Part shown: piece by piece, positions 1-64,000 of the stretch | How the letters are laid out: each line of letters starts with the position of its first letter | How positions within the stretch are numbered: position 1 is the stretch's first letter | From: Hesseltinella vesiculosa | Taxonomy: Eukaryota > Mucoromycota > Mucoromycetes > Mucorales > Cunninghamellaceae | DNA length: 64,000 bases | Assembly (NCBI GenBank): GCA_002104935.1 | Contig: MCGT01000002.1 | Span: 620,001-684,000 of the forward strand | Direction: 5' to 3' | Position numbers and translations under genes: made by a program | Notes under the pieces: model-generated | What the model was told of the DNA's origin: nothing | Databases searched by the model: none | What the model saw: the letters and a program-made list of their open reading frames with translations, nothing else

Positions 1-70
1 GGAGGGCTGGAAGGAGGTGGTGGCGAATTTGTTCTCGAAGCTGACGGTTGGGCGTAATAAAGATGATTAA
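1..70 (+). CDS. 3' end of an unidentified gene (partial)
   Basis: The frame starting at base 2 is open from the window edge to a TAA at 68-70 and ends ...SKLTVGRNKDD. The mix of residues (hydrophobic helix-like stretch, basic/acidic tail) looks like a genuine C-terminus, but 22 residues are too few to name a family. The rest of the gene lies upstream of the window. A minus-strand overlap is possible but no good candidate is visible. Confidence 0.45.
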   Translation, partial: EGWKEVVANLFSKLTVGRNKDD

Positions 71-689
71 CATAGTCGATATCTTTTACTAATGGATCCT
101 CCAGGGACAATGTTGCATAACCGGAATCTGTCCTGCCCAAATCCACCGGCGTCGTCGGCTGAGACGTGCTTGCCAACGAACTGAACGAAGACGACAATGA
201 GCACACCGACTGGCTTGGCCTGTTGCCCTGGAGGCCGTACTCGTGAGGAAAAAGCAGTAGCCGAGTTGGCTCGCTCTGTTCTGACGATGTGTTGTCTATC
301 TTTGACTGACCGGTGCTGGGTCCTTCTACCCAAGCAAATATCTCTTGCTGTCGTTTCGAATGAGTTTGCCCCATTCTTTAAAAGCTGGAAAAAAAAAAAA
401 AGAGAAAAATGCGTGGAAGAAAGAAAACAAAATAAACAAGCCTTGCCTTGCCTTTTTTTTTTTTTTTTTTTTTTCCCAGCCAAAAAAAAAAAGGAGTTGA
501 CGGAGGCGGAAAAAATTTAGACGGTTTTCGTCAGGCGCCTTTGCTTTCGTTGGACCTGCGAGTGAATTCTGATGGCCAGCCAAAAAAGCACGCCGCCTGA
601 AGTGGAAGTATGGCCGAGGCGCCTCAGCACAGCGACTTTTTTCAAACTCGTATTTCAACCTGCCCAGATGGCATGTGGTTTTTCATGCA
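71..689. other. intergenic stretch, no gene recognised
   Basis: Long T and A runs near 453-475 and 481-492 and a few short open frames that are mostly homopolymer translation (poly-Lys/poly-Phe). One plus-strand stretch around 130-230 reads coding-like in one frame but is broken by stops and resembles no family I know. I see no supported gene. Confidence 0.4.
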
Positions 690-895
690 CCAAGTGCCAC
701 AGTCATGCAACAATCCGGCCTGGCGAGCCCATTTGTCGGAGCGCGGCCTTTGAATATTCGCTGACCATTTTTTCTTGTTTTGCCGGTTCTTTTTTTTTTT
801 GCAGGGGAATCGGAGGTGGCAAAACTAAACTTGTCAAGTTGGCTGCGCACTCGCTGCTGATTGGCCTGATGACTTGCTCGATCCATTTGTTCTAA
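690..895 (-). repeat. dispersed repeat family, copy a (inverted orientation)
   Basis: Read on the minus strand this stretch carries the core shared by the other copies: ATCAGG-CAAT, then CAGCCAACTT, then GTTTTG-CACCTCCGATTCCCC followed by a long A run. It is the only one of six copies in this orientation. The alignment is by eye and gapped, and no terminal repeats or target-site duplications are evident. Confidence 0.45.
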
Positions 896-1014
896 ATCGA
901 ATCCCTTCATACAAATAAAACGGTGAGAAATGGCCGTGACTAGCGTTCAAGGTCTCTCAGCCATCGTCAAAGAGATAGGAGCAAACGAACATGGCCCAGC
1001 TAATATTAGCTGGC

Positions 1015-1225
1015 GATTTTTGGTATTATTTTTTTCCATTTTGGAAAAACGTTGTCGAGTGCATTTGGGTGATGCAATCGATGTGGCATTCTACATGAGA
1101 GCACAAACTTACGAACAATGATGACGTCGAAAAAATCAGGTGGGTTGACGGTATCCGCCCAGCCAACGTTTGATCCCTTTCGTTTTTTCACGTCAGAATC
1201 CCCAGCCAGGGCGATCTGATCAAAA
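1015..1225 (+). repeat. dispersed repeat family, copy b
   Basis: Shares the ordered blocks of the family: GAGTGCATTTGGGTGAT, an ATGATGACGTCGAAAAAATC block, CAGCCAACGTTTGATCC, TTTCGTTTTTTCACG, CCCCAGCC and GGCGATCTGATC. In one frame it encodes AQPTFDPFRF and SESPA, which recurs with changes in copies at 21.7 and 34.8 kb. It is probably a decayed mobile-element fragment; the function is unknown. Confidence 0.55.
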
Positions 1226-1675
1226 ACCACCACGCAAACCCGTCAGCTATCAATGCCAATGTTGCACACGGTTAGAATAGGATGAGACAATGTGTGGGCT
1301 CAAGTAAACGTGTTGCAATAGCCTGCCAAGGATGGAAAATGCCCTTGTTTCGACCAAGAGCTACTAAAAGCACGCCAGGCAACTTCATATATCTCCGATA
1401 CTTCCCAAGTGGCAGTTGCAGATAGCATGCCTTGAGAAACTGTGTCGGTTCACATCCTAGACGAGTTGGGCATCACCTCCCTCTCCCTGTCTGCGTGAGC
1501 GTGCTGAAATAGACGCTTTGAGCTCGCTTTGAACTGGCCAATGAGTGCCCCGCACTCGACTGTCCTGAACGATACACCCAACGCTCAAACAGGCATGGTG
1601 ATTCTCGATGGCAATCAACATGGGGATGGGCTCTGCCTTTTTTTTATTGCTCAAATCTATCTTTTAATGCAAGCT
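1226..1675. other. intergenic, nothing recognised
   Basis: No open frame with coding character or family resemblance. It lies between repeat copy b and the 3' end of the minus-strand bL9m gene. Confidence 0.4.
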
Positions 1676-2518
1676 TTACTTTTCTTCGGGCACAACATCA
1701 ATGCTGATAGAGACAGTGGTGTGGTCGGCAAAATGGATTGGGATGGTATGGTTGCCGAGCGTTTTGATTTTTCCGCCTTGGACGTCGATGGCTTGCTTTT
1801 CCAGTGTGTGAATGTCGTGCTTGTCCTTGAGTTCTTGCAAGATATCATCGACAGACACTGACCCAAACAGAGCTTCGCTGCCAGGCACAATGGCTCGAGT
1901 AAACCGCAAACTGGACACTTGGCTCAACGCCTGTTGCAATTCGCTGGTCAGTACTTGTTGCTTTAACTGTTGTTCTTGTATTTCTATTTGTTGTTGCTCG
2001 GTCATGGCCTCAGCCTCGGCCTATCAAACGAAACCAGTTTTAAATTCATGCACCATACATCCTGCAGCGTTTCTTACCTCGTCGATCACTGATTCTAAAG
2101 ACTCGCCTTTGACGATATAGCTTGCTTTTCCACTAGGATAGAGCACGTTTCGCATCAAACCAGCTAATAAAAAAAAATAGGTAAAAAAAAAACGTTCACG
2201 TCCATGGTCATTTTTCACGTACGTCGCACAGACACCACTTGCCCTACGTCCCAGAAAATGAAAATGAGTAAAAAAAAAAAAAAAATAGTAGAGAGAGACA
2301 TTACCTTTAAGGCCAATTCCTTCAATGTATTGGTTTAGTCGGATTTGGATGGGAGCCTTTTTATGAGCATATCGCTATGAGGAACAGAGAAGAAGGGTGA
2401 GGTCGTGCATGAGGGTGTGAAGGCGCAATGGGTGGTATGACGAGGATCAAAACTACTATTATACCTTTGTCATGCACTGCACTTGGTTAAACAATGGTCG
2501 AGTGGAGCGAGTGAACAT
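1676..2518 (-). CDS. MRPL9: mitochondrial large-subunit ribosomal protein bL9m
   Basis: Structural protein of the mitochondrial 54S ribosomal subunit. Five exons on the minus strand (2518-2465, 2374-2305, 2243-2223, 2163-2078, 2020-1676) join in frame to about 191 residues. Exons 2-4 give the bL9 N-terminal RNA-binding domain, with IEGIGLKGQVVSVRPGLMRN followed by LYPSGKA, matching the family signature (G-x-KG-x-VV-x-V-x-x-G-x-x-RN-x-L-x-P-x-G-A). The last exon is the C-terminal lobe (LFGSVSVDDI ... IKTLGNHTIPIHF). The N-terminus (MFTRSTRPLF) is basic and hydroxylated, as expected for a mitochondrial presequence. Exon 3 is only 21 nt. The start is the first ATG giving the presequence. The Alba-domain gene is divergently oriented upstream. 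Confidence 0.88.
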
Positions 2519-3215
2519 TCTAAAGTAGAGCTGATCGATCTAGGACAATGCTGGTGAAAAAGAAAAACGAAAAAAAAAAAAAAAAAAATGGGCCAGGGGA
2601 GGCGGAGCTTGCTTTTTTTCACGGCTGACAAGCCACGAAAGCCCCGCCATGGCTGCCTCTTTCCTTCCACTTCTTTTCACACACACACACACACATCATC
2701 ATATCATCCACGTAAGCTACCCCCTCCCCGCCCATTCTTCCCGGCAATGATGATACCGTAAAAGGTTCGAAAGAGACCAAAAAGACAGGGAAGGCAACCG
2801 AGAAAACCCACAAGAAAACCCAATGTTTGAAATCTTGGCAAGTATTCATAGACGCGAATATTTCTTGTCGTAAGGCCAAACAAAGATCAACACGAGTCAT
2901 TTTATAGGTTGTCCGGAAGTGTTTCTATTCTCCTTGGACAACAAAGGCATGACTCCACAGCAACATTGCTTTCCACCTGACCTTTGCTAGACTCAAGATT
3001 TTTGCTATCAAAGGGGATCATTCAAAAGCGATAGACTTTGGGACACACCGAGGGCCATCTCTTTTTCTTGTTCGTGCGTTTCTCTCTGGTTTGCCCTGTA
3101 TTTTCTCTGTCATGTGAACAAGAACACCTTCTGAGCCGTCTCCCTCTCTGTCTATAGCTCTTTGCCTTGGAACACGCTTTTTTTTGGTGACTCACCCTTT
3201 TTTTTTTTACGCTAG
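2519..3215. promoter_or_regulatory. divergent intergenic region between bL9m and the Alba-like gene
   Basis: About 700 bp between two divergently transcribed starts. It contains an (AC)n microsatellite at about 2679-2695 and A/T runs. An acceptor-like polypyrimidine-TAG sits directly before the Alba ATG, so an intron in its 5' leader is possible. No binding sites are asserted. Confidence 0.4.
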
Positions 3216-3792
3216 ATGGACCAATATCGAAAATCCGGTCCGGTCGATCCTCCCACCTCTTCACCCGCAGCTGACAATGAACTTCGAGTCACCATGTCCA
3301 AATCCATCAATCAACTTGTTGAACAAGGCCTAAAGAAACTTGACGTAAGGACCAACGATGCCGTCCGCCTGCCGAGGCCCTAATTTTTTTTAACCCAGTC
3401 ATACAACAGCGTCGTCATTGTCAGCAAAGGCAAAGCGATCAACCGAGGCATCACCGTTGTGGAAATCATCAAGAGGAGGAAGGACGGAAAGCTGCATCAA
3501 TATAACCAAATGGGCATTGTCACAGCCTCGGAACAATGGTCACCTGTCAATGAGGACGACCTTGACAGGCAAGTCTACCCTTCTCTCTCCTCGCCGACCT
3601 GTTGCCACTGACCCTCCTTCTCTTTCCAGAATTATCGTCGACACAAAGTTACCCATCACCATCATTCACTTGTCAATAGACCCAAACCAAGCATTAGAAC
3701 AAACGTCTGGGTAAATTTTTGCTCGGTATTGACGGCTTGCTCAAGCTCATTTTTTTTTTTTCATCATTAGATACCAACCACCCTCATTGTAA
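3216..3792 (+). CDS. Alba-domain DNA/RNA-binding protein
   Basis: Small nucleic-acid-binding protein of the Alba superfamily, which includes the eukaryotic RNase P/MRP-type Rpp20/Rpp25-like proteins. Four exons (3216-3344, 3399-3568, 3630-3710, 3771-3792) give about 133 residues. The Alba core is visible from residue ~27: SKSINQLVEQGLKKL, then SVVIVSKGKAINRGITVVEI with the basic KGKAI loop typical for RNA contact, then a beta-hairpin rich in KRRKDGK and the final PITIIHLS strand. Intron 2 begins GCAAGT (a GC-AG intron) and must be removed to keep the frame. The precise paralogue (RNase P subunit or free Alba-like) is not resolved from sequence alone. Confidence 0.78.
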
Positions 3793-3866
3793 ATAAACGA
3801 CTTTTTTATTGCTATCTACATTTTTGTGGGAATCAAATGACATGCAATGAATGGAAAGGGTGAGAT

Positions 3867-4868
3867 TCAAAGAGAGCTACACGTATTGTAAAATGGTAGA
3901 CAGGACACAAATTGACACCAGTTGCAGCCCTAAAAAGGAAGGGTGAGGGATCCAAACGAAATAATCTGCTCAGCTTTACCTGCGACCATGAGTGATTGGT
4001 ATAAAAATTGGAGAGAACTTCATAAAAAAGCACAATCAATGCCACCAGGGCAATCAGACGAAACGCCATCATCATCAGCCATCGGACACGCTGTTCTAGA
4101 AACTTGGCTTGGCTAGACCAAATGGACCATTGTGCTAAAATCCCACCCATGAGACCTCCCAAATGACAGAAATTGTTGTACCTAAAGACATTGGCATCAG
4201 AGTGGCATCTTTTTTTTTTTTTTCTGTGTTACCCAGGCAAATAGCCTACAATGACACCAAGCACTAAAAAATAAAAAATAAATAAATTAGCAGTGACCTC
4301 GTTTGTCTTTTTTTTTTTAGTGTACCTATCACCAATAGAAATCTAAGAATAGGTGATCCGGGGTATAATGTGGATTGCCAAGAACGGAAACCATCCATCA
4401 AAGAAGCGCCTGCTAAGCCAAAGATCGGCACAAGACAACCCATCAATGCTAAATTAAAACGGGATGAAAAAAAATGGGTGAATGGGAGCGGGACTGGCAA
4501 GTTTGTTGGCCAACTTACCAACATTGTCATGAATAAACACGCTGCCAAAGCAATAGCCAAACGTCCCAGACACAATAAAAATATAAATGTAGCGAAGCGT
4601 GCCCATTTGCCTTTCTACCATGGCTCCATACGAGAGTAAAAACAACATATTGATCACATATTGAAAAACTCCGCCCGAGGTCAAAAGTGCCGTCAGAAAG
4701 CGGAACGCTTGATCTGGTGCCTGCGCACTTTTAAATGGAGTCAGGCCACACACATTTTCTAATTGGCATGTCCCACCACCTGTCATTGGGATCTCATACA
4801 CCCAGCTTGGAGCTGTCAACATGGAACCACCTGATCAAATATTGGATGGAAACGATCAGCTACGGCCC

Positions 4869-4901
<33 letters not shown>

Positions 4902-5693
4902 GCACTTGCTGGCATTGGCACATGGGTAAGACTGTGAAGGCGTCAGTTCAAGAGAGGCCCTCATACACGGAGGGAACAAAGCGCCAGTTCGGACAAGCGT
5001 CTGAGCATTGACTCCCAGATAAATGTTGAAGGGTGATAAGGACAGCACAGCACTGTATTCATTCTTGAATTGAATAAATCCATATATCAGCAAAATGCCC
5101 GCCATCAAGGCAAAGATGTAGGAAAACAAAGGGATGCGCTGCCCTTTTTCCGCAGGAGGATGCTGCATCGAAGGGCCAAAGGGCCACCCTTGGCTTGCTG
5201 ACATTGGCGTCGGTGCCCTTTGTGACATTGGTGTCGCTCGATCGGACATCATGGGCGTAGGCGATCGGTAGGCGTCGGCAGGTGGATGGTGCTGGTGGTG
5301 CAGTGGTAGCTGCTTGGCTTGGTCCTCGGTCAAAACAGCAAACGGATGGCCCGCATCCCTACCCATCTTACCATGGACAGGGAGTAAAAATAATAGGGTG
5401 GATCGAAAGCCGTGTTTCTTGTAATGCATCACAACACTTTTCTTTTTTTTGACCAGGCTCCTTTTTTCTTCGTCGTCATCTTGCACCCCTACATCATGCT
5501 TGGCACCCTGCTTGTAGAACCCCATAGTATCAAAGCGTTCAAGATCATGTCGAGCTGGCTGTACCGTCGGATCGACAATCAGTGCTGCTGTGTCAGATGT
5601 CGGGGAATCGGCGCGTTGGTGGGTAGGCAGGCGAAAGCTGCTCGTTGGCGGCAAGGATTTTAATTTCCATTTACCAAAACGTCCTCCTTTCAT
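3867..5693 (-). CDS. rhomboid-family membrane protein, probable pseudoprotease
   Basis: Six exons (5693-4910, 4812-4519, 4448-4326, 4263-4233, 4181-3980, 3929-3867) join to about 498 residues. A polar, proline-rich cytosolic N-terminus of ~190 residues precedes a membrane segment, the family's TLVRTGALFPPCMR stretch, a cysteine-rich loop, and the rhomboid core with several hydrophobic helices. The late HLGG motif (CHLGGLMGG) and the C-terminal CNWCQFVSCLP tail typical of fungal rhomboids are kept. Where active rhomboids have GxSG followed by (A)(L/V)FG, this protein has MGCLVPIFG, so the nucleophilic serine is missing. The upstream histidine of the H-x4-H-x3-N element reads F-Q-x-x-x-N. Known rhomboid relatives without catalysis (iRhoms, Derlins) act as binding and trafficking proteins; a similar role here is inference. 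Intron 1 is GC-AG and contains an A28 run. Confidence 0.72.
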
Positions 5694-6576
5694 CTTGATC
5701 TTTTAACAGAAAATTTAAGGAGACACCTTTTTTCTGTTTGCCACTGTCCAAGTGTTTAAATATGCATCATCGCTGGGTTTGTGCGACGTTGTCAAATTTG
5801 TTTGCAATTTGCCCCTCATCAAATTTAGTGCTCCAATGCCCCCCATATCAAATTCATTAAGAAAACTCGGATTCCTCACCCTCTTTTTCTTAGATCGACC
5901 TTCCAAACTAGACCACCGTCTCCCTCTCTCGCTCTCAAAAGTGGTCAACATGTGATTTTTTATTTTTATATTTTTTTTTTTTTTTTTTGGTTGGGCGTAG
6001 GAGCTGAGAGGCAAACACTTTTTCTTTAAGCCATGTCCCACGAAGATGAGCCTCTGCTGCTTAAAGCGAAGGACAAGTATCATCCTTTTTTTTTTTTTTG
6101 AAAAGGCAGAGCAGATGACTTGTGGTCTCCCTGCTTTGCGAAAACACTCACCAAATGTAGAGAAAAAGATAAATAGAACGTCTCATTAATTAAGCATCGT
6201 TTCCTCGAAAGACATGGACTAGACTGCTTCTGCTAAGATCAATGAAATCACAAGTGAACCACCACACAGCGTCCAACGAGCAGCCTCGATTTCAGCTTGC
6301 CAGCTTATTTTCCACTCTATTCATGCAATGAATCCAACTTCGACTCTGTAGATTGTAATATCTAGGCTACATTTGATCAGTTTTCTTTAAACATAAAATG
6401 CAAATCCTCTTTATGAAGCACAGACGTTTTTTTTTTTTTCGTGGCAGCTTGCATTACTTCCTGTTGAAAGCACAAGCGTTAAGCGCACCTTTTTCAGATA
6501 CCGCTGATAGAGCTGCCCGTCCTTTTTTTTCGACTCTTCTCAGTTCTCTTGCTTTTTTTTTTTTTTGAATGTGTGA
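5694..6576. promoter_or_regulatory. divergent intergenic region between the rhomboid-like gene and ISC1
   Basis: T runs and short frames only. An ATG at 6033 opens a short plausible peptide (MSHEDEPLLLK...), but no splice path joins it in frame to ISC1, so it may be a leader uORF or chance. Confidence 0.35.
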
Positions 6577-8128
6577 ATGGTTGATTCATCGTTACTGCGC
6601 GTGCTATCATTGAACTGCTGGTAAGTAAGAACCAAGTGCATTTGAAACACTGGCGCATGGACACTTGTCTACTTTTATTAATCTAGGGGATTGCTGCTTG
6701 TTTCCAAACAACGAGAAAAACGTCTTAAAGCCATTGCCGATTATCTTTCTAAAGGTGATTATGATTTGGTCGCATTACAAGAAGTCTGGGTGCAGGATGA
6801 CTATGAATGCATCAGAGAAAAAACTGTCAACACATTGCCATTTGCCAAATACTTTTACAGGTCAGGAGCCAAAGGCCGCGCACAAAGCTGACACTTTTTT
6901 TTTTTTTCAACAGTGGCACGCTTGGGAGCGGCCTTGTCTTGCTCAGCAAACATCCCTTTGTCTCCACTTCATACTGGCGATACACTCTGGCTGGACGTCC
7001 ATTGAAAATATTTCATGGTGACTTCTATGTGGGCAAAGGCTGCGCTTCTGCTTGCATCGATCACCCTGCCCTTGGCCTGTTGCAACTCTTCACAACCCAC
7101 GTACGGTGAAAAAATTGAAATCACTTGGATACTCATTTTTTTTTTGGTTTCTTTTTAGCTCCACGCAGGTTATGGTGTGGCTGATGAATATCGCGGCCAC
7201 CGTATCAGTGAAACTTGGGAACTGACCTCAATGATACGTGACGCCATGAGTCAGGGCCGCCAAGTCATTGTTGTAATTCGACTCTCAACCAAGATATCTG
7301 AGTGGGTGCTCACTTTCTTTTTTTTTTTCTTCATAGACAGGCGATTTCAACAGCATACCCACCAGCTACAATTATCAGGTCTTGCGTGACCATGGTTTCA
7401 TGACAGACTCATGGGCAGAGGTGCATGCATCTTTGACCAATGGCATAGCCAGCGACCAGCAACAGGATATCAATGATGACCAACTGCAGTTCATCCAGCG
7501 CCATGGCATCACTTGTAACTCGTCCATCAACTCTTGGTCCAAACACTATGGCGCGCTCCAGCCAAAAGGCAGTCGGCTGGATTACGTGTTTTACAAAAAG
7601 ACCGCCCAATTGGAATGCATCGATTCGTATGTCGACTTGGTTGACCCCATCCCAGGTACCTCCCTCAGCCACTCTGACCATTTCGGTGTGTGCTCCACAT
7701 TCCGTATCTGTGCAGCCACTTCACCCAAGCTCTCCCCCTTGCATCCCTGCCAGACCAACCTGACCATGGCCACAGTGCAAGAAATCACGCTTATTCTGCA
7801 GACCGACCACCATACCATGCAGAGAATGTCACGTCGGCTACTTGTTACCTTCTTGTTGCTCCTTCTCCTCGTCCTCCTCTTTTATATCACCATGGTTGTG
7901 GTTCCAATCCATGTGTATAACCCTGTGCACCAGTCAGTGATCCTGTGGCTGTTGCCTTTGGTGGTTGGTCCGTTCTTAATCGCTGCCTCTGCCTTGTCCA
8001 TTGTCTGTTTGATTGTCGGCTTTGTGTTTGGCTACGCTGAGGCTCAGCATACCCATCAGTTCGTCACCGATCTCCAGACGCTCCTTACTGGTTTGCAGCT
8101 AAAATCAGACTCCAACAGCGCGCTGTAG
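6577..8128 (+). CDS. ISC1: inositol phosphosphingolipid phospholipase C / neutral sphingomyelinase
   Basis: Hydrolyses inositol phosphosphingolipids to ceramide at membranes. Five exons (6577-6620, 6687-6860, 6914-7100, 7159-7272, 7337-8128) give about 436 residues. The DNase I-like fold motifs are all present: LSLNCWGL near the start, LVALQEVW (metal-binding Glu), GSGLVLLSKHP, THLHAGYG, the TGDFNSIPTS block and a terminal SHSDHFGV with the catalytic His. Two strongly hydrophobic segments (about residues 345-405) at the C-terminus match the paired transmembrane helices that anchor Isc1 and make its activity lipid-dependent. The ATG at 6577 is chosen because it leads straight into the first conserved strand; the first exon is only 44 nt. 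Confidence 0.88.
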
Positions 8129-8565
8129 TTTTTTTTTCTTTTGGAACTGCCACCCTTTTTGGTATATAAATTTAACAGTGCACTTGCAAAGCATACTTCA
8201 TGTATGCGACCGGAGTTCACTATATACAGTATGAGCTTGGCGAAGTCAAATCTTATTACATACAGTAATAAGGTTGACCAGGTGCCAACAATGTTGTCCA
8301 GAGGCAAAGAGCAAAAGGATGGATAAAAAAAAGGACGGATCAAATTCACCGCCCTATTGCTTGATCTGCTCTGACAGTAAATTTTCTCCAAAACTTGGCC
8401 CGGATTATCAATCATAACCTGCTGCAAACATTTTATGAATTACAGTATAACCTGATCCAAGAATAAAAATAAACCACCAACTTGATAGTCTACCCCTCAA
8501 CAGTCAGCAGGAGAACGCCTTCCCTAAATGGAATCATCCCAGCTGAGTTGTAAAACAATGCCCAT
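8129..8565. other. 3' region of ISC1 and spacer
   Basis: A TATA-like AT-rich stretch and no supported open frame. A minus-strand frame overlapping the ISC1 end is a shadow of ISC1. Confidence 0.35.
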
Positions 8566-8672
8566 CGCCGAAGCGGCGAAAAAAAATCATTAACACCAGC
8601 CCTGCAGGAAGTGGCGAGGTGTTCAACGCCACTTAAAAAAAATAGACATCCCGTCTCGGGATGAGCAAAAAA
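8566..8672 (-). terminator. T run plus three hairpins downstream of tRNA-Ser
   Basis: Reading on from the tRNA on the minus strand: T6 (8672-8667), a hairpin CATCCCG/CGGGATG with a 3-nt loop (8647-8663), T8 (8642-8635), a hairpin AAGTGGCG/CGCCACTT (8609-8634), then T8 (8586-8579) and a hairpin CGCCG/CGGCG (8566-8578). The T6 run is the expected RNA polymerase III terminator. The repeated hairpin and T-run units are additional and could be backup terminators; that role is inferred. Confidence 0.5.
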
Positions 8673-8676
8673 GATG

Positions 8677-8758
8677 CGTCAGCGGCAGGATTTGAACCTA
8701 CGCAGGCAGAGCCTATGTGATTTCTAGTCACACTCCTTAACCACTCGGACACACTGAC
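8677..8758 (-). tRNA. tRNA-Ser (anticodon AGA)
   Basis: 82 nt, no intron, CCA not encoded. Acceptor stem GTCAGTG pairs with CGCTGAC (one G-U). The D arm contains the B-loop-like GAGTGGTTAAGG, the anticodon stem is TGTGA/TCACA with loop CTAGAAA (anticodon AGA), there is a long variable arm typical of class II tRNAs, and the T arm has GGTTCAAATCC. A T6 run follows directly on the transcribed strand. Confidence 0.95.
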
Positions 8759-9443
8759 TTGATGAACGTTGAAGTTCCAGAGGTCACATGATCGTCATAT
8801 GTCACGTGATCAGCGATTTAACCAATCAGATCACCATCTGATCGCTGGACCCGGCGATCCGGGCTATCGCCATTGGCCGGGGGAAATTGATGTTAGAGCC
8901 GGATGCACAGGGAATTAGCATCTGTTTTTGCCAAAAAAAAGTCATCACTCATTCATTGGCATTCACATATCATATCATCCGTGCCCTCAGTCGTTCATCA
9001 TTGCCATCTTTATTTTCCCCTACCGTATAAATTCTCAATCTCTATTACAGCCTTTCCCTCACCTCGTCATCTGAATTCAGAAAAAAAAATCTTTTTTTTT
9101 TTTGGGGAGAACATGCCGAATAACCGGAGATCGAATTTGGAGATTTGCTAGTCTTATGTTGTCGGCAAATGAATTTTTTTGCCGCTTTTTCTTTGGCATG
9201 ACTTGCCACTACCAAATATGGCAGGTGCTCTAGAGTGTAAATCTGTCGCGCAGGGAAAATCATCATTCACATTCAAAAAAAGACTTTTATATTGTAATAT
9301 CCCCACTTTTGATATGAAATAAAGAATGCCTTTTTATTACCTTCTACCTCTGCCTCAAATGTGACAGTAGTAGGTAAAAAAAATAAATTGGAGGTCAAGT
9401 AAAAAAAAATCAACATCCTTGAAAGTCGCTCAAGGAAAAAGAA
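8759..9443. other. spacer between the two tRNA genes, with inverted-repeat cluster
   Basis: No gene recognised. The first ~120 bp upstream of tRNA-Ser (about 8785-8885) are dense in short palindromes: CATGATC, TCACGTGATCA, CAGAT-CACC-ATCTG nested inside CAGCGAT...ATCGCTG, and CCCGG-CGAT-CCGGG. Further on, a hairpin (CCTTGA/TCAAGG, 9417-9435) plus a T9 run lies downstream of tRNA-Asp on its strand. Confidence 0.4.
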
Positions 9444-9515
9444 CTCTCAGACGGGGAATTGAACCCCGGTCTCCCGCGTGACAGGCGGGGATACTCACCA
9501 CTATACTATCTGAGA
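9444..9515 (-). tRNA. tRNA-Asp (anticodon GTC)
   Basis: 72 nt, no intron, CCA not encoded. Acceptor stem TCTCAGA/TCTGAGA, D arm TAGTATAGTGGTGAG, anticodon stem-loop CCCGC-CTGTCAC-GCGGG with anticodon GTC, and T arm GGGGTTCAATTCCCC, the eukaryotic tRNA-Asp signature. A T5 run (9440-9436) follows on the transcribed strand as a Pol III stop. Confidence 0.96.
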
Positions 9516-10753
9516 GAGATATTTTTCAAAGCGGGGAGACATATATCAGTGGAGTACGGAAATTTTTGCGCAAAATTTTTGCCTACAGGCATCGGGGTGC
9601 TTCCTGATTAACATGCAAGCTCTAAATATACAGATAAGCCAATATTGAAGTTTAGCAATAACTTAAAGAAATATCTTACAAACGGTTTAATTTTTGTCGT
9701 CATTTTAGAGTGTGTGGCAGAGTTGCCAAATATGGAAATCGTGATTTCAAAAAAATGTCATTGCACTGTGAAGACCTTGGTAACGTCCTCAGTTTAAAAT
9801 GACATTGTACTTTTTTTGTGTCATGTCACTTCTTCATGGTATACTGTTGATAAAAATCTGCTGATGTGCCTACTTGATGGCAGCTTCATTAATCTGGGAA
9901 GGACGCGAAGAAAAAAAAAAAAGCGACGACTTTTTAGATTCCGACCGGCGTCCAATTATGGATGAGTAGCATCTAAAAATGCTAAAGTGACAGCATATCT
10001 ACTTCATCTGTTCGAATCCTACCATTGCAAACCTGTTTGTTTTTGGTCTCTTCTTTGTGTCGACAGGACAGAGAAAGTTTTGGACAGCCAATGGTTTTTT
10101 CCGGCCAGCGCCAGCCTTTTTTTTTTTTTTTTTTGGTCACCTTGCACAATGATCCATGTCAATATCAAAAAAAAAAAAGAAATACCCATTGGCTGTCAGG
10201 TTTGTTTCGGGTTATCCGATATTTTTTCATTTGGTCACCAATTTTTTTTTCTTTTCCAAATCAACGTTGGTTCCGTGGTAAAAACGACCGTCTTGAAAAA
10301 AAAAAAGAGCCAATGCTGGTCATCAATATGGACGGTCGCTAAAAAAAGTTTGAAAAAATCGAGCCAGTTCGTGGAGAAAGCACCTTCCTTTTTTTTTTTT
10401 CCCTCCTGTGTTCTGATCTTGAGGGCAACGATAAGTAGAGCACCAAGGTTGGAGGCTGATGGTAATGTTGGCATTTCCCGTTTGTCGATAACCGCTTGAC
10501 GTGTGATGACAGTTCTTTGCAGGAATTTTTTTTTAAAAACCAGGTTGCCTGAGATCAATGGCGAAAAAAAAAATAGGCTGCAGAGGCCAAATGCAGCTTA
10601 CTCTCCTGTCTTCCTCCTCTTCACTTCTTTCCATGACAGCAGCATGCCTGCCATAAAAATAGCACATAAGAGGAGTGGTCTGTTGCTGGCGGCACGGTTG
10701 GAGAAAGAAAACAAAAAACGATGCCAACATTTATTCTTGTTGATCTAATGGTC
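9516..10753. other. 1.2-kb spacer, no gene supported
   Basis: AT-rich with many 9-16 nt A or T runs. Several frames are open because the homopolymers lack stops. One minus-strand stretch near 10,390-10,500 reads SNLGALLIVALKIR, which could be a membrane helix, but I find no start, partner exons or family resemblance. AATAAA on the minus strand near 10,730 is a plausible polyadenylation signal of the Ssr4-like gene. Confidence 0.4.
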
Positions 10754-11982
10754 TTATTGTTCGTCGGTTTTTTCTTGTTCAAAGTCCATAAATTCGCTGA
10801 CAGAAGGGTCATCATCGTTGGTATTGAGCATCTCATTGAAAAAGTCATCGTTGGACTTGTCAGTGTGGGCTTGATCAAAGTTGGTGTACATGTCAACGTC
10901 ATGGTGCTTATCGTCCTGGGCGACAGAGGTAGGAGGAAGGTCAGAGGTAGGCGTGTGGTGGTGGATGTGCTGCTGGAATGATGCAGGGTCCTGTTGATGA
11001 TGGTGGTGTGAAGAGTCTTGGGATGGCTGATCGATGTGCATGGCAACATCAGGGGTCGAGTGATTGGCGGGGGCTGCGGGGGCTGGTGGTGGAGGCGAAG
11101 GTAGAGGTTCATCCTTCAAACCGGGTATTTGGTGAGCCTGGGCACGTTCGGTCACAGTTTCCACTTTGGCATTCATCATCGAAGCAATGGCTTGTGCTTG
11201 CTGATCCATGTCCTGTTACCATGAGAACTTTGAGGTGAGCAAGACAGCGGTTTTCTTTTTTTTTTTTTTTTCTCTTACCTCAAGCGAGGTGGCGTCGTTT
11301 AATTTCGTCAGGTTGGACCAATACAGATCTCGTTCATGTATGAATTTGTCCATTTTCTCCTTGTGTTCTTGTTCTTGCTGCTTGATAGCTTGGTGTTGGT
11401 CATCCTAGAAAAAAAGAAGAGGGAGTGAGATTCCTTGTGGGTGCCAGATGTCTTCTCACCATCAGCTTTTGTAGTTCATCCTTGGTCTGAGTGATATCAA
11501 AAGGTGGCGGTACAATGTGATCTAATAAAAAGGAAGGTGTCAAGGGGAGGGTGGCTATTGGTTCTTCTTGTGACAATTACCTGCATTGTAGGGGGTGAAG
11601 ATCTCTGAGAGATAATCGTGGTTGCGTTTGTATCTTGCCATAGCGATGTCTCTTGCTGAAATATCATCCAGCTCATCTAAAAGGATGATTAGAGACTGGT
11701 AGGAAGAGATGGGTCATAAGTTTACCTCCAGATGGTTCATCGCGATCTTCATGAGCAGGTGGTGTGTGATGTGAAGGCTGCCAAGGTGCACAAAAAAAAA
11801 AAAGAGATCAGTCGAAAGGATAAAGAATTTGCAAGAGCGTTTACTTTGTGTCGTTTTTGACTGGCGGGAGGAGCAGGACGATAGTTTGCAGGATAAGGAG
11901 CATGAGCCATGGGACGAGGTTGCTGTTGTTGCTGTTGCTGAGGAGGAGGTTGTCCCTGCCGATAGTAGTAAATAGAATCCAT
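10754..11982 (-). CDS. Ssr4-like SWI/SNF and RSC complex subunit (C-terminal-type protein)
   Basis: Six exons (11982-11845, 11777-11726, 11676-11581, 11521-11460, 11404-11279, 11212-10754) give about 310 residues. An N-terminal Gln/Pro-rich segment is followed by LDDISARDIAMARYKRNHDY, then TPYNADHIVPPPFDI, resembling the conserved C-terminal block of fungal Ssr4, a subunit of chromatin-remodelling complexes. A helical Lys/Glu-rich segment (about residues 115-165) and a His/Pro/Asp-rich acidic tail follow. The N-terminal domain of the ascomycete protein is not seen, so this is a shorter form, another protein sharing the block, or a gene with a missed upstream exon. The assignment rests on memory of the motif and is moderate. 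It is divergent from the proteasome gene, 193 bp away. Confidence 0.5.
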
Positions 11983-12175
11983 AGAAAAGTGTTGTCGAAA
12001 GAGGAAGCGCGACTTTTTTTTTTTTTCTTGTTCCCTCTTATTTCCAGTGACGGTTTTTTTTTTGGAAGCGGCAAAAAAAAAAAAAAAAGAGCTTCGTCAC
12101 CAAAATGTCATACGCGGCCTTCTCTCTACTTTTTTTTTTTTTTTTTTTTCTGCAAAGCAAATTTTCAATACAACA

Positions 12176-13400
12176 ATGACATCTATTGGTACTGGTGTAA
12201 GTTTATAGAGAGCCGTAACCTATTCATGGTGTATGGTTTTCGGTTTAAAACCATCATGAACCAGTATCCAACGTCGTGCCCTTTTTATTTTATCTAGTAT
12301 GATTTGTCGGTGGCGACCTATTCTCCTGATGGTCGAGTGTTTCAAATTGAATATGCCAGCAAGGCAGTCGATAATAGTGGGTAGGGTTCTGTCACGACTC
12401 GTTTTCCCTGCACGCCAACTCACCGTTTGAATAGGACATCGATTGGCTTACGAGTCAAGGATGGCGTTGTGCTTGCAGTCGAAAAGTTGATACAATCTAA
12501 GCTTTTGGTTTCTGGTGCAAACAAGCGAATTCAAAGTGCAGATTTACATGTTGGCATTGTAAGGATATGATGGTGTCAAAGCGATAGAAGCACTGTTGTA
12601 AACGCCATTATTTTATATACGTTCAGGTGTCTTCTGGTTTAGTAGCGGACGGTCGTCACTTGGTCAACCGTGCCCGGGAAGAAGCTCAATCTTGGCGCGA
12701 TATCTACCGACAACCGATCCCTGGCAAGGTATTTGCACCATGCTTCTCCGAAAACATAGGGTATCTCATGTGCTTTTATTAATTTGTAGACCATTGCCGA
12801 ACGTTTGGGTCAATATGTATCGGCTTATACCTTGTATTCCAGTGTGCGTCCCTTTGGTATCAATGCTATTGTTGGTGCCATGACCGATGGAGTTCCCTCT
12901 TTGCACATGATTGAACCATCTGGTTTATTCTGGGTAAAAAAAAAATGACGAGCGACCTTTTTGCAAAGCGAGTACCTAACCTCTAGATCCTGTGCACTCA
13001 TATAGGGTTATCATGGTTGTGCTGCTGGCAAAGGCAAGTCTGTAGCCAAGACTGAAATTGAAAAATTGAAGCTTGATGAGATGACCGTGCGTGAAGCTGT
13101 CAATGAAATCACACGCATGTAAGTCTTTTTTTTTTTTTTTTTTGATTCGTTCTTCCACAAAGCCTTAATTTTTGTATTTTTGTAGTATTTACACATGTCA
13201 CGATGACGCCAAAGACAAGGATTTCGAATTGGAATTAAGCTGGATTTGCGCTGAATCTCAATTCAAACATCAATTCGTACCAAAAGACATCAAGGACGAA
13301 GCTGAACGACTGGCCAAGGTAAAAGAGATCAGTATGCCTAATGATTGTGTTCATGTTTGTTTCCCTATAGGCTTCGTTGGACGATGAAATGGAGGAATAG
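12176..13400 (+). CDS. PRE10: 20S proteasome subunit alpha type 3 (alpha7)
   Basis: Structural ring subunit of the 20S proteasome core. Eight exons (12176-12196, 12298-12380, 12435-12558, 12627-12728, 12790-12933, 13006-13118, 13186-13318, 13371-13400) give about 249 residues, close to the usual ~250. The alpha-subunit signature YDLSVATYSPDGRVFQIEYA lies at residues 8-27, followed by GLRVKDGVVLAVEK, RPFGINAIVGAM, GYHGCAAGKGKSVAKTEIEK and an acidic C-terminus (LDDEMEE), the pattern that separates alpha type 3 from its paralogues. Exon 1 is just 21 nt. A possible AATAAA-like tail signal occurs about 15 bp after the stop. Confidence 0.93.
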
Positions 13401-13662
13401 TGTAGCATTTTGGAAAATAAAAACGAATCCCATGAACATGGAAAGCTTCAAAATCGGATGGAACAGGTTGAAGGAATGCTCATTCCAAAGGCACGTGCGT
13501 GATTGGCTGTCGGCCCTTTGAAAAATAAAAAAAAAAACCCTGCGACCCTTCTTTTTTTCCCTTCTTTCTTCTCTTTGCTGGCCCTTTTTTTTACGTTGTC
13601 TCTTTCTCTTTGTTTTACCCCCTCTTTTATTTTGCTTTTATACTATTCTAGACTAGACATCC

Positions 13663-15620
13663 ATGACAGAAAGCGATGAAACCACAACTCTTTGTCCAGC
13701 ATCGTCATCCCATTCTTATCAAAGTTTAGAGGCTTCAGCCTGGGATGTTGAAATCGACATTAAAGACCAAGTGGATACGGGGGAGGTCGACAGTGACAAT
13801 CGCTTTTCATGGTCCAAACTACTGAAATATATGGGTCCAGGTATGAACCGAAATTCACAATGAATAACCTGTTGGCTCACCTTTTTTTTTCTTCCAGGTT
13901 GGCTCATGTAAGCGTTGTAGGTAGTCTTAAAAAAGTCAACTGACCTTTTTTCTTGGTAGGGCCATTGCCTACCTGGATCCTGGTAATTTGGTAAGTTGTG
14001 ACAAAAGAGGTGCAGAAACCCTTTTGATTTTTACTAACCCTTTTCTCTTTTTTAGGAGGTAAAACCAAGTGTCATACGTTGAAACCCAAGCGTTGCTAAA
14101 AAAAGTTGACCTGACTTTTTTTTTTTTTTTCCACGGAACATCAGTCTGATCTACAAACAGGAGCCATAGCCGGCTATCAACTACTGTGGCTATTGTTCTG
14201 GTGTCATGCTGCGGGTAAAAAAAAAGAAAAAAGAGGTCACCTTCCACTTACACCCCTTTGATTAGGCTTGGCTATCCAGACACTGGCAATTCGGCTAGGT
14301 GTGGTGACGGGCAAACATTTAGCGCAACATATCCGACAAGCCTACGACGGACGTACAGCCAAGGTGATCTGGTTTTTTAGTCAATGCGCAATCATTGGCT
14401 CAGATATCCAGGAAATCGTGGGCACGGCCATTGCTCTGCGGATCTTTTTTAACCTGCCCATCTGGGCTGGGGTGCTGATCACAGCCACGGATACCTTCTT
14501 TTTTATGTGGCTACAGCAATTTGGAGTGCGCAAGATCGAAGCATTTTTTATGTCCCTGATTGGTATCATGGTTGCCTGCTTCTTTACCGAAATGATCTCG
14601 TCGGGACCTGACATTGGCGCCATTGTTGAAGGCATGTGGCTGCCTAGGATTCCAACCAATGCAACTGTCCAGGCCGTTGGCATGATTGGCTGCTTGTTGA
14701 TGCCTCATGATTTGTATCTTCACAGGTGAGTAAGAGGCTGAAAATATTATTAGCAGGGCGACTCAGCTTTTTGGTAGTGCTCTCGTCGGTTCAAGATTCT
14801 TGGGCCCCAGTCCTTCGGCAGCAAAGAAAAAGGAAGCCAATTTTTATTTTACATTAGAGTCGGCACTGGCTTTGTTGACATCCTATTGCATTAACCTGGC
14901 GATTGTGGTGGTGTTCGCGCAAGTGTACTATCAAGCCCCTTTGCCGACATGGATGACCAGCGATGGTCCGGCTCGTTTGCCTGGTTTGTACGATGCAGCC
15001 GAAGTGTTGGAACGCACACTGGGACCAATGGCCCGGTATCTCTGGGCAGCTGGTCTGCTGGCAGCCGGCCAAAGCTCGACCATGACAGGCACCCTGGCTG
15101 GCCAGTATGTGATGGAGGGCTTCTTTGGCAAGTTTTTCAAGAAGCAATGGCATCGAATGGCCTGCACCCGAGCTGTGGCATTGATCCCCAGTATGCTGGT
15201 GGCTCTTTATGCTGCGGATCGGTTTGATACCATGGGGGAATTGTTGAATGTGGTACAAAGGTAAAAAAAAAATCGAGGTGGGGCTCATCACAGAAAAGTC
15301 TCACGCCATGTTTCTCCGCCAGCTTGTGTTTACCGATGGCGATTATTCCTCTGCTGAAATTGACTTCTTCTGAAACTGTCATGACCCCTGATGAAAAGAA
15401 CGGTGGGTGGATGAACACCATTTGCTGGATGCTCTCGGTGGTAGTGATTGGCTTCAACGGGTCTGCCTTTATGGAATTTTTGCAAGCTTGGGATTATCAC
15501 TGGCTGCTGCTGTGCCTGAGCGTGCTTTATTTTGGTTTTGTTGGTTACATTCTATACCTTCCTCTGGGCCCATCCCGGGTTTTGGATACCAAGCCATCTT
15601 CCCATTCCCATCAACAATAA
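13663..15620 (+). CDS. SMF: Nramp-family divalent metal ion transporter
   Basis: Proton-coupled Mn2+/Fe2+ transporter of the Nramp (SLC11/SMF) family. Eight exons (13663-13840, 13898-13907, 13960-13990, 14056-14058, 14145-14214, 14266-14725, 14778-15260, 15323-15620) give about 510 residues. The metal-binding motif in helix 1 is spread over tiny exons: MAIAYLDPGNL, then E, then SDLQTGAIAG. The helix-6 motif MPHDLYLH and the GQSSTMTGTLAGQYVMEGF block are intact, and about 11 hydrophobic helices are visible. Exon 2 is 10 nt; exon 4 is 3 nt (GAG) with a T-rich AG before and GTAAAA after. Skipping it would delete the conserved Glu of DPGN(I/L)ESDLQ. Whether it sits in vacuole, endosome or plasma membrane cannot be read from sequence. 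Confidence 0.9.
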
Positions 15621-16048
15621 TCAGCATGTGTAAAAATAAATAAAAAATGCGGTTATTCGTGTGACCTGTGTGGGTGTCACTGGAGGAAACATGTCAAAAA
15701 GAGGGGAATCGTTTTCGTGCCGTGGGCCAATCAGCATTCTCCGAGTTATCTTTTGATCCTGCAAAAAAATAAAATAAAATCATGTGTTCAAATCACATGC
15801 AAGACGATCTCTCCATGCGTCATTTTCAATTTCGGAAGATTTGGGTTCAGCAAGGCATTTTTATTTGTTTTCATGGGTGATGAAAATAACATAAGAGGGA
15901 ATCATGTAAGTTTACATAGAATTTAAAAGGTATGTACTGAGCGATAGAGCAAGAAGCACGTGACAGGAGGAGAGAAATTTACAAAGAGCGTGTTTTTTTT
16001 TGGCAGAGGGGTCCTCACACCAATGCGAAGAAGGCCAGGGGACTTTTT
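15621..16048. other. convergent 3' spacer
   Basis: Lies between the 3' ends of the Nramp gene (plus) and the small mitochondrial-type gene (minus). AT-rich, with AATAAA-like signals just after the Nramp stop. No open frame of note. Confidence 0.4.
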
Positions 16049-16353
16049 TCACTTGCGAAGGACTAGGTAAATAAAAAAGGGGTCAGACAGCAGCTTTCTC
16101 GATTTTGTGGGAGTGACATACCTTTAGCAGCATTGACTTCTTGTTGAGCCATGACTTGGGCCAACGTTTCCATGGGCATGGTGGAGGTAAATTTGTTGGA
16201 TTCAGCTTGGCCGAGAATGGAAGGCTTGGACAGGATGTCTTCGACTTGGCGACGCACCTTGGCGTCCACTTTAGCTTTCTTGGACAAGATGGGTTGGCTG
16301 TATTGAGTGCTGAAGGCACGGCGAGTCAACTTGGTCATGGTGGTGCGCATCAT
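16049..16353 (-). CDS. small basic protein, probably mitochondrial (unknown function)
   Basis: Two exons (16353-16122 and 16062-16049) give about 81 residues. The N-terminus (MMRTTMTKLTRRAFSTQYSQ) is rich in Arg, Thr and Ser and lacks acidic residues, a classical mitochondrial presequence with a cleavage-like RAFS. The mature part is Lys/Gln/Glu-rich and probably helical, ending NAAKVLRK. The last exon is 14 nt and is needed to avoid reading through the intron. I do not recognise the family. TATA-like motifs lie upstream on the minus strand. Confidence 0.6.
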
Positions 16354-17987
16354 TTTAGATAAAAGAGGAATAATAGATAAAGAGATGAGAGAAATTCTGA
16401 GAAATCAATCGTCTTTTATAAGTTTTTGGTGAGGAAAAAAAAAAAGGAGGTGGTGGGATGCGCTTCAATCATGCTTATCTTTGAAAGGTGATTGGCCGAT
16501 GGCGTCTTATCTAGAAGATAAACCCTTTTGGCAGCCCCGAAAAAATGGGCAATTGCGGAAATTGGTCATTGCCTCATGAACAGAAGCTTGTTCCAAAGGC
16601 CTGGGAGGGGGGCCATGAAAAAAAAGATGCGGTGTTGATTTTTCGTTAGATTTGGGCAGAGGGCTGCCCCGAAAATGGAGCAAAAATCCCTCCATTCTTT
16701 TTTTTTCATATTTCTCCCAGCACCAAATGCGACACCCTGTTAATCGCAGACTATATAGGACAGACTCCTTATGAAATGGCCATATATAAGAAGCGAAACA
16801 TGCAACACTTTCAGCGACAAGGTAAACTTTTATCAAAAAAACAAAAGAAAGCCGGGTTCGTTTCTACTTCCTGACGCAGACGTTTGATTTTGTAGGCGAG
16901 CCCGAGCAAGATGCTGAACAATGATCCTTCGAGTGATGTGGGTAAAGACATTGATGACGACAAAGTCGCCAGACTTTCACCTCATTTCACCAATACGAGG
17001 CGTGCGGTCAATGGAAGCAGTCGTTGGCGGCGAAACGCTGCAAAGGTTGAAACTGAAGTTGGATAGGGTAGTCAATGATCCCCAAAGCTACACACAAGTA
17101 TGGACAACGTTTTCCTTGCTGAACATGGTCGATTCTGGCGGTTTTTGAGTCATGGGCAAGCTCACTAGCTGAACTCATGGCTGAGCCTGATCGGCATGAC
17201 ACGTGACGTCGTGTGATGGGTGACATGGCTACGAGTCCTTGACGACACCAAGTCCTTCCAAAGCACCTGTTTACGCACGACTGTTCCCAAGAATCTTGCA
17301 GCTCGCTCTGACCCCCATGCATGTTCTCTTCCTCAAAATGATGAGCCAAGCTCACCTCGCTTTTTTTTTTTTGGTGCCACGATTGTCGGGATCATCTGCG
17401 CTCCTACTTGTTTTATGGTTGACATTGATGAATACTGGGCTAGCCAATTATATTCATGGTGTGATGAGCGCTCCCTCCAGCATGTCTCTGTCGATCCCAC
17501 CCGTCACATTGGTACCTCTTTGCACAGCCATCGTACCCACGTCGAGAAAACGATCATAGGAGGATCTGACCAGCACTCCAAAATTGTCAACGCCCTATGA
17601 CGACGGCAACGATCACTCAAACCAATCAAGCGGCTTATCGAAAGTAGTCATCTGTCGTGTACTGTTCAAACGTGTATCGCAGGCTGGCCGGGATCAAAAT
17701 GCCTCTGGTAAAACCAATGGCTGTGGCAGCCTTATTTTCGAGAGACAGCTGGCAAGCACAACGGTCCACCCCTTGGCCAGACCGATACTGAACCACGCTG
17801 TGTGTCTTGTTTTTTATTTTGAAGTAAAAACCTACTCGACTCTGTTTGTGCGCTCTCTCTTTTTCGCTTCAAGGCTTGTCATTGGTTGCTGGTTTGCTTA
17901 TTTTTTTCCCGTAGTGAGTGAAACCCTAAAAGATCACGTTGGGCAAGTTCACTTTTTTTCTTTTCCTTTCTCGAATACATAAAAAAA
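16354..17987. other. 1.6-kb region with broken coding-like stretches, unresolved
   Basis: TATATAA-like motifs near 16,750-16,790 precede an ATG at 16,799 with a plausible splice pair (GTAAAC...TTTTGTAG), but the joined frame stops after ~15 codons. Open stretches around 16,911-17,060, 17,220-17,600 (one includes an ATIVGIICAPT hydrophobic run) and 17,600-17,960 show coding-like composition in shifting frames. It may be a decayed membrane-protein gene or a gene whose introns I failed to place. I do not assert a product. Confidence 0.3.
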
Positions 17988-18671
17988 ATGTCGTCGACCG
18001 AACAACCTTTGAGCAAACGTGATCAATTGATTGAAAAATTCAGTCGTGATGAAAATTCACAGCGGAACTTGGACAGGGTGGTGGTGGTGGCGATTGATCC
18101 CAAGTCGGCGGAGTATGTCTTTGAGTGGGCTGTCAAACAGTTCATCCGTCCAGAAAAAGATTTGGTAATGCGACGGGAAAAAAAAAAGTCAGAAGCTCAT
18201 GGCCTTCCTTTCTCATGACAGGTGGTACTCGTGCATACACGGGTCATGGAGCCATCTGCCGTGGCACCGTTTGTGGACAACTCAGGCATGGTGGAGGAGA
18301 GCGATGACAGGAAACGTCAAGAAAGTGTGAAGCTGCTCAGAGAGTTCGCTCACAAACTGCGGGAGCAGAGTATCGCCTGTCAAGCCATTGCCATGATCGG
18401 TAACCCCCAAGACGAAATTCTTCGCAAAATCAGTGAAGTCAAGGCCGATGTGTTACTCATGGGCTCACGAAAACTCGGCAAAGTCAAGCGGTAAACGTGC
18501 ATGAAATTCATTTAAAAAATGACTCACGAACCCCTGTCATTGTTTAGCGTCCTTCTCGGCAGCGTCAGCACTTACTGCGTCCAAAATTGTCCTTGTTCTG
18601 TCATTATTGCCCGGCCAAATGAAGACGATGCGCCCAAAGAAACAAAGCGACGTCGCTCTATCTTTTTTTAA
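17988..18671 (+). CDS. universal stress protein (UspA) domain protein
   Basis: Three exons (17988-18164, 18222-18490, 18548-18671) give about 189 residues forming one Usp domain after a short charged N-terminus. Visible are the first strand NLDRVVVVAIDPKSAEYVFE, the middle KADVLLMGSRKLGKVKRV and the nucleotide-binding signature G-x2-G-x9-G-(S/T): GSRKLGKVKRVLLGSVSTY, then CPCSVIIARP. That pattern indicates the ATP-binding subtype. Usp proteins are cytosolic stress-associated proteins; the specific role in fungi is poorly defined. An in-frame downstream ATG exists, but the first ATG gives the full first strand. Confidence 0.82.
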
Positions 18672-18753
18672 TAAAAATCAATGTTTATTTTTTTTTTACT
18701 GCAATAATACAAGGCCACAGACTATAGGTCTATGGTAAATGAACAGAATGAGA

Positions 18754-18981
18754 CTATTGTTTTTGACAAGCTTCACAATCTTGTTGTCTATCATGAAATA
18801 GAGAAATGAGTTGATTGGAGACAGTTCGGGAGACCTACTTTTGCTTGCGACAGGCTTGTTGGAAATCATCCCATTCTTTCACGCACTTTGATCGATCATT
18901 ATTGTTTTTCAAAAGGCATTCTTGTAGAGGCTTATAATCGCAGGGTGTGGATCGACTTTGCTGAGATCGTGATGGTTCCAT
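18754..18981 (-). CDS. small CHCH-type (twin-cysteine) protein, probable mitochondrial intermembrane space
   Basis: Two exons (18981-18839 and 18787-18754) give about 58 residues. The sequence contains cysteines in CDYKPLQEC, DRSKC and DDFQQAC spacing, followed by a second-exon pair DCEACQKQ, resembling coiled-coil-helix-coiled-coil-helix proteins imported by the Mia40 pathway and often involved in cytochrome oxidase assembly. Spacing is not a perfect twin CX9C (C-x7-C, C-x10-C, C-x10-C), so the exact family (Cmc/Coa/Cox type) is not assigned. The start codon lies only about 45 bp from the edge of the 30-bp minisatellite, which therefore occupies the promoter side of this gene. Confidence 0.62.
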
Positions 18982-19025
18982 TGGTGACGAGGAGGAAAAA
19001 AAAAAGCTGCGCTCAATTTTTTTAA

Positions 19026-20609
19026 GGCTGCCAACTTCTCATTGGGCATCTCTAAAAAGCTGCCAGATTTCATTGGGCATCTCTAAAAGCTGCCAGATTT
19101 CATTGGGCATCACTAAAAGCTGCCAGATTTCATTGGGCATCACTAAAAGCTGCGGCATCTCTAAAAGCTGCCAGCTTTCATTGGGCATCACTAAAAGCTG
19201 CCAGATTTCATTGGGCATCTCTAAAAGCTGCCAACTTTTCATTGGGCATCTCTAAAAGCTGCCAGATTTCATTGGGCATCTCTAAAAGCTGCCAGATTTC
19301 ATTGGGCATCACTAAAAGCTGCCAGATTTCATTGGGCATCATTAGAAGCTGCCAGATTTCATTTGGGCATCACTAAAAAGCTGCCAGCTTTCATTGGGCA
19401 TCTCTAAAAAGCTGCCAACTTTTCATTGGGCATCTCTAAAAAGCTGCCAACTTTTCATTGGGCATCTCTAAAAGCTGCCAGATTTCATTGGGCATCACTA
19501 AAAGCTGCCAGATTTCATTGGGCATCACTAAAAGCTGCCAGATTTCATTGGGCATCACTAAAAGCTGCCAGATTTCATTGGGCATCACTAAAAGCTGCCA
19601 GATTTCATTGGGCATCACTAAAAGCTGCCAGATTTCATTGGGCATCACTAAAAGCTGCCAGATTTCATTGGGCATCACTAAAAGCTGCCAGATTTCATTG
19701 GGCATCACTAAAAGCTGCCAGATTTCATTGGGCATCTCTAAAAGCTGCCAACTTTTCATTGGGCATCTCTAAAAGCTGCCAGATTTCATTGGGCATCTCT
19801 AAAAGCTGCCAGATTTCATTGGGCATCTCTAAAAGCTGCCAGCTTTCATTGGGCATCACTAAAAGCTGCCAGATTTCATTGGGCATCACTAAAAGCTGCC
19901 AGATTTCATTGGCATCACTAAAAGCTGCCAGCTTTCATTGGGCATCTCTAAAAAGCTGCCAGATTTCATTGGGCATCACTAAAAGCTGCCAGATTTCATT
20001 GGGCGTCTCTAAAAAGCTGCCAGATTTCATTGGGCATCTCTAAAAGCTGCCAGATTTCATTGGGCATCACTAAAAGCTGCCAGATTTCATTGGGCATCTC
20101 TAAAAGCTGCCAGCTTTCATTGGGCATCACTAAAAGCTGCCAGATTTCATTGGGCATCACTAAAAGCTGCCAGATTTCATTGGGCATCACTAAAAGCTGC
20201 CAGATTTCATTGGGCATCACTAAAAGCTGCCAGATTTCATTGGGCATCACTAAAAGCTGCCAGATTTCATTGGGCATCTCTAAAAGCTGCCAGCTTTCAT
20301 TGGGCATCACTAAAAAGCTGCCAGCTTTCATTGGGCATCTCTAAAAAGCTGCCAACTTTTCATTGGGCATCTCTAAAAAGCTGCCAACTTTTCATTGGGC
20401 ATCTCTAAAAGCTGCCAGATTTCATTGGGCATCACTAAAAGCTGCCAGCTTTCATTGGGCATCTCTAAAAAGCTGCCAGATTTCATTGGGCATCTCTAAA
20501 AGCTGCCAGCTTTCATTGGGCATCTCTAAAAGCTGTCAGCTTTCATTGGGCATCTCTAAAAGCTGTCTGCTTTCATTGGGCATCTCTAAAAGCTGCCAGA
20601 TTTCATTGG
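19026..20609. repeat. minisatellite of 30-bp units (about 50 copies)
   Basis: A head-to-tail array of a 30-bp unit with consensus AAAGCTGCCAGATTTCATTG followed by GGCATCACTA. Units vary at two sites: AGATTTC / AGCTTTC / AACTTTTC, and CATCAC / CATCTC. Some gain one or two bases in the A4 or T3 runs, and one is truncated (about 19,150-19,165). Ten consecutive units around 19,470-19,730 are nearly identical, showing recent expansion. Because 30 is a multiple of three and the unit lacks stops in several frames, long open frames exist on both strands (10-residue repeats), but they break at indel units and I do not call them genes. Each unit contains ATTGG, i.e. a CCAAT box on the minus strand. Confidence 0.97.
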
Positions 20610-20670
20610 TGTTGTCTTTCCCATGGGCACTTATACTACTGCTTTTTTTCTTTGTCATCCAACCACCAGT

Positions 20671-21555
20671 GACTTCCAACGTTGTGGAAAGGTACATGAA
20701 AAGCTTCACTTTACGAGTCAGATCACATCACTATTCACGAAGTCGCAAGGATACCAGCGCTAAACTCAAGATGCAGCCCAGCTTTGGCTGAAGGCTGGTG
20801 TTGACTTTATGCAAAACTGCGTCTTGTTGACAAGTCAATGGCCTAACCGCTTTGCATCACATAGAAAACAGAGCATTGTGCCTGTGTTCACAATTCAACC
20901 CGTAAGCATCCCTTATTTTAACCAACATGTTGTTTCAAGGAATCTTAATGGGCTGCAACAGTAGTTTATTAAAATTAGATTTTCAAAAATCAATATGACT
21001 ATTGTAATCTCTAGACCCAGTTCTTGAATGCCCGTTGAATGCACTTGGACCTTGGAGACCAATGTTGAGGAAAAAGAAGAAGCGAAAAAAAAAATTGCGG
21101 GGCGGACAGCATAGTTGGTGCCAAGCCTAGATCAAAAAGTCAATGTTTTTGCCGATTCCAGGCTTGGCCACCAGGTCAAGGCTCAGGGTCAAAGTGCATT
21201 CAACAGCGATTCAAGAGCTGAGTCTAGCAATTACAACATTGCATGGCGTCATGTTGATTTTGAAAATATATATTCTAGTAAGCTAGCAGGAGCAGCGTGC
21301 TGGTTAAAACAAGTAGGCTCAGAGTTTGATTTGTAAGAACAGGCTCACTGCTTTGTTTTCTATGTGATGGAGAGTAGGAGGTTAGGCCATTGACTTGTCA
21401 ACAAAGACACTGTTATGCATAAAGGCGACATCAGGATCCCGCCAAGGTTGGAGTGCGTCCTTGCATTTGGTGATGGTGTCGTTGCGGCCACGTGGAGAGT
21501 AATGATATGGATCGTAACTGAGGCTTTCATGTCTTTTCACAGATGGTTGGAAGTC
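20671..21555. repeat. long imperfect inverted duplication (fold-back)
   Basis: The left arm (20671 to ~21129) matches the reverse complement of the right arm (~21160 to 21555) along its whole length at roughly 70-80% by eye, with small gaps. Anchors are GACTTCCAAC / GTTGGAAGTC at the outer ends, GTTGACAAGTCAATGGCCTA (20825 on) with its complement near 21,380-21,400, TTTTAACCA blocks, GTTGAATGCACTT, and an inner hairpin GGTGCCAAGCCT / AGGCTTGG. The outer right arm, read on minus, is open for ~60 codons (NDFQPSVKRHESL...DVAFMHNSVFVDKSMA); the left arm encodes a diverged, broken version. It may be an inverted pair of pseudogene fragments or a fold-back element. Confidence 0.75.
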
Positions 21556-21635
21556 GTTGGTCGTTGGAAGACAAAGACAAAAAAACAGTATATTAGGCAG
21601 GACCCAGAATAAAAATAGAAAAACGAAAACAACTG

Positions 21636-21915
21636 CGCGGAAATTGAATATGGGACTCTCTTCGTTTCGCATAAAAAAAAAAGGCAAACACTGCACAGCA
21701 CTTTTGGGCATCAGATCAATGTGAAATTATGCACAAATGCCCAAACCAATGAGTGATGATGCTGCTGAAAATTTCACGTCGATTGATGAAGATCGCTCAG
21801 CCAACTTTTAATTGCTTTCGTTTTGACATCTCCGATCCGTCAGCTAAAAAAATGCCATTTTCATCAGGGAACCCCCCAGGCGATCTGAATAAATTCACCC
21901 CAAATTTTCCATGCT
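21636..21915 (+). repeat. dispersed repeat family, copy c
   Basis: Contains the family blocks in order: AGCACTTTTGGGCATCAGAT, ATGAGTGATGATGCTG, GATCGCTCAGCCAACTTTT, TTCGTTTTGACATCTCCGAT, CAGCTAAAAAAA, GGCGATCTGA, and TTCACCCCAAATTTT at the end. The frame KIAQPTFNCFRFDISDPSAKK corresponds residue by residue to copy e, so the repeat derives from something once coding or is conserved in that frame by chance. It lies between the fold-back and the Fanzor gene. Confidence 0.7.
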
Positions 21916-22673
21916 ATTACAAAATGGTGGGAGCTGACTTTGGCTAAAGTTGCTTTTCTCCCAGACACAGGAGGGAAGGGAAGGACTTTCTCGCATACTT
22001 GGAAATGATTTAGCAGGTCGATTGGATCACTCACTTGTCCTCAAAAAAATGGCCCTTTGCGATGCACTATGGAAAATTTGAGAAGAAAAAAACAGCGCAA
22101 CCAATCAAATAGCCAGCTGCATATGCGCTACTAAGCGCACTAACATGATCCGCTTGCAGAAAAGAATTTCTCGCATCTTTCTGCAAAGCATGTTGTTTTT
22201 ACCACCTTGGGTTTATAGACCAAACATGGTAAGGCATAGGGAGAGGCATGCGTGAAATAGACAGAATGGTATGGATAGTCGCAATTTATTCAATCTGGAG
22301 CATTTTTGTTTAACTGAGGATGACTCTGGGGCTTGAATTTTTTTTTTCGTGGTTTGATTTGCCAGGCAGTGTTAAGGTTTTATTTAAGAAGCACAGTAAA
22401 ATGAGCAATAGAGATAGGCAAAGAGTGTTACCTTTATCATTGACGGTACGCTACTTCATTTTATATTTCAAAAAGAAAGGTACGTAGTAAAAAAAGGGCT
22501 AAGGATGTGATTGGCGGTCATGCTCACTGGCATTGGCATTGGTTTGATCTTCCGCAACACGCGATTCTTTTTGTTTGTTTGTTTGTTTATCTGGCTCTTC
22601 TATCTTTTTCTTTATTTCTGCTCATTTTCTTCTATCTTTTTCTTTATTTCTGCTCATTTTCTATCTTTCCCTG
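21916..22673. other. spacer upstream of Fanzor, with a 32-bp tandem duplication
   Basis: No gene recognised. (TTTG)n at ~22,570-22,589 is followed by an exact two-copy tandem of a 32-bp pyrimidine-rich unit (22597-22628 and 22629-22660) ending 13 bp before the chosen Fanzor ATG. No clear element terminus is visible. Confidence 0.45.
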
Positions 22674-25600
22674 ATGCAATCGCTTCTTCAATCCGTCTAC
22701 GTAACTCTGTGCCACATCCCTGAAGAAGATTTCCGCCGGGCGTTGCCTGATCAGTTGGGCCAAGCTTGGATGACCACCGAACAATTCTACACTGTTTGGT
22801 CACAAGCAAAAGTCTATCGTCAAAGTAATCCATCACTTCCATCATGTCTTTTTCTTTACCCATCTTCGTAGGACGGGAAACTGGGCCCACGCCACAACGA
22901 CGTGCCCAACAACAGGAACAAAACGATCGCGCCGAAGGGAGACGGCAGCGCCAAGAAGATGAGCGAAATCCTGATGCTGTGGGACCGTGTGCCACATGCG
23001 GCCAAATGGGACACTGTTCGTCTGCCAGCCGCCTCTGTCCTTTCCATCGCACGAACAAGAAGGATTATATCAACGAGATGATGCCAGGTGGTGAGCGCTA
23101 CACCATAAAAAAAAGCTTTGAAGATGCCGTCCGGCAGCCTTTCAAGCTCGCTTTGAAGCGCAACATAGAATCGACCAGCGCCTGCAACAAGAACATCCTT
23201 TTCCGCCTCCAATTGTTTATCAACCATTTCGCTCTCACTCACCCGTCTGACTTTAAAAGCATCATGATCAGCCAGAACGGTCTCCTGTCCATCTCGCAGC
23301 TCATCTATCCCCGCAACCCGCGGCGACCGGGGATCACCAACGCTCACATCCTGCGAAGCCTTCCTCCCACCTTTCTGCCTCACTGGAACCAGTTTGTCCG
23401 CGACCACCCAAACATCGTGTACAACCCCAACGACCACCACGGCATGGATCCGCTCGACAATGCAGCCCTACTCATTCCTGCTGATGACCGCAGCCTTCAC
23501 TTCCATCACCCGCATAAATTCTATGGAGGTACTTTTGGGCCATGTTTGTCAACGCTTGCCACCGCTTACTCCAATTGCTTGGTGATCGACTTTGAGAAAA
23601 AGGTCAAGAAGTTTATTCGATTCTCCTTTGCCATCACGGATGTCCAAGTAAGTTTTTTAAAAGGGCGGTACCAAAAAAGGGAATGTGTTCTGACTTTTTT
23701 TGTCTCTTTCAGATCCCTCATATTGACCAGCAGGTGGATGACATCTACACAAACTTCGCAGAAAGACCCTCCCACCCTCAATCAGGGGTCACATCTGGAT
23801 CGGCCACAAACACTGTCCCTGGCGTGTCTGCCGAAGAAGCGGCGATTGCCGATGTGAAGGCGAAAACACTGGCCTTGAAACCCCACTACGTTGGTAAATT
23901 GACATCAACAACTCTGTCCCGAAATCCTAGCAGTGCCTTGCTTGTCTACACAAACATCAACAAGCAATACGAGCAGTACAAGTCCCAGCCCAATGCCAAC
24001 CCCAAAAAATGCCCAAAGCTTACCATCCTTCCTGAGCCTCACTTTGGACGCCGATTCATCCCCATCTTACCCGACACGATCAAATATCTAGCCGAATGCG
24101 ATGCCATTGAAACAAACAACGACAACTCTGGTGTACCCGACGCCGCATTTATCCGTGCCTTGCCCATGTTTTTCAAGGTGTTCCACATGGAGAAGTTCGA
24201 CTTTGGCAGGCCTGGGTACGGGAGGTAAGTTTCGCAGACACCAAAAAAAAAAAAAAAAAAAAACAACTTCTAACTTTTTTCTTCTTCTTCTCACCTAGTG
24301 TCCAGGACATGCTTGAGGGTATACTATACAACCGTCCACTGTTTGCTTGCCACATTTGGTGTGATGGCGTTTCGTGCTGCTTTGAATTTATTCGTTTGCC
24401 AACCACGCATCGCCCAACGATGAAGCTGCCCAGCCTGGACCACTGGGATACCGAACTGGTCGATCGCTTCGACATGGTCGCCGTCGATCCAGGCCGCCGT
24501 GCCATCGTCACCGGAAGCTATGGCACCCCTTATCCACTTTCTATGCTCCCTGAAACCCGGGATGACGAAGACTCTGCAGGTGAAGGTGAACCCGATAACG
24601 ATAATGACGAAGAACAAATGGCTATCGACACCCCATGTCCTACTCGTACTGCTCAGCCTGCACATCAACATCAGGACTTTGACAACGCCACTGGCAGCAC
24701 TGATATGGAACAAGGAAATCTCTCTATGCCTATGATTGACGATGCCGATCCTACCACCCCGATCCCCCAGTCTCACCATCTGCCTTACCGAGTCATCAAG
24801 GTATCAGCAAAGGAATACCGCTCGCAATGTGGAACGCAGCGACGAATTCAGCAATTGGAATGGCGCAAGGTTTCCACGACATACTCCTTCCGAGGTCAGC
24901 AAATACCATTTCACCAGATGGAGGCTGCCATCCCATCCCACCGAACCACCAGCCCCGCCGAATATGCCACTCGAATCCAATACTTGATCGATCGTCTCCC
25001 GCTCTTCTTCGACTTTTACGGCCTTCAGCATTCCATCGACCGCTTCAATGCTTACAGAGGGCGCCAGCGGGGTGTTGCATACGTTGCCAGTGTTCTTGCT
25101 GGGCTGTCCAAGAAGTATGTCAAGTCCCAGCGCAATGTGCGTGGCCACCGCAAACGTACCCACCGCAATCGGCGCAAGCGTCAGAAGAAAGCTCGGAAGA
25201 AAAAGGCCTTCAAGATCAGCAATGCCAAGAAGGCGATGGTGGAACACCTTGCCACAATGGATATTGCTATAAAGAAGATCGAGGATTTAGTGAACTGCTG
25301 TGCTGGCTCGACATTACCTGGGGCGATGGATACTTTGGTTGCAACATTGCAAACCATGCGCACCCAACGCGACCTGGACCATGACATCCGCTTTACTCTG
25401 ATCAGCCAAATGGAAGAAAAGAGGCAAGTCATCACGGCTTTCAGGAGGTCCACCAGGTGGTGCTGATTTTTTTTTTCCAGTGGTAGACCTGCGCCACCAA
25501 TGAAACCAACCACACGAATGCGCCATGGCGTGACAAAATACCCCAGCCAAAGAATTCCATTGATCCTCTTTGGTGATGGCCTCAAGGGCCGGAAGGTCGC

Positions 25601-26000
25601 CACCCCTTTGAAAAAGCAACTTCCTGGTTCGTCCTCCCTGGTGTTCAACCAATTGGAAGACCGGCAACGACAGGGCAAGCTTTCTGTTATCTCGCTGAAT
25701 GAGTTCAAAACAAGCAAGGTGAGTAAAAAAAAAAAAGAGGTGTGTCAATAGCAACGAGGCGACTCATTCTTTTCTTCAACACAGCTCTGCTCCATGTGCC
25801 ATGGCCCAACGAAGAGCCCAGCCATGAATGGTAGCAAGGTGTATGGGCTTTTACGCTGCAGTTCTTGTAATGTCACCTTTGACCGGGATGTGATGGCGGC
25901 CTGCAACATGGTGTCTATTGGCCAGCACTTTTTCCAACACAAGCAACGCCCCCTGGCCTTTTGCCCGCGCCGACGGCCTCCAACCTCTCCTACCGCTTAG
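22674..26000 (+). CDS. Fanzor (eukaryotic TnpB-like RNA-guided DNA endonuclease)
   Basis: Six exons (22674-22824, 22872-23647, 23713-24224, 24299-25423, 25481-25718, 25785-26000) join in frame to about 1005 residues with no disabling mutation. An N-terminal zinc-knuckle-like cluster (CATCGQMGHC...CP, residues ~90-107) is followed by a helical region, then the split RuvC domain: first Asp in VAVDPGRRA (D543), then after a long acidic insertion and a very basic segment (RKRTHRNRRKRQKK) the Fanzor-type glutamate in SLNEFKTSK (E929), zinc-ribbon pairs CSMC (936/939) and CSSC (959/962), and DRDVMAACNM (D967/D969). The glutamate just before the ribbon, rather than the TnpB position, is the published hallmark of Fanzors. 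Intron 4 is GC-AG. The start is the Met before the first conserved-looking segment; an upstream start is possible. Fanzors use a guide RNA encoded near their 3' end; nuclease activity here is inferred. Confidence 0.88.
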
Positions 26001-26268
26001 TTTTCATTTTTATTCACCAAAGCAACCCCGCAAAAAGGGTTACCGTCTGCTCTGGCAAGAACGCGTTTAATGCTTTTATCCGGTAATTGGTGTTTTTAGC
26101 CAACACTTAACACAAGTTCTGATTGGTAACGGAGTTTTCTTTTTTTCCATAGTGGACTGTGCAAATGCGATCGTTTCATTGGATGTGTTTTCACATTCCG
26201 GCACTTTTTGAATCAGCAGGCACCAGCTGTTTTATTTTTTTTTCTTTCTCCTTCGTCTTTATTCCATA
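26001..26268 (+). other. Fanzor 3' flank, candidate omega-RNA / element end
   Basis: Non-coding 268 bp between the Fanzor stop and the next start. It holds a hairpin AACCC/GGGTT (26024-26041) and a longer pairing TTACCG (26040-26045) with CGGTAA (26081-26086). In TnpB/Fanzor systems the guide scaffold lies at the 3' end of the coding region and the guide matches the flank. That this stretch works so is inference only; no terminal repeat or target duplication was found. Confidence 0.25.
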
Positions 26269-26534
26269 ATGTTCCAACGTATTGTCAACTTTTGGGCACA
26301 AACTTTTGTTACTGAACGGCTACTGGCGAGTCCTTTGTTCCATCGCCTTGCTGCCCGTACCCACCAAAAGGTGTCTTCGATTCAACAAGCCGGTAAGATC
26401 CGATCCCTTCCCACTCATGCCAATCCTTAATATTTTTTTTGTGCTTTCTAGGCTCCAGCCACTATAACGAATTCTCAAAAGCCTTTAAAGATAACTTGGA
26501 AAAGGAAGCTCGCAAGCAGCAACAGCGAAAGTAA
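26269..26534 (+). CDS. short conserved-looking orphan protein
   Basis: Two exons (26269-26392, 26452-26534) give about 68 residues: MFQRIVNFWAQTFVTERLLA, then FHRLAARTHQKVSS, with a Lys/Glu/Gln-rich end (NLEKEARKQQQRK). The aromatic, amphipathic N-terminus without acidic residues could be a membrane-associating or mitochondrial targeting helix. The intron has good GTAAGA/TTTCTAG signals. I do not recognise the family. It starts 269 bp after Fanzor and may simply be the first resident gene beyond the island. Confidence 0.55.
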
Positions 26535-26754
26535 ACGACTCCATGACCAAAGGCTTCATTGAATGAATCCTGAACCAAGACAATCTAGCTCATACTGTAT
26601 TTACCCTGCAAAGTCTCTCTGATTAACCCCTCTCTCCCTCAACATGTCCAAGATATTATTTCTTTTTTTTTAAATCTCTTAGCCCAATTTACCACTTTTT
26701 TTTTTTTTTTTTTCAATGATTAAAAAAAAAAGCTTAGAAATAAGAAAGGTTTAT

Positions 26755-27655
26755 TTACACCATAGCGATGATCGGGTCGGTGGTGATCACTTTTTCCATT
26801 TGCTTGGCTCTGAGATAATCAGCGACGGAGCGAACAATAATAAACCAGCCCAGGATCATGAAAAAGTAGGAAATGATTGCGACATTGGCCATTCGGTCTT
26901 CTTCGTCGTCACCCAAGTCCTCGAACTGGTCCCAGTTGGTTTCTGCCCAAAAAAACGTCATCAGTCTTCGACTTTTTTTTTTTTTTTTTTTTGGCAATGT
27001 AGGCTTACTGCTTTTTAAATAAAATCCAAATTGAACAAATGAGATGCCAAGACCAGCGCGTGAACCGTTCCTGGCGGCATGTGTGCTGTGGAAGAGATAG
27101 GTCAGGATGAAGCCCAAGAATTGCAAACTGGCTGAGATCAACAAGTTCCAGAAAAATACAAAGAGTGAGCCAACGGGCAAGCCATCGACCAGCACGTAGC
27201 CTTCGGCCAAGGCAGGGGCAAGGATGGTGGTTTGCCAATAGGGTGGAGTGGCATCCTGGACAGCAGTATGGTAACTTGGAGGAGCTTCTTGCTGTTTGGC
27301 TTGATCGGATTCGGGTTTGGCGGACATATTGGCAAAGACGCCATCATGGGATGGCATCACTGGTAGATCGGAGGCATGAGAGCTGGAAGAGGCGACAGTT
27401 GGGATGGGGGTATGTTGAGAGATGGTGCTATCGGGTATCGTTATGGTGTCGTCCAAGGATTCATCAAATGTTAGCTCCAGATCCGTTCGTTGTTGTTCAT
27501 CATGTATCTCAGACGTTGGGACCTGATAAAAAAAAGGAGTGAATTAGCATGGCCCAATATCGCGTTGATGAGTTCTTCCATGCCTAGCTTTTTTTTTTTT
27601 TTTTTAAAAAAATATACATATATAAATATAAACTTGCCTGATGATACTGTGTCAT
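26755..27655 (-). CDS. BSD2: BSD2 / NDFIP-like Nedd4-ligase adaptor membrane protein
   Basis: Three exons (27655-27638, 27522-27009, 26942-26755) give about 239 residues. A polar N-terminus carries the PY-type motifs APPSYHTA and TPPYW, the ligands of WW domains in Rsp5/Nedd4 ubiquitin ligases. Then comes the family core DGLPVGSLFVFFWNLLISAS, FILTYLFHSTHAARNGSRAG, FGFYLKS and a final MILGWFIIVRSVADYLR, giving three membrane helices. In yeast Bsd2 directs metal transporters such as Smf1 to vacuolar degradation, an interesting link to the Nramp gene 11 kb away, though co-location proves nothing. The first exon encodes only six residues and its donor is GCAAGT (GC-AG intron). The intron before the last exon contains an A22 run. 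Confidence 0.85.
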
Positions 27656-27824
27656 GTAAATCGTTGGATAAATGGGAGCAAATAAAAGTGCAAAAGAAAA
27701 AAAAGGATCATGTCGCACATGAGAAACAAAGCGGAAATGGGAGTGCAAAAAAAAAAGGAGCCTCCTGATTGTTCAAATTGGAATCTCATCACGCCTTTTT
27801 ATTAATAAAAAAAATGAAAATGTT

Positions 27825-28244
27825 CTAGCAATCGTCGGTTTCTTCTGTCCCAGTTAAACAAATTCGATATCCTTGAGATGGATAGTATGAACCTGAGAGT
27901 TTTCCGTCGTCTTCTTTACAAGCTGTGATGATGGCAGAGATGCCTTTTAGCAGCTTGGCGTAGGGTATAGTTGTCTCGTTGGCGCCGGTTTTCTTGGATA
28001 CAGCCGAGGCTGATTTGTAGGACACGATAAAATAGCCAGACTCATTGACCTTGACATTACCAGTATGAATCAAGGTCGTATTGGCAAGCGTCATGACGTC
28101 TGAATACACCGCATTGGAAAGATCGTTGCATTTGACTGGGCTGCCATCCGCAGCTTTGAGCGTCGCGCCTGCTGCATCGTCATCGGAAGAGGCTAGTGCT
28201 GTCGCAAACAACCCATAGAACAAAAAAATCAAATCAAACTTCAT
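27825..28244 (-). CDS. small secreted protein, unknown function
   Basis: Single exon, 139 residues. The first ~18 residues (MKFDLIFLFYGLFATALA) form a signal peptide with an A-x-A site. The mature protein has four cysteines (in PVKCNDL, ITACKED, YRICLTG and the C-terminal DDC), consistent with two disulfides, and N-glycosylation sequons (NTT, NES, NET). Soluble and extracellular or wall-associated by prediction. I do not recognise the fold. The small size, cysteine pairs and lack of homology cues resemble fungal effector-like proteins, but that is a weak inference. Confidence 0.72.
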   Translation of the reverse strand: MKFDLIFLFYGLFATALASSDDDAAGATLKAADGSPVKCNDLSNAVYSDVMTLANTTLIHTGNVKVNESGYFIVSYKSASAVSKKTGANETTIPYAKLLKGISAIITACKEDDGKLSGSYYPSQGYRICLTGTEETDDC

Positions 28245-28967
28245 TTCTGTTTGAAACAGTTAAAAAGGGGATATTACAAAAAAAAAATAAAGAAGAGAAA
28301 GGGTATGAGTTTAATCCACCCTCCACCCAAAATAGAGAATAAATAGGAGGCCAAAGTGTGTTCTTTTAGAGTCCAAGGAAAACAGGGGGAGACCCAGCTA
28401 TGGAAAGAGCTGTCATCCTAAAAACATCTCCTTACTCTTTTTTTTTTTTACAAAGAAGGTTGTCATGGCTTTTTTGTGCAAATGAAAGTGCATGTGGTCC
28501 GTGGCAACCTGGAAAGCTTTTTCTGGAAACTTTGTTTCCCATCCTGCCCGAAATCAGCTGCCAAAAACACCTTGGGTTGGCCAATCAATGGGGCTCTAGC
28601 CTGTGTGGGGCCTAAACAACCAACATGACGTCTAGCCTCGGACCAGAGCAGAGGCAAAAGGGTTTGGTCCGAGGTATCTGATTGGCCAACTGTTGTCCAG
28701 GCGCTGCTTTTTGTGGAAAATCCAGCCTGATCATTGGTGCACGTTAGGGTGGGGCTCCTTTTCTTTTCCCTCTTTTGTTTTCTTTGAAACAGTCTATTTG
28801 TTTCTCTTTTTTCGTTTCTTGAATCAACTTCTTTGAACACCTTGAAAAGAACAACCAAAAAAGAGAGAGAAGCCTTACCTTTACTTTGATTTAGTTGTTT
28901 TTACCCTCCTTTTTGTTTTTCTGTTTTTTTCCTTCTTGATCCTCAGTTTACCCCCTTCCCATTGGAC
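28245..28967. promoter_or_regulatory. divergent intergenic region between the secreted-protein gene and GSK-3
   Basis: About 720 bp with pyrimidine-rich stretches near 28,900-28,950, directly before the GSK-3 start. Open frames here are composition artefacts. No gene recognised. Confidence 0.4.
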
Positions 28968-30593
28968 ATGTCAGGTAAGCATAGTGATCTTTTCTGGGTG
29001 ATAATCTTTAAATGTTTTTGCTTTGGGGAAGGATGGAACAGGATATAAAAAACTCATCTTTTGCTTCATACCCTAGTTAATGAACATGCAAAGTTAGCCC
29101 AAGTTCTTGCCAAGGATGCTAAAACGGGAAAGCAAATCAAGCTTAGTTACATCAACAAGAAAATCACTGGCAACGGTTCGTTTGGTGTAGTGTATCAAAC
29201 ACGATTGGTCGATACCGATGAAGATGCTGCCATCAAAAAAGTGTTGCAAGATAGACGTTTCAAGGTATAAAAAAGAAAAAACCCTCATTAAGAAAAGTGG
29301 TGTGGGGGAAAGCGACGCTTTTTTTTTTTATTTTATTTTCCTAAGCAGAACTTCCCCTAAAGAAACAAAAAAAAAAAAAAAAAATTCGCTCACACGCTCT
29401 TTTTTTTTTTTTGAACCTTAGAACCGTGAATTGCAAATTATGCGTTTAGTGGATCATCCCAACGTGTGTCGGCTGAAATCTTACTTTTACAACCAAGTGG
29501 ACAACAAGGTAAACCGCCCGCACCAGACGATCAAACCTCTCACCACGTTGACATGATAGGAAGACGAAGTGTATTTGAACTTGGTGATGGAATATGTGCC
29601 TGACACCTTGTACCGCACCATTCGACTCTATGCGAAATCGAAGCAATCCATGCCCATGCCTCTGGTCAAACTATACATGTATCAAATCATTCGTTCCTTG
29701 GCCTATACCCATTCCTTGGGTATCTGCCACCGTGATATCAAGCCACAAAACATCTTATTGGATCCAACCTTGGGGATTTGCAAAATGTGTGATTTCGGCA
29801 GGTAAGAAAGGCAACACTTGAGGGAACGTGTTGGCCCATCTTTTTTTTTCTGTCAGTGCCAAGATCTTGACGCCCGGTGAACCCAACGTATCGTACATTT
29901 GTTCTCGCTATTACCGCGCTCCTGAATTGATTTTTGGAGCTACCAACTATACACTCAGCATTGACGTTTGGTCGACAGGATGCGTGTTTGCTGAGCTAAT
30001 CTTAGGTCAGCCTTTCTTCCCTGGTGACAGTGGCATCGATCAGCTGGTGGAAATCATCAAGATCCTGGGCACCCCCTCCAAGCAAGAAATTGCCGCCATG
30101 AACCCCAGTTACGTGGAACACCGATTCCCCCAGATCAAGCCTCACCCATTACACAAGGTCAGCATGAAGAGCCTTTTTTTTTTTTTTTTTAGCTCACCTC
30201 TTCCCCCCCCCCCCCCTAGATCTTTGCTCGTGCCGGGGAGGACGCCATCAGCTTGCTGACTCAAATGCTGCGCTATGACCCTCGACAACGTATCACAGCC
30301 ATCGAAGCACTATGTCACCCTTTCTTTGATGACATCCGTGACCCCAACGCCCATTTACCCAATGGTCAACCTCTACCTCCTGTGTTGAACTTCACAAAGC
30401 ATGGTAAGAGATGAGGGAAGCCAATGGGCCCATCAGCTGATTTTTTTTTTTAGAATTGTCTATCCGACTCGACTTGATTCATCGATTGGTGCCTCCACAT
30501 TGTGAGCAAGAATTGCTGTCCAGAGACATAGATGTTCACAATTTTGAACCCATCCCTGCTGACCAGCTGAAGATACCTCCATCCTACATTTAA
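28968..30593 (+). CDS. GSK3: glycogen synthase kinase 3 family protein kinase
   Basis: Ser/Thr kinase of the GSK-3/Shaggy family. Seven exons (28968-28974, 29077-29264, 29422-29508, 29560-29801, 29857-30157, 30220-30403, 30454-30593) give about 382 residues. The P-loop [48 protein letters not shown] and the activation-loop tyrosine motif [15 protein letters not shown] are intact, as are [20 protein letters not shown] and the family's FFDDIRDPN...[14 protein letters not shown] tail. The first coding exon is only 7 nt (ATGTCAG). A C-rich run of 14 precedes the acceptor of exon 6. There is no sign of truncation. Confidence 0.94.
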
Positions 30594-31529
30594 AGAAGAT
30601 AGCACCTTGTCACTTATAGATCCAGTTCTATGCGTATTTTATTTTTTTTATCCTTTTCGTCGTGATCACCTGTTAATACACTTTATTTCGAAAGCAAATG
30701 CCAAAAGGGAATATTGGAAAAGAGCGGATCAATAAGACCGCCGCGACGCCTACATTGCTGCATAGATGCTATAATACCGTATTGCTGATGCCAGGAAATA
30801 GAGTCAAGAAGACTTTGAGGGAATGTCGCCCACTTGTGCTGATCTACAAAAAAAAAAAATACGACAACCTTGGCGTTGACCCTTGTAGCTTGAGAAATTT
30901 GTTGGCACTATCGGGTAAAGTTGTAGCCAAGAAGCTGCAGACCATCTTGACGAACCAAGAGAGAAGAAATGAACAGAGGAATTTTTGACAGAGTTACATG
31001 ATCGACTCTCTGAGTGTGCAGGAACGGTACAAAAATTGCTCATACGATTAACTCCAAGTTTGTATACGATCAGTATAATGTGACTACATGACTAAAAACA
31101 CCCCTCCTTGGCTCGTTCTGAAGCCCGTTGAACAACAGGCTCTGTGTGCGACAAAAAAAAAATAACACCGCTTCATTTTTCTGATCATTTGGCGCGAGCT
31201 AGGCATATTTTTAAGCCGTGAATAATTTTTTTAAACGTGTTGCAAATCAACTTTTTTTTTGAATAAATCCAAGTAAAATTTTGCAAGGGAGTAAGTTCTT
31301 GTGAAAGAAGGCATGCTTGTTGCTAAAAAAAAGTCGACTGATGATGACGGTTTGACATCTCCGATTGCGGTTCCTTATTACGGGTGGGGAATTTCTTAGC
31401 GCTGGATAGGATTCTTTGCTTGGAGCAGGAAATTCTAGCTTAAGATTAGCTTCACTAACCTTGGGTCAGAATTACAGAAATTAAATGTCGAAAGAAAGGC
31501 AGACGGGAGCGGTGTCATAGCTACAATGT
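30594..31529. other. spacer, no gene recognised
   Basis: AT-rich. One ~95-codon plus-strand frame (about 30,698-30,988) and an overlapping minus-strand one have no recognisable motif. This begins the accessory stretch that runs to about 35.1 kb. Confidence 0.35.
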
Positions 31530-31855
31530 AGTCGGATATTGAATTGGATTTTGGTGTTTTATTTTTTGATATGAAATAAAAAGTGGAAGATGTTGTAGAG
31601 CACTTTTAAGCAATTAGATCACTGTGAAACGCTATATGGGGATGCAGAACAATGAAAGGTGAGGATACTGAAAAAATCAAGTTGATTGGCGAAGATCGTT
31701 CAGCCAACTTTTGAGCACTTAAATTTTCAAGAATCGGAACCCCCAGCTAAAAAAACCAAAAAAAACGGCCATTTTCCCCGTGGGGTCCCAAGGTGATCTG
31801 ATCAAAATGATCAGCGAAAAATTGTACTAGATCAATTCACTTCAAGTTTTACATA
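31530..31855 (+). repeat. dispersed repeat family, copy d
   Basis: Blocks in order: GATATTGAATTGGATTTTGG, GAGCACTTTTAAGCAATTAG, GGTGAGGATACTGAAAAAAT, GATCGTTCAGCCAACTTTTG, CCCCCAGCTAAAAAAACC, CGGCCATTTTCCCCG, AAGGTGATCTGATCAAAA and a degenerate end. Same orientation as copy e, which lies 2.9 kb downstream on the other side of the zinc-finger gene. Confidence 0.68.
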
Positions 31856-32105
31856 CGACCACAAACTGATGTGGGCGATCGTGGCTACAATTATTTGGTT
31901 GTCAGACGCTGTGACAATGAACGTGTGAGGAAAGAAGGGTAAACTCCTCTTCTTATTTGGACAAAGCCAAAAAAAAAAAAGGAGGTCTGCTAATCTTTTT
32001 TTTTTTCAAACATGTCGACGTTGTCCAGGGTAATAGACTACAGTATTACAATGGTAAGATTTTCCCGTGAGCATACAGGTAGAGAATTATTTGAATTTCA
32101 CATAA
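31856..32105. other. spacer, nothing recognised
   Basis: AT-rich with A12 and T10 runs; no coding signal. Confidence 0.35.
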
Positions 32106-32312
32106 TTCAACCTTAGCGGCCTACTCTAAAAATACTCAGTCATAAACTAATAAAAAAGGGGGTTCTACTCCATTGTAAAAAAAAAAAAAAATAGTTGCCA
32201 CCAAACGGCATTTCATTGTTTTCCTTTCCAATTAGGCATCCTTCAACCTTAGCAGTCAACTCTAAAAATACTCAGTGAGAAACTAATAAAAAAGGGGGCT
32301 CTACTCCATTGT
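32106..32312. repeat. direct repeat, two ~72-bp copies
   Basis: Two near-identical stretches, about 32106-32177 and 32230-32312, each with TTCAACCTTAGC, a CTACTCTAAAAATACTCAGT-like block, AAACTAATAAAAAAGGGGG and CTCTACTCCATTGT, separated by ~50 bp that include an A14 run. They could be remnants of short LTRs or a local duplication. Confidence 0.75.
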
Positions 32313-32734
32313 CATTTTTATAAAGCTGTGGCCCATCATAGGTGAATGGTGGTCCCCCGTGACCAGTTTGTATTGCAGTGAAATTGGAGGAGATTTTTGG
32401 CATAGCATGGCCGCTCCCTCCAACAAGGCTAGTTTAGTGTCTCTCGCTCCTCGAGACAGTGTCTGAGGCGGAAAATGGCACCAGCATAACATTAATCCTA
32501 ACCGTAAGTTTGAAGCTGCAAAAAAAAAAAAAAAAAAAAATAAAAAAACAATTGTTGGGGAGGGGTGTATTCAACAATGACACCAAGTTTAACATTTTCT
32601 TTTAGTCAACTTGCATTTCCTGTAGCAAGATAGGCACAATGAAACAAGCGAAAAAGTATAAAATTGGCTTGCCAGAACATGAGATGGGAAGAGCCTTTCT
32701 TTCTACATTGCTTTTTTTTTCCCCTGTTGCTGAC
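32313..32734. other. spacer and putative promoter of the zinc-finger gene
   Basis: A long A run near 32,520-32,540 and a TATAAAA motif near 32,656, about 80 bp before the chosen start. Confidence 0.35.
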
Positions 32735-34530
32735 ATGTCGTTTGAGTGCTATCGTTGCCAACAAGAATTTCCAACAAAAAGCCAACGCGACAAGCATGTA
32801 ATGGAAGTACATGTTACAAGTGTAAAAGTTGGTGAGTACCAAATGTTTTAAAAGTGCCTTTTTGGGTAAATCCTAACAGCAAATTCATAGGGGAATTGCT
32901 TTTGTCCCGCACTCCTCGTGGGTTTCCTTGTCCACACTGCCCGAAACATTACAAGAATGCAAAGACATTCAAGGCTCATCTTATAAAGTATCAACTGTCT
33001 TGTTCGTTTGTGTACGAATCTATGGAAGACACCATGTCTCTAGCAGACTCCAGGGAAACTTCTTCAATTCCTACAGAAGACTCCAGGGAAACTTCTGCAA
33101 TGCTTGACGACATTTCACCCTCCATTACACCAGCTTTGCAAAACGTAGCGACTACATCAGCTTCGTTGATCCCGCCAGCCCCTTCCTCCCCTTTGCCCTC
33201 CTCAACTTTGGTTGATGAATTGAGCCTATCATCGCCACCAGTCGGTGATCGCATGGTCTTCAACGGTATCGATATTTCAGCTCGATTTTATGATTTCCAG
33301 CTCGACGTACAAAACCAGCTACAGCAAGGTGCTCTCTTGACCATTGAAGAACATGTGCAGCACTTACTAGCCCTTTCATCAGTGCTGCTGTTGAAGCCGG
33401 GGCGCACCCATGCCGATTTGCATAATTACATTGAACCCAGGACTTGTGATGCACTATCCCAACACAATATTTTGGAATCGGTGTATCAGCCGTTCCCAGA
33501 TGCTTATAAGTCGCGGATTGAGGAAATAGTGAAGAGATTGGTTGCGGTAATTTTAAAGGGAAAACAGTCTAGGAAGCAGATGGCACTGATTTTTTGTCTT
33601 ATGATAGATTGTTCCTCAAAATGGCCCATTTACACGTCTTGATGCATCACTGCAAATTTCTGCCCTCATGGAAAACGGTATCTGTAGCCCAACAAACAGG
33701 ATCCTTTTGTCTATCCGTAACATGTAAGTCTGCGGGGTTTAAAAGCTTGCTTCTAAACTCAGTCTGATAGGGTGGAAAGGTTGCCCCGTTATGTCGTTGA
33801 GGACGGGCCCAAGGAAACTGAATTCATAACTAGGCATCTAGAAGCAATCCTCACTCCCCTCTTCGAAGACTTGGAAAACAACGTTGCTTTTCGATGGTAA
33901 TTAGAGGCTTTTCAGTGGGAAGAAGCTGGGTAGGATTCTAATATTGTAAATGCATAGGACGTCTGTTAGCGACGATGAAAAGAATGCCACGATACAACCT
34001 GATGCCTCAATCAATATCACAAATGGAGCATCCTTGGGCAATCGCATTGGCTGCGGTGAAGTCAAAGCTCCCTATCAAGCTCTCAATCACCACTTGGTTA
34101 GTATTGATCTGATGCGCATCGCAGTGTTGGCCAAGGATGCATCAGATAAACACAAGCTTAAATCCACCTTCGCTTTCCTTGTTGTTGGTATGTTCCATTG
34201 CTTCTATCAGTTGGCAGTATTCTTATCTTTTTTTTTCGTACAGGCAATCATGTCACCTTTTACATCCTTAATCGTGACCATATACAACTCTATACCATGT
34301 CTGAAATCGCCCACATCCAGCTCCCTTTATGCCTTGACCATGTGCTTATCTTCATTTCACAAGTACACAAGGTCGTCAACGTGATTGCCTGCTTCGAGCG
34401 CATTCTGATGAGCGGCAATCACAGCTATGGAAGCAACCCACGTACTCTCACTGACCACATGCTCCACACGGTTACGGACCAAAGATTATCGAACATGCGC
34501 ATATCGATTACAAGCCATTACGGCCACTGA
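32735..34530 (+). CDS. C2H2 zinc-finger protein with a PD-(D/E)XK-like domain
   Basis: Six exons (32735-32831, 32891-33546, 33608-33723, 33771-33896, 33958-34187, 34244-34530) join in frame to about 503 residues. A perfect C2H2 finger (C-x2-C-x12-H-x4-H, residues 5-26) starts the protein, followed by a degenerate finger (CPHCPKHYKNAKTFKAH...C), a Ser/Pro/Thr-rich linker containing a duplicated DSRETS motif, and a folded C-terminal half. There the sequence QPDASI...GCGEVKAP has Asp347, Glu366 and Lys368 in the D-(x)n-E-x-K arrangement of PD-(D/E)XK nucleases, followed by alternating strands and helices (TFAFLVVGNHVTFYIL). The start is set by a TATAAAA box ~80 bp upstream. DNA binding and cleavage are inference; I know no named family with exactly this architecture. 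It is bracketed by two direct copies of the dispersed repeat. Confidence 0.6.
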
Positions 34531-34714
34531 CCTACCTCCGGAATTTTCAAGTGTCCCCTCTCATGCGAATCTCTCTCTCGCCTATGAATATCCTGCCCTC
34601 TCTTTTGAATATCACCCTCTTCTGTGACTATCTCTTTTACCTGCCCAAAGTATAAAAATTTCTGCAACGGATCAGATTGCAATGTTAAAAAAAAAAAAAA
34701 AATAAAAAACCATT

Positions 34715-35040
34715 GTTCGGAGACTGAATACGGTAATAATGCCTTTTTCTTCATTTCGAAAAAAAAAATCAACTGCTGTACAGCACTTTTGAGTGATTAG
34801 ATAGATGTAAAATTTTGAGTGAATGCGTAAGCACATGAGTGATGGTGATACTGAAAAAATCAGGTCAATTGGTGAAGGCTGCTCAGCTAACGATTGATCC
34901 GTTTCGTTTTGACACTTCCGGTTCCCCAGCTAAAAAAAAAGAAAAATCGGCCATTTTCCGCAGGGGACACCCAGGCGATCTGATGACAGCGCAAAATAGC
35001 CTAAAACTCAGCCCCGCCAAATCCACTCCGAATTTTTGCC
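34715..35040 (+). repeat. dispersed repeat family, copy e
   Basis: The clearest copy: GGAGACTGAATACGG, GCACTTTTGAGTGATTAGAT, GAGTGATGGTGATACTGAAA, GGCTGCTCAGCTAACGATTG, TTTCGTTTTGACACTTCCGG, CCCCAGCTAAAAAAAAAG, CGGCCATTTTCCGCAGGGG, CCAGGCGATCTGAT and CACTCCGAATTTTTGCC. In one frame it is open for ~95 codons and reads AQLTIDPFRFDTSGSPAKKK...PGDL, matching copies b and c. Confidence 0.7.
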
Positions 35041-35151
35041 TTGGTCTGCCAGACAGACTTGGTTTTGAATGCGAAGAAAAAAAGAGATTCTTGCTCAGCT
35101 TTGCAAGGAAGCCTTTCCAGGGCTTATTATAGGGGTCTTGTTTATTCGATG

Positions 35152-37040
35152 CTACAGGGCGTCTAAGTTTTTGTCTAGTAGCTCTGCATGCACCACTTGC
35201 ATTGCTTTGATGGCATCGGCCTCGGCAACAACACAAGAGATATTGATTTCAGAGGCGCCTTGAGAGATGATTTCGATACTAATGCCAGCCTTGGCCAGCG
35301 TGGTGAACATGTGTCCGGCCACGCCCACCATGCTTTTCATTTGCTGACCTACCAGGGACAGGATGGCCATGCTTTCCATGACATCTACCTGAAGACGAGC
35401 AAGTACAAGGGCAAAAAAAAAAAATGAGTGACTGGGCGCCAAAGGTCAGCGCCAAACGCTTACCGAGCCAAGGACGGAGAGCTGGCGAACGGCTTTTTCT
35501 AATGCATTGGTGCCCAAGTCTGTACCGAGAGCCATAGAGACGTGCACTTCAGAGGTCGAGATCAAATCCACAACAATGCCATGTTCGTCCAGGGTGGTAA
35601 AAATCTTGGCCAAAAAGCCGTGGCTGACGTTTTTGCGGTTGGAGTGGACGTTGAGAATAGCAATACCATCTTTGATAGTGACGGCTGTGGGATGCTTAGG
35701 AAGAGGGGTCGTGGCATTGCGGGCGGTGCCGTTAGCGGCGCCATTGGCGGCTGGGGATTGGTCGGGAGGTTGGGGAAAAATGATGGTGCCGTGGCCCTGG
35801 GGGTTTTTGACGTTTTTGATGCGAATCGGGATATGCGCACGGATCACCTGGTCCATGGTGAAGGGATGGATGACTTCGGACCCATAGTATGTCAGTTCAG
35901 CAGCTTCGTCCGGTGTGATTTTGGGCAACAGGCGAGCGGTGGCCACTTTGCGCGGGTCTGCTGTGAAAATGCCATCGACCTCTTTCCACACTTGAAGTTC
36001 CTCGGCGTCCAGACCAACCGCCGTCAGTGCTGCACACAGGTCGGTGTAACCTCGTCCGATTGTCGATAGTAAGCTTCCAGGAACATGGCCAAAGAAACCT
36101 ATGTCACGCAGAATCAAAAAAAAAAAGGAGAGGGGTTAGATCAGTCATCAAGCCATCTCTGCCGACTTGCCTGTTAGCACTGGCACCTTGTCTCCACATT
36201 GTTGCACAATGGTCGCGAGTCGCTGTGCCAGGTAGTCGTAAAAGGATTGATCCAAGACTGAGAATTCTTGATCGATCATGTTGTTTAGATTGACAAATTC
36301 GCTATCAATTCCCTGTAAAAAAAAAGTCGGGATGAGCCATGGCTTTGTCGAGGGTTGGTTGGTTCCTACCTTGTCCTTCAATACAGCAGCTACCAATTTA
36401 CAGGAGAGCATTTCACCCATTCCTATGATCACATCTTTTGACCGCGGTGAGATTTCTTCAATGATCTAGCATGTCATACAAAGTCAGCATCCTGTCATTT
36501 TCTACGTCTTGGTATCTATGCTGTTTTTTACCTCGGCAGCTTGTAAAAAAGATTTAAGGCGAAGGCAGTCGTTTTCGATTTGTTGGCAAACTTGCTGAAG
36601 CAGGTCAGGGTTTTGGATATGTGCCTTTGCAGCTTGAAGATGGTCTGCTAGGATGTCCTTGACCAATTCTATATGGATGGTCGAGCCTTCGATAATGGCT
36701 TCGGCAGCCGCTTTCAGCAGCCTGTCAGGTGAAAGGGCGTGAGCTGTCAAGAGCGAAAACGGTAGCAACGTCGGTTTTATTTACCTGTTTGTTGTACCAG
36801 TTTCCTTTGAATGGCCACTCTGGGCAGAGCATACAACGACAACTCGATGAGATTTCAAAGAGGATCTAAAGTGTTGGTCAATAAAGAGGCAAAGGAAAAA
36901 AAACAAGAGACGGCTTACGGCACTATGACGGAGGTGATGGTGTCCAAGCATTTCCCAACGCTTGTGCCACCGTATTTTTGTACTAGCCAAGGTAAACTGG
37001 GTTGGTTCCTGGAGAGGGGTATAGTCGATGTTGTGTGCAT
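35152..37040 (-). CDS. HOM3: aspartokinase
   Basis: Catalyses ATP-dependent phosphorylation of aspartate, the first step to threonine, methionine and isoleucine. Seven exons (37040-36919, 36865-36785, 36721-36532, 36465-36370, 36312-36171, 36098-35464, 35388-35152) give about 500 residues. VQKYGGTSVGK near residue 25 is the amino-acid-kinase motif, VVVVCSAQSG and GRGYTDLCAAL the ATP/substrate loop, and EVDGIFTADPRKV the diagnostic aspartokinase motif. Two C-terminal ACT domains (DGIAILNVHSNRKNVSHGFL and MAILSLVGQQMKSMVGVAGH) imply feedback control, by threonine in other fungi. An insertion rich in Ala/Asn/Gly separates the kinase and ACT domains. The donor after exon 5 is GCAAGT (GC-AG intron). 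The start is the first Met before the conserved strand. Confidence 0.92.
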
Positions 37041-37443
37041 TGATTGAAAAAGGAATAGGAAGGAGTAGTGGGGAAGAGAAGGCAGACTGACTCACTTTTT
37101 CCTGCTCCTCTTATTTTTCGCCGCTTGATGGGTTTCAGCCAATCAGCGTTGACCCATGGCGACGATGACACCATTGGCCAGGGTCACACCATTTCTTCAT
37201 CAGTTTCTTGATCAGTGGTTCTGTGCAATTTCTGAACGAAGCAGGGTTCTTCCCCATACCTAAACAATAGTGCTGGAGATCGTACAACTCAACCTTTTAG
37301 AGGAATCCAAACGATGGGCTGCCCCCAATCATTTCCTTGGTAGGGCCTGAGCAGTTTTTTTTTAAGGGTGGCCGATGCGGCCGGACCTTTTTTTTTTTTT
37401 TTTATTTGTTCTTCCTTTTTCGATGTGGAACAGGCCAATTTTT
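37041..37443. promoter_or_regulatory. divergent promoter region between aspartokinase and Pus1
   Basis: About 400 bp between two divergent starts. ATTGG/CCAAT-type pentamers occur near 37,139-37,175 on both strands. No specific operator is claimed. Confidence 0.35.
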
Positions 37444-38695
37444 ATGCAACATCGTTTCTATTCATTGGCAACTCGGCTGCCAAAGAAAAAGGTTGCTCTG
37501 TTGATTGGGTACAATGGTCATGGTTACCAGGGCTTGCAATTGTAAGGGTTGTTTGTGATCACAGCTGGATCTCACCTGGTTTTTTTTTTTTAAATGTTAA
37601 CAGCAATGAAGGTGTCCGCTCGATAGAACAAGATCTTTTTGATGCCTTGTGTCGAGCCGGGGCCATCTCGGAGCAGAATGCAACCGATCCCAAAAAAGTG
37701 CAATGGCTACGTGCTGCTCGAACCGACAAGGGTGTCCACGCTGTAGGCAATGTTGTGTCCCTGAAAATGATAGTGGAAGATCCTCTCATTGTTGAAAAGA
37801 TCAATGCTCTCCTGCCCGACCAAATCCGAGTCTGGGGTAAAAAGAGAGCTTTTTGCGACTGCCAGCGTTGGTCTCTAACGTTTCCGATAGGCTATGCGTT
37901 GGCTCAAAAGTCGTTTCATGCAAGAAAAGAATGCGACTCTCGGCGTTACGAATATCTTCTGCCTACGTCGACACTCATGCCGGAACTCGACTGGTGCAAA
38001 GACGACAACAAGGGCAGCTATCGCCTACCAGCATCTACGCTTCAAAAGTTTCGTGACGCCCTGCAGCTGTTTGTCGGCACGCATTCGTTCCACAACTACA
38101 CCATCCGAAGGAACCAACACACTCATATGTCTCTGAAGCGTTACATCAAAGACATCACCGTGTCCGATCCCTTTTTACCCATGCCTCTTGGCGATCAATG
38201 GCTTAGTGTCAAGCTCTACGGTCAGTCTTTTATGCTGCACCAAATTCGAAAAATGATTGGTAAGAAAAAATGCGCGTGTGTGGGCTATCCTCTCATTTCC
38301 TGATAGCTATGGCCATGCTGACCATACGCACTCAAACCCCACTGCCGGTGATTGCCGAATCTTTGAGCCACAAGGCATTGATCAATATACCCAAAGCCCC
38401 AGCCTCGGGATTGCTCTTGGATCATCCTGTCTTTCGGTGGTATAATGAAAAAATCGACACCCAACTTCGGCAGCCCATAGACTTTGACTTGTACAAGGAC
38501 CAAATGCAAACCTTCAAGAAAACCTGGATAGATCAACAAATCTTCGAGACGGAAGCGAAAGAAAAAGAGTGAGCACACCTCCTCTATCGTTTGTTGCTGC
38601 TGACCATCTCCCCCCTTTTTTTTAGGTTTGAAGAGTTTTTACACCAATTTGACTCTCACAGAGATCATTTTTCCTATTTTTCATGCAAAAAATAA
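37444..38695 (+). CDS. PUS1: tRNA pseudouridine synthase, Pus1 type
   Basis: Isomerises uridine to pseudouridine in tRNA and some other RNAs. Five exons (37444-37541, 37604-37836, 37891-38259, 38307-38568, 38626-38695) give about 343 residues. The TruA fold motifs are intact: KKVALLIGYNGHGYQGLQ at the start, AARTDKGVHAVGNVVSLKM with the catalytic Asp in RTDKGVHA, then AQKSFHARKECDSRRYEYLLP, SFHNYT, GQSFMLHQIRKMIG and an HPVF tail. RTDKGVHA followed by GNVVSLKM places it with Pus1 rather than Pus3/Deg1. The N-terminus (MQHRFYSLATRLPKKK) could be mitochondrial or nuclear targeting. Length is somewhat below yeast Pus1, which has an extra insertion. Confidence 0.88.
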
Positions 38696-38813
38696 ACTTT
38701 TTCTATTTCCCCGGAAAATCCGTGATTGGACGAAGCCCTAGATCTTTTTTAAAAAAAGTTTCTCCCGCTCCCCCGTTTCCTTTTCCTTTTCTTCTGCATG
38801 CTCATTTGCCCAA

Positions 38814-40044
38814 ATGGCCCAACAAGAAAAGATCAATGAACTTGTCCATGCTGTTGCTGGTGTTGCCCATATACAAAAGCCTCTCTATCAACAACGATTA
38901 GCTATTGACAAGGTCAAGATTGAAAAAGCGCCCGTAGATACCGCCCTCAGCGAAGCCAACATCAAAGTGTAAGAAAAGATGAGCCTAAATAACAGTGGGA
39001 CTCAATCAACTTTTTCATCTGACAAGTCATGTTTGGGAAGCTGAAATCCACGCACTCGATACTTGGTCATGGGCTTGGCTCTTGCACAAGATGACGGCAA
39101 GTCAACTATGCATAAATCTTGAAGAGGCTTACCCTTTTTTTTTTTTATTAGTGCTCGTTGGAGTCTGAAAAAAAACGATGTCAGCAAGGTCTAGTGAAGG
39201 CCAAAGATTTATTAAACGGAGCACAAAACCAAGCCAGTAGCATGGAGGCCAAGCTGCAAGAATTGGAACATGCTAACGAAAAGTACGAAGTCGACTATCG
39301 CTCACTGTGTAAATTTCGCGAAGAATTGGCTCAATTGTTGGATCAGGTAAAAGGAAACATAAAAAACAATCGTTCTTAATTTTGGTTTTGTAAAAAAAAA
39401 AAAGGCTTTGGATGGTCAGAAAGTGGAATCACAAGCCTTGGTGAAAGTGGACCAAACCAAGGAAAAGCTAAAAGAGGTAAAGGGACAAAAATAAAAAAGA
39501 ATGGTAAAGGATTAACACCTCTTACATCAAGATCGAGCAAGATAAAGAAGGACTGAAGCAGGTGCGAGAGCTGGTCAAGGTAGCTGACGACGCTCTTCTG
39601 GAAGCCATTTTGGACCTACGCACTTCTAACAAAGAAGGCAGTCTCGGTGCAGGTCAAGTCTACTTTCCTCAGGAAGCCTTTGATGCACTTAAAAAAGCCC
39701 GTGAAGTTTACCCCAGGTTGCCTGCTATTCAACGCCCTGTCGAGTAAGAAAGATGCCAACTCTGCAACAAAAAAAAAAAAAAAAAAAAGAGGATGGCCAT
39801 TGATCTCCCTTTTTTCTCCTTTTTCAATTGCAGATTCAAAGACGAGGCAGATGATACAGGCGCTTTTTATTCACCTATGCAACGATACCTGTGGGATGTC
39901 CGACGCCAGCTAGCCAAGCTACTGGATTGGTGTGATATTCAAGTGCTAGAAATCATGGATATGGATGCCCAATTACATATTACTCTTGGTGAAGCCTTGG
40001 ATCAATACAATGTTGAAAGAAGACAGCTGGCCTTGACTCTTTGA
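38814..40044 (+). CDS. coiled-coil protein of unknown function
   Basis: Six exons (38814-38968, 39027-39096, 39152-39346, 39405-39476, 39532-39743, 39834-40044) give about 304 residues. The middle (residues ~76-165) is strongly coiled-coil in composition (LESEKKRCQQGLVKAKDLL, MEAKLQELEHANEKY). The C-terminal ~70 residues form a distinct acidic/aromatic block (FKDEADDTGAFYSPMQRYLW, then LLDWCDIQVLEIMDMDAQL). The exon 2 donor is GCAAGT (GC-AG intron), and exon 4 has an unusual A-run-AG acceptor, so boundaries there are less certain. No family recognised; perhaps a structural or scaffold protein. Its 3' end converges on the aspartic protease gene. Confidence 0.65.
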
Positions 40045-40139
40045 ACAAACCCTCGCTGTTGACCAATGCCTTTTAGAATAAATCAACCGAGACTTTGCCC
40101 TGGTGATCTTAGCGTCAAGATTGCTCGAGGACATTCTTT

Positions 40140-40163
40140 TATTATTATTATTATTATTATTAT
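40140..40163. repeat. (ATT)n microsatellite
   Basis: About eight ATT units followed by a T run in the convergent spacer between the coiled-coil gene and the aspartic protease gene. Confidence 0.9.
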
Positions 40164-40214
40164 TGTTTTTTTTTTTTCCATTCGTTGTCGAGACGAGGCT
40201 TGTTCATCCAAAAA

Positions 40215-41564
40215 TTACTTGAGCTCAGCAAAGCGAATTTCGGGGGTGCCATAGTCAAAGATGGTATAAAAGTGCTTCAAGAAGGAGTCGCCCAGCAAGG
40301 CGATACCAATGGGTCTAGGCGAGGTGGCAAAGTTGGCGTAGCAGTCGCCAAACCAGGTGGGAGTGCCGACCAATGCGCGACTGTCCATTTCAATCTTGCT
40401 ATTGCCAATCAAGAACGTCACAGGCACATTGCTGTCACAGGGCATCGTAAAGGTGCCTTGTTCTAATGGATCAGGTTTGGCTCCCACCTGGTCGGCAATG
40501 GCCTTGGCAGGGATAGGGTCAAATACCATAATGGAGGTGCCGGTGTCGACAACAGCCTTGAAAGGAGTCGAGGAAACGTGATCGCCTACTTGGATCCCGT
40601 CCACCGTGATTTGCCAATGGCCTACAAGAAGGTAAAGTGAGTGTGCTGTGGTCTCTTTACTTATCTCTGGACGCACCAGTTTCGGATTGTACAGGAACAC
40701 GCGTGAAATCGCTGTCATCATACTGGCTGTCATAGCTACCAAAGATGAATTCTAACAAAAAGAAAGAGAATTAGGGAGCGTGTTTGTTGGCGGAGCTGCG
40801 GCGTTTACCGCCGCCATTGCCATTGGAGCCCAAGTAAACACCAAAGATGGGTTCTTGGACTAAATTCTGTGCAACCATGTTGTCCAAAGGCGTGAGGGTG
40901 CCGGGAACCGAGGCGCGTTTGGAGAAACCGAGACCCAGCATACCGTCGGTAGGGTCGTCGTTGAAATCGCTGGTCTCATGGAGAGCCATCTGCACTCGTT
41001 GATTCTCGATGGTAATGCCGCCAAGATAGATGGTGTCACGGGCGGTGATGCCCGATGCTTCAGAGTTGTCAAGGTAGGCTATGCGCCAGGGTTTCCCTTC
41101 TTCTTGGTACGTTGCCGATTGGTTGGGATCAAATCGGCTTACGTGAGGGCTGCATTGTTGACAGTTGAGAGCGTCCAGCCAAAGGTCGCTCGAGCCTATG
41201 TTTGTTGATTCCGAAAAATGAGCTGGAGATGCAAAAAAAAAAAAAAAAAAGGCTTACCAGTGTCGAATTGCAAGTGGAACATCTGAGGAGGCGTGCCGAC
41301 ACCGACTTCACCAAGGTATTCAAAGTCATCATAGTCAAGCATGTCAACATGGCCAGTGTCACGTTTGTTGCCTTGAGCATCTAAAGCAAAAGACTGAAGG
41401 CGGGCTCGGGCTCGATTGATGGCCAAGGTAGTGTTTTGACGAAACCGGCTGTTGCGCACCAAAGGGACTCGATGGCCTGAACCAGCCAAAGAGGACGTCA
41501 CAGGTGAAGCATTGAGCAGCACCAGGTTGCTGACCACAATGACAAGAGAAAGAGAGAAGAACAT
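40215..41564 (-). CDS. secreted pepsin-like aspartic protease
   Basis: Four exons (41564-41258, 41195-40809, 40751-40677, 40621-40215) give about 391 residues. An N-terminal hydrophobic signal peptide (FFSLSLVIVVSNLVLLNA) and a propeptide of ~50 residues precede the mature enzyme. Both catalytic motifs are present: FDTGSSDLW (split by an intron inside the DTG codon run) and AVVDTGTSIMVF. Family elements DPTDGMLGLGFSK, GIALLGDSFLKHFYTIFDYG and a C-x2-C and C...C disulfide pair are also visible. The A1 family digests proteins at acid pH outside the cell or in the vacuole; the signal peptide and lack of a retention signal or GPI tail favour secretion. Confidence 0.92.
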
Positions 41565-41989
41565 GATCAGAAGTTGTAAAAATAATAATAATAAAAAATA
41601 ATCTTGACACCAAACAATTCCTTCTTTTTATAATCTTTTTCGATTTTCGGGCATCCCGTCAGTGGCCATCATTTGCAGAAAAATCTCGGCAGGACTCAGC
41701 TTTGTACAATCCCCGCTTCCCCATAGTCACCGCCATCCATGCAACCGAACTGGTTCCCGCATTTAAGAGAAATCATGCATGACGTCTTGAATGACCTACA
41801 ACGCATGAAATCAGAATTAGAGGATCGTACTCTTTGTTTTTAGGGTTTGACGGCTTTTTTTTTTTATATTTATTTTTATTGATGGGCTTTTCATGGATTT
41901 TTTTTTTAAAACAGGGAGGGGGTTGGCAGGTAGGGATGAAATGACAGCATGCAGAGAAAAAAAAAAGTACAGTTGTGGGGTAGAGGTGA
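41565..41989. other. spacer upstream of the protease gene
   Basis: Contains an (ATA)n-like run just upstream of the protease ATG and several A/T homopolymers. No gene recognised; the 3' end of REI1 lies at its right edge. Confidence 0.35.
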
Positions 41990-43412
41990 CTAGATGATTT
42001 GGACTCGGAAATACGTTTGCAACTTGTTTGACTGGATGCCCACTCTGGTCTTGTAATCTTCACGAGCACGTTTGTCTTTGAAGGCTTCTCGAGGCTTGAG
42101 GGATTTGACAGTACCGTCGGTAAGCAGGCGACGATGAGACGATTGCTGGCGCATGGATTCAAAGACATGGTCATCGGTGTAGTGACCGATCAGCTTGTTG
42201 ATCAACACGGAATCTCGAGTCTATGCAGAAAATAAATAAGTGTCCAGTCTCCCGTCCGATTGTTCGGATTCTCCAAATTCTCTCTTTACATCTTCCAATT
42301 TCAAGCGCTGGTCGTAGTAGCGCTTCAATTGACGATGGCCCACCACAGCGCCCGAGGGCAATACCAAGGACATTTCGTCATCGGCCAGGTGCATTTGGCT
42401 ATGGACAGCTTGAGCCAATTCAACATCGTCGTCGTCGTCCCCTTCGGCTTGCTGCATAGGATACGAGGTCGAGTAGTCGTAGTAATCAGCCAATTCCATC
42501 GCGTCTTCATCATCTTCCCAAGCAATCTTACAGTGACCTTTGTCCGTCTAAGGGGGAAAAAGGTTGAATGCGCTGAACGAGCCATTGTTTTTTCCTTACC
42601 ATGTGTTTACGGACAGATTCCATCGAAGCAAAGCTCTTGCTTCGACTGTTGCAGTAGATACAGGTGTTACCAACCGAGATTTTTTCACCAAGATAGCGGA
42701 TCATGCCTTGGAGGTCGACCAAGAATTCGATATCGGGTATAAAGAAGCTGTGTTCCTTGGTCATGTGCAACATGGCGTCGTCAAACGAGTCGGCGGTGTG
42801 GCTGCAGAACAGACAGTCGGTGTCTTGCAAGCGAGGGGCAGCCTTGATTTTGGCATCGATCTTTTGGTTGATTTCCTCTTCGGTCATGTCGTCGGTGATG
42901 ATCATGTCCAGCTTGGCGGAGGCATCTGCCGGTTGGGGTTGAGCCACAGGCGCAGGGCGAGGTGTGAACTTGGCTTGGTTTTCCTTGTGCTTTTTGGATC
43001 GGATATGATTGTCATACTGGTTTTCAGAAGCAAATGATTTTCTACAAGACAAGAATAGGTCAGTCGTCCGCCGTCCTGAACTGGATAAACGCTGCGTACT
43101 TGCAAGGCTGGCAGTAGCCGTTGAATGGTTGTTGAGGTTCCTTTTCTTTTTCCTTTTCAGATTGTTGGGCTGCCATTCAAAAAATAAAAATATGTTTATC
43201 ACGCAATGTATCTCTTGTTTCTGCTTACCTTGATCTTTTTGTTCAAACTGATCTTTGGCGACAGGAGGAAGATCAGCAACTTTACGTTTCAAGTTGTAAC
43301 GATGCCAGTCGGATCGATAATGCAGACGTTGAGCATCACTTGTTTCAAAGGCTACTTTACAGGAGATACAGGTGAACAAGCCTGACGACGGCTGAATCAA
43401 TTCTGACTCCAT
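41990..43412 (-). CDS. REI1: cytoplasmic 60S biogenesis factor REI1 (ZNF622)
   Basis: Recycles late 60S maturation factors (Arx1/Alb1) in the cytoplasm. Five exons (43412-43229, 43169-43100, 43041-42600, 42547-42290, 42220-41990) give about 394 residues. Four C2H2-type fingers are visible: FTCISCKVAFETSDAQRLHY near the N-terminus, CQPCKKSFASENQYDNHIRS, CLFCSHTADSFDDAMLHMTK, and CIYCNSRSKSFASMESVRKH. The conserved block IPDIEFLVDLQGMIRYLGEK, the TDKGHCKI motif and the C-terminal REAFKDKRAREDYKTRVG are diagnostic of REI1/ZNF622. An acidic DDDDD stretch precedes the C-terminal domain. It is divergent from NCE101 with ~165 bp between starts, including a long A run. Confidence 0.93.
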
Positions 43413-43578
43413 GCTTGAAAGAAAGTGAGGTAAAGTGATAGAGGGAAAAAAAAAAAAAAAAAAAAAAAAAAGGTTTCCGCAGTCTAAAAAGCCACTTCTT
43501 TTTTTTAACTTGGCGGGCTCTCATTTCTTTGCTTATTTTTTGTCCTTTCACAAAGCGCATACTCATTACAAGCTCATC

Positions 43579-43855
43579 ATGTCTGCACCAGTCAAATATC
43601 AATACTTGATCTCAAGGTAAGGATGACGAATGGGTTCCATTGGCCTTTGCATTGACCCGCGGACCTTTCATTGTCCATTTCTTTAGGACCGGCGATGTGC
43701 TCTTCTCCATCACCGTCGGCACATTGGCATACTTTGTTAATGAACGTGATAACCCTCGAGCCCAAAACGGAAAATCCCTGTTCGAATTGATGAATCGAAT
43801 GCGCCTACGAACCGTGCAAGACCGAGAAACCAGACGACTTGGTCAGCAACAATAA
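43579..43855 (+). CDS. NCE101: NCE101-like small membrane protein
   Basis: Two exons (43579-43616, 43687-43855) give about 68 residues. QYLISRTGDVLFSITVGTLA is the family pattern: a short polar start, YLISR, then one transmembrane helix (~residues 17-33) ending AYFVNERD, and a charged tail. In yeast Nce101 has been linked to non-classical protein export; the molecular function is not established. The intron falls inside the Arg codon of LISR. It shares a short divergent promoter with REI1. Confidence 0.8.
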
Positions 43856-44128
43856 CTGGGGCAAAATAGAAACTCGCCTGGCCTCCTTTTTTTTCATGCG
43901 TCAATCTTTGATACCTTTATAAATAAACAGCCCTCTTTCTACCTCCATCCACCGTCGACCGAATACCAGTACCGAATTTTGGGGCTGTCACCTAGGCTTT
44001 TCATCAACATCATACCGAACTGCCAGCCGAAACCTTTCCAGCATTCCCTAACCAAACTTCTCGGACGCTTAGGAAATCTGCTTGGTCCATTTTTTTAGGT
44101 TCCTATTTCTTCTTTTCGCTCGCTGATC

Positions 44129-45898
44129 ATGCTTGCTGCATTCTTCTTATTTGGTTTCTGTCTTTATGCTAGCGCCAAATCCATTGCATTTTCCTCCATG
44201 ATTGGTGGGACCTCGGTATGGTCGTGACTCTGATCACCTCCCTTTTTGTCATGCGGCAAAATTAACCGCAGTTGCCTTTTTCCCTTTTTTCCTCCGCAGC
44301 ATACAGGATGGGTGTTGGAGATTACTCAAGTGCTTGCTGACCGTGGTTACAATGTCACCTTTGTATCCCGTGACCATCAACTCCATCTGGCAAATCATTA
44401 CCCCCTCATCCACCAACACTCCTTTGGACCTGACCTCATCGGATCCAACAACAAGGACCTGTTTCGCCAGTTTAGCACCATGTCTCAAAACCAAGTCCGT
44501 GTTGCCGTGCGGAAATCCCTGAATCGATCGTTTAAATCTGATTATCCAAAGTTCCTCGACTATTTTCAAACCCATCGACCCGATATTGTCATTTGCGACT
44601 CCTTTGTCGACAGCTGCATCGATGCTGCTATCCAGACAAACCTGCCCTTTGTTGTCACCTGCACTTTCCAGCTACGTCAAGGTACCCAAGAAAGTCGGCC
44701 ACCGGCGGAGTTTTGACCTTTTTTTTTCCCATGTCAGACGTTTATGCACCCTACATTAACAAAGTAGGCGGTGATTATTGGACAACAGATGACATGACTC
44801 TCTGGGAAAGGTTTTTTTATACTTATGTTACTCCTTTAAACAATTGGTATGACATGCGTGAACCGTTGCAAGAATTTAACCAAGTCCGCCAATCGTTTGG
44901 CCTTCCTCGCTGGAACCGCGATTTGCAATGGGCCAACGCCTTGCGGCTAGTCAATGCGTTCTACGGATTGGCCCCGGCCCAGCCAGCTAGTCCTTTGACG
45001 CAGCTGGTGGGGCCCATTACGCCCGACCCTTTTCACCAAATGGCAGGCTCTCTGGTCGAGTTTTTCTCCCGACACAAGCGCGTGGCGTACGTGGCATTTG
45101 GCTCACAGTTCCAACCAAATGACCGAGGCCTCGCTGCTCTTTTGGGTGGCATCTTGGATCAGATCGAAGCTGGGCACTTGGATGCGGTGGTATGGGCTGG
45201 TTTCCCCAAGTCACCAATGCAAGATCCCGACTTACAGGTGTGCCACGCCGCCGGGCAGCCTTGCTACGCTATCCGATCTCTGGCATCTGAGCCTTGGTTC
45301 ATGGCCATGGACTGGGCCCCACAGCAAGCCATTTTGGAGCACTCCTCCACCGTCGTCTTTGTTACTCATGGAGGGGCTATGAGCGCCCATGAAGCGCTGC
45401 TCGCCGGCAAGCCCGTCTTGTGCCATCCATTCAAGGGTGACCAGCCGACCAATTGCCTCCGTCTGCAAAAAATCGGAGTTGCTCGAACACACGACCGAAA
45501 CATCGTGACCCGGGAACTCGTCCGCCATCAACTGGAAGACATGTTGACTGACAATGCAGCGTTCCAAGCCAATCTCATCCAATGGAAACACGTTGCCCGC
45601 ATCAACAGCCGACGCACAGCACATGCTGCTAACCTCATTGGTAAATGCTTTTGCAATCATGAACAAAAAGCCAAAGTGCTCACCCGATAGTTGAATAGAG
45701 GAGCATATGGTAGGGTCAAGCCAAGGCGTGCCAGTGTATCGACACCTGGTCTCACACAACCTGTCCTGGGCCAAGGCCAATGATGTGGATTTACACTTGA
45801 CAGTTGCCATAGGCATCAGTTTAATCATTGCGTTGTTCATTAAGTCTATGCATTATTTCATGACATCTCATGCTTCCTTTAAAAAAAAGGTGCTTTGA
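44129..45898 (+). CDS. UDP-glycosyltransferase, ER type I membrane protein
   Basis: Transfers a sugar from a UDP donor to a lipid or small-molecule acceptor. Four exons (44129-44215, 44300-44681, 44738-45640, 45699-45898) give about 523 residues. A signal peptide (LAAFFLFGFCLYASA), HTGWVLEITQVLADRGYNVT in the acceptor half, then KRVAYVAFGSQ and the UGT signature WAPQQAILEHSSTVVFVTHG, GAMSAHEALLAGKPVLCHPF and KGDQPTNCLRLQ are intact. The last exon adds a membrane helix (VAIGISLIIALFIKSMHYF) and a short KKK tail like the dilysine-type signals of ER UGTs. The acceptor substrate cannot be deduced. An intron retained in one reading would give a stop instead of the helix, so the last exon is needed. 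Confidence 0.9.
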
Positions 45899-46420
45899 TT
45901 TTTTATTTTCTCATTAAATGACACACACGTGTTAACGGGGCTTGTGATTTTTTTACAGTACCTAAGATGCCTGCTATTTTACTCATAGAGTTTGAGGATC
46001 GCATGTTACTTGTGGCCTGCATTTATTCGGGTGGTGGTCGTTTTGTCAACTCAATCAAGAAGTGGATTTCCCTTTCCAAAAACGGATACAAAACGTCGCC
46101 AGCCAAAAATGAACCAGGGGCAGACCCCCCCCCAACTCGGCCACAAAGGGTCCGAGAGGTTTGTAATTTTCATCATGGTCGTGTCTCATGTATATTCGTA
46201 TGCAAAATAAATTTGGAGTGAATCCATTGCTGATGATTTCATCGGTAGGCGAGTCTGTTATTCCATTTTTGTTGCGTGGCATCGTCCTTTGGCATGCCCT
46301 CTACCTCATCACCACTTCAGCAGAGAGGCAAAGGATAGAAACTCTCAACAAGATTCATCCTGTAGTAACTACATGCAAAGTCTGAGGCGAATCGGAGGAC
46401 GTTGCATTTTGTATGAAATC
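45899..46420. other. spacer, nothing recognised
   Basis: Downstream of the UGT gene. Short open frames without coding character. Confidence 0.35.
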
Positions 46421-46620
46421 TAGTCGGATCGCTGGAGGGCCCTGGAGGAAAAAAAGGCCACCCTGAGAAAAAAAGGGGTACGCTCTAGAGCACGTTTGAG
46501 CTAGCAAATCGACGTGAGATTTTGCATAGGTATAGAGATTCATGAAAGAGGATGTTGTTGAAAAATAGAAGCCGATCAGTGAAGATCTCGCCTCCTCTTC
46601 CCCAGCCAAAAAGCTGTCCA
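46421..46620 (+). repeat. dispersed repeat family, copy f (degenerate)
   Basis: Weaker copy: AGTCGGATCGCTGGA, TAGAGCACGTTTGAGCTAGC, AAATCGACGTGAGATTTTGC, GAGGATGTTGTTGAAAAATA, GATCAGTGAAGATC and CCCCAGCCAAAAAG follow the family order, after which the match fades. Confidence 0.5.
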
Positions 46621-46986
46621 ACAAAACTGACAAAACATGGCTTCCCAGACAGCAAGCGGGATTCAATCTCCGCAGCCCACGCCCATTTTTTGCATGTATC
46701 CTTTGCTTAGGCATGGCGATCACCGAAGCCACAGGATTCACCTAGTAAACCTGTTACAGCCATCTGACAAAATTCATGTGTAAAGGACAATGACGGAGAG
46801 GCACCAGCCTACTGGTTGGAGGGCGAAACTCCAGGCCAAATGTGTTTGCCCAAGAGAGAGAGAGAAAAAAAAAAGAAGAGTTTGAAGCCCCACCTGGGCT
46901 TCACCCCTTTCTTTTTTCTCACTCACTCTTTTTTTTCTGAACGTCTCTTCCTCCCTCTTTTTTATTATTATTATTTGACGATAGAC
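46621..46986. promoter_or_regulatory. upstream region of the Rictor gene
   Basis: Purine/pyrimidine-rich tracts ((GA)n near 46,855-46,865, T-rich 46,905-46,970, a short ATT run) directly before the Rictor start. No gene recognised. Confidence 0.35.
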
Positions 46987-49900
46987 ATGTCTTTAGCACA
47001 TTCACATGCGTCAACGATACCCCCTTCTTCACATGCATCAGACAAGCCTCCTTTCCTGACAGACAGTGCCATTCCTCCAGCGCCTCCTCCACCTCCTCTC
47101 CCATCTAAGGCCATTTCTTCTGAAGATCAACAAAACGTAAAAACCATGGCATCCGTGCCTTTCATTGACGCAACTATACTAACCTCATTTATTGCTTGCT
47201 TTTATTGGTGTTGGTTAGTTGGAAGAATGGCTTATGCAGCTGGATCGAGAAAAAAAGATGAAGCTGGGCGTGGAAAACATGTTGGAGGTTTACTTGAAGG
47301 ACAAGAAGCGTACAAAGGATTTGGAATCCCAACTAGAAAACTACAATGCCACCATCCTATCTCTGACAAAGCGTATCGATGAACTGCGGCTGTTGGCTGG
47401 TAAGTGTCCCCTCTCTCTAAACAGTCCAGCTCATTTTTTCGTTGGGAACGATCTGGTCTAGGCAACGACAGTGACAATACCAACGTGATTGCACTCTTAC
47501 GAAAACACAATTACCCCATGCATCGTGGCTTTCCCGCAACCGCCGCCAAGACAAAGCCTCCACAGCAACGAGTTGGCAAACCGCGCTCAAACAGCTCTCC
47601 CAGTCATCGACAAAAACAGCAGCATAATATTTCGTTTCCTGACGACGGTAACCACCTTTTTTTTTTTTCTTTCGGGAACGATTAAACTGTTTTCTTTCTT
47701 AGACGCTTGGCCTTTGGGGAAACGGCTACGGCACATCGTTGAACAGCTGTCGATGGATGAATGGAAATCGGCTTCACCAAAGACGGATGGCTCGGCCTTC
47801 AAAGAATCAAAAATGGAAACCCTGGATGTACTCGTGCGAATATTGAAAAACACGGCGGATATCGATGTCTATCACCCAAAGAAGAACGTCATTGCATGGT
47901 AAATCACGCCCTCTCCTCAACCCACTTTTTTTTTTTTTTTTTTCATATCACCTCTCTTTTTATTACCCCACTCAGCTCACCACTCCGATTCATTAGTTTA
48001 CGCCAGTGTATTGCCAGTCCAAATCGTGAACTGCGCGTTCTTGGGTTTCGAGCTCTAAGGCATTTGGTCAACGAAGCGTTTGATGTAGAAGTCATGATGC
48101 AATTGCACATGGATATCTTCATTGTCCGGTGAGACACCCAAAAAAAAAAAAAAAAAATAAAGTGCCTTACGCCTTTATTACCCTAGGGCTATGACGCGAG
48201 ATTCCGATTATTACGAGCCTGAACGAGAACAAGCCCTGAAGCTGATCCGTACTTTTTTGCAAGTGGGTGGCGCACAATACCTGTCACAATCCATTGTCCG
48301 GGCTGTCACTGCTGTGGCCGAGCAAACCGATTGTCGCTTACGAAATGTGTGCCTGGAAACCCTGTCTGAACTTGGTAAAGAAAAAGGAAGAAGGAGGTTC
48401 TCAGCGATGAGCTGACATTTTTTTTTTTTTAAGCGGTCCTGGACATTGCTTTGACGGTGCGTGCTGGTGGATTACGAGTGATCTTGCAGGCCTTATTAGA
48501 TGGTCATTTGAACATGACGGAGGTGCTGTGTTATGCATTGGTTTATATCTTGGACACTCCTGAACGACGAAAGTACATGCGGCCTGGTGTCGAGCTGGAA
48601 ACGTTGATTGCGCCCTTTACCGAGGCTAGTAAAGGCGCCACTTTTGAAGAACGTCTGAAGAACAGTGTGAAGGTGGTGACCTTTTTGCTCAAAACATGGG
48701 CAGGTATCTTGTATATGTGTGCCAACAATATGCGTGCAGCCCGCTCGATTGTCCTCGCCCTTCGCACTCCTGAAAGCGAGACCAAGGTAAGTGGCAAGTT
48801 GGATGGATGGCCCTAAAAAAAAAGGCACTGATGACTCGTTCCGTAGAAAATGGTGCTGGACATGTTTGTGGATATCTTTCGAGTCCAACTCCCCAAAGAC
48901 TATGACAGCTATTTGAACGGCCGACAACACAACGTCACGATGTTCCCTCCTGAACCAAAACAAAGCGAAGTACACGGCATCCACGGCATGATGATGATGG
49001 GCGACGACTATATATCCTCGGCTGCCACCATGTTCGGCCTCCCCTCGGATGGCACCAATGGCAGCGGCAGCTCCGGCAGTGTAGGCACGACAGGCGCTTC
49101 GGCGGCCGGCAGCAACTCCCTAGCTTCTGTAGGTATGCTGACTCGGGCGGATGGTTACCGACCCTTGTGGATGACAGGCGTGACCTCGGCCAACAATCGT
49201 GAGCGGCTCAACATGCTCGATCAACATCTATCTGTCGTCTTGATCATCTTCATCGAAGCCGACATCCTTTCAGCCCTCATCGATTTGGTCAAGAGCGACG
49301 ACGTCTACCTGTCCCGAAAAGCAACGCTTCTCATCGGCGAGATTTTACAGCTGTCGACCCGCCTTTTACCGATGCTCATGGCTAGCCAGGTCCAGTCACT
49401 GCCCAAGCTGTTTGCCTTGGCCTCCAACTTTGACGACGAGCTGGTGCGACACAACGCCACCGCCGCCTTGGCCCATATCGACCGCCTGACCCGCGCACGC
49501 GCCCGGTATGCTGCGGTTGCCTCGGCCACCCAACGACAGCAAGGTCTCGGCTTCTCCATGTCTTCCAATGCCGTGGCTGCCGCCGCCATGGCTGCCGCCG
49601 TTGCAGCTGCAGGGCCAGTCGGCCACACCGCCCTGCCTTCGCGCCGTATCGGGTCCATGCTGATCAACAGTTCCAACCAAGAAAAAGTCCACGAGGTCAA
49701 GCTAAAGATGGGCTATGCCATCGACGATGCCCATTTCCGCCAGCTGCTAATGGATACGCAGGTCCTTAGCACCAAGGACTATACAAAATGGAGCTGGGAC
49801 AACATCACCGAGCTTCTACAAGGGCCGCTGCTCAACCCCAAACGCCTGGACGAAGCAATGCGCAGCCGCAAGTTCATCAAGCGCCTGCTCGCCTTTTACC

Positions 49901-51976
49901 GCCCCTTCAAGCATCAGTTCTCCGACATCCATTGCACACGTGCCAACGTCATTCGCTACGTCAAGACCGGCTGCACGCTACTGTCCACTCTCCTCAGCCA
50001 TTCCGACGGTGTACGGTACCTGGAGGAGAACAGGCTCCTTGCCGAAATTGCCGAAGCCCTGGGCGAACTGGATCCATTGCGCCACCTGCGTGACCCCAAC
50101 AACGTTCAGGTAGCCGACCCTATCTTTTCCAAGGAACGCATGGTCAACACCCTGACCAGCGGCTACTTTACCTTGCTGGGCGTCCTGACCAAGCAGAAGG
50201 ACGGCTCGCGTGCCATGGAAAAATTCAGCCTGTTTAGCTCCCTCTACCAAGTCTCGGAGCTGCGCAACCGCGACGACCTCAAGATTGCGATGATCACCAG
50301 CATGGACTATGCCATGGATGGCCACCCGCGCGTGCTTCTGTCCAAGATCATGACGTCGGGCTACAACCCCATCCGTCTCTTTGCCACCAAGCTTGTGGGC
50401 CATATCATGCGCCGTGGCGACGACCACGCCTCCACTGACTGGACCATCCGCCTCCTTGTCACCCAGCTCTACGATACCCACTTGGAAGTCGCTCAAATGG
50501 CTGTCCAGCTCCTTGACGAAGCCTGTCACCAGCGCCATCATTTGGAACTCCTTGTCAAATGCCGACCCAGCCTCGGCCATCTTGGTGAAGTTGGCCACCC
50601 GCTGCTCCTCCGGTAAAAAAAAAGACAAAAAAAAAAAAAAAAAAAAGCTGGAAAAACGAGGATAGTGCTGACTTTTTTTTTCTTCCATTCCCAGGTTCCT
50701 GTCAACATCCACCGGCTTTAGATACTTGGATGACCTGGATTATGTCGAAAAGGAAATGGACGAGTGGTTCGAGGTAAGAAGAGATTTCCAACATATTGCA
50801 TGGATGGTTGACCCCCCTCCTCCCTGAATTAACCAACATTTTCCAGTTCCGGAACCAGCAATATGTCATCCAGTTGGAACTCTCGCTGGCGAGAGCTTTG
50901 GCAAATTCTCCATGCAAGAAAATCAATCCTTTTGAAGAACGCGTGGACAGCGAATTTGATTTTGAACAGCTGTAAAGATGCCTATGGCCATGCCTTTGCA
51001 CGCCGACTGACCACTTTTTCCATAGTCAACCTGGTGACGGGCTGTCGCCTCCCCATTTCTATGGCGAATTGACCAAAACTGAGGAAGGATGCACTCTGTT
51101 GCGAGAAAAAGGGCATTTCCGACAGTTCACCCAATTCCTGCGCGACCATTGGGACAAGGTGTACGACGTCCAGACCGTTCAGCAACTCAAAGCCGTGCTG
51201 TGGGCCATTGGTAACATCGGCTCAACACGCAATGGTTTACCATTTTTGGAAGAAGAGGAGATCGTCAAAGATATCGTATTCATGGCCGAGCATTGTGAGA
51301 TTTTGTCACTGAAGGGGTAAGCAGAAAAGAGGTTTGGCATTAGGTTTGTTACTCACCGGCCTTTTCACTTCAGCACTTGTTTCTATGTCCTGGGCTTGAT
51401 CGGCAAGACGCATCAAGGGATTGAGCTTTTGGGTGAGCTTGGCTGGGAAGGCGTGGTAGATTCAGACGGGCTACCGGAAGGATTATGCGTACCACTCAGC
51501 TTTCATGACATTCTGTCGGTGAGTTCCTTTTTTACGCCCTCAATAGGCAGAGCTGACTTTTTTTTTTTTTTTTTACTTGGGCCTAGATCGGCAAGTGGGA
51601 ATACACGCCAACATTGTCAGATCCGCCCAAGTTACCCAAATCCATCACCGAGGACACCATCTCCACTGATATTTTACGAAACATTGGTGATATGAGCAAT
51701 CATATCCTTGCGAATGAAGCGTCCAAAAACCTTGCCAAGTAAGCATCCATTATCTCTTGCCTGAAATGAGCCTTGCTGACGCACTTTTTTTTTATTTTTA
51801 GACTTCGACAGCTTCACGTTGACCACTTTAAGAGCGTGCCACTCTTTTACTCCGTATGTCAGCTACTGGGTAGTTACCATTTCCGGTCTTCGGTGCGCAA
51901 GTATATCTTGGAAGCCTTTGACATTCGTTTTAGCCATGAAGCTTTCGACGCCTTGGACAATCTGACCAGCGATTAA
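46987..51976 (+). CDS. AVO3: TORC2 subunit Rictor (Avo3/Ste20-type)
   Basis: Scaffold of TOR complex 2, which controls actin, cell-wall and sphingolipid responses. Fourteen exons (46987-47136, 47219-47399, 47462-47647, 47703-47898, 47976-48128, 48187-48374, 48434-48786, 48847-50612, 50695-50773, 50847-50971, 51026-51316, 51374-51518, 51587-51738, 51802-51976) give roughly 1,380 residues. A proline-rich N-terminus and a short coiled coil (EWLMQLDREKKMKLGVENML) precede long helical repeats. Rictor blocks visible include FISLRQCIASPNRELRVLGF, MTEVLCYALVYILDTPERRK, MDTQVLSTKDYTKWSWDNIT and LKAVLWAIGNIGSTRNGLPF. Exon 8 (1.77 kb) is far more GC-rich than the rest and carries a Ser/Gly/Ala-rich low-complexity insertion and an Ala-rich run. 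One residue block near the end (GTCFYVLGLIGKTHQGIELL) is the conserved C-terminal Rictor repeat. Confidence 0.9.
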
Positions 51977-52762
51977 CCTTCCGTTTTCACCCCTCTTTGC
52001 CCATTTGTATATATTTTTTTTTCAAGTAAAAAGATAATGATTGCAGCTGCACACTCTAGGGAAAAAAGAAAATCAGCCTCCAATCAAATTTCTCCTCCTC
52101 ATACCCTCACCGAACAATTTTTACCTGCAAAAGCATGAAACCATGCTTATTAAAGGACAGGCGATAGCTTATTCTAAAAGGTTGCTCTATCTAAAAAAAA
52201 AAGCATGCGCTGAGCTCGGGGGATGGAGGACATGGGCGGGGGAAAGAGGTAAGGAGTCGATGACGGAGATCAAAGAAGTGACGAGCAATGGCAGTCATGC
52301 TGGAAGCAGCAGAAATGTCACGATCCAAAGACACTCGTAAGTATAAAAGCAAGCTTCGCTTCAAGCTTCTCACATGGGTGTTGTCCTCATTTAAGAAAGC
52401 CTTGCTCCTGATTTCTTGTGGTTTGCATGCATTATAAAGGAGGATGGACAAAACCAGTGTGTCTGTCACCATGGAATGAGGGATAGTTTAGTGACAATTT
52501 CGCATTCGTCTTCCTGACTGGTTACACTATTTTTTGTTGGCATCATTTCTGTAAGTCGACAGAGCTCGAAAATCAGCTCATCGCAATGAGCCATGATTGG
52601 TGGAGATGAGATCCGTTTCAAAGGCCGCATTGCGTATGTAGTCATTTTGACGCCAATCAAAGCGGTTGATTTTTTTTTTCGACATAAAAAGCTGGGGAAG
52701 TGCTTGATTTTTTCTCTCTTTCTCTTACCGTTTGTTTTATTTTTCTATATTTCGATAAACAC
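51977..52762. other. spacer between Rictor and cystathionine beta-lyase
   Basis: About 790 bp with T runs and a pyrimidine-rich leader just before the next start. No gene or repeat recognised. Confidence 0.35.
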
Positions 52763-54159
52763 ATGGCTAGCCAAGGAAAAGAATACCGTTTTGCCACTAA
52801 AGTGGTCACTGTCGATAACCCAGATGATCCTCACCATGCTGCCTCGGTACCTATCTATCAATCGGCGACATTCAAGCAGACAAGTGCATCGGCTGGAGGC
52901 GACTATGACTATTCTCGCAGCGGCAACCCCACTCGAACCCAACTTGGTAATATTGAGTGAAAGAAAGAAGGAAAAAAAAGACAACGATAATACAGTGACA
53001 GCGTGAAGAAGCAGAAATACAGTGGGCAGGTGACTGAACTCTTTTTTTTTTTTGTTTTGTTTTATTAGAAAACCACCTGGCTAAAGTGATGAGCTGCAAG
53101 CGGGCGTTGGCTGTTTCAAGTGGGATGGGCTGTTTGGATGTGATTACCCGTTTGGTGCGTTCGGGCGAAGAAATCATTGTCGGCAATGACCTGTACGGTG
53201 GCACCAACCGCCTGCTTGCCTTTTTATCCAAATCCCAAGGCATCAAGACTCACCACATCGATACCACCCGCGCCGACTCTATTCTCCCCTATCTGGACCC
53301 GGTCAAGACCCGACTGGTGATCCTGGAAACGCCCACCAATCCTTTGATCAAAATTGCCGATATCCCCACCATCACCAAATATGTCCACGACCAATGCCCC
53401 AATGCCCTTGTGGTTGTCGATAACACCATGATGTCGCCTTACCTGCAAAACACCCTGGAAATGGGCGTCGATATCGAATACCACTCTGGCACAAAGTATC
53501 TTTCAGGTCATCATGATTTGATGGCTGGTGTCCTTGGTACCAACCGTGAAGACGTGGGCGATGTAAGTACCGCCAGGACCTTTTGTCTCTCACTACCAGC
53601 AAAAAATAACATGTTATTTTTTTTTTGCCTATCCCATTCCTAGCAATTATACTATGTGATTAATGCGACTGGCTGTGGATTGGCTCCTTTTGATTCTTGG
53701 TTGCTGCTGCGTGGGATCAAGACCATGGCTGTGCGCATGGACAAGCAGCAGGCCAGCGCGGTCCGCATTTGCCAATTCTTGGAACACCATCACCTCAAGG
53801 TCCACTTCCCAGGCTCCAAGAAACATCCTCAATATGATTTGCACAACCGTCTTGCCAAAGGCCCTGGTGCTGTCCTGAGCTTTGAAACCGGCGATGTTGG
53901 CATCTCCGAACGCATTGTCGAAGCCGCCAAGCTCTGGAGCATCTCCGTCTCGTTTGGCTGTGTCAACTCGCTCATCAGTATGCCCTGTCGTATGTCGCAT
54001 GCCTCGATCCCTGCCAGCGTGCGCGCTGAACGTGCCCTGCCCGAAGATGTTATTCGGTTATGTGTCGGTATCGAAGATGTTGATGATCTGATTGACGATC
54101 TACAGCTGGCATTAGAATCTGCCGGTGCTATTGAAGTGCAAGACAAGGCCTCTGCTTGA
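52763..54159 (+). CDS. STR3: cystathionine beta-lyase (PLP-dependent)
   Basis: Converts cystathionine to homocysteine in methionine biosynthesis. Three exons (52763-52946, 53069-53562, 53644-54159) give about 397 residues. The Cys/Met-metabolism PLP family motifs are present: DYDYSRSGNPTRTQLE, RALAVSSGMGCLDVITRL, YGGTNRLL, LETPTNPLIKI, VDNTMMSPYLQ and the PLP-lysine motif HSGTKYLSGHHDLMAGVL. Y-x-S-G-H-x-D-x-(M/V)-x-G fits beta-lyases better than gamma-lyases or gamma-synthases, but the subfamily call from motifs alone is tentative. The N-terminus (MASQGKEYRFATKVV) lacks a clear presequence, suggesting cytosol or peroxisome. Confidence 0.86.
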
Positions 54160-54324
54160 TTTTTTTTTTTTTTACGCATCTCTCTCAAAAAAAAAAAAAA
54201 AAAAAAAAACCACTTGTACATGTCTCTATTTCTCTTACCATTCACCCATCCCGGAATTAAAACTGTGTCAATATTATGGTGCCAGACAAAAGGGTGAAGG
54301 CGATAGGATGTTCAAAACAGCATT

Positions 54325-55841
54325 TTATTCAGTCGATTCTAATTGATGGATGAGACCAGAGCCTTTAGGTAAAAAAAAAAAAAACCCATGGGTGAGTCAC
54401 CGTTTGAGTTTCGTTCTTCACCGCGCGTGTTTACCGTCATAACCGTTGTAATAGAACCAATTTTGGACAGGCAGCTCCTTGGCCGACAACACCTTGATCA
54501 CTTCTTGTGCCAAAACGCCACCGATAATAGCAGCAATAGGAGGCAATTCCGTTTGGTATAAAGAGAGCCCTCTAAAAAAAAAGGGTTAGCCAAGAGGTAA
54601 CCTTTTCTTTTTCCACTTGCTTGAGGATCTCGTCGTCCAGCACAGATGTATCGTTCACGCCAACAGCTTGAAGCCAGATATCTTTGTCCTTGACCAACTC
54701 GTCTATTTCGGTGTCGCTTGGGAATTGGGGTGATTTCAGCTGGTATTTGAGCAAAACTAAATAAAATGTAACAGTGAGATCTCGTCCATGACTCGTCGTC
54801 ATACGCGTACTTTGAATCAAAAAGGCAATAGGAGATATCCGTTTCTTGATGGCTTTGGCCGACATCGTAGACCAATTCTTCTCAAGGGATTTGCACAAGG
54901 GTTGGTACGTCTCCACGTGCGTCGTTCGCGTCACAATCGGTTCATCGGATTTGTTGGCTGGTGTCTGGTGCTTTTCTCTAAACGGTTGAAAAATGATAGG
55001 GTTCAGTCTTCAGCACAAATGGTGTGGTTCAATGTTTACTCAATGTAAGTGTGCTTCACAAGATCACAGAAGATATAGCCCACCCAGCCAAACGCATCCG
55101 CTGCATAAAATGGCTTGCTTACATTGTGTCGAATGTCGTTCACGCGAGTCTGAGTAAAAAAAAAAAAAAAAAAAGTGAGGTTGGTTTGGCTTGTGGTGTG
55201 GTTTTTCATTTACCAGTAGATTGACATCCGTATGGAATACACATACAATATCAAAGGGTTCAAAGAATTCATCGGCTTTTTTGTGGATATCTTCCTTGTC
55301 GATCAAGACGTTCACTCGAGGATTCAAAGCTTGCAATGCAGGAGCCACAGCCTCGGCTTTCTGCGAGGTAAAAAAAGAAAAAGAAATGGAAGCTTGGTGT
55401 GAGTCCAGATATCTACTCGTTCTCTTGATCAAACCAATGGAAGCCATGACTTACGTTTTGGCCTACGTGCTCGTCACTCAAGAAGAATTGCGAATCCACG
55501 GCTTGTTTCGTGACGTCGGTGTGATCTAAAATGGTGATGCTGCCTACGCCTGCGAGGACAAGATTCTTGGCAACCTCACTTGCTACAGCACGCAATCCTG
55601 CAATGAGAATATGGGCTCGGCCAATCCTATAGGGAGAAGAGGAAAAAAAAACATGAGGTTCGCCAGGTTGGCACGGCTTTGCCATCTTACGATTGTTGGG
55701 CTTCAATCCCCCACAGACGGATCTGACGATCGTAAATAGCTGCTTCGTCTACAGCAAGGATAGAGACATGGTTGAGTTATCCACGCAAAAGTGCAATGCT
55801 TTGTGTAATGGGTTACCCTGAGATAAATCCTTGTTTGCCAT
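54325..55841 (-). CDS. AOS1: SUMO-activating enzyme subunit AOS1 (SAE1)
   Basis: Adenylation-domain partner of Uba2 in the heterodimeric SUMO E1. Nine exons (55841-55817, 55748-55691, 55626-55455, 55360-55214, 55149-55040, 54977-54811, 54756-54621, 54571-54435, 54362-54325) give about 329 residues. EAAIYDRQIRLWGIEAQQS is the E1/ThiF-type opening signature, followed by HILIAGLRAVASEVAKNLVL, AGVGSITILDHTDVT and FYAADAFGWVGYIFCDL. The C-terminus has ELPPIAAIIGGVLAQEVIKV and FYYNGYDGSG, the conserved dimerisation and adenylate core of Aos1. As expected for Aos1 there is no catalytic cysteine domain. Exon 7 ends at a GCAAGT donor (GC-AG intron); no GT donor keeps the frame. The stop codon overlaps AATAAA, a likely polyadenylation signal. 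Confidence 0.9.
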
Positions 55842-58089
55842 TTTGTCGAGAATGGAAAAGAAAAGAGAGCGAAAGAAAGTTTTTTTGTGCGCGGAGCTGG
55901 TTGACGGGCTCTTTGGTTGTGCGCGCGCGCCTCTGTGTCCAGGGAAAGACGACAGAGCCACTACGTAGGACTTGCTTTTTTATGTCACCGTGATTTTTGC
56001 AAACCCTTTGCTTTTCCTAGCACTTTCCGACTGCCTTCTAATAGCCAGGGCGAAAAAGCGTCAAGAAGCTTGAATTGGAGATGAAAAAGAGAAGTACCAG
56101 GTTGAAAGAGCAAAATGGGACAAATGCGCCGAGGGAAAGGCAGGTGTGCGCTTCAATTTTGACAGGAGGGTGAGGGAGAAGGGTAAAATTCGGAAAAAAG
56201 CAGATCCATGGCAGTAAAAGGTAAAAAGGAGTTTGTCAGTGTCTTTATTGAATGGAAGAGGTCGACAGGTTCTTTGGTCTATGGCAGTAAAAAAGCAGAA
56301 AGGAGCATGTCACGAATTATTTCTTATCTCCTCTACTTTTAAGCACAGCGACAGAACTTTGGCTGAATGTAGGAATGGGCTTGTGGCTGTATGCTCACCA
56401 TCGACAAGGATCGCTTGCTTCCGACTTTTATACTGGTTTGGCGTCAGCTGGATCATATCAGAAAAGAGAAGCCAGGGCAATTTGGATAAAAAGAGGAGCC
56501 CTTGCCTTGGTTCGTGAGATGACCTTCTTTTTTTTTTTCACTGTGAAAATCTTCTGTTTTCGGCTTTTTGAGCTCGTTGACCACATCATTGATGAACCGC
56601 CCCAGTAAATTTTTCGAGGAGACCACCCCCCCCCCCCTCTTATTTTCTTTTTTGTGGGGTGGACAATGACATACTTCCCAATGAACGCCTCGTCAAAAGT
56701 CAAATGTGGTGGCAAAATGATAACCGATTCTTTGACGTTAACGCTCTAGAAAGATCGCCTCTGCTACGCCTTTGCCATGTCACGTCTTTTTCTTCTCAAA
56801 TCGGCCATCGTGTTCCAACCACCTTTTACAGCTGCTTTTTTTTTTCCAGGCACCCAACCCATTCTATACTCTGTCATTTCTGGGGATAGAAGGTTGGTCG
56901 TGTGGCCAGGTCAGAGAAATTACCCTTTGAGAAGAAAACAACTCTAGTGAAACACGCTGATGAAAATCTGCATCTCTGATTTTTTGAACCGAAAATAATC
57001 CCGCCTAAATGTCGGTGTCCTGGAATGTTCATCGGCCGACAATGAAATGAAAGATGCTTGCAGGAAAAAAAAAAAAAAAAAGGGAAGGAAAGGGAGGCAT
57101 TGCCCTTCATTTCCGAATGGATACTGAATGACCCTAACGAGTGGACCACTGATATGGCAGTGATGATTATGCAATGCCTTTCGTAACCTTGCATAATCAA
57201 GAAAGGTGGCTATTTTCTCTTTTGCGAATCTGCCCCAGCTCCCTGGATCACCAATCAAGGCGCGCATTTCAGCAACCTCAAAACGACATCATCTACACTG
57301 TCCTTCATCCTGCCGGATACCTGGATTGCACCTATCAACAGACAGCATTAGCCCTGTCTATGCGATCGGTTGGACCACAGGGTTCAGTTTTGGAAAGGAT
57401 GTCTAGCCCTTTCATCGTTCTTTTTAGCCTCCGAAGCCAATAGCACTAAAAGTGATAAAGTAGCGGCCTGGAGGGTAGCATAGGAACGCAGTCGAGACCT
57501 CGTGCCCCCCTTTTTTTTTTGTTTATTGGGACGCTCACGTTGCTCACATCGGCTCATTGTCACTTCGGAACGAAAAGATGGCTGTCAGGCACGATAAAAT
57601 CATTTCAGTCAAACGACAACCAAATGTCATGAATGTGATTCATGCAGACGAGGTAGGATTGTTCTCGCTTTTTTCTTTTTTTTAAGAAAAAAAAAATGAT
57701 GCTCGGACTGACGATCGGGAAAGATTTTGGTTGGTCTGTCCCACCTCCCTTCCCCAATAAGACCATGCTTCCCGTCAAAGCGTCACTGTTCATTGTTTTT
57801 AGCCAATAAAGGGAAAGCCGATGGATCCAATGGCTCCATCAGAAAAAAAAGAATAGTTTTTGAGTTTGAGTTGTTCCTCGAGAAGGAAAGGCACAGCTGC
57901 ATGAACAGGGTGGATCACCACATTATAAAAGGAATGCAAAAGCTCAAGCTCGTCATTTTTTTTTTTTTTTTTTTTTGCTCTCCTTCGCACATACCTCATT
58001 ATTTAAAAAAAGAAAAAGCACTTTCTAGCTTGTTTTGAGTCATTTTCTCTCTCGTTTTTCTTTTTGTCAAAAAGTAACTAGCATAGAAG
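55842..58089. other. 2.2-kb spacer, no gene supported
   Basis: Contains A/T and C homopolymers (C10 near 56,627-56,637), two short copies of ATGGCAGTAAAA (about 56,207 and 56,280), and short frames on both strands without start, partner exons or family motifs. A plus-strand stretch near 57,200-57,400 is open in two frames at once, so it is not convincing. The last 100 bp are T-rich, as in other promoters here. Confidence 0.4.
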
Positions 58090-60086
58090 ATGAACCGCAA
58101 TGGACACAGGTCTAGAGATTACCCACCAAGCGTGCACAGCAGTAACTCGTCAGGGCAAATGACCAGTCACACTTTTCGCGACGTAGCCATGGAGGAAGTG
58201 AAAATAGATGCAGAAGCCATTCAATCAAGTCAGCCGGTGAAGACATCTACCATGGCATGGGTTGCCCTGTTCTTTTTGGTGGTGCTGCGATCCGCGGTCT
58301 CGATCTTCAACAACACATTCAGCCCGATTCCGACCGTCACTGCCACCTATCTCAATGTCGATCTCTCGGCTATCAACTGGCTTTTCAATAGCCAAGCCAT
58401 TGTGTATATTGTCGTCAGTTTTGGTACCTCCTGGCTGTTTGAAAAGTGTGGTGTGAAGCTGTCGGTAGGCCAAAAAAAAAAAAATTAAAAATGACCGCTT
58501 CGACTCAATGGATTCTTCAGTTGTTGTTGGCCTGTGCGACAATCACGATTGGGTGTTGGATCCGATGGGTGGCTGTAAAAATACAGCCTCATTCTTTTGC
58601 GCTGCTGATGGTTGGCCAGGTTATAGCCGGCATCAGCAGCCCCATCACTCTGAACATCATGACCAAAGTAAGAAAAAAAATCGTACGATAACAACTCCCA
58701 AGGTTTATCCTCCTCTTTTTTTTTTTTTTTTTTTTAGTTTGCATCCGTATGGTTTACAGAAGATAGGCGAGCAACGGCCGGCATGTTCGTTGGTAAGTGA
58801 AAGACTCAGAAGGAAACCTCAAATTGGGTTGTCATGCCGATCCTTATTTTAATAGCCGCCAACTATGGAGGTATCGTTGCCATGTTTCTGATGCCGGCAG
58901 TGGCCACAGGGGAAGATCGTATTGAATTGACAGTAAGGAAGAAAGGGAAAAGCCCATCGATAATTGATTCGTCTTCTTTTCGATAGATCATCATGGTGGC
59001 GGTTATCGCCTCCGCAGCATCCATCCCGCAAATCTTTTTGCCTGCCAGACCCAAGCAATCACCGACTTTGCAATTAAAGGACCGGGCAGAGGACCAGCCC
59101 CAAATCAGCCTCTGGAAAGCAACAGTGGAGTTGATGAAGAATATCCACTTTTGGGTGTTGTGCGGTGTTCATGGGATCAATGTTGGACTGTCGATTTCCT
59201 GGGGTGGACTTTTTAATCAAGCCATCACTCCCTATGGCTACTCCAACGCAGATGCAGGAAACATGGTGGCAGTGGGACTTGTTGCTGGCACCCTTGGATG
59301 CTGTAAAGAGCCAAAAAAAAAAAAAAAAAAGAAAGGTAGCCAATTTACCTTTTTTTGGGGGGTGGCAGTGGTTGCTGGTCCGATTTTGGATGCCACCAAG
59401 AAGCATGTTCTGTTCCTGAAGATGATGGCCCCACTGATGTGCAGCACCTATGTAGCTATGGTTTTCATAAGCAAGTCTCTTTAGAAAAGAAAAATAATCT
59501 TATTTTTTGTTTCTTTCTTTCAGTTCAACGAGGTGCATACGCTGCCATCTTGTACGTCAATGGATTGAATCAATTCTTTTTGTCATTCATGGTGCCTGTG
59601 GTTGTTGAGCTAGGTGTTGAAGGTAAATGAAAGAAAAATGAGACCTATGCTCACTGCTCATGCCCTTTTCAAGCATCCTACCCTATTCCCGAATCCTTAT
59701 CCACCTCTATCCTATGGCAATTAGCCCAGGTGTTTGGATTTATCCTTGTTCTGGTCATGGACAACTTTAGAGATCCTGCCGGATCACCTCCTAACAATAT
59801 GAGCCGAGGACTGATTTTCCAAGCCGCCACATCCGGTGTATGTGTGCTCCTTGCCTTTGCCTACTCAGGTCCGATGTTGCGCACTCAAGCATACCAGGAA
59901 AGAATCAAGGAGCAGCAGCAGCAGCAGCACGATCTGGAAAATATCCTGACGCCCCCTCCAAAAATCACCTACGACTCCCAGACCGACGCATTGCCTTGGC
60001 AGTCTGGCCGGCCCCAAGTACGTCGCACCGATAGCAGTACTGAAACCATCTCTGCAGGGTTAGCGAATGAACCAAAAGTAAATTGA
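58090..60086 (+). CDS. major facilitator superfamily transporter, SLC49/FLVCR-like
   Basis: Eight exons (58090-58464, 58521-58667, 58738-58792, 58856-58932, 58987-59302, 59369-59470, 59524-59622, 59725-60086) give about 510 residues with ~12 hydrophobic helices, a Ser-rich cytosolic N-terminus (~55 residues) and a polar Gln-rich C-terminus (five consecutive Gln). Family-like elements are INWLFNSQAIVYIVVSFGTS after the first helix, ALLMVGQVIAGISSP, FASVWFTEDRRATAGMFVAA (compare the W-F-x(2-3)-(E/D)RATA signature of FLVCR/SLC49 carriers) and WGGLFNQAITPYGYS. SLC49 members carry haem, choline or other small molecules; the substrate here is unknown. Intron 6 starts GCAAGT (GC-AG). Exon 3 is 55 nt. 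Confidence 0.8.
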
Positions 60087-60856
60087 CTTTAATTAAAAAA
60101 AAAAAAAAAAAAGGCGTAGCCAGAAACGGGTGGCCTTGAACCATAGGACCTCTCCGCTGACCTAAACATACAAGCTAGGATGTGCACGTAAACCAAAGAA
60201 GTTAGATCAAAGTCATGCCTTGATCTGGGCCCTGATTCAAGTGTAGCGTTTTTTTTTTTTTTCTTTCCCTCGAGGACCGCTTGGCGTGGTCAAATTCTGA
60301 AAACGATGGATTCTCACTTGTGGTGAAGAAGGCCAGAAACGGCTTCATAGAAACGAGATCAAGTCAGAAATGGCCGATGGCAGGTAGAAAAAGGGAGAGG
60401 GGCTGCATTCCACAAGCAGAAAACGTAAGAAATGTGGCAGCCATTGGAGGCTCCTTTTATGGATGCGTGCCAACCTATCTTTCTGGGGCAAGTTAGGTTG
60501 AACCTCAGCGAAGTTTGGGGACAATGGAACTGGCACTGCTAGTCGTTGATGTGCCAGGCGATGGGTCGTCTCCTTGCTTGGCTGGAAATCAAGAATGAAA
60601 GGACAATAGGCATCTGTGCAACCAAGGATTGACAAACGTGTGTAACAGCCTGAATAAAAAAAAAATGAACGCGAGCGTGTCCATCATGTGGCAGCTGGCC
60701 AATCAGGCAAACCCTAAACAGCCTACTTTGGCTTGCTACCCTCGTTTTTCTCCTTTTTCTTTTTCTTTCGCACTTCTCCTTTTTTGTTTGGTTTCCCTTT
60801 CCCCTTGTTATCTCTCTACTTCTTTTCGCCCTCTTTCTTCATTGTTCAGTTCGTTC
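60087..60856. other. spacer upstream of the APSES-like gene
   Basis: An A18 run follows the transporter stop. One stretch around 60,115-60,175 has a tRNA-T-arm-like CCTTGAACC on the minus sense but does not fold as a tRNA. The final ~120 bp are very pyrimidine-rich, probably leader/promoter of the next gene. Confidence 0.35.
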
Positions 60857-62797
60857 ATGTCTGCATCATCAAGTCGACAAGAAGCCATCGAATTACATTC
60901 ATTACAAACCAAGAAGACCGAGTCAAGTACCACAGGAAATCAGCCCACTTCCCTTATCGCATCGTCGTCCGGCCCACGCCATCGGAAGCGCACAGTCACA
61001 GTCCTTCCTACGACACCATCACCAGAAGCCATTCAGACGAGCCAATGGCCATGCAACCATATGAAAACCAAGATGACCAAACCGGTGACGACTGCGCCCC
61101 GTGCAAAGCGACGACGAAAAACGGGCAAGTCCGAACCAATCAAACAAAGCCCTCCCGTTGCTCAAATATGCACCGATTCCCTGTCGCTGCCATCCTCACC
61201 TCCTTTGACGACACCTGGAGGGTCGCAAACCACGACGGACAGTAGCCCTCCGCTCGCCACCACCCCTACTTTTGCACGTCTGGCCTGGCCTCCGATGGCC
61301 GACGCCCCGCACCATGACCCTCTTCTCTATTCACCCACAACCAAGCCATTCTCTTTTTTCGACTCACCTTACTTCTCTGCCTTGGCCGGCCTCCACCCTC
61401 CTCTGGATGATACCCTGTTGCCCGACTTGGACGACGACGACGACGACGACGAATTGCCGTCGCAAGGTTCGTTGATTCTTACATCCTCCTTCATTGCTTT
61501 CTCACCGCTTTGTCTTCTTCAGAGACGATCATCCTCTCGCCAGCATTGCCAATAGCTTCGCCCACCCAATCCATATTAGGCGACAAGGAAGCCGCTATCG
61601 AGCAAAAGGACATTCACCAAGGTAAGAACACTCATGGCGTGCACAAGGCTGCTGGCTGACTGATCCACTTAAAAAGCAACCGCCAAGCAAGGCTCTGTTG
61701 CCAAGGCCAAACCGATGAACGAGGACTTGACCAATTCGCCATCAGGACGTCATGCAGGCCATGCACTTCCTGCATACAACAAAAGAACGCCAACACCGAA
61801 CTGTTTGGACGCGGAAATCAAAGCCGTCTCATCCCTGCTTGACCCTACAAACAAGAAAGCAAAGCACAAGCTGCCATCCGCCAAAAACACCCACGACCCC
61901 CTTGCTACCAAAAACGCACCACCCACCAAGCCCTCGGAGGGTGGGCAACGACAGACGCCCGACGAAGCTTCTACAACGACCGCACCCGTCATCCACCCGA
62001 CGGTAAGCAGCAAAACAACCATGTACCTGACCGAGCTGGAGGGCGTGCCTGTTTGCATCGCCTTGGTCAAAGCCGAGGAGGGTGCCAAAGAATACAGACT
62101 GATCCGACGCATGGATATGGATTACGTGAACGCGACGCCCTTGCTGATGGCAGGCGGAATTACAACTGCGGACGAGCGCAACTTGATCCTTGGGCTAGAA
62201 ATCAACCAGTTCCGCATTCGATTCAAATCAAGCCCTTGGCTCGGCACCTGGATCCCTATCCACCGTGCCCGGTCGCTTGCCTTGACGTGTAGTCTTATGG
62301 ACCGTCTCGATCTGTTCCTGCGCCAGCGCGTTGAGAAATGCTTCCCCTCACCCTTGCCTTGGCCAATTCGCCACCGACAACCAGTTCTGGCCAGCCGTCA
62401 CCGTTATCATCCCCCTCAGAGCCTCGGCCCTTTGTCTCTCAGCATGCCACCGTCGCCTTTGGACCTGTTGCCGCAATTACCCTTGTCCCATGCGCTTGCC
62501 TCCATCATGCCTCTTTGTACCAACCTACCATCCATCTCCATCACCGCACCACCCACCCCCACCGAATACCCTTGGCCTGAAAAGTATCATAGCCTTCCCT
62601 TGTCGAGTACCTTGACCAGCAGCTGCAATGAAGCCGCACTGCCTCCTGAATTTCACGCATTCAAACATCGCCCAGGTGCCATCGCCAAGTTTGTCGACGC
62701 CCGCCATGGGCCTTTTTTCCCGGCGTCCAAGTCTTCCTCTGTCGGCGAGGATGATCATGACAGCAGCGAAGAAACGGACACTGACACCGATGAATAA
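60857..62797 (+). CDS. APSES/KilA-N-type DNA-binding domain protein
   Basis: Three exons (60857-61466, 61523-61621, 61677-62797) give about 609 residues. Residues 1-330 are low-complexity: basic patches (PRAKRRRKTGK, a likely nuclear signal), Ser/Pro/Thr-rich stretches and an Asp7 run. From about residue 345 a folded domain reads LEGVPVCIALVKAEEGAKEY, RLIRRMDMDYVNATPLLMAG, then RNLILGLEIN and LGTWIPIHRARSLALTCSLM, matching the order of APSES/KilA-N domains (V-x-(I/L)-x-R-R-x-D-x-x-x-(V/I)-N-A-T ... G-x-W-(I/V)-P). The C-terminus is Pro-rich and ends in an acidic SEETDTDTDE. No ankyrin repeats are seen, so it is unlike Swi4/Mbp1 and closer to short APSES factors or Bqt4-like proteins. The first donor (GTTCGT) is weak. 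Confidence 0.72.
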
Positions 62798-62941
62798 TAA
62801 GTTTAGTTGACTTGCAAATTGTTGTAGTAAAAAAAAAAAAAAGGCTGACCTGATTTTTTAAAAGAGCAGCAAGGTTTTTTTTTTTTTTTTCATTTCTCTC
62901 CCACTCCTTTTTTTTTTTTTTTTTAACTCCATCGACATACC
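62798..62941. promoter_or_regulatory. short promoter region of the TBCK-like gene
   Basis: About 140 bp with A13, T14 and T18 runs and a pyrimidine tract directly before ACCATGG. Confidence 0.35.
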
Positions 62942-64000
62942 ATGGCGGTCTTTGCTAACGACATTGATATTAAAGCTATTGGCAATGGTGAGCGTGTTCC
63001 TAGCCTAGCTTATTCATATTATGTGGCGTCCAATGCATCGACCGAACGTCTTGCTGAAACTGGTCATCTTGCTTTATCCTCTTCGTCTCAAATCATGGGC
63101 CGTTTCCAGTCTCTCAAGGTAAGACAGTCCTGTCGTTATTATTATCACCGTCTCCTGCAGCACAGGATGTGTCGTTCTTTTATCCTCATAAGCTGTCTTT
63201 CTTGGATGACTTAGATGTTGCGACATCCTCACCTGTGTGCCTACGTTGATATCCACCGAGACAAGCAAGGTAATCGCGAGTAGCCAGTCCATGGAAAAGA
63301 GAAAAACTGTCGCGAATTCATCGGTTTATTGTATGGATGTTAGATCGTGTGTTTGTGGTAGCCGAACACTTTGAGACCTCGCTGCATAAACCAGACGAAT
63401 CAGCTCCAGCGTTTTCGAATACACGGTAAAAGGGGGAGGGGGGACAGGAAAAAAAGGGGGCGATGCTCATTTTTTTTTTTTTTTTTTTGCAACACGCCAG
63501 GCTATTACGAACGCTAGCAGGCGAGTTGCTATTGGCCTTGGCTTACCTCCATGATCAAGACATTGTCCATGGCTGTCTTGCCCCCCACAATGTACTACTT
63601 GATCACAACGTACGTCTTCAAGAACCCTCCCGCTTAATATTCATGCTAGACTGATTTTTTCTCTCTCTTTTCTAGTCAAGAGCAAAGCTGGCTGGCTATG
63701 GGCTGTACTATATGACAGGCCAGGGTGAAGACGTGGATTTTCCGATTGGCTATCCAAATTACTTGGCACCAGAGTACACTTTGAATGGAGAACACACAGC
63801 CAAAGGTGACATCTGGTCGTTGGGAGTGATGCTGCTTGAACTGTCTATCCGACATTCCTTTTGGACGACGTCGGATCTGGGATTGATATTTGATTCTCTC
63901 TCTACCTTGTGCACGCGATCGACTGCCTTGGACAGCCTGGGTCACGAGAACACCGCCTCTCTGGACATCAATGAAAAGGCCCTGGCTTTTTTGGAGAAGC
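62942..64000 (+). CDS. TBCK: TBCK-like pseudokinase (5' part, runs off the window)
   Basis: Five exons are visible (62942-63118, 63215-63269, 63344-63425, 63501-63609, 63676-64000+), about 249 residues. Conserved pieces are IMGRFQSLKMLRHPHLCAYV, RVFVVAEHFETSL and ALAYLHDQDIVHGCLAPHNV, then KLAGYGLYYMT and DIWSLGVMLLELS. The catalytic-loop HRD is replaced by HGC and the DFG magnesium motif by GYG, and no glycine-rich loop or VAIK lysine is apparent, so the domain is a pseudokinase. TBC-domain-containing kinase-like proteins combine such a domain with a Rab-GAP TBC domain and a rhodanese domain; those parts would lie beyond the window and are not seen. Confidence 0.82.

Follow-up and report, generated by a model that had tools for sequence, protein, structure and literature searches.

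Does the Fanzor-like gene at positions 22674 to 26000 of this stretch of Hesseltinella vesiculosa DNA stand alone, or does it belong to a mobile element, and what might the nuclease do for such an element? PMC10432273 describes the role of Fanzors in their carrier elements as unknown. In the 64,000-nt window (i.e. the whole stretch of DNA that was analysed) and in the genome around it, what was noted as a single gene turns out to be part of a well-preserved family of transposons, which we call F1.

The gene in the window and its protein

The earlier note, made from the letters of the window, had proposed that six exons (22674-22824, 22872-23647, 23713-24224, 24299-25423, 25481-25718 and 25785-26000) join into one open reading frame; spliced in this way they indeed give 3018 nt without an internal stop, encoding 1005 residues. 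It had also named one GC-AG intron. The GC donor of intron 4 (AG/GCAAGT) is borne out in 23/23 copies of the element, but the proposed acceptor, CCAG, is present in only 3/23, and a GTAG acceptor ending at 25486 occurs in all 23 F1 copies. With this second acceptor, conserved in all copies, the window protein has 1003 residues, and the frame is kept. All exons lie on the forward strand: exon 1 (22674..22824) and exon 3 (23713..24224) are defined by splicing and by introns common to the copies; exon 2 (22872..23647), defined by splicing and a motif check, contains a zinc-knuckle-like CxxCGxxGH motif; exon 4 (24299..25423), placed by splicing and motifs, holds the RuvC-I DPG motif (Asp 543), an acidic insert and a basic helical insert; exon 5 (25487..25718, starting at 25481 in the earlier model) follows the acceptor kept in all copies and contains the alternative Glu 927 in LNEFKTSK; exon 6 (25785..26000), placed by splicing and a PF07282 match, holds the C4 zinc ribbon, the DRD motif and the stop. 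The CxxCGxxGH motif lies near the N-terminus in 23/23 F1 copies and is also present in a related family, F1b; as a Pfam zinc knuckle it scores below significance (E 0.49). A structure prediction for exon 4 with one homologue reached a pLDDT of 52 and a pTM of 0.29.

PMC10711439 gives two fingerprints of Fanzors, a DPG in RuvC-I and an alternative Glu that precedes the zinc finger by six residues. In the F1 protein the DPG is found in VAVDPGRRA (Asp 543), and in LNEFKTSKLC six residues separate Glu 927 from the first Cys; the pattern [TS][TS]xx, then a C4 zinc ribbon, then RD, is found as TSKLCSMC..CSSCNVTFDRD. The catalytic motifs already named in the earlier note are all present (VAVDPGRRA; SLNEFKTSK, here ahead of CSMC; the DRD, here in CSSCNVTFDRD), and window 25734-25910 scores 31.5 bits against PF07282, above the cut-off of 26.3. 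Searching the PDB with the single F1 sequence gave LaTranC and TnpB-like L79 at E of about 0.003. A PDB search with a profile of F1, F1b and a third family, F2, returned SpuFz1 (8gkh) as top match (E 1.2e-5), closely followed by LaTranC (3.9e-5) and L79 (5.8e-5); the two 8gkh stretches matched by the profile are weak singly (E 1.7 and 0.064), and the F2 core by itself matches 8gkh at 6.2e-5. The gene belongs to a eukaryotic mobile element, of which this fungal genome contains at least 23 dispersed copies that share their ends. Taken together, the DPG, the alternative Glu, PF07282 and SpuFz1 as top profile match support the claim of a Fanzor homologue; on sequence grounds the F1 protein is a Fanzor, and probably a Fanzor1. 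With about 1003 residues it lies above the range of 400-700 residues quoted for Fanzors (Figure 6 legend, PMC10432273).

A search with the full 1005-residue protein gave no match at E <= 0.001 among the 8000 candidates scored (0.55-1.75x query length admitted). An alignment search with a 524-residue core found two proteins, both from H. vesiculosa (Mucorales, Cunninghamellaceae): the best pieces of F1b are 93-98% identical to one of them, with the best match (98%) on contig C22, and the other has a genome match at 99% across its first 177 residues. In viral contigs, 599 pattern-matching stretches encoded no relative, the query being exon 4 read into its flanking introns. We found no description of the F1 family in the consulted literature on Fanzors (those of Mucorales included) and on H. 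vesiculosa.

A transposon family with an intact gene

The gene is the only one of a 4090-bp element on the forward strand (22065..26154), with the left end CACTATGGAAAA and the right end TTTTCCATAGTG, which is delimited by an exact end pattern and by the same right boundary in at least 23 copies. The element is without a transposase. In the H. vesiculosa genome F1 comprises at least 23 near-full-length copies with a length of 4.09 kb, a lower bound, with 40 of 659 candidates scored; the other 22 copies are 88-97% identical to the window copy and the right boundary is common to all. The five introns are kept in 23/23 copies, which rules out retrotransposition and shows that F1 is copied at the DNA level. 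Eleven of the 23 copies (L009, L011, L013, L015-L019, L021, L025 and L026) are intact, i.e. their frame runs uninterrupted between ATG and stop and every intron has GT/GC-AG sites, and 11 are broken; in L029 the frame is open, but one donor is AT and an Asp replaces the alternative Glu.

Averaged over all pairs of the 23 copies, broken ones included, the first, second and third codon positions diverge by 4.5, 3.9 and 8.8%, and the introns by 10.9%. The number of copies, at least 23, and this difference between codon positions and introns exclude chance as an explanation for the gene. The mean dN/dS of the family is 0.27, the acidic insert (561-645) being least constrained (0.49), and mean terminal branches are similar for intact (0.0095) and broken (0.0107) copies. 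The F1 gene family is under purifying selection, and the window gene, which had seemed complete to the earlier note, is indeed so and belongs to this family. In favour of a single domesticated host gene, the window copy is intact and lies near ordinary genes such as the NEDD4/Bsd2 gene. At least 23 copies, 11 of them intact, which share their ends while their flanks are unrelated, speak against such a gene; the dispersed copies rule it out, and we consider it scarcely credible.

The earlier note had placed the gene in a 'repeat island'. A tandem array (19027-20609) and an inverted-repeat stretch (about 20643-21583) bear this out for the surroundings; the element with the Fanzor, by contrast, is repeated in dispersed form. 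The array has a 30-bp unit in about 50 copies and the inverted-repeat stretch consists of nested arms; window 21504-22015, with matches of 74-82% identity at other genome places, is probably another mobile or foldback repeat. Genes near F1 encode a NEDD4/Bsd2 family protein (window 26758-27543), an amino acid kinase with an ACT domain (35449-36135) and RICTOR (48847-50613); tRNA-Ser(aga) and tRNA-Asp(gtc) lie on the minus strand at 8676-8758 and 9443-9516.

Two further families were compared with F1. F1b (L039, L051-L060) has six copies, with a core 49% identical to that of F1. Both F1 and F1b start with CACTA and finish with TAGTG, as part of inverted repeats (CACTATGG/CCATAGTG in F1; CACTACGGG with CCTAGTG-type right ends in F1b). 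F2 (L003-L006, L008, L040, L041) measures 4.93 kb and has the DPG and the alternative Glu; its ends are unlike those of F1, and five copies, 97-99% identical over about 2 kb, are young. In total we count about 93 Fanzor-like loci in 27 Mb, a figure that takes in remnants as well as distant matches (24-41% identity); it comes from 46 PF07282 places, the 23 F1 copies and 95/96 match places of the Hesseltinella protein closest to F1b, clustered within 6 kb. Further diverged Fanzor-like groups are found at 24-41% identity. For S. punctatus, 42 Fanzor loci, full-length or partial, are reported (PMC10432273).

Fixed flanks and predicted target motifs

The window copy is preceded by GATG (22061..22064, forward strand), which does not match the right flank GACT beyond GA. 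Directly after the right end, GA is found in 23/23 F1 copies, if one additional G is allowed for L030, and CA in 6/6 F1b copies; F2 right flanks follow no GA rule. At the left junction GA is preceded by a pyrimidine in 14/14 F1 copies, these being the copies in which GA was recognised by eye at the left junction, the other nine dropped. In F1b, GC stands ahead of CA in 5/6 copies. Comparable flanks are reported for better-known elements: Spu-1 has TA duplications (PMC3627910) and a conserved CA ahead of its left repeat, with a measured TAM of CATA (PMC10432273), and in an IS607 TnpB element a fixed right-flank base is part of the RNA scaffold (PMC10711439). By analogy with Spu-1/SpuFz1 and IS607 TnpB we predict TAMs that end in YGA for F1 and in GCCA for F1b. 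Empty insertion sites were not seen among the 40 of 78 candidates scored, nearly all of which are the occupied flanks themselves.

A candidate guide RNA at the right end

The conserved 3' non-coding stretch of the window copy (26018..26154, forward strand), marked by low divergence and by F1-F1b matches, is a possible omega-RNA scaffold, judging from its position and constraint. The 155 nt past the stop (26001-26155) diverge by 4.0%, compared with 10.9% in the introns and a dS of 0.14; the 5' leader diverges by 3.3%. Two of the four F1-F1b nucleotide matches extend into the 3' stretch. For 16 sequences, some of them decayed, the consensus fold contains 20 pairs, two of them with compensatory changes, and 57/500 shuffles matched it for the compensatory count and 30/500 for the covariation score. 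The 3' sequence of the window copy folds on its own no better than shuffles (z +0.91), and Rfam gave three matches on 6001 bases, all far under the gathering scores. We claim constraint and position for this stretch, and no structure. The predicted guide segment would lie directly beyond it, in the right flank beginning with GA (26155..26174, forward strand), with its position taken by analogy from PMC10432273 and its length after SpuFz1.

In sum, F1 is mobile and multi-copy; its right end is fixed and followed by a fixed GA, its gene is intact and under purifying selection, and its 3' stretch is constrained. A reading that would join these features, and to which we give an even chance, is that F1 is a non-autonomous CACTA..TAGTG transposon moved in trans, with a functional Fanzor, a guide RNA at its right end and a role of the nuclease in copying the element back. 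The element would probably be moved by a transposase of the CACTA/EnSpm class. Its right end probably encodes a guide RNA that would run through the right end, so that adjoining genomic DNA serves as guide, most likely as TnpB is thought to work. The Fanzor may then recognise the site as it was before insertion, next to a motif that ends in YGA (F1) or GCCA (F1b), and cut the empty site on the sister or homologous chromosome, and the cell would repair the break from the element-carrying chromosome, whereby the element is copied back in.

The same element and nuclease could also serve another end: the Fanzor would help or hinder other elements in trans, or take part in regulation, and not promote the copying of its own element, and the selection observed would stem from that role. 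Purifying selection indicates some function and not which one, several Fanzor families are found side by side in the genome, and PMC10432273 calls the biological role unknown and suggests help in trans to other transposons. The candidate RNA and guide, however, sit in the right end of F1 itself, and the right flank fixed throughout the family links the nuclease with the place where its own element inserts, so that we regard a role in trans or in regulation as rather unlikely, if a serious contender.

Left junctions and target duplications

The left ends are less uniform than the right ends. GA stands eight bases ahead of ATGGAAAA or TTGGAAAA in 11/15 F1 copies that retain this motif. L015, L017 and L019 have exact 4-bp repeats directly at an intact left end (3/8 intact F1 ends); general 4-bp matches are not clearly above those of mismatched pairs (12/23 compared with 172/506). 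Three of the four intact F1b ends have a 3-bp repeat, of which only one further base is informative, since CA is fixed. Longer matches of 10-12 bases are found in L018, L025, L026 and L028 (4/23), whereas 0/506 mismatched pairs have 8 or more; in L025 three bases are common to the element, so that the true duplication is 8-11. The F1b copy C66 has a duplication of 9-13. These long repeats are real, and in all five copies, i.e. L018, L025, L026, L028 and C66, the left end lacks its first bases. C1 (F1b) can be read in two ways, as a 5-bp repeat next to an end that is damaged or as a 3-bp CAA repeat next to a left end carrying two substitutions. The junction of L030 is complex and shows a 6-bp repeat, and filler sequence is present at the junctions of L018 and L030. 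With C1 taken as damaged and long and L030 omitted, long repeats occur in 6/16 damaged and 0/12 intact copies (P 0.024); other defensible classifications give P of 0.044 and 0.053, or 0.18 with L030 as intact. The link of long repeats to damaged left ends is suggestive only. Similar cases are known: in CRe-1 longer duplications of 7-19 bp, and a few of 44-443 bp, are linked to imperfect 5' ends, and MCi-2 has fuzzy 5' ends with duplications of 11-12 bp (PMC3627910).

One-ended insertion would also account for the long repeats, as would the cutting described below. Here, the right end would be joined precisely at GA/CA and the left end closed by host end joining, which would nibble the left end and leave duplications of variable length, as proposed for Helitron2-type Fanzor elements, and the Fanzor would be a helper or bystander. 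The fixed right end (23/23) next to varying left ends, the long duplications in the four F1 copies, the filler at L018 and L030 and the same pattern in CRe-1 and MCi-2 (PMC3627910) are in line with such a process. On the other hand, the CACTA..TAGTG ends of F1 and F1b form inverted repeats and several left ends are intact and bear short repeats, which suits a two-ended transposase, and the genome contains only one Helitron_like_N fragment, without shared ends. We therefore judge one-ended insertion to be unlikely.

It is also conceivable, albeit improbable in our view, that the long duplications are fossils of Fanzor cutting. The Fanzor would cut the empty site slightly to the right of the insertion point and repair would copy the element in, starting from the right; were the left junction then closed by microhomology joining and not by homology, whatever lies between the insertion point and the cut would remain and appear as a long 'duplication' next to a nibbled left end. 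The lengths of 8-13 bp in F1/F1b, 7-19 in CRe-1 and 11-12 in MCi-2 fall within the measured cut distance of SpuFz1 (16-21 nt) and would fit such scars, but CRe-1 also has the few far longer duplications. If true, genomes would already record Fanzors as cut-and-copy nucleases, and insertion-site motifs would predict TAMs.

Possible mobilisers

For the preferred reading, of a transposon moved in trans, an enzyme acting on F1 is possible, since Transposase_21 (EnSpm/CACTA-type) genes are present at seven genome places, among them L061-L065. The genes of L061-L065 are rearranged or diverged from each other. F1-like ends near Transposase_21 were not found in three 9-kb regions and one 3.5-kb locus (4/7 places). 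Members of the CMCT clade have CA..TG termini and duplications of 2-5 bp, EnSpm of 3 bp (PMC12730594). As F1 encodes no transposase and has no end-sharing partner in the loci examined, we speak of 'CACTA-like ends' and do not file it as a member of CACTA/EnSpm. A Helitron was considered as carrier and rejected, the one Helitron_like_N fragment of the genome having no F1 or F2 match around it. Eight right-end-only matches are old remnants, with no recognised transposase frame among them; four (L044, L045, L047 and L049) contain clear Fanzor pieces.

Comparison with known systems

With at least 23 F1 copies, 11 of them intact, F1b with another flank dinucleotide and about 93 loci, the genome is a good natural experiment, and the F1 family gives concrete predictions for the guide, the target motif and cut-site scars. 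The closest parallel is Spu-1/SpuFz1 (Spizellomyces punctatus, Fanzor1), like F1 an inverted-repeat DNA transposon that encodes only a Fanzor (PMC3627910, PMC10432273), with about 20 full-length copies of which about half are intact (9/17, 2013; PMC3627910), no transposase within the repeats, an RNA at the right end (a candidate in F1) and a conserved insertion-site motif. Spu-1 differs in its length of about 2.1 kb, its uninterrupted frame of 633 residues, its 33-bp repeats and its TA duplications; F1 is 4.09 kb long, with a gene that has five introns and encodes 1003 residues, CACTA..TAGTG ends and a flanking GA. Omega-RNA and cleavage, proven for SpuFz1, are predictions for F1. CRe-1,2,3 (Chlamydomonas) and MCi-2 (Mucor circinelloides) resemble F1/F1b in their fixed 3' end, their variable 5' ends and the longer duplications at imperfect 5' ends (7-19 bp in CRe, 11-12 bp in MCi-2, 8-13 bp in F1/F1b; PMC3627910); CRe, however, has Helitron2 ends and MCi-2 no recognised repeats, while F1/F1b have inverted CACTA..TAGTG repeats and slight left-end losses only. 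PpFz1 (Parasitella parasitica, Mucorales) is, like the F1 protein, a Mucorales Fanzor with an insertion in the RuvC domain (PMC11423790); its insertion binds cyclophilin and its TAM is ATN. CACTA/EnSpm and the CMCT clade, finally, share CA..TG termini, and perhaps short duplications, with F1 (PMC12730594), unlike which F1 is without a transposase, has exact repeats of 4 bp where these are seen, and shares no ends with the Transposase_21 loci examined.
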